From: an uncultured Lachnospiraceae bacterium
Lineage (GTDB): Bacteria > Bacillota > Clostridia > Lachnospirales > Lachnospiraceae
DNA length: 46,897 nucleotides
Direction: 5' to 3'
Assembly: GCA_946407725.1 (NCBI GenBank)
Contig: CAMJPM010000012.1
Coordinates: 1-46,897, forward strand
The notes below the pieces were generated by a model that saw only the letters and a program-made list of their open reading frames with translations, was not told the DNA's origin and did not search any database. A program made the translations under genes and the position numbers. Positions 1-46,897 of the stretch are shown here, one piece after another. The stretch's first letter is position 1, and each line of letters begins with the position of its first letter.

Positions 1-126
1 TACACGGGAAGCGGCGATGAGCATAAACTGAACAGGAATGTGAAGGAAAAGCCCGCTCCCAGCAAGTGGGAATATAATAAGGGTGATCCCTACACCGGAA
101 GCGGCGATGAGCATAAACTGAACAGG
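1..126 (+). repeat. 90-bp-period direct repeat within the partial CDS
   Basis: Bases 1-36 and 91-126 are identical except for one substitution (G/C at the sixth base). Both encode YTGSGDEHKLNR. The array may extend to the left, out of the window. Confidence 0.9.
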
Positions 127-204
127 AGTGTAGATACCAAGGCCGAGCCTTCAATATGGCCTCCCACGAGGAGAGCTCTTATGGCAAAGGAGCTGAGTAA
201 GTAA
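1..204 (+). CDS. C-terminal end of a repeat-bearing protein (5' end outside window)
   Basis: Frame 1 is open from the first base to a TAA at 202-204, giving the last 67 residues of a protein whose start lies upstream. It holds two copies of YTGSGDEHKLNR separated by a 30-residue (90-bp) period, then a short tail containing a WPPTRR segment. The stop overlaps the ATG of the next gene (TAATG), which indicates translational coupling and membership of the same CIS operon. No family is recognised from this fragment. Its position before a coiled-coil protein and two tube/adaptor genes suggests a structural or accessory CIS part, but that is inference only. Confidence 0.75.
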   Translation, partial: YTGSGDEHKLNRNVKEKPAPSKWEYNKGDPYTGSGDEHKLNRSVDTKAEPSIWPPTRRALMAKELSK

Positions 205-2765
205 TGCTGACCATAAAGGCTCCCATAGAGATAAAGAGCAGGACGGACTTCATAAAGGAGAGAGAATCCTTTAATGAGAGGATCATGGGAAACTATGGCC
301 TGATGGGAATGGAGATCGGATCGGAAGAGCTGCTCCACATTGTCACCACTCCGCCGGAGATATATATAGCGGAAGGGGAAATGACCACAGTATCCGGTAA
401 TACCGTAATAAACAGCAAAAATGAAGAAAAGCTTAATATCATAAATAATGCCTTAAACCGTATCCTGATCTCAGTGGATACGCCCTTAACCTACCAGGAC
501 CGGACATATATCACAGATGTGCTCTGTAAGATGGGGATAAGGGACGACAGGAAATTCATGAATGAGGTCCGCCGGATCATAAATGAGACGGCTCTGACCG
601 ACAGGTTCATCAGCGATTACCTCATTCAGAATTACAATGCGAATGCGGTGGAAACAAGACGGGAGACCCTGGAGCTCTCCCGGGAGATAGTTGAAAAGGG
701 CCTGGCGGAGGGTTTTTCGGTAAGGGAGAATTATCTCGGACGTGATATAATGGAGCGCCTGCAGACCGGAGCCATTTATCAGATAGTGGCAAATTTCAAC
801 AGAAGCTTGTACGACAACCGTATCGAAGGCAGCCAGTATCTTATATCGGAGCAGGAGAATACCGCAAAGCAGCTCCTTGTCAATAACTTCTTAGAAACCA
901 TGGAGCGTGAGGGAGCACGGATCATTCTCCGGGAAGAGGAGAGGGGCTTATCCCCCGAGGAAGCGGACAGCCTGTTTACCGAAAGGCTGACAGAGAGATA
1001 CCGTGAAGGCGCAGAGAGGACCGAGAGAAGGGAAACCGTAAGGGAGCGGGAGGACCGCGTACTCAGTGAAAGGGAGCTGGCCTCTGAAATAGAGAGGACC
1101 CGGGAACTGGAGGAGCGTCTCTACACAGAGGGAGGCTATGCCCCGGAAAGCGAAACCACATCTCTCTCAGAGATCAGGGAAACACTTTCCGAACGTTCAG
1201 AGGAGAGAACCAGGGAAAGAGTACGGGAGACCATTGCAATGCTCCGTGAGAGCATGCTCTCACCGGGTGAAACCCAGGAGGAAGCCAGAGAGGAAGCGCC
1301 TCCCACAGAGCTCATATACAGGGAAGAGAAAGCGGAAAGAGAAGAGGCGGCAGATGAGGAGACTGCTGCGGCAATAAGGGATAGCAGGGAATTTGTCAGG
1401 GATAAAAGCGACAATATCTACGCCCCGGAAAGCGAAACCACACCTCTCTCAGAGATCAGGGAAACACTATCTGAACGTTCAGAGGAGAGAACCAGGGAAA
1501 GAGTGAGGGAAACCGTCGAAATGCTCCGTGAGAGCATGCTCTCACCGGGTGAAGAGCGGGAGGAAACCAGAAAGGAAGCGCCTCCCGCAGAGCTCATCTA
1601 CAGGGAAGAAGAAAGGCAAAGAGAAGAAGGGATAGATGAAGAAACTGCCGCGGCAATAAGGGATATCAGGGAATTTGTCAGGTATAAAAGCGACAATATC
1701 TACGAGAAGGAGCTTATTGAAGAAAACAAGCTGAATATGCCGGTGACAGAAGAAGTAACGGCGGCAGTATTCATTGATATGGTAAAGAACCTCTACCACA
1801 GCGGCTTTGAGAGGATCAGACAGGGAGACAGCTGGTTTGATATAAGGAACGCTCTGTTCCAGGCATCGGAGAACACCTTTAACAGGGTGAGCTTCCAGGC
1901 TGAAAGCAGTTATTCCCGTTTGGATAATAATACCCTGTATGAAAACATAAGTCCCGTCAGCATGGAGATGGAAGATAATACCGTGTATGAGGAGGACATC
2001 TACGAGGGAGATACAACAGAGCAGCAGATAAGAGCCCTTACCAGGATAAATGAGAATAACATAAGGAATCTGGAACGCTATCAGCAGATGATGTCCATCT
2101 TAAGGGAAACCCAGAAAGCAGAGGAAAGAAAGGGAGGCCCTGACAGAACCAGAAGAGATGCCCTGAGGGCACTGGAGGGAAATGAGGACATTAGACGTCT
2201 CTTTGATGCAGAGGACGAGGAAAGGGAAGAGCGTAAGGACAGGGTATTCCATGAGATAGAGAGGCTTTTCCCGGAAAATACCAAAGAGGTCTTCAATATC
2301 ATAGAGAAGTATATGGCAAATCCCGATGCCGAAATGGTCTACGCCAATGTTATCAGCAATAACCTTGCGGAGGCGGCGGAGGAGATAAGGAGATTCCAGG
2401 AGAGAGCGGAAGCGGCAAAGGAACCGGAACAGGTTATAGATACCGAAATATCCGGAGAGGAGCTGGTCTTCAGGAGAAATGAGACCATATCCCGGGAGGA
2501 TATAGAGGAAGCGGTACGGAATGTAAGGAGCAATACCGCAAGGTCCACCGAGACCATAGAGAATAACGAAATAATCAGAGAGAACACCATACAGACCGTA
2601 AGAAACGTAACGGCGGACAGAGAGAACTTCACCCTCCAGCAGATAGATGATATTACGGATATGGTGAGCAGGGGAGTAAAATCCCAGATGAACACCATCT
2701 CCGAACAGGTGTTGCAGAAACTGGAGAAGAGACTCAGGAACGAGAAGAGCAGAAGAGGAATTTAA
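204..2765 (+). CDS. Long charged coiled-coil CIS protein (tape-measure candidate)
   Basis: 853 residues, extremely rich in Glu and Arg and predicted by eye to be almost wholly helical. A 94-residue segment is tandemly duplicated (about residues 312-405 and 406-499). The ends also contain long amphipathic stretches with few aromatic residues. No enzymatic motif is visible. In contractile phages the tape measure sits between the tube gene and the LysM/gpD/spike genes, and this gene lies just before the adaptor, hub and spike genes, so a length-determining or scaffold role is plausible. Typical tape measures have hydrophobic segments, which are scarce here, so a CIS-associated coiled-coil protein of another function is the alternative. 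The start overlaps the upstream stop; the next gene begins 3 bp after its stop. Confidence 0.7.
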   Translation: MLTIKAPIEIKSRTDFIKERESFNERIMGNYGLMGMEIGSEELLHIVTTPPEIYIAEGEMTTVSGNTVINSKNEEKLNIINNALNRILISVDTPLTYQDRTYITDVLCKMGIRDDRKFMNEVRRIINETALTDRFISDYLIQNYNANAVETRRETLELSREIVEKGLAEGFSVRENYLGRDIMERLQTGAIYQIVANFNRSLYDNRIEGSQYLISEQENTAKQLLVNNFLETMEREGARIILREEERGLSPEEADSLFTERLTERYREGAERTERRETVREREDRVLSERELASEIERTRELEERLYTEGGYAPESETTSLSEIRETLSERSEERTRERVRETIAMLRESMLSPGETQEEAREEAPPTELIYREEKAEREEAADEETAAAIRDSREFVRDKSDNIYAPESETTPLSEIRETLSERSEERTRERVRETVEMLRESMLSPGEEREETRKEAPPAELIYREEERQREEGIDEETAAAIRDIREFVRYKSDNIYEKELIEENKLNMPVTEEVTAAVFIDMVKNLYHSGFERIRQGDSWFDIRNALFQASENTFNRVSFQAESSYSRLDNNTLYENISPVSMEMEDNTVYEEDIYEGDTTEQQIRALTRINENNIRNLERYQQMMSILRETQKAEERKGGPDRTRRDALRALEGNEDIRRLFDAEDEEREERKDRVFHEIERLFPENTKEVFNIIEKYMANPDAEMVYANVISNNLAEAAEEIRRFQERAEAAKEPEQVIDTEISGEELVFRRNETISREDIEEAVRNVRSNTARSTETIENNEIIRENTIQTVRNVTADRENFTLQQIDDITDMVSRGVKSQMNTISEQVLQKLEKRLRNEKSRRGI
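1137..1700 (+). repeat. 282-bp tandem duplication inside the coiled-coil gene
   Basis: Copy 1 (1137-1418) and copy 2 (1419-1700) are exactly 282 bp apart and encode two near-identical 94-residue units beginning YAPESETT and ending with SDNI. The differences are mostly point substitutions, so the duplication appears fairly recent or is homogenised. Confidence 0.93.
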
Positions 2766-2768
2766 ACG

Positions 2769-3713
2769 ATGTCAGTAGGAAGCGTGTTTTCAAGCATAGG
2801 ATCCGGACTCTCATCCGGAGCGTCATCCCTGTTTAACAGCAGCCAGATGCAGAATCTGGGGAGAAGCCTTACCGGAAATATCGTAAAGGCAGTACTCTGT
2901 ATACGTTCCGTGGATGCCCTGGATCTCACGGCGGAGGCTGTGGGGGATGCTGACTCGAAGCTTTCCGGAGAAGAGAGGAAGGCTATAAACGATGTCAGGG
3001 ATCTAAATGAAAAGCTGATGAAGAAGGCAGAGGCGTCGCTTTCCGGGAAGGCGGCCTCAACCTTTAAGGATATAAGCAGTGACGCCAACAGTTTGGGATA
3101 TACATGTCTGGAGGTGCAGTATAATCCCAGCTCCATAAGGCTGGATACCACTGCGGGCCGTCAGGTTAACTATAAGGGAGACAATGTGGACATTGATGTG
3201 CAGAGATATATAGCGCCTGCATCAACCACACTTTCCTGCGAGCTGTTATTTGATGACGTCAATACCATGGACGCATTTATGCTCAGCGATAACCCCATAA
3301 CCGGGGCCTCTGTAGGCAACATAAAGGAATTCGCAGCAGATATGTTCACTGCTGCCAAGAAGAAGAAATTCAGTGTGCAGCAGCAGATGGAGGGTCTCCT
3401 TTCGCTCCTCACCATTTCCCAGGCGAGACATGTGATATTCTTCTGGGGGGATATGTGTTTCAGGGGAGAGATGACCCAGGTCACCACCAGCTATACCATG
3501 TTTAATAAAAAAGGCTATCCCGTAAGGGGCAAGGTTGGCATACAGATAAGGCAGGGAGACGGAACAGACAGCGCTTCCGGAATGGAAAAGCTCTTCCAGT
3601 ATAATGAAGCACACTGGACGAAGGCCTTCGACAATACCTTTACGGAAAAGGGAGAAGGCCAGAGCACCTGGAGAAAGGCCACCAATAACAGTCTTCTGAA
3701 TCTTAACCTGTAG
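2769..3713 (+). CDS. CIS tube/adaptor protein (Afp7-like N-terminal domain), copy 1
   Basis: 314 residues. The central part carries the signatures of the contractile-injection-system tube N-terminal family: YNPSSI near residue 120, then a core ending in the motif pattern VIFFWGDMCFRGE, a YTMFNKKGYPVRGKV strand and IQIRQ. In Afp/PVC and T4-like systems this fold sits between the inner tube and the hub and is usually followed by a LysM domain. I see no LysM motif here. The N-terminal 50 residues are Ser/Gly rich. It is followed 21 bp later by a paralogue, so the two may form consecutive rings or a heteromeric adaptor. The protein should act in the assembled particle. Confidence 0.85.
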   Translation: MSVGSVFSSIGSGLSSGASSLFNSSQMQNLGRSLTGNIVKAVLCIRSVDALDLTAEAVGDADSKLSGEERKAINDVRDLNEKLMKKAEASLSGKAASTFKDISSDANSLGYTCLEVQYNPSSIRLDTTAGRQVNYKGDNVDIDVQRYIAPASTTLSCELLFDDVNTMDAFMLSDNPITGASVGNIKEFAADMFTAAKKKKFSVQQQMEGLLSLLTISQARHVIFFWGDMCFRGEMTQVTTSYTMFNKKGYPVRGKVGIQIRQGDGTDSASGMEKLFQYNEAHWTKAFDNTFTEKGEGQSTWRKATNNSLLNLNL

Positions 3714-3734
3714 TCTGAAAGGGCATAAACGAGA

Positions 3735-4697
3735 ATGGGCGTAGGGGATACAATAAAGAATGCCATAGCAGAAAATACCGGAAATATCGAGAAGGCCATT
3801 ATAGAGGTCATCGATCTCCGGGAAAGGGATGTCACCGTAAAACAGGCCGTCAGAGTGGCAAACAGCAGAGGAGGCATGGGGGATTCCACGTCAGTAGGGG
3901 GAATGGCCGGCTCTGTTTCCACCAGTACCTTTGCCAATAAGGGTCTGGTCAATGACGTGTTAAGCGATGAGTTCGCCGGAAAAGAAAATATTCAGGATGA
4001 GAACCTGAAGGCCTTAAGCGGAGGTAAGAGGAAGCTCTTTACCGTACAGTTCAATCCCTCTTCACTTTCCCTGACCGGCCACTCCGGAGGTCTGGTAAGG
4101 CGGTCCGACTACGGACACGGAGGAAAGAAGAAACCTGAGGGTCAGCAGAATCAACAGGATCCGAAAAACGGAATACACGGTGACGGTGAAAACGAGCTGG
4201 GATATGTACCGGCCAATACCGATATTGTGATGTCAGTGAGCCTGCTCTTTGACAGACAGGATCCCTCGGATGCCTTTCTTTCGGACAAGCTCAATTTCTC
4301 CCCCACCGGGGCCATCACCAACGTGGCAAAGCTTGGCAGGAGCATTGCGGGGAGCAAAAAGGGCGAAAAGAGATATACGGTACAGTACCAGGTGGAGGGC
4401 TTTATAGCGGCCTTAAGAAACAGAAACACCAGAATAGTCACCTTCCATTGGGGGGATTTCAACTATACCGGGGTATTAAGAAGCATTTCCGCCACCTACA
4501 CCATGTTCAATCCCGTGGGGGCGCCCATAAGGGCTACGGTGGATATGAGCATACTCTGCGCGGATAAGGAAGTATATCCCAATTCCCTTGCGGTATGGCA
4601 GGAAAGATATAAAAAGGCGTTCAAAACCTCCTTTGATAAAAAGAATTTCAGTTATGTGAAGGTTTCACAGAAGGCCGGAAGCCTTATTAATCTGTGA
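3735..4697 (+). CDS. CIS tube/adaptor protein (Afp7-like), copy 2
   Basis: 320 residues, a divergent paralogue of the upstream gene. It shares the FNPSSL motif (about residue 110), the strand pattern VTFHWGDFNYTG, YTMFNPVGAPIRATV and a similar C-terminus. It has an extra hydrophilic Gly/Lys/Gln-rich insertion after the first motif (about residues 120-155), and again no visible LysM domain. In the known Afp/PVC particles tube-adaptor proteins connect the inner tube to the gp27/VgrG-like hub, so the role proposed is a second adaptor layer. A ribosome site (AAAGGG) precedes the ATG. It is tightly linked to its neighbours in one operon. Confidence 0.85.
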   Translation: MGVGDTIKNAIAENTGNIEKAIIEVIDLRERDVTVKQAVRVANSRGGMGDSTSVGGMAGSVSTSTFANKGLVNDVLSDEFAGKENIQDENLKALSGGKRKLFTVQFNPSSLSLTGHSGGLVRRSDYGHGGKKKPEGQQNQQDPKNGIHGDGENELGYVPANTDIVMSVSLLFDRQDPSDAFLSDKLNFSPTGAITNVAKLGRSIAGSKKGEKRYTVQYQVEGFIAALRNRNTRIVTFHWGDFNYTGVLRSISATYTMFNPVGAPIRATVDMSILCADKEVYPNSLAVWQERYKKAFKTSFDKKNFSYVKVSQKAGSLINL

Positions 4698-4751
4698 TCC
4701 AGGCGGTTTTGGAAAGAGCTTTTTGGACAATGGCAGGCAGCAAAACAGAAA

Positions 4752-5918
4752 ATGGCAGATTTTGATTTCAGTGACCTTAAAAAAACATATGAAAATTTCC
4801 AGTATCCCGGAATAAATGTGCTGATAAACGGGCAGGATGTGGTTGCCGAGAAGAACGACCTTACGGTTACCGGAGTGGAGGTGGAACAGACCAGCGGCTT
4901 TGAAGCCTCCATCGCCACGGTCTATCTATCAGGACCCTTTGATGTGGATTCCAGGCTCTTTGACGTAAAGAAGACAAAGCAGTTTCTATACATGGGTTCA
5001 TCTATTGTCATAGCCATAGGCTACGGAACGGTGCTCCGTGAGGTCTTCAGGGGCTTTATAGCAAGAGTGCATTTTATAGTACCCGGGATCAGTACCGGTA
5101 CTCCCCCCAGCATAGAGGTGGTGGCCATGGATGCCAAGGGTCTTATGATGGCAAACCGCCACTCCAGGAAACTGAAGGCAAAATGTTATTCGGAGGCGGT
5201 TAAAGAGATCCTGGCGGAAAATGTATTCCTGTCACAGAAGGATGAAAACCAGCAGGATATCATCACCCAGAACATCTCGGACACACCGGATAAGAATGAG
5301 GCCCAGAATGAACAGGGAACTACCGACCGCCGGGTGGAGATGGTTGAAGAGAGCGACTATGAATTCATAGTAAAGGCCGCCAAAAAGTTTAATTTCGAAT
5401 TCTTTATAGTCGGCAACGTCCTGTATTTTATAGAGGCAAAAAAGAATACGACTCCCCTCATTGAGCTCACCCCCTCTTCAGGATTAAGGAATCTGGACGT
5501 GGGATATGATATCAGCGGACTGGTTCGCAGCGTGGAGGTCCGGAACATAGATATGGAAGAGGGAAAGTATATGGGGGATAAGAAAAAGTCCAATACCAAG
5601 ATATCCCTTGGCAACAAGGCAAAGCCCCTGGTGGACAAGCAGTCCCTGGTATATCTGGATCCCACCGCGAGAAGCAAGGAAGAGGCGGGTTACCGGGCCC
5701 AGTACTTAATGGACAGCGTTGATTACCGGCTGGGAAGCATAAGCGCGGAATATGTGGGCCTGCCGGAGATCATTCCGGGGAGGTTTATCACCCTCAAAAA
5801 TTTCGGCAGCCCCATAGACAACAATTTCTATCTCACAAAGGTACGCCATATCATGGACGGAAATGCCTACAGGACCATATTTGAAGGCTGTACCAACGTG
5901 ATAGGAGAGAGCAATTAA
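4752..5918 (+). CDS. gpD-like baseplate hub protein (phage late control D family)
   Basis: 388 residues. The sequence follows the phage late control gene D / gp27-like hub pattern: an N-terminal beta-rich domain (INVLINGQDVV, FRGFIARVHFIVPG), a middle domain with the typical ESDYEFIVKAAKKFNFEFF motif (about residues 200-220), and a C-terminal segment that reads PGRFITLKNFG and ends near IFEGCTNV. The hub trimer joins the tube to the spike. In many CIS the hub and spike are fused as VgrG; here they are separate genes, as in P2 (gpD plus gpV). The start has a weak ribosome site in a 54-bp spacer. An ATG at 4730 is out of frame with it. Confidence 0.85.
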   Translation: MADFDFSDLKKTYENFQYPGINVLINGQDVVAEKNDLTVTGVEVEQTSGFEASIATVYLSGPFDVDSRLFDVKKTKQFLYMGSSIVIAIGYGTVLREVFRGFIARVHFIVPGISTGTPPSIEVVAMDAKGLMMANRHSRKLKAKCYSEAVKEILAENVFLSQKDENQQDIITQNISDTPDKNEAQNEQGTTDRRVEMVEESDYEFIVKAAKKFNFEFFIVGNVLYFIEAKKNTTPLIELTPSSGLRNLDVGYDISGLVRSVEVRNIDMEEGKYMGDKKKSNTKISLGNKAKPLVDKQSLVYLDPTARSKEEAGYRAQYLMDSVDYRLGSISAEYVGLPEIIPGRFITLKNFGSPIDNNFYLTKVRHIMDGNAYRTIFEGCTNVIGESN

Positions 5919-5936
5919 CAGGGGATTTAAAGAAGC

Positions 5937-6875
5937 ATGGCGATTTTTGACATCATTGAGGATGTATCGAAAAAACAGATAGAGAAGACAGATACCGGGG
6001 ACTCCAGGATAGTGGGAGTGATGCTGGGAAAGGTCATTAAGAACTATGATGAGAACATGCCCGGCAGGGTGTCGGTGATCCTTTTATCCAGGGAGGAGGT
6101 AAAGGATGACAACGCCCAGGGGGGCGAGGCAGGCGGCGGCGGAGAAAACGAAGCCGACAACTCAAGGATCCTGTGGCCCAGGGTCATAATGCCTTCAGCC
6201 GGAAGCTCCTGGGGGCACTATTTCATCCCGGAAATAGGGGATCTGGTGCTTGTCACCTTTGAGCAGGGAAATATCGAGAGACCATATATAATAGGCTGCA
6301 TCCCCAAGAAAAACGACGCCATCCTCACAAAGAGCAAGGATGAGAAAAACAAGTATAAAAAGATAGTTACCAAGAACGGCAACTCCATCATATTTGAGGA
6401 TATCAGCTCCGATAATGAAGGAGGCGAAGGCGGCGCCGGAGGTGCCGGCGGCGGTGGCGGTGGCGGAGGGGAAACCCCCGGAGAAAAGGATAAGATAACA
6501 GTAAAGACCGCTCTCGACATGCATAAGATCGTTCTCGATAACGAGAAGAAGACCATAGAGGTTTCAGATAAGGAGAGCAAGAACTTTATCCGTCTTTCCA
6601 CGGATGAAAACAAGGGTCATATAGAGGTTACTGCCGCAAAAAAGATGACTGTCAAGGTAGGTGAAAATATCTCCGTCGTCATGAACGGCGACACCGGGGC
6701 AGTTACCATCAAGGCAAAGAAAGTAAGTATTGAGACTGATGACAGCATGAACATCGAAAGCCAGGGCAGGGCAGAGATCAAGGGCACCAATGTCACGGCG
6801 GAGGGAAGCTCCATGCTGAAGCTTAACAGCAACGGTGCCGTGCAGGTTTCCGGCACACCCATTAAACTGGGATAA
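5937..6875 (+). CDS. Baseplate spike protein (gpV/gp5 OB-fold with beta-helix tail)
   Basis: 312 residues. Residues 20-120 give the OB-fold pattern of phage baseplate assembly protein V (GVMLGKVIKNYDENMPGRVSV, LWPRVIMPSAG, PEIGDLVLVTFEQGN, RPYIIGCI). The C-terminal 100 residues show short alternating strands (KKMTVKVG, TIKAKKVSIET, SMNIESQGRAEIKG) typical of the triple-stranded beta-helix of gp5/VgrG spikes. A Gly-rich insertion (about residues 160-178) lies between the two, and a smaller one lies in the OB domain (about residues 61-70). No PAAR-type tip gene is seen nearby, so the beta-helix itself may form the tip. It probably forms the membrane-puncturing needle. Confidence 0.87.
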   Translation: MAIFDIIEDVSKKQIEKTDTGDSRIVGVMLGKVIKNYDENMPGRVSVILLSREEVKDDNAQGGEAGGGGENEADNSRILWPRVIMPSAGSSWGHYFIPEIGDLVLVTFEQGNIERPYIIGCIPKKNDAILTKSKDEKNKYKKIVTKNGNSIIFEDISSDNEGGEGGAGGAGGGGGGGGETPGEKDKITVKTALDMHKIVLDNEKKTIEVSDKESKNFIRLSTDENKGHIEVTAAKKMTVKVGENISVVMNGDTGAVTIKAKKVSIETDDSMNIESQGRAEIKGTNVTAEGSSMLKLNSNGAVQVSGTPIKLG

Positions 6876-6891
6876 GGAATGGTAAAGGGAA

Positions 6892-7371
6892 ATGGCACAA
6901 AAGAGTTTTTTGGGAACGGGATGTAAATTCCCGCCACAGATAGATCCGGCAACAGGGAGATTTACCACGGTGTCAGCCGAGCAGTCCGTTAAGGAATCCC
7001 TGTATCTCATCCTCATGACACAGAGAACCGAGAGGATAGCGAGGCCGACATTCGGCAGCAATATGATGGATTATGCTTTTATGGATACCGGCACCACCAT
7101 GTTATCCATACTCCGGAATGATCTGTCGGAGACCATACTCTCCCAGGAACCCAGGATCACGGATCTGGATATAGATACGGAATACAGGGACAGCCAGGGA
7201 GCGGTGATAATCAGCATCAATTACAGGGTGGCCGGCACCAATACCAGGGACAATCTGGTATTTCCCTTCTATCTTGACCGGGGTGCCGATAGCATAAATG
7301 ATGAAGATGAATACGACATCATCAACGATGATGAGGGATCGGAAGGTTCTTACTACGAGGAAGAAGTTTGA
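6892..7371 (+). CDS. gp25-like baseplate wedge protein
   Basis: 159 residues, the usual size of the family. It has the gp25/TssE fold pattern: a helix with SVKESLYLILMTQRTERI, then RPTFGSNMMDY, and the diagnostic EPRI motif (about residues 86-89) followed by the strand pair ITDLDIDTEY and AVIISINYRV. gp25 docks the sheath initiator to the wedge. It carries an unusual acidic C-terminal tail (about residues 140-159, Asp/Glu/Tyr rich). It is preceded by an AAGGGAA ribosome site and followed by a heavily structured spacer. Confidence 0.9.
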   Translation: MAQKSFLGTGCKFPPQIDPATGRFTTVSAEQSVKESLYLILMTQRTERIARPTFGSNMMDYAFMDTGTTMLSILRNDLSETILSQEPRITDLDIDTEYRDSQGAVIISINYRVAGTNTRDNLVFPFYLDRGADSINDEDEYDIINDDEGSEGSYYEEEV

Positions 7372-7376
7372 GGCTT

Positions 7377-7456
7377 GAAGCTTGAAACAAAATGTTTCAA
7401 GCTTCCATCGGTGCCGCGCAGGCACGTCACCGATGAGTACGCTTGCCTGCGGCAAG
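7377..7456 (+). other. Three consecutive hairpins between gp25 and baseplate J genes
   Basis: Seen directly. 7377-7389 pairs perfectly with 7393-7405 (13-bp stem GAAGCTTGAAACA, loop AAA). CATCGGTG (7406-7413) pairs with CACCGATG (7428-7435). CTTGCC (7442-7447) pairs with GGCAAG (7451-7456) around a 3-nt loop. No U-run follows, so this is not a classical terminator. The last hairpin ends 10 nt before the chosen ATG at 7467, where no Shine-Dalgarno is evident. An RNA-processing, stability or translation-control element is possible. Confidence 0.75.
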
Positions 7457-7466
7457 GCACATATTA

Positions 7467-10400
7467 ATGAAACTATACGAAAGCTCCGTTAAGGATCTGG
7501 AAAAAAGAATAGAAGACCTTTCCGCCGGATATACTCCCGAGTGGCATTTTGACAATGACGATCCCGATATAGGTACAGCTATTGCCAAGATCTTTGCATT
7601 GCAGATGCAGGAGAACACCGAGCTTTTAAATCGCATGATGGAGCGTTATCATGCCGAGTTCGTCAACATGCTGGATATTTCCCTCAGGCCGGCCAAGGCA
7701 GCGGGAAGCATGGTTCAGCTCTCCCTTATTGAGAATTCCGTACCGGGTACAAATGTGAGAAAGGGAACCCGTCTTGTGGCGGAGGTACCCGGAGAAAACG
7801 GCAACCCTATCCTCTTTGAGACTGACAGGGAGATATATGTTACCAGCTCAAGGATCGTGGATGCTTTTATGACTGACAGAGAGCAGTCTACGCTGGTGCC
7901 GCTTCTGGGCAATTTCCAGAGTCCTCCCCTTATTGACGGAACCGAGGTCATAGAGGAAGAGGAGACTGAAGATACGGAGACAGGAGAAGAGGCTGCAGAA
8001 GAGGAAGAAACAGCCTTTAGAGCCGCAAGAAATGTAATAAGGCCCTTTGTCCTCTTTTCCGAAGAGGGAAACATCGCAAAAAGCGTATTGATCCTCTATC
8101 ATGAATCCGTATTTGATCTGGAGGATGAGCCTATATACATAAGGATCACCGGAAACGAAGAATTCAATGAAAAGGTGATAAAGGGAGAATTCCGTTTCAG
8201 GTATTATGCCAAAGGCGGATTTAAGGATTTTGACAGCATAAAGCTCTTAAATGACAAAGAGACCTTTGAGCTTGAAAAGCACGAAAAAAATGTAAAGTTT
8301 TCATCAGGCGGCAGGGAATATGCGGTAGTTATCCTGGAGTCCCTTAAAACCATTAAAAATGATATAGAGGCAAAGAAAATAAGCTTTTCATCCTCCGGAA
8401 GGGAAAGGGACCTGGATTACGTTAATGACGGGACAGTGGATATGGATATTGCGAAATTCGCACCCTTTACAGATACCCTTTCCGTCTACAATGAGTGTTA
8501 CCTCGGACAGGACACCTATTTTTCGAAGGCCGGGGCACTGATCACCATGACCTTCCATGTGAATTACGGGGAAAAGGGTCTGTATCTCACAAAGCAGGAG
8601 GAAGAGGTAGAATTAAAGATAATAAAGAAAAAGCCCAAGGTCATTCCGGCGGATATACCTGCGGACGCCTTTGCTGACGAGATAGGGCTTGAATACTTTA
8701 ACGGCATGGGTTGGAGAAAATTAAAGTGCAATGAAGAGGTGGCAAGGATCTTTTCAGAACCGGAGACAAAGGACTATGAGATCACCTTTGTGTGTCCGTC
8801 TGACTGGGAGAGCACACAGAGCGGGGCATATATGGGGCGCTGCATCCGTATGCGTCTGTTAAAGTCGGATAACTGCTTTTTACGTCCCGCCCACCATCAC
8901 TATCCCATTATTTCCAACGTAAAGATCTCCTTCTCCTACAGGGGACATTTCGTGGAGCCGGAAAAGGCTTTTATACTGGCGGGGACACATAAAAAAGAGA
9001 TCACCAATGATATGAAGGCCTCCAAAGGGCTGTTTACAATCATGTCCGGAGGAAAGTACGGAGATGATGCCCTGTATCTGGGCTTTGACAGGAGAATAGA
9101 GGACGGGCCGGTAAGCATATACTTTGAACTTGCGGATGTGGTGAACCAGAGCCATCTGAAGTGCGTTTTCGAGTACAGCAGTTTAAGCGGATTTAAGAGG
9201 ATGAAGGTTGTGGATCAGACCTGTGATTTTTCCAGATCCGGAACAGTCATGTTCTTACCTCCCTCAGATATGCATTTGGTCACCATTGAGGAAAAAAGGC
9301 GTATGTGGATCCGGATCCGCCGGGAGCACGTACAGGAAGCGGGAGAAAACAGTCTTTTCCTTCCAAAGATCCGGAGGATCTTAACGAATGTGGTGAATGT
9401 TTCCAATATAGTCACCGGAACCGAGGACAATTACTATGTATCAGATCCCGGTCCCGGGATGCGGTTTACCCTTCCCAGAGGCAATATCCTGGATGCGGAA
9501 GTGTGGGTAAATGAAAAGGGCTTTATCTCTGCGGAAGAGATAGAGAGATACAAGGAAGAAAAAAGCGACGAGATCCGTTTGGAGTATGACATGCTGGGGA
9601 ATGTTTCTGCGGCGTATGTCAAGTGGCAGGAAACAGACAGCTTCTTAAATCTGAAGGGAAGAAGGGTCTATGTGATAGACAGGGCCTATAATGAGATCCT
9701 TTTCTCCGACGGCATGAAGGCGGATATTCCCAGGGTCACGGATGATATCAGCTTTAAGGTAAGGACCCGTATCAGCGACGGATATGAAGGAAATGTGGAC
9801 GCCGACACCATAACCGAATTTGCCGGAAATGAGCTGTATATAGACAATGTGACAAATCCCGTGAGATCCTACGGCGGATCAAATATGGAGACCGTAAGGG
9901 ACGCCCTTAAAAGAGGCGCGAATATCATTTACGGCAGGGGCAGGCTGGTGTCCTTAAACGACTATAAATGGACGATTCAGAATTATTCGGACAGCATAGA
10001 CAAGGTGGCCTGTATCCCCGGACAGACCATTAACGGTAATTTCAATGATGAGGATCTGTCCTTTGTGCTGCTCATGAGGGACTTTGAGGACGGCTCCTTC
10101 TCCTTCCACAGGATATCGGCGAGACTGAAGGAGTTCCTGATCGCTTCATCTTCAGTAACCCTTCTGCCGGAGCATGTTTATATAGTGGAGCCCATTTTTG
10201 TAAGTGTATCCGTAACCGTCTGGGCTGAGGTCCAGAATATGGATGATGCATTTGAAGTGCAGAACCTTATCAAGGAAACACTGCACAGATACTTTAATCC
10301 CGTTAAGAATGAGATTGATAACGGCTGGGAGATAGGAGTGGTACCCAAGAAGTCCCAGATCATGATGAAGCTCGGAACCTTAAGGAGCCATGCGGATATA

Positions 10401-10532
10401 CGCCGTATAACCATAATAGCAAATTATGTGGATGGCGAAGGACTCCATGAGACCGACATTTCGGACCTTGTGGTCACACCCTTCATGGTGGTGAAATCCG
10501 GAGAGCACAGAGTAAATATCAGCTATAAATGA
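7467..10532 (+). CDS. Baseplate J-like wedge protein 1 (Afp11-type)
   Basis: 1021 residues. The N-terminus (YTPEWHFDNDDPDIGTAIA, then LNRMMERYHAEFVNML) and the C-terminal block (AEVQNMDDAFEVQNLI, then LHRYFNPVKNEIDNGWEIG) match the large baseplate J/gp6-type wedge proteins of extracellular CIS. The long middle contains beta-rich insertions and an acidic stretch (about residues 165-190). It is expected to form the outer baseplate wedge that changes shape on firing. I chose ATG 7467 because the protein aligns with family N-termini from MKLYESS. A TTG at 7443 lies in frame but inside a hairpin. The spacer just upstream is strongly structured, so expression may be controlled there. Confidence 0.85.
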   Translation: MKLYESSVKDLEKRIEDLSAGYTPEWHFDNDDPDIGTAIAKIFALQMQENTELLNRMMERYHAEFVNMLDISLRPAKAAGSMVQLSLIENSVPGTNVRKGTRLVAEVPGENGNPILFETDREIYVTSSRIVDAFMTDREQSTLVPLLGNFQSPPLIDGTEVIEEEETEDTETGEEAAEEEETAFRAARNVIRPFVLFSEEGNIAKSVLILYHESVFDLEDEPIYIRITGNEEFNEKVIKGEFRFRYYAKGGFKDFDSIKLLNDKETFELEKHEKNVKFSSGGREYAVVILESLKTIKNDIEAKKISFSSSGRERDLDYVNDGTVDMDIAKFAPFTDTLSVYNECYLGQDTYFSKAGALITMTFHVNYGEKGLYLTKQEEEVELKIIKKKPKVIPADIPADAFADEIGLEYFNGMGWRKLKCNEEVARIFSEPETKDYEITFVCPSDWESTQSGAYMGRCIRMRLLKSDNCFLRPAHHHYPIISNVKISFSYRGHFVEPEKAFILAGTHKKEITNDMKASKGLFTIMSGGKYGDDALYLGFDRRIEDGPVSIYFELADVVNQSHLKCVFEYSSLSGFKRMKVVDQTCDFSRSGTVMFLPPSDMHLVTIEEKRRMWIRIRREHVQEAGENSLFLPKIRRILTNVVNVSNIVTGTEDNYYVSDPGPGMRFTLPRGNILDAEVWVNEKGFISAEEIERYKEEKSDEIRLEYDMLGNVSAAYVKWQETDSFLNLKGRRVYVIDRAYNEILFSDGMKADIPRVTDDISFKVRTRISDGYEGNVDADTITEFAGNELYIDNVTNPVRSYGGSNMETVRDALKRGANIIYGRGRLVSLNDYKWTIQNYSDSIDKVACIPGQTINGNFNDEDLSFVLLMRDFEDGSFSFHRISARLKEFLIASSSVTLLPEHVYIVEPIFVSVSVTVWAEVQNMDDAFEVQNLIKETLHRYFNPVKNEIDNGWEIGVVPKKSQIMMKLGTLRSHADIRRITIIANYVDGEGLHETDISDLVVTPFMVVKSGEHRVNISYK

Positions 10533-10544
10533 GGTGTCTAATTG
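10531..10544 (+). promoter_or_regulatory. Ribosome binding site fixing a TTG start
   Basis: GAGGTG (10531-10536) lies 5 bp before TTG (10542). No ATG or GTG in frame lies nearby, so the TTG start is favoured. Confidence 0.7.
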
Positions 10545-12641
10545 TTACGTATTGAGGAGATATCGGGAAGAACCTTTGAAGAGAGGATGCTGGATTCCTA
10601 TGCAGCCCTTCCTCTGATATCAAAGGAATGGACAAACTACAATCCATCTGATCCCGGAATGACAATTTTAGAAAATCTGATCGTATTTGAGGCTCTTCAG
10701 GGCTCCAGGATCAGCAACTTAAGCTATGAAGCGAAGCTTGCGCTGCTTAAGATGGCAGGGTTTACTCCCGGAAAGGCCAAATGCGCAAGGATACTCTTTA
10801 CCAACGAGGATCCTGACAGGGAGATAAAGCTTTCGGCCAACCAGAAGTTTAAGCTGGGGGATATGATATTTGAGACCAGAAAGGCCGTGAAGAGCGGAGG
10901 CATGAGGCTTGAAGGGATATTCTCCCGTTACGGGGATGAATTCCACGATTTCAGCTTCCTCTGTGACCGGGAATACAGGGTTTCTGCCAGGGTCTTCGGA
11001 GACAGGCCCAAAGAGGGGGACAGCATTTATTTCATTTCAAATGCCCTGCCGGAGCCCGGAAGTGATACATTTTTCTATATCTCCATGGACACGAGGTTTA
11101 ACCGTAATCCCGTGGAGGACCGGGCGGAGAACCTGTTTGCATCCCTGAAATGGGAGTGCTTTACGGCAGCGGGCTTTAAGGAAATGAAGGTCAGGGATTT
11201 CACCGGGGCCTTCCTGTTAAGCGGAGAGATAAAGTTCCGCCTTCCCCATGAAAAGGCGGTGCCTTACGGGGAAACACCATTAAAGGGATATTGCATCAGA
11301 GCCACCCTTACCCATGCCAGCTATGACGTGGTACCGAAATTCCGCTCTGTTGACGCCTTTTTATTTGAAGCATGGCAGAAGGATTCCAGGTCTTTATGCA
11401 TTACCAGCCAGAAGACCGAGACAATAGATATTGTAAGTCCCTTTGTGGATGACGGTTATTTCCTGGTATTCGGAAAGGAGAAAAAGGGTTCATCCTACAG
11501 GAGATATGAGCTCTCCGCCGGATACGGACCTAAGGGAAGATACTGCATTTACAAAAGGGGGCAGAACGGTAAACACACCTTTACCTTTAACGAGGCTGAG
11601 TTCGGATATGCCCCGGTAAAAACCAAGGATGCGGTAAGGATAGTGATCTACAGTGAGGAGATCATGCGAAGATACCGTGTTGGAAAGATACTGGGATACG
11701 ACAATCAGGAGATAGAGCTTCCGGTAAAGCATATCGTTCCTGACAGCTTCTGCCTTATAGCAAAGAGGACTGAAAAGGACGGAAGCGAGATATTTGATTT
11801 TGTGCGTCCCGGAAAGGGTGATGACAATGCCCTTTACTACCATCTTCTGGAGAATGACGGAAAGATAGTGATAGAGGATGCGGGAGATTTTATCGGAGCC
11901 GATCTCTTCATGGCAGGCTGTGCCGTGACAGAGGGACCCAGAGGAAACATCCGGGCGGGAAATATCATAAAAGCAGAGGATATGCCTGATAAACCGGGGT
12001 TTTATAATCCGGGACCCGGTAACGGAGGCGCTTTCAGGGAAAAGATCGAGGATATGAAGGCCCGCTTCAGGGAGGATATCTTCAAGCCCTATACCTGTGT
12101 TACCGCAGGGGACTATGAAAGGGTGGCGGCAGAGACCCCCGGGCTCTGCATCAGAAAGATCCGCGCCGTTATGGACGAGCTTGAAAACCAGGTGCATATC
12201 GCAGTGATGCCCGGTACGGATGAAGAGCATCCCACCCTGTCCGAGGAGTATAAGAAGGCGATCTACAACAGGCTTTATGAGCGGAGGCTGATCACCACCA
12301 GGTTCCAGATCCTTTCACCTGTATATACGGGGGTCTCCGTGAAATGTACGGTTTATGTAAAGAGACATTTTTCCGACTGCCGTGAGCAGATTGAAAAGAC
12401 CCTTAAGAATGAGCTGAACTATGCGGCTACGGAAAAGAATTTCGGGGATGTGCTGAAATTTGAGGATGTGTTCCGGACTCTTGAAGAGCTGGACTGCGTG
12501 GAGTATGTCTACGAGCTCTATATAAGGCCGGAAAACGGAAAGTATGCCCATCTTAAGGAATCAAACATATATCCGGCTGAAAACTGCCTTCTTTATCCGG
12601 GGCAGCTGGATATAGAGATAATCACCTACGAAAAGGGATAA
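10542..12641 (+). CDS. Baseplate J-like wedge protein 2 (Afp12-type)
   Basis: 699 residues. It opens with RTFEERMLDSYAALPLIS and WTNYNPSDPGMTILENL, a hallmark of second CIS baseplate J-like proteins, and closes with the J-type region VTAGDYERVAAETPGLCI plus helices and strands after ITTRFQIL. It should pair with the larger J-like protein in the wedge. The start is TTG at 10542, supported by GAGGTG at 10531-10536 with 5-bp spacing. The gene follows the previous stop by 9 bp, and the next gene starts 4 bp after its stop. Confidence 0.86.
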   Translation: MLRIEEISGRTFEERMLDSYAALPLISKEWTNYNPSDPGMTILENLIVFEALQGSRISNLSYEAKLALLKMAGFTPGKAKCARILFTNEDPDREIKLSANQKFKLGDMIFETRKAVKSGGMRLEGIFSRYGDEFHDFSFLCDREYRVSARVFGDRPKEGDSIYFISNALPEPGSDTFFYISMDTRFNRNPVEDRAENLFASLKWECFTAAGFKEMKVRDFTGAFLLSGEIKFRLPHEKAVPYGETPLKGYCIRATLTHASYDVVPKFRSVDAFLFEAWQKDSRSLCITSQKTETIDIVSPFVDDGYFLVFGKEKKGSSYRRYELSAGYGPKGRYCIYKRGQNGKHTFTFNEAEFGYAPVKTKDAVRIVIYSEEIMRRYRVGKILGYDNQEIELPVKHIVPDSFCLIAKRTEKDGSEIFDFVRPGKGDDNALYYHLLENDGKIVIEDAGDFIGADLFMAGCAVTEGPRGNIRAGNIIKAEDMPDKPGFYNPGPGNGGAFREKIEDMKARFREDIFKPYTCVTAGDYERVAAETPGLCIRKIRAVMDELENQVHIAVMPGTDEEHPTLSEEYKKAIYNRLYERRLITTRFQILSPVYTGVSVKCTVYVKRHFSDCREQIEKTLKNELNYAATEKNFGDVLKFEDVFRTLEELDCVEYVYELYIRPENGKYAHLKESNIYPAENCLLYPGQLDIEIITYEKG

Positions 12642-12645
12642 GGAA

Positions 12646-13740
12646 ATGCCCAGGTATTCAATAAAGAAAAACAGATTAAAAGAAGCTTATATTTCAGGCT
12701 TCCATATGGATGAAGAGTATGCGCTGCACCTTGATGAGGAGGAAATGTTTAACCTGATCATTCTCCCTCCCATAGATTCAACGGAGATTGACGGTGAATG
12801 GGGAAGGCTTTCCATGAAGGTACAGAGCAGGGAAGACCGGGTCATTACAGTCTATGTTCTGGCGGCAAATTACAAGGAATATCTGTCGGAAAGGGCCGGA
12901 ATGGACATAGATGAGTTCCTGTACGGGGAAGAAGCCCATGCGACTGACAGGATCTCCCTCATGAGAAGGCTTAACGCCAAAAGGATCACAGGAGAGACAG
13001 ACTGTCTGCTCTACGATCTCTCCGGGCGGTACCTCTATGTGGCCATAGAAGCTTCAGGAGAGGGAAGCCTTACATTATCAGATATTGTAATAGACAGTAC
13101 AGGTGACAATTTCATGAATACCTACCCTGAGGTATACAGGGAAAGAAACAGCTTTTTCCACCGGTATGTATCCATTTTTTCAAGTATCTACAACGATTTC
13201 CAGAGGGATATTGATGCACTGCCCCGGGTTCTGGATCTGGATCTATGCACCGAGGAACAGCTTATTGTCTACGGCAGCTGGATGGGACTGGATCTCAAGG
13301 GAGGCTTTCTGGAGGTAAGTGTTCTCCGGCAGCTGGTAAAGGAAGCATACAGCTTAAACCGGATGAAGGGCACCAGAAAGGCCATAGAGCGTATCCTTGA
13401 GATAATCCTGGGTGAAAAGGCTGTGGTGGTAGAGCACAGCCTGGTCCGGGCCCTTCATAAGGAAGCGGATGTGGAGATGCTTCCAAACTTCAGGTCAAAG
13501 GGCGTATATGACGTCACCATCCTGATAAAGAAGCATCTAACGGAGGAGCTGAGGCACCAGCTTATGTATATTCTCGACCAGTATAAGCCGGTGAGGGCGA
13601 AGCTCATGATTGCCCAGATGGATGAGCACCCCATTGCGGATTCCAACAGTTATCTGGATATCAACACCACCCTCCCGGGCAAGCAGGGCGCTACGCTGGA
13701 CAAAGACTTGTCAATGGATGGGGTAGTCATACTCGGATGA
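12646..13740 (+). CDS. gpI-like phage tail/baseplate protein (TIGR02242-type)
   Basis: 364 residues. The middle and C-terminal parts follow the phage tail protein I pattern: FFHRYVSIFSSIYNDFQRDI, LPRVLDLDLCTEEQLIVYGS, WMGLDLKG and LNRMKGTRKAIERILEIILG (about residues 170-260). The family completes the baseplate wedge next to the J-type proteins. The N-terminal 150 residues are beta-rich and not recognised; they may form an extra shell or fibre-attachment domain. A separate fibre gene is not seen in the window. This is the last clear structural gene. A promoter-like sequence overlaps its 3' end. Confidence 0.78.
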   Translation: MPRYSIKKNRLKEAYISGFHMDEEYALHLDEEEMFNLIILPPIDSTEIDGEWGRLSMKVQSREDRVITVYVLAANYKEYLSERAGMDIDEFLYGEEAHATDRISLMRRLNAKRITGETDCLLYDLSGRYLYVAIEASGEGSLTLSDIVIDSTGDNFMNTYPEVYRERNSFFHRYVSIFSSIYNDFQRDIDALPRVLDLDLCTEEQLIVYGSWMGLDLKGGFLEVSVLRQLVKEAYSLNRMKGTRKAIERILEIILGEKAVVVEHSLVRALHKEADVEMLPNFRSKGVYDVTILIKKHLTEELRHQLMYILDQYKPVRAKLMIAQMDEHPIADSNSYLDINTTLPGKQGATLDKDLSMDGVVILG

Positions 13741-13751
13741 TGTGGTATAAT
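13724..13751 (+). promoter_or_regulatory. Probable sigma-A promoter of the CIS-associated cassette
   Basis: An extended -10, TGG followed by TATAAT (13743-13751), is preceded by TAGTCA (13724-13729; 4 of 6 matches to TTGACA) with a 16-bp spacer. It lies 24 bp upstream of the STAS start, so the STAS-to-ATPase genes could be transcribed separately from the structural genes. This is sequence matching only. Confidence 0.6.
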
Positions 13752-13774
13752 GATTTACAAAAAAGGACAGTCTT

Positions 13775-14074
13775 ATGACGATAGAAGAAGTACGGAACGG
13801 GGACAGCCTTCAACTGAATATAGATGGAAAGATAGATTCCCTTACGTGTCAGGAATTTCAGACCACTATTCTGAAATCTTTCCAGAAAACCAGGTCCCTT
13901 ATCATAAACATGGAAAAAGTGACTTATCTGTCCAGTGCAGGTTTAAGGGGACTGATACTGGGTCGGAAGACCGCTGATTCCAAAGGAGGGAGCTTAACTG
14001 TGATCAATGTGACGCCATCCGTGGCGGATGTATTCCGGGTGACGGGCTTTGACAAGGCTCTGGATATTCTTTAG
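13775..14074 (+). CDS. STAS-domain protein (anti-sigma-factor-antagonist-like)
   Basis: 99 residues, a complete single STAS domain of the SpoIIAA/RsbV type. It shows LQLNIDGKIDSLTCQEF, then LIINMEKVTYLSSAGLRGL and the C-terminal VADVFRVTGFDKALDIL. The LSSAGL loop (about residues 52-57) holds serines at the place phosphorylated in SpoIIAA. Classical members bind an anti-sigma kinase in its unphosphorylated form; others sit in stressosomes or transporters. No RsbW-like kinase or sigma factor is adjacent, but a GHKL ATPase is encoded 830 bp downstream. The gene has a GGACAG ribosome site, and its stop is followed 3 bp later by the ABC ATPase gene. Confidence 0.88.
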   Translation: MTIEEVRNGDSLQLNIDGKIDSLTCQEFQTTILKSFQKTRSLIINMEKVTYLSSAGLRGLILGRKTADSKGGSLTVINVTPSVADVFRVTGFDKALDIL

Positions 14075-14077
14075 GGC

Positions 14078-14719
14078 ATGGTAATTTTTGAAAACGTATA
14101 TAAAAGATATCCGGAGGATGTGAAACCGGTATTTGAAGGTTTTAATGAATATATTGAGGACGGGGAGTATATAATCCTTACAGGGGAGAGCGGAAAGGGA
14201 AAGAGTACTCTTATAAAGATGCTCTTAAAGGAAACCGAGCCGGATTCCGGCACAATAACAGTGAACGGAAAGGATATTTCCGGTATTTCCAGGAGTGAGC
14301 TTCCCTTTTACAGAAGGAGCATAGGGGTTATCTTCCAGGATTTCAGGCTTTTTGACGAATATACTGTATTCGGAAATCTGGAGCTTTCCTTAACCCTGAC
14401 CGGCGGAGGGGGCAAGGCGGCGGAAAAGAGGATAACCGATATCTTAAAGCTTCTGGGGATAGACAGAATGTATAAGAGGTTTCCGAGAGAGCTTTCCGGG
14501 GGAGAGCAGCAGAAGGTCTGCATGGCAAGAGCACTGATAAATGACCCGGTGATACTGCTTGCGGATGAGCCCACGGGAAATCTGGATCCTTCTTCTTCCG
14601 AAGAGGTCGTAAAGCTTTTAGAACTGGTACACCGTCACGGAACCACGGTGATCATGGCAACTCACGACTATGATCTGGTGTCCTCTGTAGTGAAGGACGG
14701 AAGACGTATAGAGTTGTGA
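14078..14719 (+). CDS. FtsE-like ABC transporter ATPase without adjacent FtsX
   Basis: 213 residues, a complete ABC nucleotide-binding domain. Visible motifs are Walker A GESGKGKST (about residues 36-44), Q-loop FQDFRLF (a phrase typical of FtsE), signature LSGGEQQ, Walker B VILLADEP, D-loop GNLD and H-loop ATHD. FtsE normally pairs with the permease FtsX and controls peptidoglycan hydrolases at the septum. Here no permease is encoded next to it. The next gene is a membrane-anchored GHKL ATPase and the one after is a membrane-anchored SH3b protein, so the partner is unknown. The related MacB/LolD ATPases are alternatives. All catalytic motifs look intact. Confidence 0.85.
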   Translation: MVIFENVYKRYPEDVKPVFEGFNEYIEDGEYIILTGESGKGKSTLIKMLLKETEPDSGTITVNGKDISGISRSELPFYRRSIGVIFQDFRLFDEYTVFGNLELSLTLTGGGGKAAEKRITDILKLLGIDRMYKRFPRELSGGEQQKVCMARALINDPVILLADEPTGNLDPSSSEEVVKLLELVHRHGTTVIMATHDYDLVSSVVKDGRRIEL

Positions 14720-14727
14720 TACTTATT

Positions 14728-14764
14728 GTATCTATTCAGAACCCTCCGGATTCTGAATAGATAC
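14728..14764 (+). repeat. Hairpin repeat family, copy 1 (perfect 14-bp stem)
   Basis: GTATCTATTCAGAA (14728-14741) and TTCTGAATAGATAC (14751-14764) are exact reverse complements around a 9-nt loop. The same hairpin recurs at 22927-22962. A one-mismatch right arm lies at 14860-14873 and another at 32537-32550. No U-run follows the stem. Confidence 0.85.
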
Positions 14765-14766
14765 GC

Positions 14767-14857
14767 GCATTCGGCTCACTAAAGTCGTGCTACGCACGAG
14801 GAGCCGAATGCCAAAATGCCAAGGTTTTTAGACGTCACTTGCGGTTCCGCAAGTGAC
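14767..14857 (+). other. Two further hairpins in the spacer before the GHKL gene
   Basis: GCATTCGGCTC (14767-14777) pairs with GAGCCGAATGC (14801-14811), with an inner TCGTGC/GCACGA stem (14785-14790 and 14794-14799). GTCACTTGCGG (14834-14844) pairs exactly with CCGCAAGTGAC (14847-14857). With the hairpin at 14728 and the half-copy at 14860, almost the whole 188-bp spacer can fold. Neither stem is followed by a clear U-run. Confidence 0.8.
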
Positions 14858-14907
14858 TGTTCTGAACAGATACTAAATATTCACTTTAGCTGAAAGGAAA
14901 TTGATCT

Positions 14908-15810
14908 ATGTCAACAGTTCAGAAAGTACTGCTTGCGGCCTCATGCATTTTTTTCGCCGCCACCATCTACAGCTTTTTCAATTTTGAAGTATATCTCATT
15001 ATACTTTTCTTTCTTTTGCACAGTCTGTGCCTTATCCTGTTTTCCTACAGAACCTACTCGGATATGAAAAGTGATATAAGGTCAATGGAGACCTATCACC
15101 AGGATATCGGAATGGAGATAGCCGGAAAGAACAGGGAGGTTGACACCCTGAAGGCGACCTTAAATGACAGGGAAGAGGATCTGAACAGGCTTAACGTGGA
15201 GATGGAAGACCTTCAGGCAAAGCTTGATGCCTCAGAGGAAATGGTTCGTCAGCTGGAGACAGAGAACGAGGAATATAAGGAAAAGGATAAACAGAATAAG
15301 GAGCACGCAGAGACCATAGCTGATGTGGGAGCGCTCCTTCCTCCTGCCCTGGGAAATGAAGAGGGAAGAGAGACCGTTAATATAATAGATGTGGCCCAGA
15401 CAGCAAAGGAAGAGCTTATAGGGGATGCCATGGCTGTAAACATGAACATCAATATATCCTCTGCAACGGACACTCTGTTGGTTAAGGCCGATCCTAACAG
15501 GCTTATAGTGCTCTTCAGAAATATCATAGATAATTCCATAAAGTATATGAAGAAGGCGGGATCTCTGGTTATCACCATTTCCACCATCGGAGATGATATC
15601 TTTATTGTATTAAAGGATACGGGAGAAGGTCTGCCGGAGGAGGAGACAAAGCATATCTTTGAACTCAATTTCCAGGGCTCCAACCGCATAAGCGGAAACG
15701 GTCTGGGACTTGCCCAGGCAAAAGCCATTGTGGAGTATTACGGCGGAACCATATATGCCAGAAGTACCCAGGGTAAGGGCATGGGCATATACATCCAGCT
15801 TCCGGCCTGA
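14908..15810 (+). CDS. Membrane-anchored GHKL ATPase / histidine-kinase-like protein without H-box
   Basis: 300 residues. Two hydrophobic segments (about residues 7-25 and 28-46) are followed by a long coiled coil (about residues 55-140) and a HATPase_c domain. The latter has an N box (RNIIDNSIKYM), G1 (DTGEGLP), F box (IFELNF) and G2 (GNGLGLAQA). I find no HE-x-K/R-T-P or comparable phosphoacceptor region between the coiled coil and the ATPase domain, so autophosphorylation on His is doubtful. It may phosphorylate or switch the STAS protein encoded upstream, or act as a nucleotide sensor. No response regulator is adjacent. AAAGGA at 14893 gives 9-bp spacing to the ATG. Confidence 0.82.
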   Translation: MSTVQKVLLAASCIFFAATIYSFFNFEVYLIILFFLLHSLCLILFSYRTYSDMKSDIRSMETYHQDIGMEIAGKNREVDTLKATLNDREEDLNRLNVEMEDLQAKLDASEEMVRQLETENEEYKEKDKQNKEHAETIADVGALLPPALGNEEGRETVNIIDVAQTAKEELIGDAMAVNMNINISSATDTLLVKADPNRLIVLFRNIIDNSIKYMKKAGSLVITISTIGDDIFIVLKDTGEGLPEEETKHIFELNFQGSNRISGNGLGLAQAKAIVEYYGGTIYARSTQGKGMGIYIQLPA

Positions 15811-15824
15811 GGACAGGTGAGATC

Positions 15825-16598
15825 ATGGGCAGAAGGGTTGAAAAAAGGGTATTGATATTTGTGGCGGTGTTCTATATCTGTGTTTCACTGCTGGCTGTAG
15901 GGATCCTGGGTGCCACAGGTGCCATAAGGCAGAAAAGGGATTCCCTGAAGGATTATATAAAAAACAGGGATAATGCCGGCCTGGAGATGACCGACGCCGA
16001 GCCGTTAGATGAGTTTTCTGCAAACATGGCGGAAGAAACAGAGGAAGATATTGTTGAAACAGAGGAAGCCGCAACAGAGGAGAGTGAAGAGGTACCTACC
16101 ACCGAAGAGATAATAGAGGAGGCAGTATCCGAAGAAAAGAGTGCCCCCGTGAAAGAGAACTCCGTGGAATACTATTCCTTTATTGCGAATAATACCAAGG
16201 GAAGGCTTAATGTCAGAAAAGCACCGGATATACGCTCAAAGGTGGTTTACAGTATCATGCCGGGGACGAAGGGATATGTGCTTGATATCGGAGATGAATG
16301 GACCAGAGTAAGTGTCGACGAAAAAACGGGCTATTGTTCAAACGAGTATCTTACCATGTCGGAGATCTCAGAAGAGGAATTCCCGGCGGAATTAAGGGAT
16401 CAGGTGGGAAAAAATCCTATCGTGACGGATACGGAACCGGAGAATGGTACGGTGGATGAGACCGCACCGGAAGAGACTGCACAGGATCAGACAACACAGA
16501 ATCAAACTGCACCGGCTCAGACCGCCGGCGGAGCGGCAGCCCAGACGGTGATCCCCGAGAGTCACGTGTCGGAGGATCTGGGTTTTTTGACTGAATAG
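15825..16598 (+). CDS. Membrane-anchored bacterial SH3 (SH3b) protein
   Basis: 257 residues. A short basic N-terminus and one hydrophobic helix (about residues 8-32) predict a signal anchor. A Glu-rich linker follows (about residues 55-110), then an SH3b domain (about residues 115-185) with GRLNVRKAPDIRSKVVYSI, DEWTRVSV and KTGYCSNEYL, and a Thr/Gln/Ala/Pro-rich low-complexity tail. SH3b domains usually bind cell-wall peptides, so this protein may link the cassette to peptidoglycan outside the membrane. It begins 14 bp after the GHKL gene. Confidence 0.85.
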   Translation: MGRRVEKRVLIFVAVFYICVSLLAVGILGATGAIRQKRDSLKDYIKNRDNAGLEMTDAEPLDEFSANMAEETEEDIVETEEAATEESEEVPTTEEIIEEAVSEEKSAPVKENSVEYYSFIANNTKGRLNVRKAPDIRSKVVYSIMPGTKGYVLDIGDEWTRVSVDEKTGYCSNEYLTMSEISEEEFPAELRDQVGKNPIVTDTEPENGTVDETAPEETAQDQTTQNQTAPAQTAGGAAAQTVIPESHVSEDLGFLTE

Positions 16599-16606
16599 GT
16601 AATGCC

Positions 16607-16846
16607 ATGAGACTTGATGACAGACTTGCAAAGGATCAGCAAAAGGCGGCCAAAAGAAAGAATGAACCGGATCCATATTATCAGGAGGAGCCGGACGGGC
16701 TTATGTATATGGACAGGGAAAGGGGAACATTCCTGAATAAGGAAAAGGGTGTGTTCAACAAGGAGGATACGAAATCTCTGAATTCACGCCCTTCGGTGTT
16801 TGAAAAATACATGATTTTCGACACCAGAATACCAAATGACGAATAG
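16607..16846 (+). CDS. Small hydrophilic protein of unknown function
   Basis: 79 residues, charged and Lys/Asp/Glu rich, without a membrane segment or signal peptide. It contains an N-terminal helix-prone part (RLDDRLAKDQQKAAKRK) and a C-terminal part ending in MIFDTRIPNDE. No family is recognised. Its start is only 8 bp after the SH3b gene, and it lies before the AAA+ ATPase, so it is probably co-transcribed and could be an adaptor or chaperone. Codon use matches its neighbours, which supports a real gene. Confidence 0.65.
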   Translation: MRLDDRLAKDQQKAAKRKNEPDPYYQEEPDGLMYMDRERGTFLNKEKGVFNKEDTKSLNSRPSVFEKYMIFDTRIPNDE

Positions 16847-16964
16847 CTGCTGCAATAAAACGGAGTGGGCGGTCAGTCCACTGCGGGCGGCTTCGGGGTT
16901 GGACAGTAACAAAAAGTACTATACATGGTAACAGTGGCGGGGTTTTTAAAGGAATCAGGTAAAA
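16847..16964 (+). other. Spacer before the AAA+ gene; no secure signal
   Basis: The 118-bp spacer is G-rich in its first part. A possible -10 TATACAT (16920-16926) lacks a well-spaced -35: TTGGAC at 16899 leaves 15 bp and TGGACA at 16900 leaves 14 bp. AAAGGA at 16948 may serve as ribosome site for the ATG at 16965. Confidence 0.4.
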
Positions 16965-19349
16965 ATGGACAGATACGGTTCTGATCTGAAGGAAAGACCA
17001 TTCAGCGGTTATAACGAGTATATGGAGTACGTCTTTGACTGCGTGAATACGGCCATAGACGAATACATCAACAAATTAAAGGAAATGTATGCCTCCGGTG
17101 ACGGGGGTTATAAAAGTATTCTATATCCTGACATAGAAGTGGCTTCCGATTCATGCCGTATAAAGATTGAAAAGTTTTACAGCGATCAGGGAGGATCCGG
17201 CAATGAAAGCGACTCAGATGAGGACGCTCTGGTATTGGCGGATGATGACAATGAAGACGAGGATGATGAGGACGAGGGAGCCTTTGATGATGAGCTTTTA
17301 AGCCTTTTGGGGGGATTTAGCTCCGGTGATGATACTTTTTCCGAATCCGGGGGAGACGGAGGAGACAGCGTAAGGCAGGTTGTGGAAAGGTCAAAGCTGC
17401 CCTTAATTGAAAAGCTGGAGATGATCAGAGAGAGGGCAAGAATTACGGAAGAGAGCGGTATAAAGCTGCCGTTTTATGAGCTTTGCAATAAGCTTAAATT
17501 TGAGAATTTTACCATTTTCTGTTTCGCCTGCGGTATCCTTTCATCTACCCAGACAGACTATGCGTCTGTATTCCAGATCGTAAACGAAAACGCCAATCTT
17601 TCATCCCCTACTATTGAGTCGGCGGCAAAGGTATTTTATGGGGATCATTTCTCCATTACCGGTGCATACGGTGATATGTCCACCTGCTTAGAGCAGCTCC
17701 TTCCGGTGCTGTCACTGCAGGTTATGAAGAGTATGCCATTTTCCACAGTGGTATCGCCGGATAAAAGAGTTATAGACTGCCTTTTCGGCAGACATCCGGA
17801 TAAGCTAGATGAGGACTATACGCGTTTCATAGAAATGATGACAAAGGAAGGCGAGGAGCTTAATCCCATCATGGCAAACGAGGGAGTGCTGGATGCCATG
17901 GAGATATCCTATAACGACGGTGTCCGTATCTTCTATTATTACGGAGACGACGGAAGCGGGAGAAAGTTCTTCGTAAAGAAATTCTGCGAGAAGCATAAGC
18001 TGAAGGCCATCAGTATCAACTGTAAAAAGCTTTTCAATTATGACTACGGCTTTGTAGAGCGTGCGCTCTGGGCAGTTGCCAGAGAGTGTATCCTTACAAA
18101 TTCCTGCTGCTGTTTAACGGATCTTACCTATCGCGAAGAGGAAAAGGAAAAATTCTTCGGCTATATGGATATGGCATTTGCAAGGCTCACAGAGAGCAAC
18201 GTGCTGGTCTTTGCAATGAGTAAGCTGTATATCGATTTCAGGGAAGTCACCAAGATGACAGTTACGGATCTGGAGCTTCCGACACCCACAACCACCGAAC
18301 GTTTTGCGTGCTGGGAGTACTTTTCCAAGCCCTACGACCTTGCAGATGAGGTGGATCTTCTGGAGATGGCGACAAAGTTCCTCTTTACCTCCGGAAAGGT
18401 TCACGATGCTCTGGTGAAGGCAAAGTCCCTTTCAACCATGGACAAAGAGGAAAAGATATCAAAGAAGAACCTCTTCAAGGGGTGCTACGCCCAGATGAGC
18501 TCCGAACTGTCGCAGAAGGCCAGCAGGGTAGAAGCCAAGTTCGGATTTGAAGATATAGTCATGAATGAGAGCCAGAGGGAGACCATTTCCCATGCTATCG
18601 AGCAGATGACCTACAGGAAGCAGGTATACGAAAACTGGGATTACACGAAGAAATATCCTTACGGCCGAGGACTTACGGTTCTTCTGTTCGGTGCTCCCGG
18701 TACCGGAAAATCCATGATGGCGCAGGTTATTGCCCACGAGCTCAACCTGGAGCTTTACAGAGTGGATATTTCCAAGGTTGTGGATAAGTACGTCGGTGAA
18801 ACAGAGAAATCACTGTCCATGATCTTCCGTGAAGCCAAGAAGTGTAACGTTGTATTGTTCTTTGACGAGTGCGATACCATCTTTGCAAAGCGTTCCGATG
18901 ACGGAGGCTCCAATCAGGCGTCCGCCAATAATAAGACGGCACTGCTCCTTCAGGAAATGGAAGCTTATGACGGAGTCTGCGTACTGGCTACGAACTACAA
19001 GCATAATATCGACCCTGCATTCTTCAGACGTATGAAATACATCGTGGAATTCCAGTTCCCGGATCCCGATACCAGAGAGATGCTGTGGACCACCACAATA
19101 CCCAAGGGCACGCCTCTGGCAGAGGACGTGGATATCAGGTTCCTGGCAGAGAAATTCGAGTTTGTTGGAGGTAATATCAAGAACTGTATCCTGAATGCGG
19201 CTTTCCTTGCGGCAGCCGATCCCGAGGCCAACGGGCAGGTACATATGAAGCATTATCTCCTGGCTATTAAATACGAGTTCGTGAAAGTAGGTAAGGTATT
19301 TACCAAGTCCGATTTTGAGCCCTATGCGGCAGAAGTGGGACTTGCATAA
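16965..19349 (+). CDS. CIS-associated AAA+ ATPase (Afp15/Cdc48-like)
   Basis: 794 residues. The C-terminal AAA+ domain is complete: Walker A GAPGTGKS (about residue 575), pore-side VVDKYVGETEK, Walker B VVLFFDECD (about residues 627-635), sensor 1 VCVLATN and arginine-finger-type FFRRMKY. AAA+ ATPases of this kind are a hallmark of extracellular CIS loci and are thought to act in particle assembly. The N-terminal half has a strongly acidic tract (about residues 83-110) and, near residue 326, a degenerate nucleotide-binding-like sequence, GDDGSGRKFF. This suggests a second, inactive AAA-like or winged-helix region. It probably works on CIS parts or on cargo such as the 1154-residue protein encoded next. 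Confidence 0.9.
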   Translation: MDRYGSDLKERPFSGYNEYMEYVFDCVNTAIDEYINKLKEMYASGDGGYKSILYPDIEVASDSCRIKIEKFYSDQGGSGNESDSDEDALVLADDDNEDEDDEDEGAFDDELLSLLGGFSSGDDTFSESGGDGGDSVRQVVERSKLPLIEKLEMIRERARITEESGIKLPFYELCNKLKFENFTIFCFACGILSSTQTDYASVFQIVNENANLSSPTIESAAKVFYGDHFSITGAYGDMSTCLEQLLPVLSLQVMKSMPFSTVVSPDKRVIDCLFGRHPDKLDEDYTRFIEMMTKEGEELNPIMANEGVLDAMEISYNDGVRIFYYYGDDGSGRKFFVKKFCEKHKLKAISINCKKLFNYDYGFVERALWAVARECILTNSCCCLTDLTYREEEKEKFFGYMDMAFARLTESNVLVFAMSKLYIDFREVTKMTVTDLELPTPTTTERFACWEYFSKPYDLADEVDLLEMATKFLFTSGKVHDALVKAKSLSTMDKEEKISKKNLFKGCYAQMSSELSQKASRVEAKFGFEDIVMNESQRETISHAIEQMTYRKQVYENWDYTKKYPYGRGLTVLLFGAPGTGKSMMAQVIAHELNLELYRVDISKVVDKYVGETEKSLSMIFREAKKCNVVLFFDECDTIFAKRSDDGGSNQASANNKTALLLQEMEAYDGVCVLATNYKHNIDPAFFRRMKYIVEFQFPDPDTREMLWTTTIPKGTPLAEDVDIRFLAEKFEFVGGNIKNCILNAAFLAAADPEANGQVHMKHYLLAIKYEFVKVGKVFTKSDFEPYAAEVGLA

Positions 19350-19361
19350 AATGAGAAGCCA

Positions 19362-19390
19362 TGTCATCCTGAGGGGAGTCGGGGTATCTT
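19362..19390 (+). repeat. Remnant of a dispersed TGTCATCCTGAG-type repeat
   Basis: The spacer after the AAA+ gene contains TGTCATCCTGAGGGGAGTC followed by GGGGTATCTT. This resembles the dispersed TGTCATCCTGAGCGGAGTCGAAGGATCT-like repeats I recall from other bacterial genomes. Only one copy is visible here, so membership is from memory and not shown by the window. Confidence 0.45.
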
Positions 19391-19428
19391 AAAGCAGTGT
19401 TTACAGATGAGTGAAGAGGTGAAAAGAA

Positions 19429-22400
19429 ATGCCGCCCCAAGCCCAGTCTTTTGCAAGTTCATATGAAGCACAGTCCGAAGCTGAAGATATCGATGCCAGT
19501 ATAGATGATTCCTTACGCTCCTTCATGGATAAGGGGGATGATTTCTTTGCCAATGAGGACGTGGACGGCAACGGCCTTACCAGGCAGGATGTCACGCAGC
19601 AGGTCCGTCAGAATATCTTACTGCGCCTTTCGGAAGTAAATGCCGAAAGCGCCGCGTCCGCAGAGCAGGAGAGAACGGCTCACGCTGCCTATTCCGGCCA
19701 GCTTGTTACCCTCTATTCTTCCCTGCAGTCCACAAAGCGGAAATATATCGAAGAGAATGACCATTATGTTGATCTGGTAAATGCCGATACGGCGGATGAC
19801 GAAAGGAATGCCAGCAGTTTCTTACGTTTCTTTAAATTCAGGAATCTCCGAAAAAAGAGCAGCAGAAAGAGAAGAGCTGCTTTAGCTGCGGAGATGGATA
19901 CAAAGATCCAGGGTATCAGGCAGAAAGCGGAGAACTGGAGGGTTGTCCGTGAGGATTACAAGAAAAATATAATGCGGAAGCATTACAGGGATTATGATAA
20001 CCTGGCAAAGACCTGGTATGAGCTGACCCATGAATATGCCATGTCCACCCTTCCGAGAAACGCCACGACTGAGATGAAGAGGCAGATGGTGGCTAACAGG
20101 GCCATTCCACAGGAGCATGCCAAAAAGATAGTGGAATATACAGGTATCTATGACATGGACTCCATCAATGCGGGGATCGACACAGCCCTGGCGAATGTGA
20201 ATACAGCCATAACCGCCGATGCCTTTACTATTGTTCCCTATAAGAGGCTTGTAGATTCACAGAATCTTGAGGATCCCGAGAACCTGACCAAGACACATAC
20301 CAGGATACTGATGCTGGGTGAAGCAAATGCGGAAAACGGCATTAAAACCAGATATAAGTTTGATCCCTCCTTCCTGGGGGACAGGGCCAAGCACCAGTTC
20401 GCCGCGGCAGAAAGCGAGGATCTCGTTCCGGACCAGCCCGGGGAGCAGCCGGTTCACGTAGTCCAGCCCATAAATAACGAAGGACAGGATGAAATAGATG
20501 AAGAGGCGGAACAGCAGGAAGCACAGCAGGAGCGGGAATTAAGGCGCCATGCCGAAAATATGCACCTGGAATCCGACAGGAAGGATATTAACAACCGTTT
20601 CCTCTTTTCCGAAAAAAATGCAGAGATACTCCATGCCAGGCTTAAAAGGAACGGCAGGACTGTCTATGGCTTCTATATGAACGGGGAGTTCATCACCAAC
20701 GATACTGAAGGTGAAACCGTAAAAGGGAAGCAGGGACAGCCGGACAGCAGGAGAGTTGCCGGGAAAAAGGACATGAAGTTTTTCGGCAGGCGGAACTGGA
20801 ATAAACAGGAAAAAGCCGAAAAACTCAGGGTAGCCATACGTTCATCCCCTTTCTTCAAGCATGTGAATGCCCGCACCATCCAGTATTACGCCGGATATGA
20901 TGCAGAGGGCGACTATGGTGAAGACCTTGAAAAGAACATGGATAAATACTGGAAGAAGGCGGGGAAAGACGGGATTACAAAGGCAGGAGAGATCCAGAAA
21001 TTAAGACAGAACCCGCAGGCTTACAGCGCCATGAACAGCAATCTCAAGGGTCCCGCCCTTGTGGCCTATATTATTGATGCCGGTAAAAGGCAGCGGGGAG
21101 AAAACGAGCAGGCCTTCTCTTTTGACGATCCCAAGGCAGATCCGGTGCTGAACATAGCCCTGACAAGTGATAAAAAAGCATTGCAGCTTGCCTGTATCGC
21201 CATGCTGGTAAACGATGATCCCAGATTCTGGGGTCTGGCCCGGAAGATCGTGGTGGATTCAAGAAGGGTGGATGCCCGCACCAGAGCCAAGATGAAATAT
21301 CTTCCCGAGACGGGAAATCTCATGAGAATGGGACTTCTGGAAGAGCTTGCCAATCATCAGGGAGTATTCAGCGAGGTGGATCTGGAGGAAGGAGATCCCC
21401 TGGATTTCATAGATATACCTTCAAGGAAGGTATATATGGAAGAGCTGGAAAACAGAAGGGGTACCGGCAACTGGTTCAAGAAAAACCTGCTGAACGGGAA
21501 GTTCGTCTCCTATGCCATGAAAGCCGCTTCCACCGGAATGAGCATGTATAACAATCTGTCAGATGCAGGAAACATGTTAAAGGACAGTGATTACGAGGTG
21601 GATGATGATACGGCCACAGCCCGGGAAGAAAGGATCTTCTGGGCTTCCTACGGCGAGACTGTAGCAGAGTCCAATAACATAAGCTCCGTTCTGTCAGCCG
21701 CCGGCATTGCGGTTACCGGGTTTCTGGGGGGAGATATGTCCGTAGCCCGGGATGTGGGTTTCCAGTTTTTTGACTGCCTGGAGATCGTAAACCAGGTGAC
21801 CTCCATCGGAAAGTCCATCTGGAAGTTCATAAAATATGTATATAAAAAGATAAAGCAGAAGAAGCCCGAGGATATGACTGCCGAAGAACTGAGGAAGTTT
21901 CAGGCTAAACAGAGAGAAACCCTTAAGGATCTTGATTTCAACGGATGCAGGGCAGTTCTTAAGTTCTTAAACACCGTGGTGGGGCTTGTAAACAACTTAA
22001 GGGACCTGGCTTCCTATCACATTGCAAAGGATGAGGATTCCGCCGGATGGGGCTCTGTGGTGAATGAGACCTGGGGATCCTTCCTGGAATATAAAGGACC
22101 CCTTGAATACATATGTAACACCATACAGAACGGCATCTCCATATTGAACGATATTATAGAGATAGTTGCCAGCACAAAGCGGATAGGCCGGATAGACAGG
22201 GCTGACCGGGATATAGAGACGGCTTTGTCAGTATTTAAGAGCCCCAGGGATAACCTGCGGGGTGTTATTGATCCCGATGAGGAAAATAAAAGGAAGCTTG
22301 GTGAAGCCGCAAGCCAGAATTCCCAGGCACAGTACTTCATGTCACTTACAAAAATGCAGTCGCGGAAACAGAGATCCGCGGCAGGATGGGATATAGGCGC

Positions 22401-22893
22401 CAGGGTGCTTTCCGTTGCAAAGGACACCTTCTCCATGGCCTATGATCCCACCGGAGGAGTTGTGTCCAAGGTCCTGAGGGCGGTTCTGTCTCCCGCTCCC
22501 ATGCTGGTGAATTTCATAGGCTGGACGATCGGCAAACTGAAATATGACAGGCAGAACTTCAATAACAATATAGCATCCATGCTGGGGGACGCTTCCTATG
22601 GGAGCACGCCCTATTTTGACAAGGTGCTAAAGAGGGAGACCGGTATTGTAAGCTCCGCGTATCTCGTGGATCTGGCCAGGATCTTTATGTCCATAGACAC
22701 ACATGCACTCATTAATAAAGATAATAAAAGTGAAGGTGAACTGGATCTGGCAGAGAAGGTGGTGGGAACCCTCTACGGAAACGTAAATGAGGAATCCATA
22801 AAAAATGTTGAGCTGGGTGATATGCTGCAGTACGCCGGGTTTGACGGGGATTCCGACTGGAGATCGGTGCTAAGGAATTCCATAAAGTCGTAG
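19429..22893 (+). CDS. Very large CIS-associated protein of unknown function (cargo or scaffold candidate)
   Basis: 1154 residues; no family recognised. It has a mostly helical N-terminus with a basic cluster (about residues 128-150, FKFRNLRKKSSRKRR), a Glu/Gln-rich linker (about residues 350-375), a middle charged region, and a C-terminal half with several hydrophobic helices (near NNISSVLSAAGIAVTGFLGG and LVNFIGWTIGKL). No signal peptide is evident. A single gene of this size right after the AAA+ ATPase is where CIS loci often keep tape measure, cargo or accessory genes. The hydrophobic helices would suit a tape measure or a pore-forming cargo. The start has GAGGTG at 19416-19421, 7 bp before the ATG. 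Confidence 0.75.
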   Translation: MPPQAQSFASSYEAQSEAEDIDASIDDSLRSFMDKGDDFFANEDVDGNGLTRQDVTQQVRQNILLRLSEVNAESAASAEQERTAHAAYSGQLVTLYSSLQSTKRKYIEENDHYVDLVNADTADDERNASSFLRFFKFRNLRKKSSRKRRAALAAEMDTKIQGIRQKAENWRVVREDYKKNIMRKHYRDYDNLAKTWYELTHEYAMSTLPRNATTEMKRQMVANRAIPQEHAKKIVEYTGIYDMDSINAGIDTALANVNTAITADAFTIVPYKRLVDSQNLEDPENLTKTHTRILMLGEANAENGIKTRYKFDPSFLGDRAKHQFAAAESEDLVPDQPGEQPVHVVQPINNEGQDEIDEEAEQQEAQQERELRRHAENMHLESDRKDINNRFLFSEKNAEILHARLKRNGRTVYGFYMNGEFITNDTEGETVKGKQGQPDSRRVAGKKDMKFFGRRNWNKQEKAEKLRVAIRSSPFFKHVNARTIQYYAGYDAEGDYGEDLEKNMDKYWKKAGKDGITKAGEIQKLRQNPQAYSAMNSNLKGPALVAYIIDAGKRQRGENEQAFSFDDPKADPVLNIALTSDKKALQLACIAMLVNDDPRFWGLARKIVVDSRRVDARTRAKMKYLPETGNLMRMGLLEELANHQGVFSEVDLEEGDPLDFIDIPSRKVYMEELENRRGTGNWFKKNLLNGKFVSYAMKAASTGMSMYNNLSDAGNMLKDSDYEVDDDTATAREERIFWASYGETVAESNNISSVLSAAGIAVTGFLGGDMSVARDVGFQFFDCLEIVNQVTSIGKSIWKFIKYVYKKIKQKKPEDMTAEELRKFQAKQRETLKDLDFNGCRAVLKFLNTVVGLVNNLRDLASYHIAKDEDSAGWGSVVNETWGSFLEYKGPLEYICNTIQNGISILNDIIEIVASTKRIGRIDRADRDIETALSVFKSPRDNLRGVIDPDEENKRKLGEAASQNSQAQYFMSLTKMQSRKQRSAAGWDIGARVLSVAKDTFSMAYDPTGGVVSKVLRAVLSPAPMLVNFIGWTIGKLKYDRQNFNNNIASMLGDASYGSTPYFDKVLKRETGIVSSAYLVDLARIFMSIDTHALINKDNKSEGELDLAEKVVGTLYGNVNEESIKNVELGDMLQYAGFDGDSDWRSVLRNSIKS

Positions 22894-22926
22894 AGGTGCA
22901 GTTGAGAAGCGAACCTTAAATGGCGC

Positions 22927-22962
22927 GTATCTATTCAGAAGCCGGGGGTTCTGAATGGATAC
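22927..22962 (+). repeat. Hairpin repeat family, copy 2
   Basis: GTATCTATTCAGAA (22927-22940) is identical to the left arm at 14728. The right arm TTCTGAATGGATAC (22949-22962) differs by one base that still allows a G-U pair. The hairpin ends 1 bp before the ribosome site of the next gene. Confidence 0.85.
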
Positions 22963-22976
22963 CAGGAGATAATATA

Positions 22977-23588
22977 ATGGATGGATTGAACAGGATAATG
23001 AAGGGCGTTAAGGAGATGATGAATGAGCTCTTTGACGGCGTTACGGAAAAGGACGGAGTATACAGGTCCATGGCCGAACATCTGGGCGTTACGGATGTAT
23101 CGGCAGTAGTGGAGGTGGCTCTGGAGGGCGGGGTAAACGAGGATATAGCCTATCCCATCCTTCATTTCCTTGTTACGGTGGCGGGTAATATCCCGGAGGA
23201 ATATGAGAATAAGCTCACATATTCCCTAAATGTGTTAAATAACGTCATCGCCGTGGGGGAATTTCCCTCCTTTGGCAACTTCTGTTATTATCCCGCACTT
23301 CATCAGATATACTTAAACTACAGGCTGCCGGTGAGCCCAGGTTCTCCCGACGGGGAAATAGACAATATCCGTTACTATTTCGGGGTATTGTATGAAGAAC
23401 TGGATGCATTCGTTGATTATATAATGTTTTTATGCGATAATGAGGGTGAGAGCCCGGATCTGGACGCCTATCTTAAGTATCTTAAGGAGATAGACGACTG
23501 GAATGATATTGAAGCACGGGCCAGGAATCTTTCCGCTTTATTTGATGACCTTAAGGAAAGAATGAAGGAACAACCCGGTGATGTTTGA
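22977..23588 (+). CDS. Unknown 203-residue protein at the CIS/polysaccharide boundary
   Basis: 203 residues from ATG 22977, which has AGGAGA at 22964-22969. A longer reading frame from 22920 would translate through the hairpin and lacks a ribosome site. The protein is acidic and helical with no membrane segment or signal peptide. It contains YPILHFLVTVAGNIPEEYE, YYPALHQIYLNYRLPV and a C-terminal part rich in Asp/Glu. No family is recognised. Its end overlaps the start of the dehydratase gene by 8 bp, so the two are probably translationally coupled, although its content looks more like the CIS cassette upstream. Confidence 0.72.
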   Translation: MDGLNRIMKGVKEMMNELFDGVTEKDGVYRSMAEHLGVTDVSAVVEVALEGGVNEDIAYPILHFLVTVAGNIPEEYENKLTYSLNVLNNVIAVGEFPSFGNFCYYPALHQIYLNYRLPVSPGSPDGEIDNIRYYFGVLYEELDAFVDYIMFLCDNEGESPDLDAYLKYLKEIDDWNDIEARARNLSALFDDLKERMKEQPGDV

Positions 23589-25563
23589 TCTTTTTCATAA
23601 TAAACAGCTCCTGATACGAAGGGCGGGACTTATCGTATATGATGTTCTGGCAGTAATGGCCAGCTCTGCGGTAGGTCTTCTTTTACGATTCGATCTTTCC
23701 TATGATGAGCTTCTCGGTACAACAGGCGGGATAATCTGGCAGGAAAATCTCTGGAAGTTCCTGCCTGTTAATATTATCGTAACCATCGTGATCTTCTGGC
23801 TTTTCCATCTCTATTCCAGTCTGTGGACTTATGCCGGTGTGCCGGAAATGACGGCCACCGTCACCGCATGTCTTATTACCAGCGCTTTCCAGGCCCTGGG
23901 AATGATGTTCTTAAGACTCAATATGCCAAGAAGCTATTTCTTCCTGTACGGGGTGGTGCTGACGATCCTTGTGCTGCTGTCCCGGTTCGCATACAGGCTT
24001 TTCAGGACCTTTGTGCAGAAGCGTACAGAACAGGCGAGGAACATAAACGTAATGGTAATAGGCGCCGGAGAGGCCGGAAATTCCCTGATACGTGAGATGA
24101 ACTCCTCCAGATTTATCCAGAAAAGCGTCATGTGCGTCATAGATGACGACCGTTCCAAAATAGGAAACTACATCCAGGGCGTCAAGGTGGTGGGCGGCAG
24201 AGAGGACATAATTGAAAACGCCGCCAGATACGATATCGATGAGATAATAATCGCCATGCCCGCGGCAAAGAGGGGGCAGTTAAAAGAGATCCTGGATATC
24301 TGTAAGGAGACAAAGTGCGAGCTGAAGACACTGCCCGGGATCTACCAGCTGGTAAACGGCGAAGTCAATGTGAGCCAGCTAAGAAAGGTGGAGGTTGAAG
24401 ACCTTTTGGGCAGGGAAGCTATAGAAGTGGATCTCGACTCCATTCTGGAATCCCTCCGGGGAAAGACAGTGCTGGTTACCGGAGGAGGGGGCTCCATCGG
24501 ATCAGAGCTCTGCCGGCAGATAGCCAAGCACGAGCCCAAAATGCTGATAATCTTTGAGATATATGAAAACAGCGCTTATGACATACAGCAGGAGCTGGCC
24601 ACCCTCTTTCCTGAGCTGAATCTTAAAGTACTAATAGGCTCCGTCAGAAATAGCCAGAGGGTAAAGGACGTTTTTAAGCAATATAAGCCGGACATCGTCT
24701 ACCATGCGGCAGCCCACAAGCATGTGCCCCTTATGGAGGTGAGCCCCAATGAGGCCATAAAGAATAATGTAATGGGCACCTGGAAGCTCTCCCAGGCAGC
24801 TGTGGACACCGGTGTTTCCAAGTTCGTTATGATCTCCACGGATAAGGCCGTAAATCCTACCAATATCATGGGAGCCACAAAGCGCATCTGCGAGATGATA
24901 GTCCAGTCTTATAACCACAGGGGAAAGACGGTATTTGTGGCGGTGCGTTTCGGCAATGTCCTGGGGAGCAACGGCTCCGTCATACCCCTTTTCAGGAAAC
25001 AGATCGCCTCCGGAGGCCCAGTCACCGTTACCGATCCCAGGATAATAAGGTATTTCATGACCATCCCCGAGGCCGTATCCCTGGTGCTCCAGGCCGGAGC
25101 CTATGCAAAGGGCGGTGAGATCTTCGTGCTGGATATGGGAGAGCCCGTAAAAATTCTGGATCTCGCCAAGAACCTTATCCGGCTGTCAGGCTATGTGCCG
25201 GGAGAGGATATAGAGATAAAATTCACGGGACTAAGACCCGGGGAAAAGCTCTATGAAGAGATGCTGATGAAGGAAGAGGGGATGCAGGAAACCCCAAATA
25301 AGCTTATCCATATAGGAAAGCCCATAGAATTTGACGAGGATGATTTTTACGACAAGCTCCACCGGCTGGATATCGCCTCCAGGTCGGAAAGGCTTGATGT
25401 ACACAAATGGGTTCAGAGTCTTGTTCCCACCTATAAATATACTCCGGGAATATACATCCCGGGTGAGACCCATATAGATATGGAAAATGCCCCGGGCATT
25501 TCCGAGCGCGAGGAAGACTTTGACATGAAGGTCTATGAGATCAAGCGGAACGAAGAAGGATAA
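23581..25563 (+). CDS. Membrane nucleotide-sugar 4,6-dehydratase (WbpM/CapD/PglF-like)
   Basis: 660 residues. Four membrane segments fill about residues 15-130, then a first Rossmann-like motif (VMVIGAGEAG, about residue 157), then a catalytic SDR domain with TGGGGSIGSEL (about residue 297). The usual Tyr-x-x-x-Lys is replaced by Met-x-x-x-Lys (NIMGATKR), with Ser in MISTDKA, the Ser-Met-Lys arrangement known from WbpM. It should remove water from UDP-GlcNAc (or a related sugar nucleotide) to give a 4-keto-6-deoxy intermediate for the polysaccharide. ATG 23581 or the GTG at 23578 could be the start; both overlap the previous gene. Confidence 0.9.
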   Translation: MFDLFHNKQLLIRRAGLIVYDVLAVMASSAVGLLLRFDLSYDELLGTTGGIIWQENLWKFLPVNIIVTIVIFWLFHLYSSLWTYAGVPEMTATVTACLITSAFQALGMMFLRLNMPRSYFFLYGVVLTILVLLSRFAYRLFRTFVQKRTEQARNINVMVIGAGEAGNSLIREMNSSRFIQKSVMCVIDDDRSKIGNYIQGVKVVGGREDIIENAARYDIDEIIIAMPAAKRGQLKEILDICKETKCELKTLPGIYQLVNGEVNVSQLRKVEVEDLLGREAIEVDLDSILESLRGKTVLVTGGGGSIGSELCRQIAKHEPKMLIIFEIYENSAYDIQQELATLFPELNLKVLIGSVRNSQRVKDVFKQYKPDIVYHAAAHKHVPLMEVSPNEAIKNNVMGTWKLSQAAVDTGVSKFVMISTDKAVNPTNIMGATKRICEMIVQSYNHRGKTVFVAVRFGNVLGSNGSVIPLFRKQIASGGPVTVTDPRIIRYFMTIPEAVSLVLQAGAYAKGGEIFVLDMGEPVKILDLAKNLIRLSGYVPGEDIEIKFTGLRPGEKLYEEMLMKEEGMQETPNKLIHIGKPIEFDEDDFYDKLHRLDIASRSERLDVHKWVQSLVPTYKYTPGIYIPGETHIDMENAPGISEREEDFDMKVYEIKRNEEG

Positions 25564-25587
25564 GAGGACGGACACGATGCTGTTTAG

Positions 25588-25616
25588 CCGTGCATAGCAC
25601 GGGTCTGCCATCGGCA
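25588..25616 (+). other. Small hairpins in the 83-bp spacer before the sugar transferase
   Basis: CCGTGC (25588-25593) pairs with GCACGG (25597-25602) around ATA, and TGCC (25606-25609) pairs with GGCA (25613-25616) around ATC. These resemble the small 3-nt-loop hairpins at 7442 and 14785 in style. There is no U-run. Confidence 0.55.
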
Positions 25617-25646
25617 AGTTGGCTCCTGAGGCCGGATGAGACATAG

Positions 25647-26297
25647 ATGAAGAGTTATGTAAACCGAAAGTCGTTGTTTTATATTAAATATATCAAGCGT
25701 CCCATGGATGCGTTTCTTGCATTCTTCGCCATTTTGTTTCTGTCACCGGTTCTCATTACGGTGGCGGCTCTTGTGAGGGTGAAGCTTGGAAGTCCCGTGA
25801 TATTCCACCAGGACAGGCCCGGAAAGGACGGAAAGATCTTCGGCCTTATGAAGTTTCGGAGCATGACTGATGAGAGGGACGAAAAGGGAGAGCTCTTAAG
25901 TGATGAAAAGCGCCTGACACCCTTCGGAAAGCGCCTCCGCTCCCTGTCTTTAGACGAATTGCCGGAGTTTTTTAATATACTGAAAGGGGATATGTCCTTT
26001 GTGGGACCCAGACCCCTGCTGGTCCGCTATCTTAAAAGGTATAATAAGGAGCAGCTCCACAGGCATGATGTACTGCCGGGGCTTACGGGGCTTGCCCAGG
26101 TCAACGGGAGAAATGCCATTACCTGGGAGAAAAAGTTTGAGTATGATCTTGAATATGTGAGAAATGTGTCTCTGATGCTGGATATAAAGATATTGTTTAT
26201 GACGGTTTTTAAGGTGTTTAAGAGGGAAGGCATTAGCTCGGAGACTAATGCCACCATGGAGGAATTCTGGGGTAATGAAGAAAAGAAGCAGGAGTGA
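25647..26297 (+). CDS. Initiating sugar-phosphate transferase (WcaJ/PglC family)
   Basis: 216 residues, the short form of the bacterial sugar transferase family. One membrane segment (about residues 20-45, [21 protein letters not shown]) is followed by the catalytic core with [49 protein letters not shown] and FVGPRPLL. Such enzymes transfer a sugar-1-phosphate to undecaprenyl phosphate on the inner membrane face, starting repeat-unit assembly. The first residues MKSYVNRK are encoded by a GAGTTATGTAAAC element (25652-25664), and the ribosome site is weak, so the true N-terminus is less certain. Confidence 0.9.
25652..25664 (+). repeat. Dispersed GAGTTATGTAAAC element at a gene start
   Basis: Identical over 13 bp to the units repeated at 34322, 34358 and 34430. 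On the other strand it reads GTTTACATAACTC. It encodes part of the N-terminus of the sugar transferase. Confidence 0.7.
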
Positions 26298-27297
26298 CAA
26301 TATAAACGTACTCATTCTGTCGGCAGGCAGAAGGGTGGAGCTTATCAGCTGCTTTAAGAGGGCAAAGGAAAGGCTGGGAATAAAGGGCAACATCATTGCG
26401 GCGGATGCCTCGGAGCTGGCGCCGGCACTGTATTTTGCGGACATAAACGAGGTGGTGCCAAGGATCTCCGACAGCGACGGCTATATCAGGGCGATAGTTG
26501 ATATCTGCCGGAACTTCAAGGTTTCCCTGGTGGTGCCCACCATAGATACGGAGCTCATCCTCCTTTCGGAAAGAAGGGCGGAGATAGAGGAAACCGGCGC
26601 AAAGGTGCTGATATCAGAGGAAAAGGTGACGAAGATCTGCAGGGATAAGACCAACACCCAGATCTTTTTGGAGGAGCACGGGTTTCTGGTGCCCCATATG
26701 CTTTCAAAGGAGGAGCTCTCAAATCCCGGTAGCCTGCAGTATCCGCTGTTTATAAAGCCAAAGGACGGCAGCTCTTCAATAAACGCTTTTCAGGTTCACA
26801 ATGAGGAAGAGCTGGAGGTCTATCTGAAGCTCATCGATAATCCCATGGTACAGGAGTATATAGAGGGCACAGAGTTTACAATAGACGCATTTCTGGATTT
26901 TGCTTCCAGGCTCATTACCGTTGTGCCAAGGGTCAGGATCGCCACCAGAAGCGGTGAGATCGCCAAGGGTGTGATAAAGAAGGACAGAGCCATAATGGAC
27001 GAGGTTTCAAGGCTTATGGCGGCATTAAAGCCAATAGGACACATCACGGTGCAGTGCAAGAAGACAAAGAAGGGCATAGAGTTTATAGAGATCAATCCCA
27101 GGTTCGGCGGGGGTGCTCCCATGTCCATAATGGCGGGGGCGGATTCCTGCGAGAACCTGTACCGGCTGCTTCTGGGGGAAGAGCTCTCATATAATGAGAG
27201 ATTCAGGGAAAACCTCACATTCCTCCGCTTTGACCAGAGTATAATGCTGAATGAAGAAATGAAAAGGGAATATGAATACGAAGGCAGTTATTTTTGA
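26275..27297 (+). CDS. ATP-grasp domain protein of the polysaccharide cluster
   Basis: 340 residues from ATG 26275; GTAATG overlaps the sugar transferase end. An N-terminal Rossmann-like part ([15 protein letters not shown]) precedes an ATP-grasp fold with [28 protein letters not shown] and the metal-binding C-terminal [11 protein letters not shown]. It resembles the carbamoyl-phosphate-synthase-large-subunit-like proteins found in exopolysaccharide clusters. The family ligates a carboxylate to an amine or thiol with ATP; here I infer amino-acid or acyl decoration of a sugar, but the substrate is not known. Confidence 0.82.
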
Positions 27298-27964
27298 CCT
27301 GGACGACACTCTTTATTCCGAGCTCTCATATGCAATGAGCGGCTACAGGGCCGTTGCCGGATATATAGAGGAAAAGGGCAGCGTAAAAAAGGACAGGGAG
27401 AGCATATATAAAGAGCTGACAGGGCTCTTTAACGAGGATCACAAAAATGTGTTCAACAGGTTCCTTGCCTTAAATGGCTGCGACGACAGCAGGGAAAGGG
27501 TCATGGAGCTGGTGGAAATATACCGGGGTCATTTTCCGGAAATATCCTGGCATGATGATGTAAAGCCTGCCCTTAGGGAGCTTAAGGACAGGGGTCTTAT
27601 CACCGGCATACTGTCCGACGGGTACGCCCTGACCCAGAGACAGAAGGTAAAAGCCCTGAATGCAGAGGAACTTTTTGATATAATAGTGCTTACGGATGAG
27701 ATGGGACGGGAGGCATGGAAACCGGATCCCGCCGGATTTATGCTGATAGAAGAAAAGTTCGGGATCAAAGCCTCTGAGATAATATATGTGGGGGACAACC
27801 CGGAAAAGGACTTTTATCTCTCTGTTACCGCAGGGATAAAAACCGTCAGGATAATAAGGGAAGGCGGTATTTACGCTGACAGGGAGTATTACAGGGGTGT
27901 TACCGAGGATTACAGGATAAATTCCCTTACGGAGATTAAGGAATATATATGGCAGAGTGGGTAG
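27272..27964 (+). CDS. HAD-superfamily hydrolase
   Basis: 230 residues. Motif I is VIFDLDDTL with the two catalytic aspartates (about residues 8-10), motif II is GILSDGY, and the later region has WKPDPAGF and YVGDNPEKDF with motif IV Asp residues. The helical cap between motif I and II makes it a subclass I enzyme. Such proteins dephosphorylate sugar phosphates or related small molecules. It overlaps the ATP-grasp gene by 26 bp and the response regulator gene by 16 bp, so all three are probably coupled. Substrate unknown. Confidence 0.88.
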   Translation: MNTKAVIFDLDDTLYSELSYAMSGYRAVAGYIEEKGSVKKDRESIYKELTGLFNEDHKNVFNRFLALNGCDDSRERVMELVEIYRGHFPEISWHDDVKPALRELKDRGLITGILSDGYALTQRQKVKALNAEELFDIIVLTDEMGREAWKPDPAGFMLIEEKFGIKASEIIYVGDNPEKDFYLSVTAGIKTVRIIREGGIYADREYYRGVTEDYRINSLTEIKEYIWQSG

Positions 27965-28968
27965 TAGTAGTAGATGACGATATGATGAACGTCCAGATGG
28001 CGTGTGTGATACTGGGCCGGAATAATATGCGCGCAACGCCCCTGACATCGGGGACGGAGCTTATTAAATTCATATCCAAAGGGAACCGGCCGGATCTGAT
28101 CCTCCTTGATGTCATGATGCCCGAAATGGACGGCTTCCAGACCATGGAGGCCTTAAGGGCACTGGAAAAGGAGCAGGAGATCCCGGAGATACCGGTTATC
28201 TTTCTTACGGCAAATGATGGGGGAAAGGTGGAATCCAAAGGACTTTCCCTGGGAGCCATGGACTTTATAAGAAAACCCTTCCTTCCCGAAGTGCTGGTGA
28301 TGAGGGCAAGACATATAGTGGAGCTGGTATCACTGCAGCGGGACCTGGCAAGCGAGGTAAAGAAAAAGACAAAGGAAAACGAACAGCTTTCCGTTCAGGT
28401 GGTGCAGGCCATGGCAGACGCCATAGACGCAAAGGACACCTATACAAACGGACATTCCAGAAGGGTTGCCGAATATTCCTGGAATATAGCCGAAAGATAC
28501 GGCTACAGTGATAAAAGGCAGATGGATATCTACATGATGGGGCTTTTACATGATGTGGGAAAGATAGGCGTTCCGGATGAGGTGATAAATAAGCCGGCCA
28601 GGCTTACGGATGAGGAATATGAGACAATAAAGAAGCACCCCGAGATCGGGTCCAGGATCTTAGAGAAGATTAAGGCCATGCCGGATCTGAAGACCGGCGC
28701 CAGATGGCACCATGAGAAATATAACGGAACAGGCTATCCTGACGGCCTGAAGGGTGAGGAAATACCGGAGGAAGCCAGGATAATAGCGGTGGCCGATGCC
28801 TATGACGCCATGTCCAGCCGCAGAAGCTACAGGAATGAGCTCTCCCAGGAAAAGGTAAGAAGCGAGATCGAAAAAGGAAAGGGCAGCCAGTTTGACCCGG
28901 TATTTGCGGACATCATGCTTCAGATGATAGATGAAGACGTGAATTATGATATGAGGGAGAAAAAATAG
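27949..28968 (+). CDS. Response regulator with HD-GYP (cyclic-di-GMP phosphodiesterase-type) domain
   Basis: 339 residues. The receiver domain (about residues 1-120) has the acidic pocket VVVDDDMM, the phospho-acceptor Asp in LILLDVMMPEMDG, the Thr in IFLTAND and the Lys in RKPF. The HD-GYP domain (about residues 150-330) shows HSRRVAEYSW, GLLHDVGKIGVPDE, WHHEKYNGTGYPDG and AVADAYDAM. All key HD-GYP residues look present, so c-di-GMP hydrolysis is likely. It is translationally coupled within the polysaccharide operon and has no adjacent sensor kinase, which suggests feedback between c-di-GMP and polysaccharide output. Confidence 0.92.
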   Translation: MAEWVVVVDDDMMNVQMACVILGRNNMRATPLTSGTELIKFISKGNRPDLILLDVMMPEMDGFQTMEALRALEKEQEIPEIPVIFLTANDGGKVESKGLSLGAMDFIRKPFLPEVLVMRARHIVELVSLQRDLASEVKKKTKENEQLSVQVVQAMADAIDAKDTYTNGHSRRVAEYSWNIAERYGYSDKRQMDIYMMGLLHDVGKIGVPDEVINKPARLTDEEYETIKKHPEIGSRILEKIKAMPDLKTGARWHHEKYNGTGYPDGLKGEEIPEEARIIAVADAYDAMSSRRSYRNELSQEKVRSEIEKGKGSQFDPVFADIMLQMIDEDVNYDMREKK

Positions 28969-29011
28969 GTTTTAGAAAGAGCTGCGTCATAAGTGGCGGA
29001 ATTTAAGAAAA

Positions 29012-30328
29012 ATGAATGTATTGTGTCTATTTCAGAAATTTGATTTTTCCTCATCCACCATCTACCTGGATCTGGTGCAATGCCTTGAAGAAAGGGGCCA
29101 CAGGGTGATGATAGCCGCCTGTTCCTCTAAAGAAAAGGTGTACAGACTTGAGAAGAGGGGAAGCATAAGCTGCGGCTATATACCTGTTCCGGACCAGTTC
29201 CGTGCCGGAAAAATCCGGAAGGGTTTAATCCAGCTCATGCTGGGGAGGAAGATATATAAAGGTGTAAAGAAGTTCTTCTGGGATAAAAAGGTTGACATAA
29301 TTATTTATCCTACACCTCCCGTAACCTTTTCAAATATCCTGAAACCCCTTAAAAATCATTATCATGCCGTAAATTACCTTATGCTGAAGGACATCTTTCC
29401 CCAGAACGCGGTGGATCTTAAAATGATGAGGGAGGGGAGTGTCCTCCACAGGCTGTTTAAGAGGATGGAAAGGGAGCTCTACAGGAATTCCGATAAAATT
29501 GGCTGCATGTCCTTAAAGAACATGGAGTACATTAAGGAGCATGAGGGCAGCTATCTCAAAAATAAGCCGGAGCTGTTTCCGAATACCGTAAAGATTCTGG
29601 AAGATCCGGAGGATCCCGGGAATCCCGGGTATCCGGGGAAACCTGAAGCACCGGGGAAACCTGAAGCTTCGGTGAAACCTGAAGCTTCGGGGAAACCTGA
29701 AGCTCCGGGGAATCCTGAAGCTCCAGGGAATCCTGAAGCTCCGGGAGAAGATGAGAAGAATCCGGGTCCCGTAAGCTTTATCTTCGGAGGAAACCTGGGA
29801 AAACCCCAGGCCGTGGATTTTCTGACAAAGGCCATAGAAGGGCTTAAGGATTTTAAGGACGCTGAATTTACCTTTATAGGATCCGGCACCGAGGAAAAGA
29901 AGATAAAGGACTTTATCCGGGATAAAAACCCCGGGAATCTGAAGCTTATAAAGGAGCTTCCCCGGAGGGAATATGAGGAGCTTTTAAGAAAGTCGGATGT
30001 GGGGATAGTTTCCCTCAGTCCCGATTTTACCATACCCAATTACCCGTCAAGGATCTTATCCTACATGCAGATGGCAAAGCCGGTGCTCTCTGTCACCGAT
30101 AAGAATACTGATATAAGGGAGCTTGTGACCAGGGAGGCAAATTGCGGCTACTGGTGTTATTCCGGAGACATTGAGGGCTTTAAGGAGACCGTTAAAAAGA
30201 TAGTATCAGAGAGGGAGGGCTTAAGGGCTCTTGGCAGAAACGGACGGAAATATTTAACAGAGAATTTTAATGTGGAAAGATCCGTGGATATACTTGAAAA
30301 GGCAGTAAATGTCCTGAAAAAACAGTGA
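29012..30328 (+). CDS. GT-B (GT4-type) glycosyltransferase with a Pro-Gly-rich hinge repeat
   Basis: 438 residues. The N-terminal acceptor domain (about 1-200) begins MNVLCLFQKFDFSSSTIYLD; the C-terminal donor domain (about 255-438) has VSFIFGGNLGKPQ, FTFIGSGTEE, SDVGIVSLSPDFTIPNYPSR and the closing helix region AKPVLSV. The WbuB-like family adds a sugar to the lipid-linked intermediate in the cytoplasm. Between the domains lies an inserted stretch (about residues 200-250) of P-G-K-P-E-A-like hexapeptides, six clean copies with degenerate flanks. Such an insert is unusual for this family and may be a flexible linker or a variable element. Specificity is not predictable. Confidence 0.85.
   Translation: MNVLCLFQKFDFSSSTIYLDLVQCLEERGHRVMIAACSSKEKVYRLEKRGSISCGYIPVPDQFRAGKIRKGLIQLMLGRKIYKGVKKFFWDKKVDIIIYPTPPVTFSNILKPLKNHYHAVNYLMLKDIFPQNAVDLKMMREGSVLHRLFKRMERELYRNSDKIGCMSLKNMEYIKEHEGSYLKNKPELFPNTVKILEDPEDPGNPGYPGKPEAPGKPEASVKPEASGKPEAPGNPEAPGNPEAPGEDEKNPGPVSFIFGGNLGKPQAVDFLTKAIEGLKDFKDAEFTFIGSGTEEKKIKDFIRDKNPGNLKLIKELPRREYEELLRKSDVGIVSLSPDFTIPNYPSRILSYMQMAKPVLSVTDKNTDIRELVTREANCGYWCYSGDIEGFKETVKKIVSEREGLRALGRNGRKYLTENFNVERSVDILEKAVNVLKKQ
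29633..29740 (+). repeat. 18-bp in-frame minisatellite (PGKPEA units)
   Basis: Six consecutive 18-bp units (29633, 29651, 29669, 29687, 29705, 29723) of the form CCGGGGAAACCTGAAGCT with a few substitutions, flanked by degenerate copies on both sides. They encode P/S-G/V-K/N-P-E-A. Confidence 0.92.
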
Positions 30329-30363
30329 GTGACAACAGGAGATAAAGGATAAAGGAGATAAAA

Positions 30364-31404
30364 ATGGATGAGAAGATATTTGACGGAAAGACATTACTTA
30401 TCACCGGAGGCACGGGTTCCTTCGGAAATGCCGTATTAAAGCGGTTTTTGAATACAGGGATAAAGGAGATCAGAATATTCTCCAGGGATGAAAAAAAGCA
30501 GGACGACATGCGCCACGTCTATAATAATCCGAAGATCAAGTATTTCATCGGGGATGTGAGGGAGGCAGGATCCCTTGAGGATACCATGCACGGAGTGGAT
30601 TTCATTTTCCACGCCGCAGCCTTAAAACAGGTACCAAGCTGCGAATTCTTTCCGGTGGAGGCGGTAAAGACCAATGTCCTGGGAACTGATAATGTGCTGA
30701 CAGCCGCCATAAGGGCCGGAGTAAAAAAGGTGGTTTGTCTTTCCACCGATAAGGCCGCCTATCCCATAAATGCCATGGGAACCAGCAAAGCCATGATGGA
30801 AAAGGTATTTGTGGCAAAGAGCAGGACCATAGATCCGGACCGCACCCTGATATGCGGCACCAGATACGGAAATGTGATGTGTTCCAGAGGTTCCGTCATT
30901 CCCCTTTTCATTGACCAGATAAGGGAGGGAAAGCCCATAACCATCACCGAGCCAAAAATGACCAGGTTCATCATGTCCCTGGAGGAGGCGGTGGAGCTGG
31001 TGCTCTATGCCTTTAATAACGCCAATGCCGGGGATATCATGGTCCAGAAGGCTCCCGCCTGTACCATAGAGACTTTAGCCCGGGCGGTAAAGGAGCTTTT
31101 CGGGGCAGAGGACCACGAGACCAGGGTAATAGGAGTGCGCCATGGGGAGAAAATGGCAGAGACCCTCCTCACCTCCGAGGAGTGCATGAGGGCCGTGGAT
31201 GAAGGCGGATTTTTCAGGGTTCCCGCAGACAACAGGGACTTAAATTATGATAAATACTTTATAGAAGGAAATACCGGAAGACCGAAATTTGATACCTTTA
31301 ATTCTGACAATACAGAGATCCTGGATGTGGAGGCTGTTAAGGAAAAGCTCTTAAAGCTTGAATATATCAGGATGAGACTTAGTGAAACGGAGCAGGAAAA
31401 ATGA
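30364..31404 (+). CDS. capE: UDP-N-acetylglucosamine 4,6-dehydratase/5-epimerase, CapE-like
   Basis: 346 residues, soluble SDR enzyme. N-terminal TGGTGSFGNAV binds NAD(P). Catalytic region has LSTDKAAYPINAMGTSKAM, with Met in the position of the usual Tyr, as in CapE. Its length and sequence (HAAALKQVPSCEF, RYGNVMCSRGSVIPLF) fit CapE/FnlA. It is followed directly by capF (4-bp ATGA overlap) and capG, the three enzymes converting UDP-GlcNAc to UDP-N-acetyl-L-fucosamine. A strong ribosome site (AAAGGAG) precedes the ATG. The dehydratase at 23581 is the membrane-bound relative. Confidence 0.9.
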   Translation: MDEKIFDGKTLLITGGTGSFGNAVLKRFLNTGIKEIRIFSRDEKKQDDMRHVYNNPKIKYFIGDVREAGSLEDTMHGVDFIFHAAALKQVPSCEFFPVEAVKTNVLGTDNVLTAAIRAGVKKVVCLSTDKAAYPINAMGTSKAMMEKVFVAKSRTIDPDRTLICGTRYGNVMCSRGSVIPLFIDQIREGKPITITEPKMTRFIMSLEEAVELVLYAFNNANAGDIMVQKAPACTIETLARAVKELFGAEDHETRVIGVRHGEKMAETLLTSEECMRAVDEGGFFRVPADNRDLNYDKYFIEGNTGRPKFDTFNSDNTEILDVEAVKEKLLKLEYIRMRLSETEQEK

Positions 31405-32519
31405 AGATCCTTGTCACGGGAGCAGGAGGGTTCCTGGGTAAAAACCTGACACATAATCTGAAGATCGCGGGCTACGATCAGGTGTTTTCCTATGATCTGA
31501 ACTCCACAGAGGAGGAGTTTAAGGCCTATGTCTCCGAGTGCGATTTCGTATTCCATCTGGCGGGGGTGAACAGGCCGAAGGACACAAAGGAATTCATGGA
31601 GGGAAACGCCGGACTTACGGGGAAGCTTATTGAAAGCCTGAAGGAGAGTGGTAACAGGGTTCCGGTCCTTCTTTCCTCCTCCATACAGGCAGGGCTGAAT
31701 AACGATTACGGAAAGTCCAAAAGAGCGGCGGAGGAGCTCGTTTTTTCCTATGGAAGGGAATGTGATTTGCCGGTATACGTTTACCGCTTTCCCAATCTCT
31801 TCGGCAAATGGAGCAGGCCGGACTACAATACGGTGATAGCCACCTTCTGCCATAATATCGCAAGGGATCTGCCCATAAGGATAGATGATCCGGAGCATAT
31901 TGTGAGTCTCGCCTATGTGGATGATGTGATAGACCAGTTCCTTAGGATATTAAAGACAGGGATAAAGCTTCCCCCCGGGGAATTTGTCACTTTTCCGCCC
32001 AGTCTCATATATGAGAGAAAGCTTAAATACATAGCGGATACCATATATTCATTTAAGGAATCCAGGGAAAAGCTGATGGTACCGGATATGGGAGATGAAT
32101 TTGTGTCAAAGCTGTACAGCACCTATCTTTCATTCCTGCCTGAGGATGCCTTTTCCTACCGGCTTAAAAAGAATGAGGACAACAGGGGCTCCTTTACGGA
32201 GTTCCTGAAGAGCTCCGACAGGGGACAGGTCTCCATAAACGTGAGCCGCCCGGGGATCACAAAGGGGCAGCACTGGCATAATTCCAAAAACGAGAAATTT
32301 CTGGTGGTATCCGGAAAAGCCAGGATAGAATTCCGGAAGATCGGGACAGACAAGGTTATTACATACCATGTTTCAGGGGAAGTCCCGGAGGTGGTGGATA
32401 TCCCCACGGGCTATACGCATAATATTATAAATGAGGGGGAAACGGATCTCATAACCGTCATGTGGGCGAATGAGATCTATGACGAAAACCATCCCGATAC
32501 TTACTATGAGACGGTGTGA
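31401..32519 (+). CDS. capF: CapF-like reductase with C-terminal cupin domain
   Basis: 372 residues. N-terminal Rossmann motif VTGAGGFLGKNL and the typical FHLAGVNRPKD; the YGKSK motif (about residues 98-102) is the SDR Tyr-x-x-x-Lys. The C-terminal cupin half has GQHWHNSKNEKFLVVSGKA, whose histidines bind metal in CapF, and PTGYTHNIINEG. The enzyme carries out the C3 epimerisation and C4 reduction steps on the CapE product, giving UDP-N-acetyl-L-talosamine for CapG. It overlaps capE by 4 bp. Both domains look complete. Confidence 0.92.
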   Translation: MKILVTGAGGFLGKNLTHNLKIAGYDQVFSYDLNSTEEEFKAYVSECDFVFHLAGVNRPKDTKEFMEGNAGLTGKLIESLKESGNRVPVLLSSSIQAGLNNDYGKSKRAAEELVFSYGRECDLPVYVYRFPNLFGKWSRPDYNTVIATFCHNIARDLPIRIDDPEHIVSLAYVDDVIDQFLRILKTGIKLPPGEFVTFPPSLIYERKLKYIADTIYSFKESREKLMVPDMGDEFVSKLYSTYLSFLPEDAFSYRLKKNEDNRGSFTEFLKSSDRGQVSINVSRPGITKGQHWHNSKNEKFLVVSGKARIEFRKIGTDKVITYHVSGEVPEVVDIPTGYTHNIINEGETDLITVMWANEIYDENHPDTYYETV

Positions 32520-32536
32520 GGGGGGTTATATGGGGG

Positions 32537-32550
32537 TTCTGAATAGTTAC
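32537..32550 (+). repeat. Half-copy of the hairpin repeat family
   Basis: TTCTGAATAGTTAC matches the right arm of the hairpin at 14728 with one mismatch, and is preceded by GGGGG like the loop end at 22948. No left arm is visible. A T-run follows, then the AAAGGAG of capG. Confidence 0.55.
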
Positions 32551-32582
32551 TTTTTTTGTTTTATGAAAGGAGCGGCTTTATT

Positions 32583-33710
32583 TTGAGTAAACTACGACTC
32601 ATGACGGTGCTTGGAACCAGGCCCGAGATTATCAGGCTTTCTGCGGTCATTAAATGCGCGGACAGGTATTTTGACCATATCCTGGTCCATACGGGTCAAA
32701 ATTACGATTACAGTTTAAACGAGGTTTTCTTTAAGGACTTGAAGCTCCGGGCTCCGGACCACTATCTCTCCAGCGCCGGTAAGAATCTGGGGGAGACCAT
32801 GGGGAATATCATCGCAGCCTCCTATTCACTGATGGAAAAGGAGCGGCCCGACGCGGTACTGATCCTGGGGGACACCAATTCCGCCTTAAGCGCCATAAGC
32901 GCCAAGAGGCTGAAGATCCCCATCTTCCATATGGAAGCCGGAAACCGCTGCTGGGACTGGAATGTGTCTGAAATGATAAACCGGAAGATCGTGGACCATA
33001 TTTCAGATATTAACATGCCCTATACAGAGCACTCCAGAAGGTATCTCCTGAGTGAAGGCATAGACGGCAAGACGATCTTTGTCACCGGTTCTCCCATGAA
33101 GGAGGTTTTCAATACCTTTAAGGAGGATATCGAAGCCTCGGACGTGCTGGAAAGAATGGGACTAAAGAAGGGGGAGTTCTTCCTGGTATCTGCCCACAGG
33201 GAAGAAAATATCGACCTTGAGGACAATTTCTTCTCCCTTATGAATGCCATAAATGCCATAGCCGAAAAGTACGGGATGCCGGTGATATATTCCACCCACC
33301 CCCGGAGCCGCAAATTCATTGAAAAGAGGAATTTCAAGTTCCATCCCCTGGTGCGCAATCCTGAGCCCTTCGGCTATTTCGATTACAATAAGCTGCAAAA
33401 ATCCGCATACTGTGTGCTGTCAGACAGCGGCACGCTTTCAGAGGAATCCGCCATGCTGGGGTTCCCCGGGGTTCTTATACGCACCTCCACCGAAAGACCC
33501 GAGGTGTTGGACAAGGGAACCATTGTAATAGGCGGAATAAAGGAAGAGGATGTGAAACAGGCCGTGGAGCTGGCTGTCTCCATGTATGAAAACGGCGAAG
33601 AGACTGTGGAGGCAGGGGATTACGCGGACAGCAACGTTTCCGTCAAGGTGATAAAGCTCATACAGAGCTATACAAAGATAGTGAATGAGACAGTATGGCT
33701 GAAGCATTGA
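32583..33710 (+). CDS. capG: UDP-sugar 2-epimerase, CapG/FnlC-like
   Basis: 375 residues from TTG 32583, which has AAAGGAG at 32566-32572; an earlier frame from 32556 has no ribosome site and would include the repeat spacer. The enzyme shows LMTVLGTRPEIIRLSAVI, HTGQNYDYSLN, HMEAGNRCWD, SAHREENID and SDSGTLSEE, all typical of non-hydrolysing UDP-GlcNAc 2-epimerases. With capE and capF it should finish UDP-N-acetyl-L-fucosamine. It overlaps the next glycosyltransferase by 16 bp. WecB is the close relative, but the capEF context favours CapG. Confidence 0.92.
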   Translation: MSKLRLMTVLGTRPEIIRLSAVIKCADRYFDHILVHTGQNYDYSLNEVFFKDLKLRAPDHYLSSAGKNLGETMGNIIAASYSLMEKERPDAVLILGDTNSALSAISAKRLKIPIFHMEAGNRCWDWNVSEMINRKIVDHISDINMPYTEHSRRYLLSEGIDGKTIFVTGSPMKEVFNTFKEDIEASDVLERMGLKKGEFFLVSAHREENIDLEDNFFSLMNAINAIAEKYGMPVIYSTHPRSRKFIEKRNFKFHPLVRNPEPFGYFDYNKLQKSAYCVLSDSGTLSEESAMLGFPGVLIRTSTERPEVLDKGTIVIGGIKEEDVKQAVELAVSMYENGEETVEAGDYADSNVSVKVIKLIQSYTKIVNETVWLKH

Positions 33711-34879
33711 ATTATCCCGTTGAGATTCATAAGCTGCTGCCCGGACTTGATAAAAAAGGGCCCTTAAGGATAGTGGTGCTGGATACAGCGGCGTCCAAAA
33801 CCGGGGCTCTTTCCGTTCTGCGGGATTATTATGATCTAGTATGCAGCCTGAAGGACGGTAATGAGTGGTTTTTTATCACCGGAGTAAAGGGGATACTTAA
33901 GGAAAAGCCTGATTCTCCGGATATCCACGTAATCTTGAAAGAAGATGTAAAACAGTCGAGGCTTAAAAGACTTCTTTTTGATCATTTTACCGGAAAAGAT
34001 TATTTATGTAAACTAAATCCGGATGTGATCATATCCATGCAGAATACACTGCCCCGGGGAGCGGAAAGGCTCTCGGGGACAGTGATCTATCTCCATCAGC
34101 CCCTGGGATTTCAGAATATAAAAAAATTTTCATTCTTCAATAAATGGGAGCGTCCCCTTGCGGTCTACCAGTATCTCATCGCGCCGGAAATAGACAGATC
34201 CTTAAAAAGAGCGGACAGGATCATAGTGCAGACGCAGTGGATGAAGGACGCGGTGGTAAAAAAAGACGGGATCTCCCCGGAAAAGATCGTGATAATGCCG
34301 CCGGAGGTTCCGGAGATTGTAGAGTTATGTAAACATGTGGAAATGGCCGGAACGAATGAGTTATGTAAACTCCGTGGCGTGGGCGGCGCCGATGAGTTAT
34401 GTAAATCAGGCGATGCACGGGACTTTGGCGAGTTATGTAAACACAAAGAGACGCGGCAGTTCATATACCCGGCGGGACCCATTCTCTATAAGGATCACCA
34501 GTGTATAGTGAACGCCCTGAAGATCCTATGTGACAGGGGGATCCGTGATATGAAGGTCATCTTTACCGAAAGAAAAGAAAACCTTCCCTGGGTGGAGGTG
34601 CCGGAGTGCTGCAGGGATCTTATTGAATGGAGGGGGATGATCAAAAGGGAGGAGCTCCTGAAGCTCTACAGAACCTCGGTAATGCTCTTTCCGTCATATA
34701 TAGAGACCTTCGGCCTTCCCCTGGCAGAAGCCTGTAAAGCCGGAATTCCGGTGATAGCTGCCGATACCCCCTTTGCGAGAGAGATCCTCTCGGGGTATGA
34801 CAAAGCTTCATTTTTCAAGGCATCTGATTCAAAAGCCCTGGCGGATCTAATGGAAGTCAATGGGGACGGTTCTCATTGA
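33695..34879 (+). CDS. GT-B glycosyltransferase with a four-unit ELCK repeat and altered C-terminus
   Basis: 394 residues. The N-terminal domain has LKRADRIIVQTQWMKDAVV and IVIMPPEVPEI; the C-terminal donor domain has FIYPAGPILYKDHQ, VMLFPSYIETFGLPLAEACK and ADTPFAREIL, so a GT4-type rhamnosyl/FucNAc-transferase-like enzyme is likely. The hinge (about residues 210-248) carries four 12-residue units each beginning ELCK. The C-terminus runs into a GGGGACGGTTC-type repeat: the last residues EVNGDGSH and the stop are encoded by it, so the end of the protein was probably replaced when the repeat and toxin-antitoxin pair inserted. Only a short terminal helix would be lost, so activity may remain. 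Confidence 0.82.
   Translation: MAEALNYPVEIHKLLPGLDKKGPLRIVVLDTAASKTGALSVLRDYYDLVCSLKDGNEWFFITGVKGILKEKPDSPDIHVILKEDVKQSRLKRLLFDHFTGKDYLCKLNPDVIISMQNTLPRGAERLSGTVIYLHQPLGFQNIKKFSFFNKWERPLAVYQYLIAPEIDRSLKRADRIIVQTQWMKDAVVKKDGISPEKIVIMPPEVPEIVELCKHVEMAGTNELCKLRGVGGADELCKSGDARDFGELCKHKETRQFIYPAGPILYKDHQCIVNALKILCDRGIRDMKVIFTERKENLPWVEVPECCRDLIEWRGMIKREELLKLYRTSVMLFPSYIETFGLPLAEACKAGIPVIAADTPFAREILSGYDKASFFKASDSKALADLMEVNGDGSH
34322..34442 (+). repeat. Four-copy 36-bp-period array of GAGTTATGTAAAC in a CDS
   Basis: Copies start at 34322, 34358, 34394 and 34430, exactly 36 bp apart. Each is GAGTTATGTAAA with C (T in copy 3) at the end, and the 23-bp spacers are unlike each other. All are in frame and encode ELCK. 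Confidence 0.93.
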
Positions 34880-34883
34880 CTCC
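34852..34883 (+). repeat. GGGGACGGTTC-type dispersed repeat, left of the toxin-antitoxin pair
   Basis: Bases read GGAAGTCAATGGGGACGG then TTCTCATTGACTCC, itself partly palindromic (GTCAAT/ATTGAC). It is related in inverted orientation to 35553-35584 and to both arms at 36302-36371. It contains the stop codon of the glycosyltransferase. From memory, similar repeats are associated with IS200-like REP transposases in many bacteria; none is encoded here. Confidence 0.8.
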
Positions 34884-34935
34884 CCCTGTCTCTTAAAATT
34901 ATCTAATATGACGTATAATTAATAAAGAATAATTC

Positions 34936-34963
34936 TTGCATATTTAATTATATTTGCTAAAAT
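34936..34963 (+). promoter_or_regulatory. Probable promoter of the toxin-antitoxin pair
   Basis: TTGCAT (34936-34941), 16-bp spacer, then TAAAAT (34958-34963) with an extended TGC just before it. A second TATAAT lies upstream at 34914-34919. The region is much more AT-rich than its surroundings, and the small palindrome TGATCA lies downstream, before the antitoxin start. Confidence 0.55.
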
Positions 34964-34993
34964 GATGATATGATCATGAAAGGAAGTGGTGAT

Positions 34994-35257
34994 ATGGCAC
35001 AGGTTGTTAATGTAAATTTCAAGTTGGATTCGGACGTAAAAAAAAGCATGGAACAGGCGTGTGCTGATATGGGTTTATCCATGAGCGCAGCATTTACAAT
35101 CTTTGCAAAAAAGGTTGGCCGTGAGCGTCGCATACCTTTTGAAGTGTCCGCTGATCCTTTTTATTCAGAAAGCAATATGCGTTATCTTGAAGGCATTGCC
35201 AGGGATATCAGAGAAGGGAAAGCACATTTTGCCGAGCATGATCTTATTGAGGATTGA
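34994..35257 (+). CDS. RelB/DinJ-family antitoxin
   Basis: 87 residues from ATG 34994 with an AGGAAG ribosome site; an ATG at 34970 in frame would add eight residues and place the ribosome site inside the gene. The N-terminal ribbon-helix-helix pattern is NVNFKLDSDVKKSMEQACAD, MGLSMSAAFTIFAKKV, as in DinJ/RelB, followed by the toxin-binding C-terminal tail. It should repress its own promoter and neutralise the toxin encoded 2 bp after its stop. Its antitoxin class differs from YefM, the usual partner of YoeB. Confidence 0.9.
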   Translation: MAQVVNVNFKLDSDVKKSMEQACADMGLSMSAAFTIFAKKVGRERRIPFEVSADPFYSESNMRYLEGIARDIREGKAHFAEHDLIED

Positions 35258-35259
35258 AT

Positions 35260-35520
35260 ATGAAGATACTATGGGAAGATCGTGCCTGGGATGACTATCT
35301 TTACTGGCAGACACAGGATAAAAAAGCCCTTAAGAGGATAAATGCGCTTATTAAAGATATTAAGCGTAGTCCATTTGAGGGCATTGGTAAGCCTGAACCG
35401 TTGAAAGACAATCTAAGTGGCATGTGGAGTCGTCGGATTGATGAAGAAAACCGTATTGTATATTACGAAGAAGGGAACATATTATTTATAGTTTCCTGTC
35501 GTGGCCATTATGATAATTGA
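35260..35520 (+). CDS. yoeB: YoeB-family ribosome-dependent mRNA interferase toxin
   Basis: 86 residues from ATG 35260 (GAGGA at 35249-35253). It matches YoeB closely in pattern: DRAWDDYLYWQ, KRINALIKDIKRSPFEGIG, KPEPLKDNLSGMWSRRI, DEENRIVYY and the C-terminal CRGHYDN. The catalytic Glu (FEG), Arg (SRRI) and C-terminal His-Tyr are present. It cleaves mRNA at the ribosomal A site. The pair is an insertion between two polysaccharide genes and is bracketed by inverted repeats. Confidence 0.92.
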   Translation: MKILWEDRAWDDYLYWQTQDKKALKRINALIKDIKRSPFEGIGKPEPLKDNLSGMWSRRIDEENRIVYYEEGNILFIVSCRGHYDN

Positions 35521-35525
35521 CCGCG

Positions 35526-35584
35526 ACCGTCCCCCTGTCTCTCCCCTGTCTCGGAAGTCAACGAGAACCGTCCCCACTGACTCC
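35526..35584 (+). repeat. GGGGACGGTTC-type repeats to the right of the toxin-antitoxin pair
   Basis: ACCGTCCCCCTGTCTC (35526-35541) is followed by a 32-bp element GGAAGTCAACGAGAACCG then TCCCCACTGACTCC (35553-35584). The latter is the opposite orientation to 34852-34883. CCCCCTGTCTC also occurs just after the left repeat (34882-34892). Confidence 0.8.
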
Positions 35585-35648
35585 CTGACTCCCCACCACC
35601 GCACAAAAGCAGTGGGTTTACGCCTACGAAACCGAAAGGATTTTATTT

Positions 35649-37061
35649 GTGAAAATCGGGAAATTTAAATTTAATAACATCCATTGCTGGTACTATCCTG
35701 TGGTGCTGGGCATATATTTTCTTGCCATGTTTTTTCCGGATGTGGTGAGACCGGGGGTGGCGTCTGCGGTCTTTGTAATATTGGTGGCGGCAGAGACGGT
35801 ATTTGCAGCGATAAACGGCCGCGGGAACCTGGGTTTACATAACTCAGAAAGTGCCCATAAAACAGCATTCATTCGTGGGTCAGCTAGTTTACATAATATC
35901 GCAGACAACTACCCGCCCGAGGATATCATGGCATTTGTCTGGATCGCCTATAACCTGCTCTCCGGGATATGGTGTCTGTCTTTCGGAGCGCCCCTTTCGG
36001 TCTTTCTGGGGGAGCTCTTCACCACTGCCCTTCCCATGTGCTTTTATTTCTGTGGCAGGAGAGAAACGTATCCTGACCGGTTTTCAAAGCTGTTCCTGAT
36101 CTCGGTGGCATTTACCGGGCTTGTGGGCATCGTTCTCTTTATCACCGGACCAAAATTCTATATAGACTATCTAATGAGGCTGGAGCTTATTTCCAAAGCG
36201 GATGTGCAGACCATGAGGGTCCGCATGCATTCTGTGATCGGCAGCACTCTTATGGGATATCTCCCCTCAGTGGGGATGCTGTTGTCCGTAAGGCGTTTTA
36301 GGGAGTCAATGGGGACGGTTCTCGTTGACTTCCAAGAATTGGAGTCAACGAGAACCGTCCCCGTTGACTCCATTTGCTCCTTCTTCTTTATGCTTTTTCT
36401 CGCATTTATGAGTAACCAGCGCTCCGCCATGGCAGCGGCTATCTTTATCATAATCTATCTGAACTGCCTTGTTTTCCTGGTATTTGAAAAAGCGGACAAA
36501 AAATATCTTGCGCTGGAAGGTGTTCTCGCAGTGATCTTTACAGCGGGATTTTTCATGGTATTCAGAGGGGCCTTTATGAAGGTATATTACCGGCTGGTAT
36601 CCCTTCCGGGGTCCATAGCCCAGAGATCGGACCAGTGGGTGGGGGCCGCGAATAACATGAAGAGCATCTGGCTCGGGAATGGCCTGGGAGCCAACGGCCA
36701 CAGAGCCATCGGATATACGGAGCATCTCATTGCAGACGGAGGGCTGGCAAAGCTCTATGTGGAGAGCGGGATAGTAGGGACCTCCATCTTTATCTTTCTA
36801 ATGATCCTGCTCCTGAAAAAAGGATTTGCCAATATAAAAAAATGTGCCCCGGAAACCGGTGTGATCCTTATTACCCTGATAATGTCCATCGGCTCAAATA
36901 TGATGAGCTTTGCGCTGTCGGTGCCGGTATTCTATTACTGCATGGGACGTATCTCCGGGATCGTAAATGAGAAAGAACGTATCTCCGGGATCGTAAACGA
37001 AAAGGGACGTATCTCCGGGATCGTAAACGAAAAGGAAGAGAGGGCAGGAGAGGGAAAATGA
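35649..37061 (+). CDS. Wzy-like polysaccharide polymerase / O-antigen ligase family membrane protein
   Basis: 470 residues with about ten or more hydrophobic segments and a large loop ending NMKSIWLGNGLGANGHRAIG, typical of Wzy/WaaL proteins. It likely polymerises lipid-linked repeat units at the outer face of the membrane. The GTG start has AAAGGA upstream. The gene is unusually rich in foreign-looking in-frame inserts: a segment with two GLHN/SLHN elements (about residues 60-86), a large inverted repeat (about residues 218-241), and three RISGIVNEK units at the C-terminus (residues 434-463). All are in loops or at the end, so function may survive. Confidence 0.82.
   Translation: MKIGKFKFNNIHCWYYPVVLGIYFLAMFFPDVVRPGVASAVFVILVAAETVFAAINGRGNLGLHNSESAHKTAFIRGSASLHNIADNYPPEDIMAFVWIAYNLLSGIWCLSFGAPLSVFLGELFTTALPMCFYFCGRRETYPDRFSKLFLISVAFTGLVGIVLFITGPKFYIDYLMRLELISKADVQTMRVRMHSVIGSTLMGYLPSVGMLLSVRRFRESMGTVLVDFQELESTRTVPVDSICSFFFMLFLAFMSNQRSAMAAAIFIIIYLNCLVFLVFEKADKKYLALEGVLAVIFTAGFFMVFRGAFMKVYYRLVSLPGSIAQRSDQWVGAANNMKSIWLGNGLGANGHRAIGYTEHLIADGGLAKLYVESGIVGTSIFIFLMILLLKKGFANIKKCAPETGVILITLIMSIGSNMMSFALSVPVFYYCMGRISGIVNEKERISGIVNEKGRISGIVNEKEERAGEGK
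35833..35899 (+). repeat. Two GTTTACATAA elements inside wzy
   Basis: GTTTACATAACTC (35833-35845) and GTTTACATAATAT (35887-35899), 54 bp apart, with a degenerate GTGCCCATAAAAC between them at 35851. They encode LHN in a loop between predicted membrane segments. Confidence 0.7.
36302..36371 (+). repeat. 70-bp inverted repeat in frame inside wzy
   Basis: The left arm (36302-36333) and right arm (36341-36371) are reverse complements over about 30 bp with one substitution and one extra base, around a 7-nt loop. Both arms are GGGGACGGTTC-type repeats. The reading frame passes through it, encoding MGTVLVDF and STRTVPVDS. Confidence 0.93.
36948..37037 (+). repeat. 30-bp tandem repeat at the wzy C-terminus
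   Basis: Three consecutive 30-bp units (36948, 36978, 37008), each beginning CGTATCTCCGGGATCGTAAA and encoding RISGIVNEKE/G. Differences between units are few. Confidence 0.93.
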
Positions 37062-38149
37062 AGATACTTGCGCTATATCTTCCCCAGTACCACTCCTTTC
37101 CGGAGAACGATGAATGGTGGGGAAAAGACTATACGGAGTGGACCGCCTTAAAGGGCGCAGCTCCGGTATTTAAGGGGCAGTCTATCCTGCATCCAAAAGA
37201 CGGATATTATGACCTGGTAAATGACCAGCCGGAGACCTTTATCCGCCAGGCAGGGGAGGCGAGGAAATACGGAATAGACGGCTTTGCGGTATACAGATAT
37301 TATTTCACCGGAAAGCAGCTGATGGAAAAACCCATGGAGATACTCCTAAACCACCCTGAGATAGATATGCCCTACTGCTTTGCCTGGGCCAATGAGACAT
37401 GGACCAGAGCCTGGTACGACCTGAAGGAAGAGGTGCTGATGCCCCAGGAATACGGAGGGGAACAGGAGTGGAGAGCCCATTTTGAATGTGAGCTCCCCTA
37501 TTTTAAGGACAAAAGATATATAAAAAAGGACAATAAACCGGTTTACATAATATACAGAACCTTTGATATCGACTGTCTTCCGGAAATGAAGGCAAAATGG
37601 GACGAATGGGCAAGAAAAGAGGGATTTGACGGTATTTTCTGGATTGGCGGAAGGACTGCGGGTAATGAGGATACGCGGAAAAACCTGATGGACGCATATT
37701 ACTATTTTGAACCAGGCTACACATTAAAGCACGGCCTGTCCCCCTTACGGACATTCCTTTACAATTCCGGTACTCTTTTAAGACATTTATATAATGCTCT
37801 CCCCATGAACAGGGAGCCGGAAAAAAAGATACTGGAGCGGCGGATCCCCATAGACTGGATATATGAGGGGATAGTTTCGAGACAATATGAAAGAAACGAA
37901 TATCCCGGCCTGATAGCACAGTGGGACAATACCCCCAGGCGCTCCTATAAAGGGCTGGTATATACGCAAGCTTCCGCGGAAAAATTCAGGACAGCGTTAA
38001 ACAGCCTAAAAAAAACGCTTAAGGATAAGGAGAGCTATGTCTTCATAAATGCCTGGAATGAATGGGGAGAGGGAGCCGCTCTGGAGCCCTCCTTAGAAAA
38101 GGGAGATGCTCTTCTAAAGGCAATAAGAGAGGTCAGAGAGAATGACTGA
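37058..38149 (+). CDS. WbsX-like / GH99-like family protein
   Basis: 363 residues. It begins ILALYLPQYHSFPENDEWWG and has YTEWTALKGAAPVFKGQ, PYCFAWANETWTRAWY and FINAWNEWGEGAALEPS, the pattern of glycoside-hydrolase-99-like WbsX proteins common in O-antigen and capsule clusters. Its exact role is unsettled: a glycosyl transfer or a trimming reaction on the polysaccharide is proposed for the family. It overlaps wzy by 4 bp (ATGA) and the next GT2 gene by 8 bp. One phrase (KPVYIIY) is encoded by a GTTTACATAA sequence at 37541-37550. Confidence 0.88.
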   Translation: MKILALYLPQYHSFPENDEWWGKDYTEWTALKGAAPVFKGQSILHPKDGYYDLVNDQPETFIRQAGEARKYGIDGFAVYRYYFTGKQLMEKPMEILLNHPEIDMPYCFAWANETWTRAWYDLKEEVLMPQEYGGEQEWRAHFECELPYFKDKRYIKKDNKPVYIIYRTFDIDCLPEMKAKWDEWARKEGFDGIFWIGGRTAGNEDTRKNLMDAYYYFEPGYTLKHGLSPLRTFLYNSGTLLRHLYNALPMNREPEKKILERRIPIDWIYEGIVSRQYERNEYPGLIAQWDNTPRRSYKGLVYTQASAEKFRTALNSLKKTLKDKESYVFINAWNEWGEGAALEPSLEKGDALLKAIREVREND

Positions 38150-39224
38150 GCCTCTTATTTCGGTTATATCCATAATATATGATGTGGAACCATATCTGAG
38201 GGAATGCCTGGAAAGCCTGGAAAACCTTAAATACCCTAATCTGGAGTTCATTCTTGTGGTGGGCCACAGTGAGGAAAAAACAAAAGAAAACGGGATTATA
38301 AGGGATGACCGGGGATGTCTTCATATCGCCCGGGAGTTTGAGGAAAAAGACAGCCGTTTTAAGATAGTGGAATGTGTCGCAAAGGGGGTGAGCGATGCGA
38401 GAAACAGGGGGCTTAAGGCGGCAAAAGGAGAATATATCGGCTTTGTGGACGGGGATGACTACGTGGAGAGCGATATGTATGACGTTCTATATAACGCCGC
38501 CCGCGAAGCCAATGCGGATATCTCCGTATGCGGCCACTACCGGGAGTACCCCGGACATAATGAGATCTACAGGGAGGAATTAAGGGATAAAAGCATTACA
38601 TATGGACGGAGGGATGCCCTTAAAACCCTGATAGACGACGGGGCCTTTTTCTTCCATTGCTGGGACAAGCTCTTTAAGGCAGAGCGCTTTAAGGACAGGC
38701 TTTTCCCCGAGGACAGGTATCTGGAGGACAGATATACGGTGGGGGACATCTTTCTTGAGACCGACAGGGTGGTCTTTACGGGAAAACCTCTGTACCACTT
38801 CAGGATGAGAGGGGATTCCATGTCAAAGCTAAAAAAGATGAGTGAGCTTAATTCCGAAGCGGATACTGTCTTTTGCAAAAAGGCGCTCATGCAGTTCCCG
38901 GAGCTTGAAAAAGAGGCGGAAGCCTGTCTTCTCTACGGACACATAACCTGCATTCAGAACGCCCTTACAGAGGGGTATTTTGACAGGGGGGAGGCAGAGA
39001 TCCATTTTGCCTATATAAGGGAGCATAAAAAAAGATGCATGCAAAATCCCTTTGTGAATAAAAACACCAGGATAAAGGTATTCCTTTCGCTGCATTCCCT
39101 TTTTGCCCTGAAGATTATCACACTATTTGGGAAAAAGAGGCAGGAGACACCTAAATTTGTCAAGGAACAGGAAAAAGAGGTAGGAAAATATACCCGGATT
39201 CGTAAAGGAACAGGAAAAAAGTAA
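38142..39224 (+). CDS. Family 2 glycosyltransferase
   Basis: 360 residues. GT-A fold pattern: LISVISIIYDVEPYLRECLE, then KGVSDARNRGLKAAKGEYIG and the DXD-type metal site FVDGDDYVESDM (about residues 102-113). The C-terminal third is helical and basic and may bind the membrane or another enzyme. It should transfer one sugar from a nucleotide donor to the lipid-linked unit in the cytoplasm. An inserted segment at about residues 45-60 (GHSEEKTKENGII) lengthens the usual loop before the DXD region. The acceptor cannot be predicted. Confidence 0.9.
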   Translation: MTEPLISVISIIYDVEPYLRECLESLENLKYPNLEFILVVGHSEEKTKENGIIRDDRGCLHIAREFEEKDSRFKIVECVAKGVSDARNRGLKAAKGEYIGFVDGDDYVESDMYDVLYNAAREANADISVCGHYREYPGHNEIYREELRDKSITYGRRDALKTLIDDGAFFFHCWDKLFKAERFKDRLFPEDRYLEDRYTVGDIFLETDRVVFTGKPLYHFRMRGDSMSKLKKMSELNSEADTVFCKKALMQFPELEKEAEACLLYGHITCIQNALTEGYFDRGEAEIHFAYIREHKKRCMQNPFVNKNTRIKVFLSLHSLFALKIITLFGKKRQETPKFVKEQEKEVGKYTRIRKGTGKK

Positions 39225-39227
39225 AGC

Positions 39228-41420
39228 ATGAAGAGAAATAGATTCACGGCAGCACTTCTTATACTGTTTTCCGTAATCCTTATACTGCTGTCCGTAAAGT
39301 CACTGTTAAACAGAAGAAAGGCCTCGGGTCTTAAGATAAATGAGATCTGCACCTCCAATTTCTCCGTGTCATACGACAGCCTGGGCGAGTACAGGGACTA
39401 TATTGAGCTAATAAATATGGGAGACGAGGACATAGACCTTTCGGGCTATAAGATAGGTGTAGCGGATGAAAAGGGCGGCGGATCATGGGAAATACCGGAG
39501 GGGACAGTAAAGCCCGGGGAATACAGGCTCATATTTGCGTCAAAGGATTACGGGAGCGAAGAGGAGGAATACGATCCGGACCGGTCTTTAAACTTAAGGG
39601 AATATCTTTACAGCGGCAGCTTTTTTGAGAAGGAGAAAGCAGATGAGCTGCATCTGCCCATGGGTCTTTCAAAGGAGGGCTGCAGCCTGGTGCTGATAAG
39701 CCCCGCCGGGGACAATACCGATAAGGTGGAGGTGCCATATCTGGACCGGGATATGACTTTTTCCAGATATCCGGATAGTAAAGGGGATTTCCGGATAAGG
39801 AGCGGAACTCCCGGTAAAGGAAACGATACTTCTGTGGAAATGAGGCCGAGGACCTTAAGGAAACCGGAGTTTTCCGTGGAGAGCGGATTTTATGATAAGC
39901 CCTTTTATCTGAACCTGAAAGGTTCAGCGGGACAGAAGATATATTATACACTTGACGGCAGCGATCCCGATGAAAACAGTATTTTATACACTTCTCCCAT
40001 AGAGATAACAGAAGCATCAGACAGGGAAAACCTGTATTCCGCTATAGCGGACGTATCAAACCTGCTGCCCAAAGGAAACAGGAGATATCCCTTTGCCCTT
40101 CCGGAAAAAAGGGTGGATAAGGCTACTGTGGTGAGGGCAGCCGTGGTGGATGAAAAGGGGAACCTGGGGGAGATCGGGACAGAGACCTATTTTGTTGGTA
40201 TTCAGGAGGAAAAATACAAAGATACGGCGGTGATATCCCTGGCTTCGGACCCGGAAGGGCTGTTCGGATCCGAAAAAGGCATATATGTCCTCGGGGATGC
40301 GGGACATGAATATTTAAAGGAGCACCCGGAGGTCAAATACTGGGGAATAGCGAATTACCGCTTTCAGGGCAGAGAGTGGGAAAGAGAAGCGGATATGGCT
40401 GTTTTCGGGGAAGACCACGCTCTCATGATGAATGTGAAAACCGGGATAAGGATAAAGGGCAACTGGAGCAGATGCTTTCCCCAGAAATCCTTAAACCTGT
40501 ATTCCCGGAAAATATACTCCGGTGCCGACAGCTTTCCGGTAAGCCTTCTTCCCGGGGACAGCAGGGAAAAAAGCGTGTCGCTCTTTTCCGGCGGTAATGA
40601 TGTGGATTACAAGATACTGGACAGGCTGGGGGCTCTCCTTGCGGAGCCTCTTAATATCAGCGTAATCCGTTACCGGCCGGCCCATCTCTTCCTTAACGGG
40701 GAGTACTGGGGTATAGAATACATTTCCGACAGATTTAATGAAGACTATATCCATGACAGATACGGGGTTCCAAGGGAAAATACGGCGGTCATAAAAGATA
40801 ATCTTCCGGTGGGCGGAAACCCTGAGGCCTCAAAGCTCTATGAGGAGCTAAGGTACATGGCATACAGCGGACTTTCTGACAAGGACTCCTATGAGAGGTT
40901 TAAGGAGGCCGTGGATATTGACAGCATGACGGACTACTATGCCTTTGAGATCTATATCGGGGCGCAGAATGACTGGCCCACCAGAAATTTTGCACTGTGG
41001 CGCAGTATTAAGGCCGGAGACACGGAAAAAGAGGACTGCCGCTGGCGCTACATGCTATTTGACCTTAATCACAAGACCATGGATTTGGAGCAGATGGATA
41101 TAGATAATCTGGAAAAGGCACTGGAGGATGACGCAGTATTTGCGGCAGCCTTTGAAAACCCGGATTTCCGGCAGGAGTTTTTTAAGAAGCTTGACAAAAT
41201 GGAGGAGATTTATTGCTCCTATACAAAAGTAAATGAGAAGATAAGTAAGCTGGAGGAGTCCTCCGCTTCCCACATGGCAATGTGGTATGAAAGGTTTTAT
41301 AATGGAGCTGTGGGAGAAGAGGGTTACCATAAAAAGATATCTGCCATAAGGGAATATTTCAAGAGACGTCCCGGGGCGGTAAAAAAGCTGAAAGAGAAGT
41401 ACAATGGCACTCAGCAGTGA
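39228..41420 (+). CDS. CotH-family protein with lamin-tail and chitobiase-like domains
   Basis: 730 residues. A signal anchor (about residues 7-24, FTAALLILFSVILILLSV) predicts export. Next comes a lamin-tail domain (about 35-110; KINEICTSNF, YIELINMGDEDIDLSGYKI), then a chitobiase/HYR-like segment (IYYTLDGSDPDE), then CotH (about 380-640; GIRIKGNWSRCFPQKSLNLY, HLFLNGEYWGIEYISDRFNE, DWPTRNFALWRS, LFDLNHKTMD). CotH proteins of spores are atypical protein kinases; surface CotH proteins are common in gut Firmicutes. Its place between glycosyltransferases suggests a role in export or anchoring of the polymer. It overlaps the next gene by 17 bp. Confidence 0.88.
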   Translation: MKRNRFTAALLILFSVILILLSVKSLLNRRKASGLKINEICTSNFSVSYDSLGEYRDYIELINMGDEDIDLSGYKIGVADEKGGGSWEIPEGTVKPGEYRLIFASKDYGSEEEEYDPDRSLNLREYLYSGSFFEKEKADELHLPMGLSKEGCSLVLISPAGDNTDKVEVPYLDRDMTFSRYPDSKGDFRIRSGTPGKGNDTSVEMRPRTLRKPEFSVESGFYDKPFYLNLKGSAGQKIYYTLDGSDPDENSILYTSPIEITEASDRENLYSAIADVSNLLPKGNRRYPFALPEKRVDKATVVRAAVVDEKGNLGEIGTETYFVGIQEEKYKDTAVISLASDPEGLFGSEKGIYVLGDAGHEYLKEHPEVKYWGIANYRFQGREWEREADMAVFGEDHALMMNVKTGIRIKGNWSRCFPQKSLNLYSRKIYSGADSFPVSLLPGDSREKSVSLFSGGNDVDYKILDRLGALLAEPLNISVIRYRPAHLFLNGEYWGIEYISDRFNEDYIHDRYGVPRENTAVIKDNLPVGGNPEASKLYEELRYMAYSGLSDKDSYERFKEAVDIDSMTDYYAFEIYIGAQNDWPTRNFALWRSIKAGDTEKEDCRWRYMLFDLNHKTMDLEQMDIDNLEKALEDDAVFAAAFENPDFRQEFFKKLDKMEEIYCSYTKVNEKISKLEESSASHMAMWYERFYNGAVGEEGYHKKISAIREYFKRRPGAVKKLKEKYNGTQQ

Positions 41421-43116
41421 AATATTTAAGAATAAAAGAATACTTTTTATATGCAGGGAGACCTACGGTAAGCCCCTGTGGTTTCTGGCGCGGGATCTAA
41501 TGGAGGACAATGAGGTGGCAGCCTTTTATATCATGTCCTCCGAAAGCCGTTTCAACAAATGCTATTATAACGAGCACACCATCTTTGAGTTCAGGGAGCA
41601 TCTCCCGGAATGCAAACTCTATGATGTGAGCGATATCTGCGATGAATTCGTGGAGGGCATGGAAGCCTTCAGAAAAAAAGCGGGGATCGCTCCGGACGGC
41701 TACAGGTCCCACACACTTTTCGGCAGGGGAAAGGGCTTAAAGGACAGGCCGGTGAATAAGGGTGTCAAAGGCCCCGCTGACCCGGATTTTCTCGATATGA
41801 TCGAAAAAGAGTACAGCCACTTTAAGACTCCGGGGATGCAGCTCATGAGCTCCCAGGAAAACACCAGGCACTATCACTACCGGGATTACTGGGCCATAAC
41901 CAGCGACGAGGAAAACACCTACTGGCTGGAATTAAATTACAAAAAGATCTTCCGGGTGCTGGATGACTTTAAGCCGGATGTGATCCTGGATATGGATAAT
42001 GCGGAGCTGCAGCGCACAATACTCTGCGAGGTGGCATGGAAGAGAAAGATCCCCTATATGACCATAGAGTACGGGAAATACGGGTACTGGAAATATCCTT
42101 CTTTCCAGAATGCTTTTGATATCGATCCCTATTTTGAGAGGATCTACAGGGAGAAGCTCTCCCTGAATGATGAGGAGATGCCGGAATCCATAGCCTATAT
42201 AAAGGAATTCCGGGAAAAAAATGACATCATGAATCCGGAATTCGCAGGCTCCGTTACTGTGCAGTATGAGAGGGACAGCCTTATCTGGATCCTACGGGTC
42301 ATGCGGGGAAAGTGGAACTACTTCTTCGATCAGGACTACAGGGCGAAAAACCTTCCGGTGAAAAAAAGGAGCACCATGCTCTATGCCAGAACCTGGCCCT
42401 ATCTAAAGCATTATTATGACGCCATGATGAGAAAGAGGAAATTCCTGGTGCCAAACAGTCTCTTTGAAGATCCGGTGGAGGGTGAAACCTATGTCTATAT
42501 GCCACTGCATCTTATCCCGGAGTCCTCGGTATTTGTCAAGGCTTCATTCTATGTGGATGAATTAAATCTCATAGAGCAGGTGAGTAAGGCCCTGCCCCCG
42601 GGATGGAAGCTCTACGTAAAGGAGCATCAGTCCATGCTGGGAGAGAGGGATCCGGAGTTTTACAAAAAGGCCGGGGAGATCGCCAATGTGCGTGTGGTAC
42701 AGGTCAATTACTATAAAGACCCCAAGCCCTGGATACTCAAAGCCAAAGGGGTGGTCACCATCACCGGCACCGCAGCCTATGAGGCCGCACTTCTGGGAAA
42801 ACGCTCTATAGTCTTCGGGAAAACCCCCTACTCACTTATTGAGGGCATAAAGGTCATCACCTCCTTTGATGAGCTGGAGCGTGAGATCAGGAATTTCGGC
42901 AGCGTTGACAGCCTTCACTCCGCTGCAGCCTATCTGGAGGCCGTGAAGGAAGCGGGCACAGAGGTAAAGATCTTTGAACTGATGGACGGCGCGGAGGAGA
43001 TCTTCTCAGGGCGCAGGAAAGAGGATCAGGCATTTCGTGACATGCTCCGGGAGCTTCTTAAGTTTTATGAAAAGGGATATGAGAGGTGGATCAAAGGGAA
43101 AGTGCGGGAGCTATGA
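41404..43116 (+). CDS. Capsule polysaccharide biosynthesis (Capsule_synth-like) glycosyltransferase
   Basis: 570 residues. The C-terminal half has YVYMPLHLIPESSV, WKLYVKEHQSMLGERD, AKGVVTITGTAAYEAALLGK and FGKTPYSLIEGI, the GT-B pattern of Capsule_synth (KpsC/KpsS-like) proteins. The N-terminal half is a less conserved helix-rich domain with CRETYGKPLWFLARDLM. KpsC/KpsS-type enzymes add Kdo to a lipid acceptor, but other members transfer other sugars, and no Kdo pathway gene is seen here. The stop is followed by the 22-bp-period array before neuB. Confidence 0.82.
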   Translation: MALSSEIFKNKRILFICRETYGKPLWFLARDLMEDNEVAAFYIMSSESRFNKCYYNEHTIFEFREHLPECKLYDVSDICDEFVEGMEAFRKKAGIAPDGYRSHTLFGRGKGLKDRPVNKGVKGPADPDFLDMIEKEYSHFKTPGMQLMSSQENTRHYHYRDYWAITSDEENTYWLELNYKKIFRVLDDFKPDVILDMDNAELQRTILCEVAWKRKIPYMTIEYGKYGYWKYPSFQNAFDIDPYFERIYREKLSLNDEEMPESIAYIKEFREKNDIMNPEFAGSVTVQYERDSLIWILRVMRGKWNYFFDQDYRAKNLPVKKRSTMLYARTWPYLKHYYDAMMRKRKFLVPNSLFEDPVEGETYVYMPLHLIPESSVFVKASFYVDELNLIEQVSKALPPGWKLYVKEHQSMLGERDPEFYKKAGEIANVRVVQVNYYKDPKPWILKAKGVVTITGTAAYEAALLGKRSIVFGKTPYSLIEGIKVITSFDELEREIRNFGSVDSLHSAAAYLEAVKEAGTEVKIFELMDGAEEIFSGRRKEDQAFRDMLRELLKFYEKGYERWIKGKVREL

Positions 43117-43129
43117 AAGCTGTCAATTG

Positions 43130-43341
43130 GGTTTACATAAAACAAAGTATTGCGATTTACATAAAATTTGAGTATGGTTTACATAAACCGTAGAAGTGGT
43201 TTACATAAACTGACGATAAGGCTTGTATTAAAAAATATTGTGGTTTACAATAATCGTGAATGTGGTTTACATAAATCAGATATATGGTTTACATAAACCG
43301 GAGGATGGGTTTACATAAATTGAAGATGAGGTTTGCATAAA
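43130..43341 (+). repeat. Ten-copy, 22-bp-period array of GGTTTACATAAA upstream of neuB
   Basis: Copies start at 43130, 43154, 43176, 43198, 43220 (degenerate), 43242, 43264, 43286, 43308 and 43330. After the first interval of 24 every step is exactly 22 bp. The 12-bp core is conserved in six copies and nearly so in three, while the 10-bp spacers share no sequence. A 22-bp step is about two helical turns and is not a multiple of three, so the array is not organised as coding sequence. It ends 6 bp before the AGGAGG ribosome site of neuB. Confidence 0.95.
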
Positions 43342-43357
43342 ATCAGAAGGAGGCAGT

Positions 43358-44431
43358 ATGGGAAAGAGCGTTATTAAGGAAAGACTTGCGGAAAATAAAT
43401 TTACCCTTGTGGGGGAGATCGGCGTCAACTATTACGATATTGCCGCCAAAATGGGAACAACCCCACTGGAAGCCGCCTGTCTCATGATCGACAAGGCGGC
43501 ACAGGCGGGGATCCACGCCGTGAAATTCCAGAGCTATAAAGCGGGGACACTGGCCAGCAAGGACAGTCCGGCATACTGGGACAGGAGCGAAGAGCCAACG
43601 GGGAGCCAGTATGAGCTCTTTCAGAAATTCGATGCCTTCGGGGAAAAGGAGTACCGGGAGCTTTACGAACACGCGGAAAAGTGCGGGATAGAATTCCTGT
43701 CCACGGCCTTTGATACGGAATCCGCCGATTATCTGAATGACATGATGAATGTGTATAAGATATCCTCCTCCGATCTGTCCAATCTGCCCTTTATCGAATA
43801 CCAGGCAAAGAAGGGAAAGCCCATTCTCCTCTCTGTGGGAGCCTCGAATGAGGATGAGATAAGGAAAGCCATAGATACCATAAGGCAGCATAACAGCGAA
43901 AAGATCACATTGCTCCACTGCGTGCTGGAATATCCCACTCCCCTTGATCACGCAAATCTACTCAAGATCGCATCCTTAAAGGAGAAGTTCCCGGACTGCT
44001 ATACCGGGTACTCGGATCACACCAAGCCCACGCCGAATTTCGACGTAATAAAGACGGCCTACAATCTCGGCGCCGTACTGGTTGAAAAGCACTTTACCCT
44101 GGATAAGAAGCTCAAAGGAAATGATCACTATCACGCCATGGATCCCTTTGATGCCATGAAGATCATCTCGGGTATAAATGACATAATCAAAATCCGGGGA
44201 AAAGGGGAGCTCGTGAGCCTTTCCACTGAAAGCGCTGCGAGGCAGAACGCCAGAAGATCCCTGGTGGCCGCAGTGGATATACATGAGGGAACAGTTATCA
44301 CAGAGGATATGCTCACCTGGAAGAGGCCGGGACTTGGCATATCACCCTCGGAAATCCATACGGTTATAGGAAAGACCGCCATCACCCAGATTGCCCAGGA
44401 TACAGTGCTTAAAAGGGATATGCTTGCATGA
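43358..44431 (+). CDS. neuB: NeuB-family sialic-acid-type synthase
   Basis: 357 residues. TIM-barrel domain (about 10-280): FTLVGEIGVNYYDI, AVKFQSYKAGTLA, GIEFLSTAFDTESADYL, YKISSSDLSNLPFI, KPILLSVGASNEDEI and YTGYSDHTKPTPNFD. C-terminal SAF (antifreeze-like) domain: ARRSLVAAVDIHEGTVIT and KRPGLGISPSEIHTVIGKT. The enzyme condenses phosphoenolpyruvate with an N-acetyl-hexosamine to make a nonulosonic acid (sialic, legionaminic or pseudaminic). No NeuC or CMP-transferase (NeuA) is encoded in the window. AGGAGG at 43347-43352 lies 5 bp before the ATG. The upstream spacer is filled with the 22-bp array, which is placed to regulate it. Confidence 0.93.
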   Translation: MGKSVIKERLAENKFTLVGEIGVNYYDIAAKMGTTPLEAACLMIDKAAQAGIHAVKFQSYKAGTLASKDSPAYWDRSEEPTGSQYELFQKFDAFGEKEYRELYEHAEKCGIEFLSTAFDTESADYLNDMMNVYKISSSDLSNLPFIEYQAKKGKPILLSVGASNEDEIRKAIDTIRQHNSEKITLLHCVLEYPTPLDHANLLKIASLKEKFPDCYTGYSDHTKPTPNFDVIKTAYNLGAVLVEKHFTLDKKLKGNDHYHAMDPFDAMKIISGINDIIKIRGKGELVSLSTESAARQNARRSLVAAVDIHEGTVITEDMLTWKRPGLGISPSEIHTVIGKTAITQIAQDTVLKRDMLA

Positions 44432-45876
44432 GTGAGAAAGCCCAGGAGAACAGGAGCGTAGAGACCGGGGACGGACAGAAGGCTGTCCGCTCCGGCTTCT
44501 GGTATGTGATTTCAAATGTGCTCATAAGGGCGGTGGGGATAATCACCGCCCCCATATATACCAGGCTCTTAAATACGGCAGAAACCGGATATGCCAATAA
44601 TTTCAATAATTATGTCAGCATTTTTTCCGTGATAAGCGGCCTCTGTCTTATATACAGCGTGGGACGGGCAAAGCTGGATTTTAAGGAGGATTTTGACGCC
44701 TTTATGTCCTCCATACAGACATTGTCCAGCGGTTTTTCCCTAATAGTGCTTATTCTTGTAATGGTGCTTTTCCCGGAAGGCGGCACTTTTCTGCAGTTTC
44801 CCCGGATCGTGGTCTTCCTGCTCTTTATGTATCTGACGGTTTTTCCCTCTATTGACTATATGCAGTACAAATACCGCTTTGAGTATAAATACAGGGAAAA
44901 TATCGCCATTTCCGTGATCCTTACGGTGACGACGGTTATTCTCACCATTCTGTTATTGCTCTTTATACCGGCGGAAAAAGGTTTCTTAAAGATCCTGGGA
45001 ACAGTGATACCGGGAATGGCTGTGGCAGTCTGGTGTTATGTAAACCTCGCGGCAAAGGGAAGAACCTTTTACAATAAGGAATACTGGCTCTATGCCTTAA
45101 AGATCGGACTTCCCATGATACCCCACGGGCTGGCCCTTATCCTGCTCTCCAGGATAGATGTGTCAATGATATCGGAGATCCACGGTTTTTCCGCTGTGGG
45201 GCTCTATACCTCCGGATATACCATAGGCACCCTTTTAATGTTTGTGACAAATGCGGTGGGACAGGCATGGCTTCCCTGGTTTAATGAGCATCTCTACGAC
45301 AACGATATCGAAGGGATCATGGACAAAAACAGGATAATGATGGCTTGCGGCTGCGTGCTGACCCTCATATTCATAGGGGCAGCGCCTCTGGCGGTAAAGA
45401 TCCTGTTTGCCAGAAGCTACTGGGATTCCATGTGGGTGGTGCCTCCGGTGGCTCTTGGCACCCTTTGCCAGTATTTCTACACAAACTACGTGAATGCGGA
45501 GCTGTTCCACAAGAAAACTTTTCTTATCGCCCTTAATTCCTGTATCGCCGCAGCGGTGAACATCGGACTCAACGCATATTTTATTCCGAAATTCGGCTAT
45601 ATCTCTGCAGCCTATACCACCCTTGCAGGTTATTTTATCCTGATGGTGCTGCACTATATGGCAGTAAGGTTCATATTGAAACTAAGACTCTATCACGACG
45701 GACAGTATTTCCTCATGCTAATGGCCGCCATAGCCTGCGGGATCCTCACGGCGTTCCTCTATCCCCATCCGGTTATCAGATATGCCCTTCTAATCCTCCT
45801 TGCGTTCGTCTCGGTCTTCTTTGGAAGAGAGTACATCCGGCTCATAATTTCCAGAATCCTGAGGGCTAAGTCTTAA
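44428..45876 (+). CDS. Wzx-type oligosaccharide flippase (MATE/MOP superfamily)
   Basis: 482 residues with about 12-14 hydrophobic helices. N-terminal RSGFWYVISNVLIRAVGIIT with APIYTRLLNTAETGYANNFN is typical of Wzx proteins. It should flip the lipid-linked repeat unit across the membrane for the Wzy polymerase at 35649. It overlaps neuB by 4 bp (ATGA). A TTATGTAAAC sequence (45036-45045) encodes CYVN in a predicted membrane helix. It ends the polysaccharide operon visible here. Confidence 0.92.
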   Translation: MSEKAQENRSVETGDGQKAVRSGFWYVISNVLIRAVGIITAPIYTRLLNTAETGYANNFNNYVSIFSVISGLCLIYSVGRAKLDFKEDFDAFMSSIQTLSSGFSLIVLILVMVLFPEGGTFLQFPRIVVFLLFMYLTVFPSIDYMQYKYRFEYKYRENIAISVILTVTTVILTILLLLFIPAEKGFLKILGTVIPGMAVAVWCYVNLAAKGRTFYNKEYWLYALKIGLPMIPHGLALILLSRIDVSMISEIHGFSAVGLYTSGYTIGTLLMFVTNAVGQAWLPWFNEHLYDNDIEGIMDKNRIMMACGCVLTLIFIGAAPLAVKILFARSYWDSMWVVPPVALGTLCQYFYTNYVNAELFHKKTFLIALNSCIAAAVNIGLNAYFIPKFGYISAAYTTLAGYFILMVLHYMAVRFILKLRLYHDGQYFLMLMAAIACGILTAFLYPHPVIRYALLILLAFVSVFFGREYIRLIISRILRAKS

Positions 45877-46186
45877 GATTTGCATTTTTTTCCGATTTTG
45901 AGTAAAATAATATATGTATTAGTGCGCTTATCTCCACTGAAGCGTTTCAATCAGCGATGAAGGGCGGGTAATCAGGCGTGCCCGGAACAAGACCATGATC
46001 GATACTCCTGCTCGTTGGGAAATCTGCGGCGGGTGAGACATGTGACAATGCAGGATACAGAGCGGTGCCGGATCTTCAAAAAAGACCTCCGGGATCGTAG
46101 GGGGAAGTCTGACTGTTTTCAGAGGTTCATGGGGGCTGAACATAATGTGTGAGGAATGGAAAAAGAACTGAAAAAGGAAGGTGAAT
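45877..46186 (+). other. 310-bp spacer before the Uma2 gene
   Basis: Besides the promoter-like sequence at its left end, I see no gene with ribosome site and start, no tRNA and no strong hairpin. Base composition differs from neighbouring operons (mixed, less Lachnospiraceae-like codon texture), so remnants of older genes or repeats are possible. Confidence 0.5.
45880..45908 (+). promoter_or_regulatory. Promoter-like sequence after the flippase gene
   Basis: TTGCAT (45880-45885), 17-bp spacer and TAAAAT (45903-45908). The same two hexamers occur before the toxin-antitoxin genes. A T-run (45885-45891) lies just after the -35, but no stem precedes it, so a terminator is not supported. Confidence 0.4.
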
Positions 46187-46744
46187 ATGGAATTTAAGAA
46201 AGCAGTTGAATATACTGTGGACGATATTATGAATCTTCCTGAGGGAAAAAGGGCTGAGCTTATTGACGGGGTATGGTATGACATGGCCACACCGCTCCGG
46301 GAACATCAGGAGATTGTCAGTGTAGTGAGCACCGAATTATCTAATTATATCCGGAAAAAAGGCGGTAACTGCAGGGTATATCCTGCGCCTTTTGCCGTAT
46401 TCCTGAATAAGGATAACCGGAATTATATCGAGCCTGATGTAACTGTTGTCTGTGATCCGGATAAGCTTGATAAATATGGCTGTAACGGGGCGCCGGATCT
46501 GGTGGTGGAGGTGGTTTCGCCTTCTACTAAAGACAGGGATTACGCCATAAAGCTCTTTAAGTACCGTGATGCAGGGGTTAAAGAATACTGGATCATCAAT
46601 CCTGAAAGAAGGACGATCAATACATATTCATTTTCCGATGAAGCAGAGGAAAGAGTGGAAAAGGCAGACCAGATATCCTTTGATGAAGAACTGACCTCAT
46701 CGTTATATCCCGGCTTTTCCATGGTACTTTCCGAACTGCTGTAG
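46187..46744 (+). CDS. Uma2 family (DUF820) PD-(D/E)XK-like protein
   Basis: 185 residues from ATG 46187, with GGAAGG 5 bp upstream; a GTG at 46181 is in frame but overlaps that site. The family pattern is complete: LPEGKRAELIDGVWYDM, HQEIVSVVSTELSNYI, YIEPDVTVVCD and PDLVVEVVSPSTKDRDYAIK, with YRDAGVKEYWIINPE. The Asp in EPDV and Glu in VEVVSPST form the nuclease-like active site. Uma2 proteins are abundant in cyanobacteria and many Firmicutes; their function is unresolved. It lies outside the polysaccharide operon after a 310-bp spacer. Confidence 0.9.
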   Translation: MEFKKAVEYTVDDIMNLPEGKRAELIDGVWYDMATPLREHQEIVSVVSTELSNYIRKKGGNCRVYPAPFAVFLNKDNRNYIEPDVTVVCDPDKLDKYGCNGAPDLVVEVVSPSTKDRDYAIKLFKYRDAGVKEYWIINPERRTINTYSFSDEAEERVEKADQISFDEELTSSLYPGFSMVLSELL

Positions 46745-46800
46745 GCAAAGCAAGTATGTTCATTGGGGCGTACCTCAGTTTGGGATGAAAGGATAATAAG

Positions 46801-46897
46801 ATGGTTAGTGCAAGGAATGCTGCTAGATATGTTATATCTCTCGATATTAAAAAGGAGTATTTCACAAAAAAACTCATAAAAAAGAATAGACGTGAAT
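46801..46897 (+). CDS. Start of a possible SocA/Panacea-like gene (cut by window end)
   Basis: From ATG 46801 the frame is open to the end and reads MVSARNAARYVISLDIKKE then YFTKKLIKKNRRE. AAAGGAT (46787-46793) lies upstream. The phrases RYVISLD and FTKKLIKKN recall N-termini of SocA/Panacea (DUF4065)-like antitoxin-type proteins, but only 32 residues are visible. Confidence 0.5.
   Translation, partial: MVSARNAARYVISLDIKKEYFTKKLIKKNRRE

Follow-up and report, generated by a model that had tools for sequence, protein, structure and literature searches.

What does a regular array of short repeats do directly in front of a neuB-type synthase gene? In the window, by which we mean the whole 46,897-nucleotide stretch of DNA analyzed from an uncultured Lachnospiraceae bacterium, ten units with the core GTTTACATAA occupy positions 43130..43341 (+) in one orientation throughout, with starts at 43130, 43154, 43176, 43198, 43220, 43242, 43264, 43286, 43308 and 43330, giving one step of 24 bp followed by eight of 22 bp. 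The gap that holds them (43117-43357, 241 bp) lies between a 570-aa gene with no Pfam match (41404..43116, +) and neuB (43358..44431, +; NeuB and SAF domains), and the array ends at 43341, followed by AGAAGGAGG and then the neuB ATG at 43358. A sequence-only reading had described ten 12-bp units on a fixed step with unrelated spacers, placed in the only sizeable gap of the 35.6-45.9 kb gene run and ending at the neuB ribosome site, and had proposed an operator for neuB. Most of this layout was borne out: there are ten lattice positions on the fixed step, no other sizeable gap separates the ORFs of that run, the array stops just before AGAAGGAGG, and the nine spacers show little relation to one another (pairwise identity averaging 0.33 vs. 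0.28 when shuffled, p = 0.02; cores 0.87). The ten positions held, but the copies are not all exact, with GGTTTACATAAA 12-mers in six of the ten units and one mismatch (43154 and 43330), two (43242) or four (43220, a relic) in the others. The combination of GTTTACATAA with TTTACATAA 5-30 bp further on occurs six times in the window and not once in 100 shuffles.

An array that fills the gap before neuB and stops at its ribosome site is what a multi-site operator dedicated to that gene might look like. We consider this explanation improbable, since copies of the motif are scattered across the genome and the genus, coding genes included, the neuB genes of two relatives (G003 and G024) have no array in front of them, and the gap is without a promoter-like site (0 vs. 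a shuffle mean of 1.9 in a search of sigma-70 type). The same gap in G003 measures 125 bp and consists of unrelated inverted-repeat sequence, while the neuB homologue of G024 overlaps the preceding ORF by 4 bp, so that the array could be gained or lost independently of the gene. Homologous loci without the array are what the sequence-only reading had itself named as contrary to its proposal, and for a neuB-specific role both relatives compared provide them. By eye, the gap in G003 (L265 5499-5623) contains an inverted repeat resembling GATTCTTCGC...GCGAAGAATC.

The core, GTT[T/G/A]ACATAA, is scattered through the genus, within genes too. Exact copies of GTTTACATAA number 15 in the window against 0.05 expected, and 45 in the whole genome, where the backward-read pattern has 6. 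Exact pairs with a gap of 8-30 bp were found in 24 of 48 genus genomes and in 0 of 48 for the control. Counts of the core relative to the reversed control were 59 to 7 in G003, 52 to 6 in G025, 57 to 5 in G046, 48 to 22 in G001 and 53 to 22 in G031, while G024 showed no overall excess (20 vs. 22 for GTTTACATAA and 53 vs. 74 for GTTNACATAA). A scan of public genomes returned at least 119 stretches with arrays; among the 80 titled matches listed, 46 were from Lachnospiraceae, 12 from Oscillospiraceae or Ruminococcaceae and 14 from outside Clostridia. Triple exact arrays are rare family-wide, occurring in 3 of 297 genomes, the present one included.

Several further sites in the window lie within genes. 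The glycosyltransferase gene at 33695..34879 (+; Glycos_transf_1, GT4-type) carries a second array at 34325..34442 (-), with exact copies at 34325, 34361 and 34433 and a one-mismatch copy at 34397, all on a 36-bp step in the inter-domain linker, and this array is an in-frame insertion relative to G024. Two sites with a 54-bp step in a Wzy-like gene (35833..35896, +) are both found at the aligned place in G003, as is a single site in a flippase-type gene (45036..45045, -); single sites in a WbsX-type glycosyltransferase gene (37541..37550, +) and in the glycosyltransferase gene (34004..34013, -) are not common to G003. In addition, a bacterial sugar transferase gene has a single site at its start (25655..25664, -), and a variant site, GTTGACATAA, lies at 29291..29300 (+). 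Across the seven gene pairs compared, G003 keeps the aligned place for four of the eight window sites, in genes of 64-76% protein identity, which rules out a full turnover of coding-site positions; neither the window nor G003 has a site in the 570-aa gene, neuB or the GT2 gene. Relative to G024, the glycosyltransferase linker and the Wzy-like loop are both extended, indicating that some arrays came with inserted DNA.

The same region has other repeats and gene modules. A gene pair for a RelB-like antitoxin and a YoeB-like toxin (34970-35520; Pfam RelB and YoeB_toxin) lies between the glycosyltransferase and Wzy-like genes, and a dispersed repeat, GTCAACGAGAACCGTCCCC, is present in four copies with at most one mismatch where 0 are expected (34862-34880, 35557-35575, 36311-36362). 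Two of these copies face each other in the Wzy-like gene, at a protein insertion relative to G003 and G024, and one is at the end of the glycosyltransferase gene. Tandem repeats within long ORFs occur at 36944-37035 (30 bp x 3.1), 29632-29745 (18 bp x 6.3) and 1136-1704 (282 bp x 2.0), and a gene for a putative endonuclease of the Uma2 family is found at the window end (46181-46744).

We assessed upkeep of the core in ten regions picked for site density, together 198 kb. These dense regions held 70 exact cores and 26 position-4 variants (11 with A, 14 with G and 1 with C), while the other 27 one-mismatch variants came to 14 copies in total (0-4 each), compared with 7 when read backwards. Decaying repeats would leave many one-mismatch copies, and since there are few except at position 4, the core sites look maintained. 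This bears on whether the array is a mobile-element remnant or a plain tandem repeat, such as the multiple end repeats of IS21-type elements or a minisatellite. That origin would fit the slight similarity left among the spacers and the arrays in the glycosyltransferase and Wzy-like genes, which are insertions relative to G024; we nonetheless judge it very improbable given the scarcity of one-mismatch copies, the helically phased spacing described below, and the content of L034, the best of four IstB matches in the genome, which has 0 core copies in 3,699 bases (its left end lies outside the piece).

Spacing between neighboring sites was informative. Among 194 non-coding direct pairs 18-40 bp apart, distances peaked at 20-23 bp and again at 31-36 bp, dipped at 24-27 bp, and were phased with the helix (Rayleigh p = 4.6e-8 at 10.5 bp and 1.3e-10 at 11 bp), though these p-values are optimistic because pairs within one array are not independent. 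A period of 11 fits the non-coding spacings better than 10.5, and 13 of the 194 pairs have an 18-bp spacing, off the two-turn peak. Steps in coding sequence were multiples of 3 in 31 of 36 cases. Non-coding neighbors were direct in 237 cases and inverted in 10, an excess that is partly built in since most loci were chosen for holding a direct pair. Helical phasing, kept cores and free spacers together support the earlier suggestion that a protein is arrayed along one face of the DNA at intervals of about two turns.

XerD, known as a dimer-resolving recombinase, is the candidate for this protein. Read on the other strand, the core becomes TTATGT[A/C/T]AAC, which is the XerD box of dif: the reversed core TTATGTAAAC matches the right arm of B. 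subtilis dif at 10 of 10 positions, so that the array core has the sequence of the XerD arm. In PMC3025954, the dif seeds terminate in TTATGTAAACT for B. subtilis, TTATGTTAAAT for E. coli and TTATGTCAAGT for F. alni; they have A, T and C, respectively, at position 7 of the box, the same position at which A, C or T is tolerated here. Further boxes of this kind appear in PMC2731167. XerD scored above its cut-off in all 12 genus genomes searched, the present one among them. The array departs from dif, the site of XerCD dimer resolution, in that its units are single half-sites arranged head to tail in many copies, all ten the same way round, without the opposed arm or the 6-bp center of a complete dif. 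No match to dif was found in the window with a clostridial consensus as the query, and a palindrome search in the whole genome stayed at the control level (5 vs. 5).

These comparisons lead us to favor, with moderate confidence, a reading in which a Xer tyrosine recombinase, most likely XerD, has its half-sites lined up in the array, which would be one member of a set dispersed in the genus and probably acts on chromosome structure. XerD would contact every unit from the same side of the double helix, and since half-sites that all point the same way, with neither opposed arm nor 6-bp center, cannot form a dif core, binding would take place without recombination.

Related sites were also seen in viral contigs. 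An exact pair is present in 90 viral stretches, and contigs L453, L445 and L396 contain 25, 28 and 15 core sites in 12-15 kb, located between large ORFs in the stretches inspected and oriented both ways in L453 and L445 but mostly one way in L396. The mixed orientation in two of these three contigs is not explained by the XerD half-site model.

Linkage between sites and xer genes was found outside the genus. Among the matches listed, 6 of the 119 array loci contain a xerD-level gene (319-338 bits with the genus XerD profile), compared with about 0.3 loci expected, as estimated from one xerD per 3 Mb. The six loci belong to divergent Clostridia (L135, L122, L149, L173, L197 and L200), and each has a four-site block at the promoter of the xerD operon, spaced at approximately 34-13-34 bp (the fourth site in L173 with one mismatch), with one ORF between the block and the downstream xerD that is SpoIIM by Pfam in four of the six. 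The encoded proteins are divergent (end branches 0.29-0.62), and their best NCBIfam match is XerD at 301-313 bits, below the cut-off of 329.6. By eye, a -35-like TTGACA falls within the fourth site and is followed after 16-17 nt by a TATAAT-like box, as expected if Xer represses its own promoter; judged by this arrangement, the block is likely an autorepression switch of xerD. A role of the motif as a general promoter was rejected: a -10 box was no commoner at 16-18 nt than at a control distance in own-clade loci (4 vs. 6 of 100) or on the three viral contigs (1 vs. 3 of 68). Among the public-scan loci listed, the box was commoner at 16-18 nt than at the control distance (32 vs. 16 of 454).

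Arrays also have other xer genes nearby in L132, L139, L141, L191 and L199; in the first three a radA-like gene intervenes. The xer proteins of L141, L191 and L199 have XerC as their best NCBIfam match, below its cut-off. In L191 an opposed pair of cores with a 6-bp center (2941-2966) directly follows the xer stop codon, a position it shares with the difSL/xerS and difH/xerH modules described in PMC5357621, from which it differs in the XerC-like match of its protein and in being one locus only. Within the genus, 0 of 14 xer loci had a site within up to 1.5 kb, and the linkage to xer was thus observed solely in other Clostridia.

The location of the sites on the chromosome was examined in G024, a closed genome of the genus with oriC at approximately 3.319 Mb, as marked by DnaA boxes, parS and, by eye, dnaA, dnaN, recF, gyrB, soj and parB. 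The first expectation for a XerD box, clustering at the terminus, was rejected there: 44 of 51 chromosomal GTTNACATAA sites fell within 750 kb of oriC, or 36.7% of the chromosome (p = 3e-13), compared with 22 of 69 for the reversed control. The sequence pieces retrieved from G024 cover part of its terminus side. The distribution differed from uniform for the sites (KS p = 6e-14) and did not for the reversed control (p = 0.77), although the control was also denser within 50 kb of oriC (7 of 69, p = 0.001). In fourteen pieces within 150 kb of oriC we counted 26 sites; when the motif was permuted 200 times, the observed number was never attained in either distance bin. The G024 loci that match the window in gene order lie 605-663 kb away from oriC, on both sides of it. 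The clade to which the window belongs differs: in G003, 36 of 59 exact sites are concentrated in two stretches totaling approximately 118 kb and partly homologous to the window, and exact parS and the dense regions are on different contigs. Near the G024 skew switch at about 1.101 Mb there are two opposed pairs, both hairpin-like and with a 5-bp rather than a 6-bp center, one of them with a mismatch; the pair with one mismatch, at 1,100,820, is by its sequence possibly dif.

Centering on oriC rather than the terminus in G024 is a point in favor of another, undescribed DNA-binding protein, nucleoid-associated or centromere-like and acting in the origin region, with the likeness to the XerD box arising by chance. 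In G001, G004 and G031, arrays found between a dnaN-like gene and a yaaA/recF-like one (identified by eye) fit such a protein as well, as do the 14 xer loci of the genus that have no nearby site. Yet nine fixed positions together with the same tolerated position as in dif, and the linkage to the xerD operon in six divergent species, argue against chance, and we regard this alternative as unlikely. RacA ram sites are dispersed and origin-centered, and the G024 sites resemble both these and parS/ParB in that respect, but parS and ram differ from the core in sequence. Of the 11 genomes in which exact parS was matched, 10 had it on a single contig and G001 on two; the present assembly yielded none.

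If XerD is the protein that binds, its activity in B. subtilis offers a model for what the arrays might do. Karaboja et al. 2021 reportedly showed that SMC is unloaded at XerD-specific binding sites in B. subtilis, including sites outside dif. Unloading of SMC by XerD in B. subtilis is described in PMC12322038, PMC13342612, PMC8242196 and PMC9564211. The known unloading sites are located at the terminus. The sites studied here share with those a XerD box outside dif; unlike sites in the replication terminus, they are on the origin side in G024, the one closed genome, and they form tandem arrays and also occur inside genes; unloading here is putative. Bound arrays may act on chromosome structure in the same way as XerD in B. 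subtilis, with those on the chromosome arms serving as extra points at which SMC is off-loaded or paused. By analogy, we regard SMC unloading by the present arrays as possible rather than probable. If the array influences neuB at all, this would be incidental, with the array acting as a roadblock.

Among the titles and beginnings of abstracts listed from the open-licence literature, we found no description of arrays of this kind, and no open-licence paper joining XerD with spoIIM, or XerD with Lachnospiraceae and dif sites. The promoter blocks lead to the prediction that XerD represses its own operon in the six Clostridia, via the site containing the -35 box. A broader proposal, which we advance only tentatively and consider doubtful, is that Lachnospiraceae and other Clostridia use XerD beyond dif, through dozens of dispersed, phased, non-recombining half-site arrays away from the terminus and even in protein linkers, as a second chromosome-organizing code that sets the ends of SMC loops. 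If true, a recombinase would have turned into a chromosome-organizing protein in gut and rumen bacteria, with its sites kept even in coding sequence.
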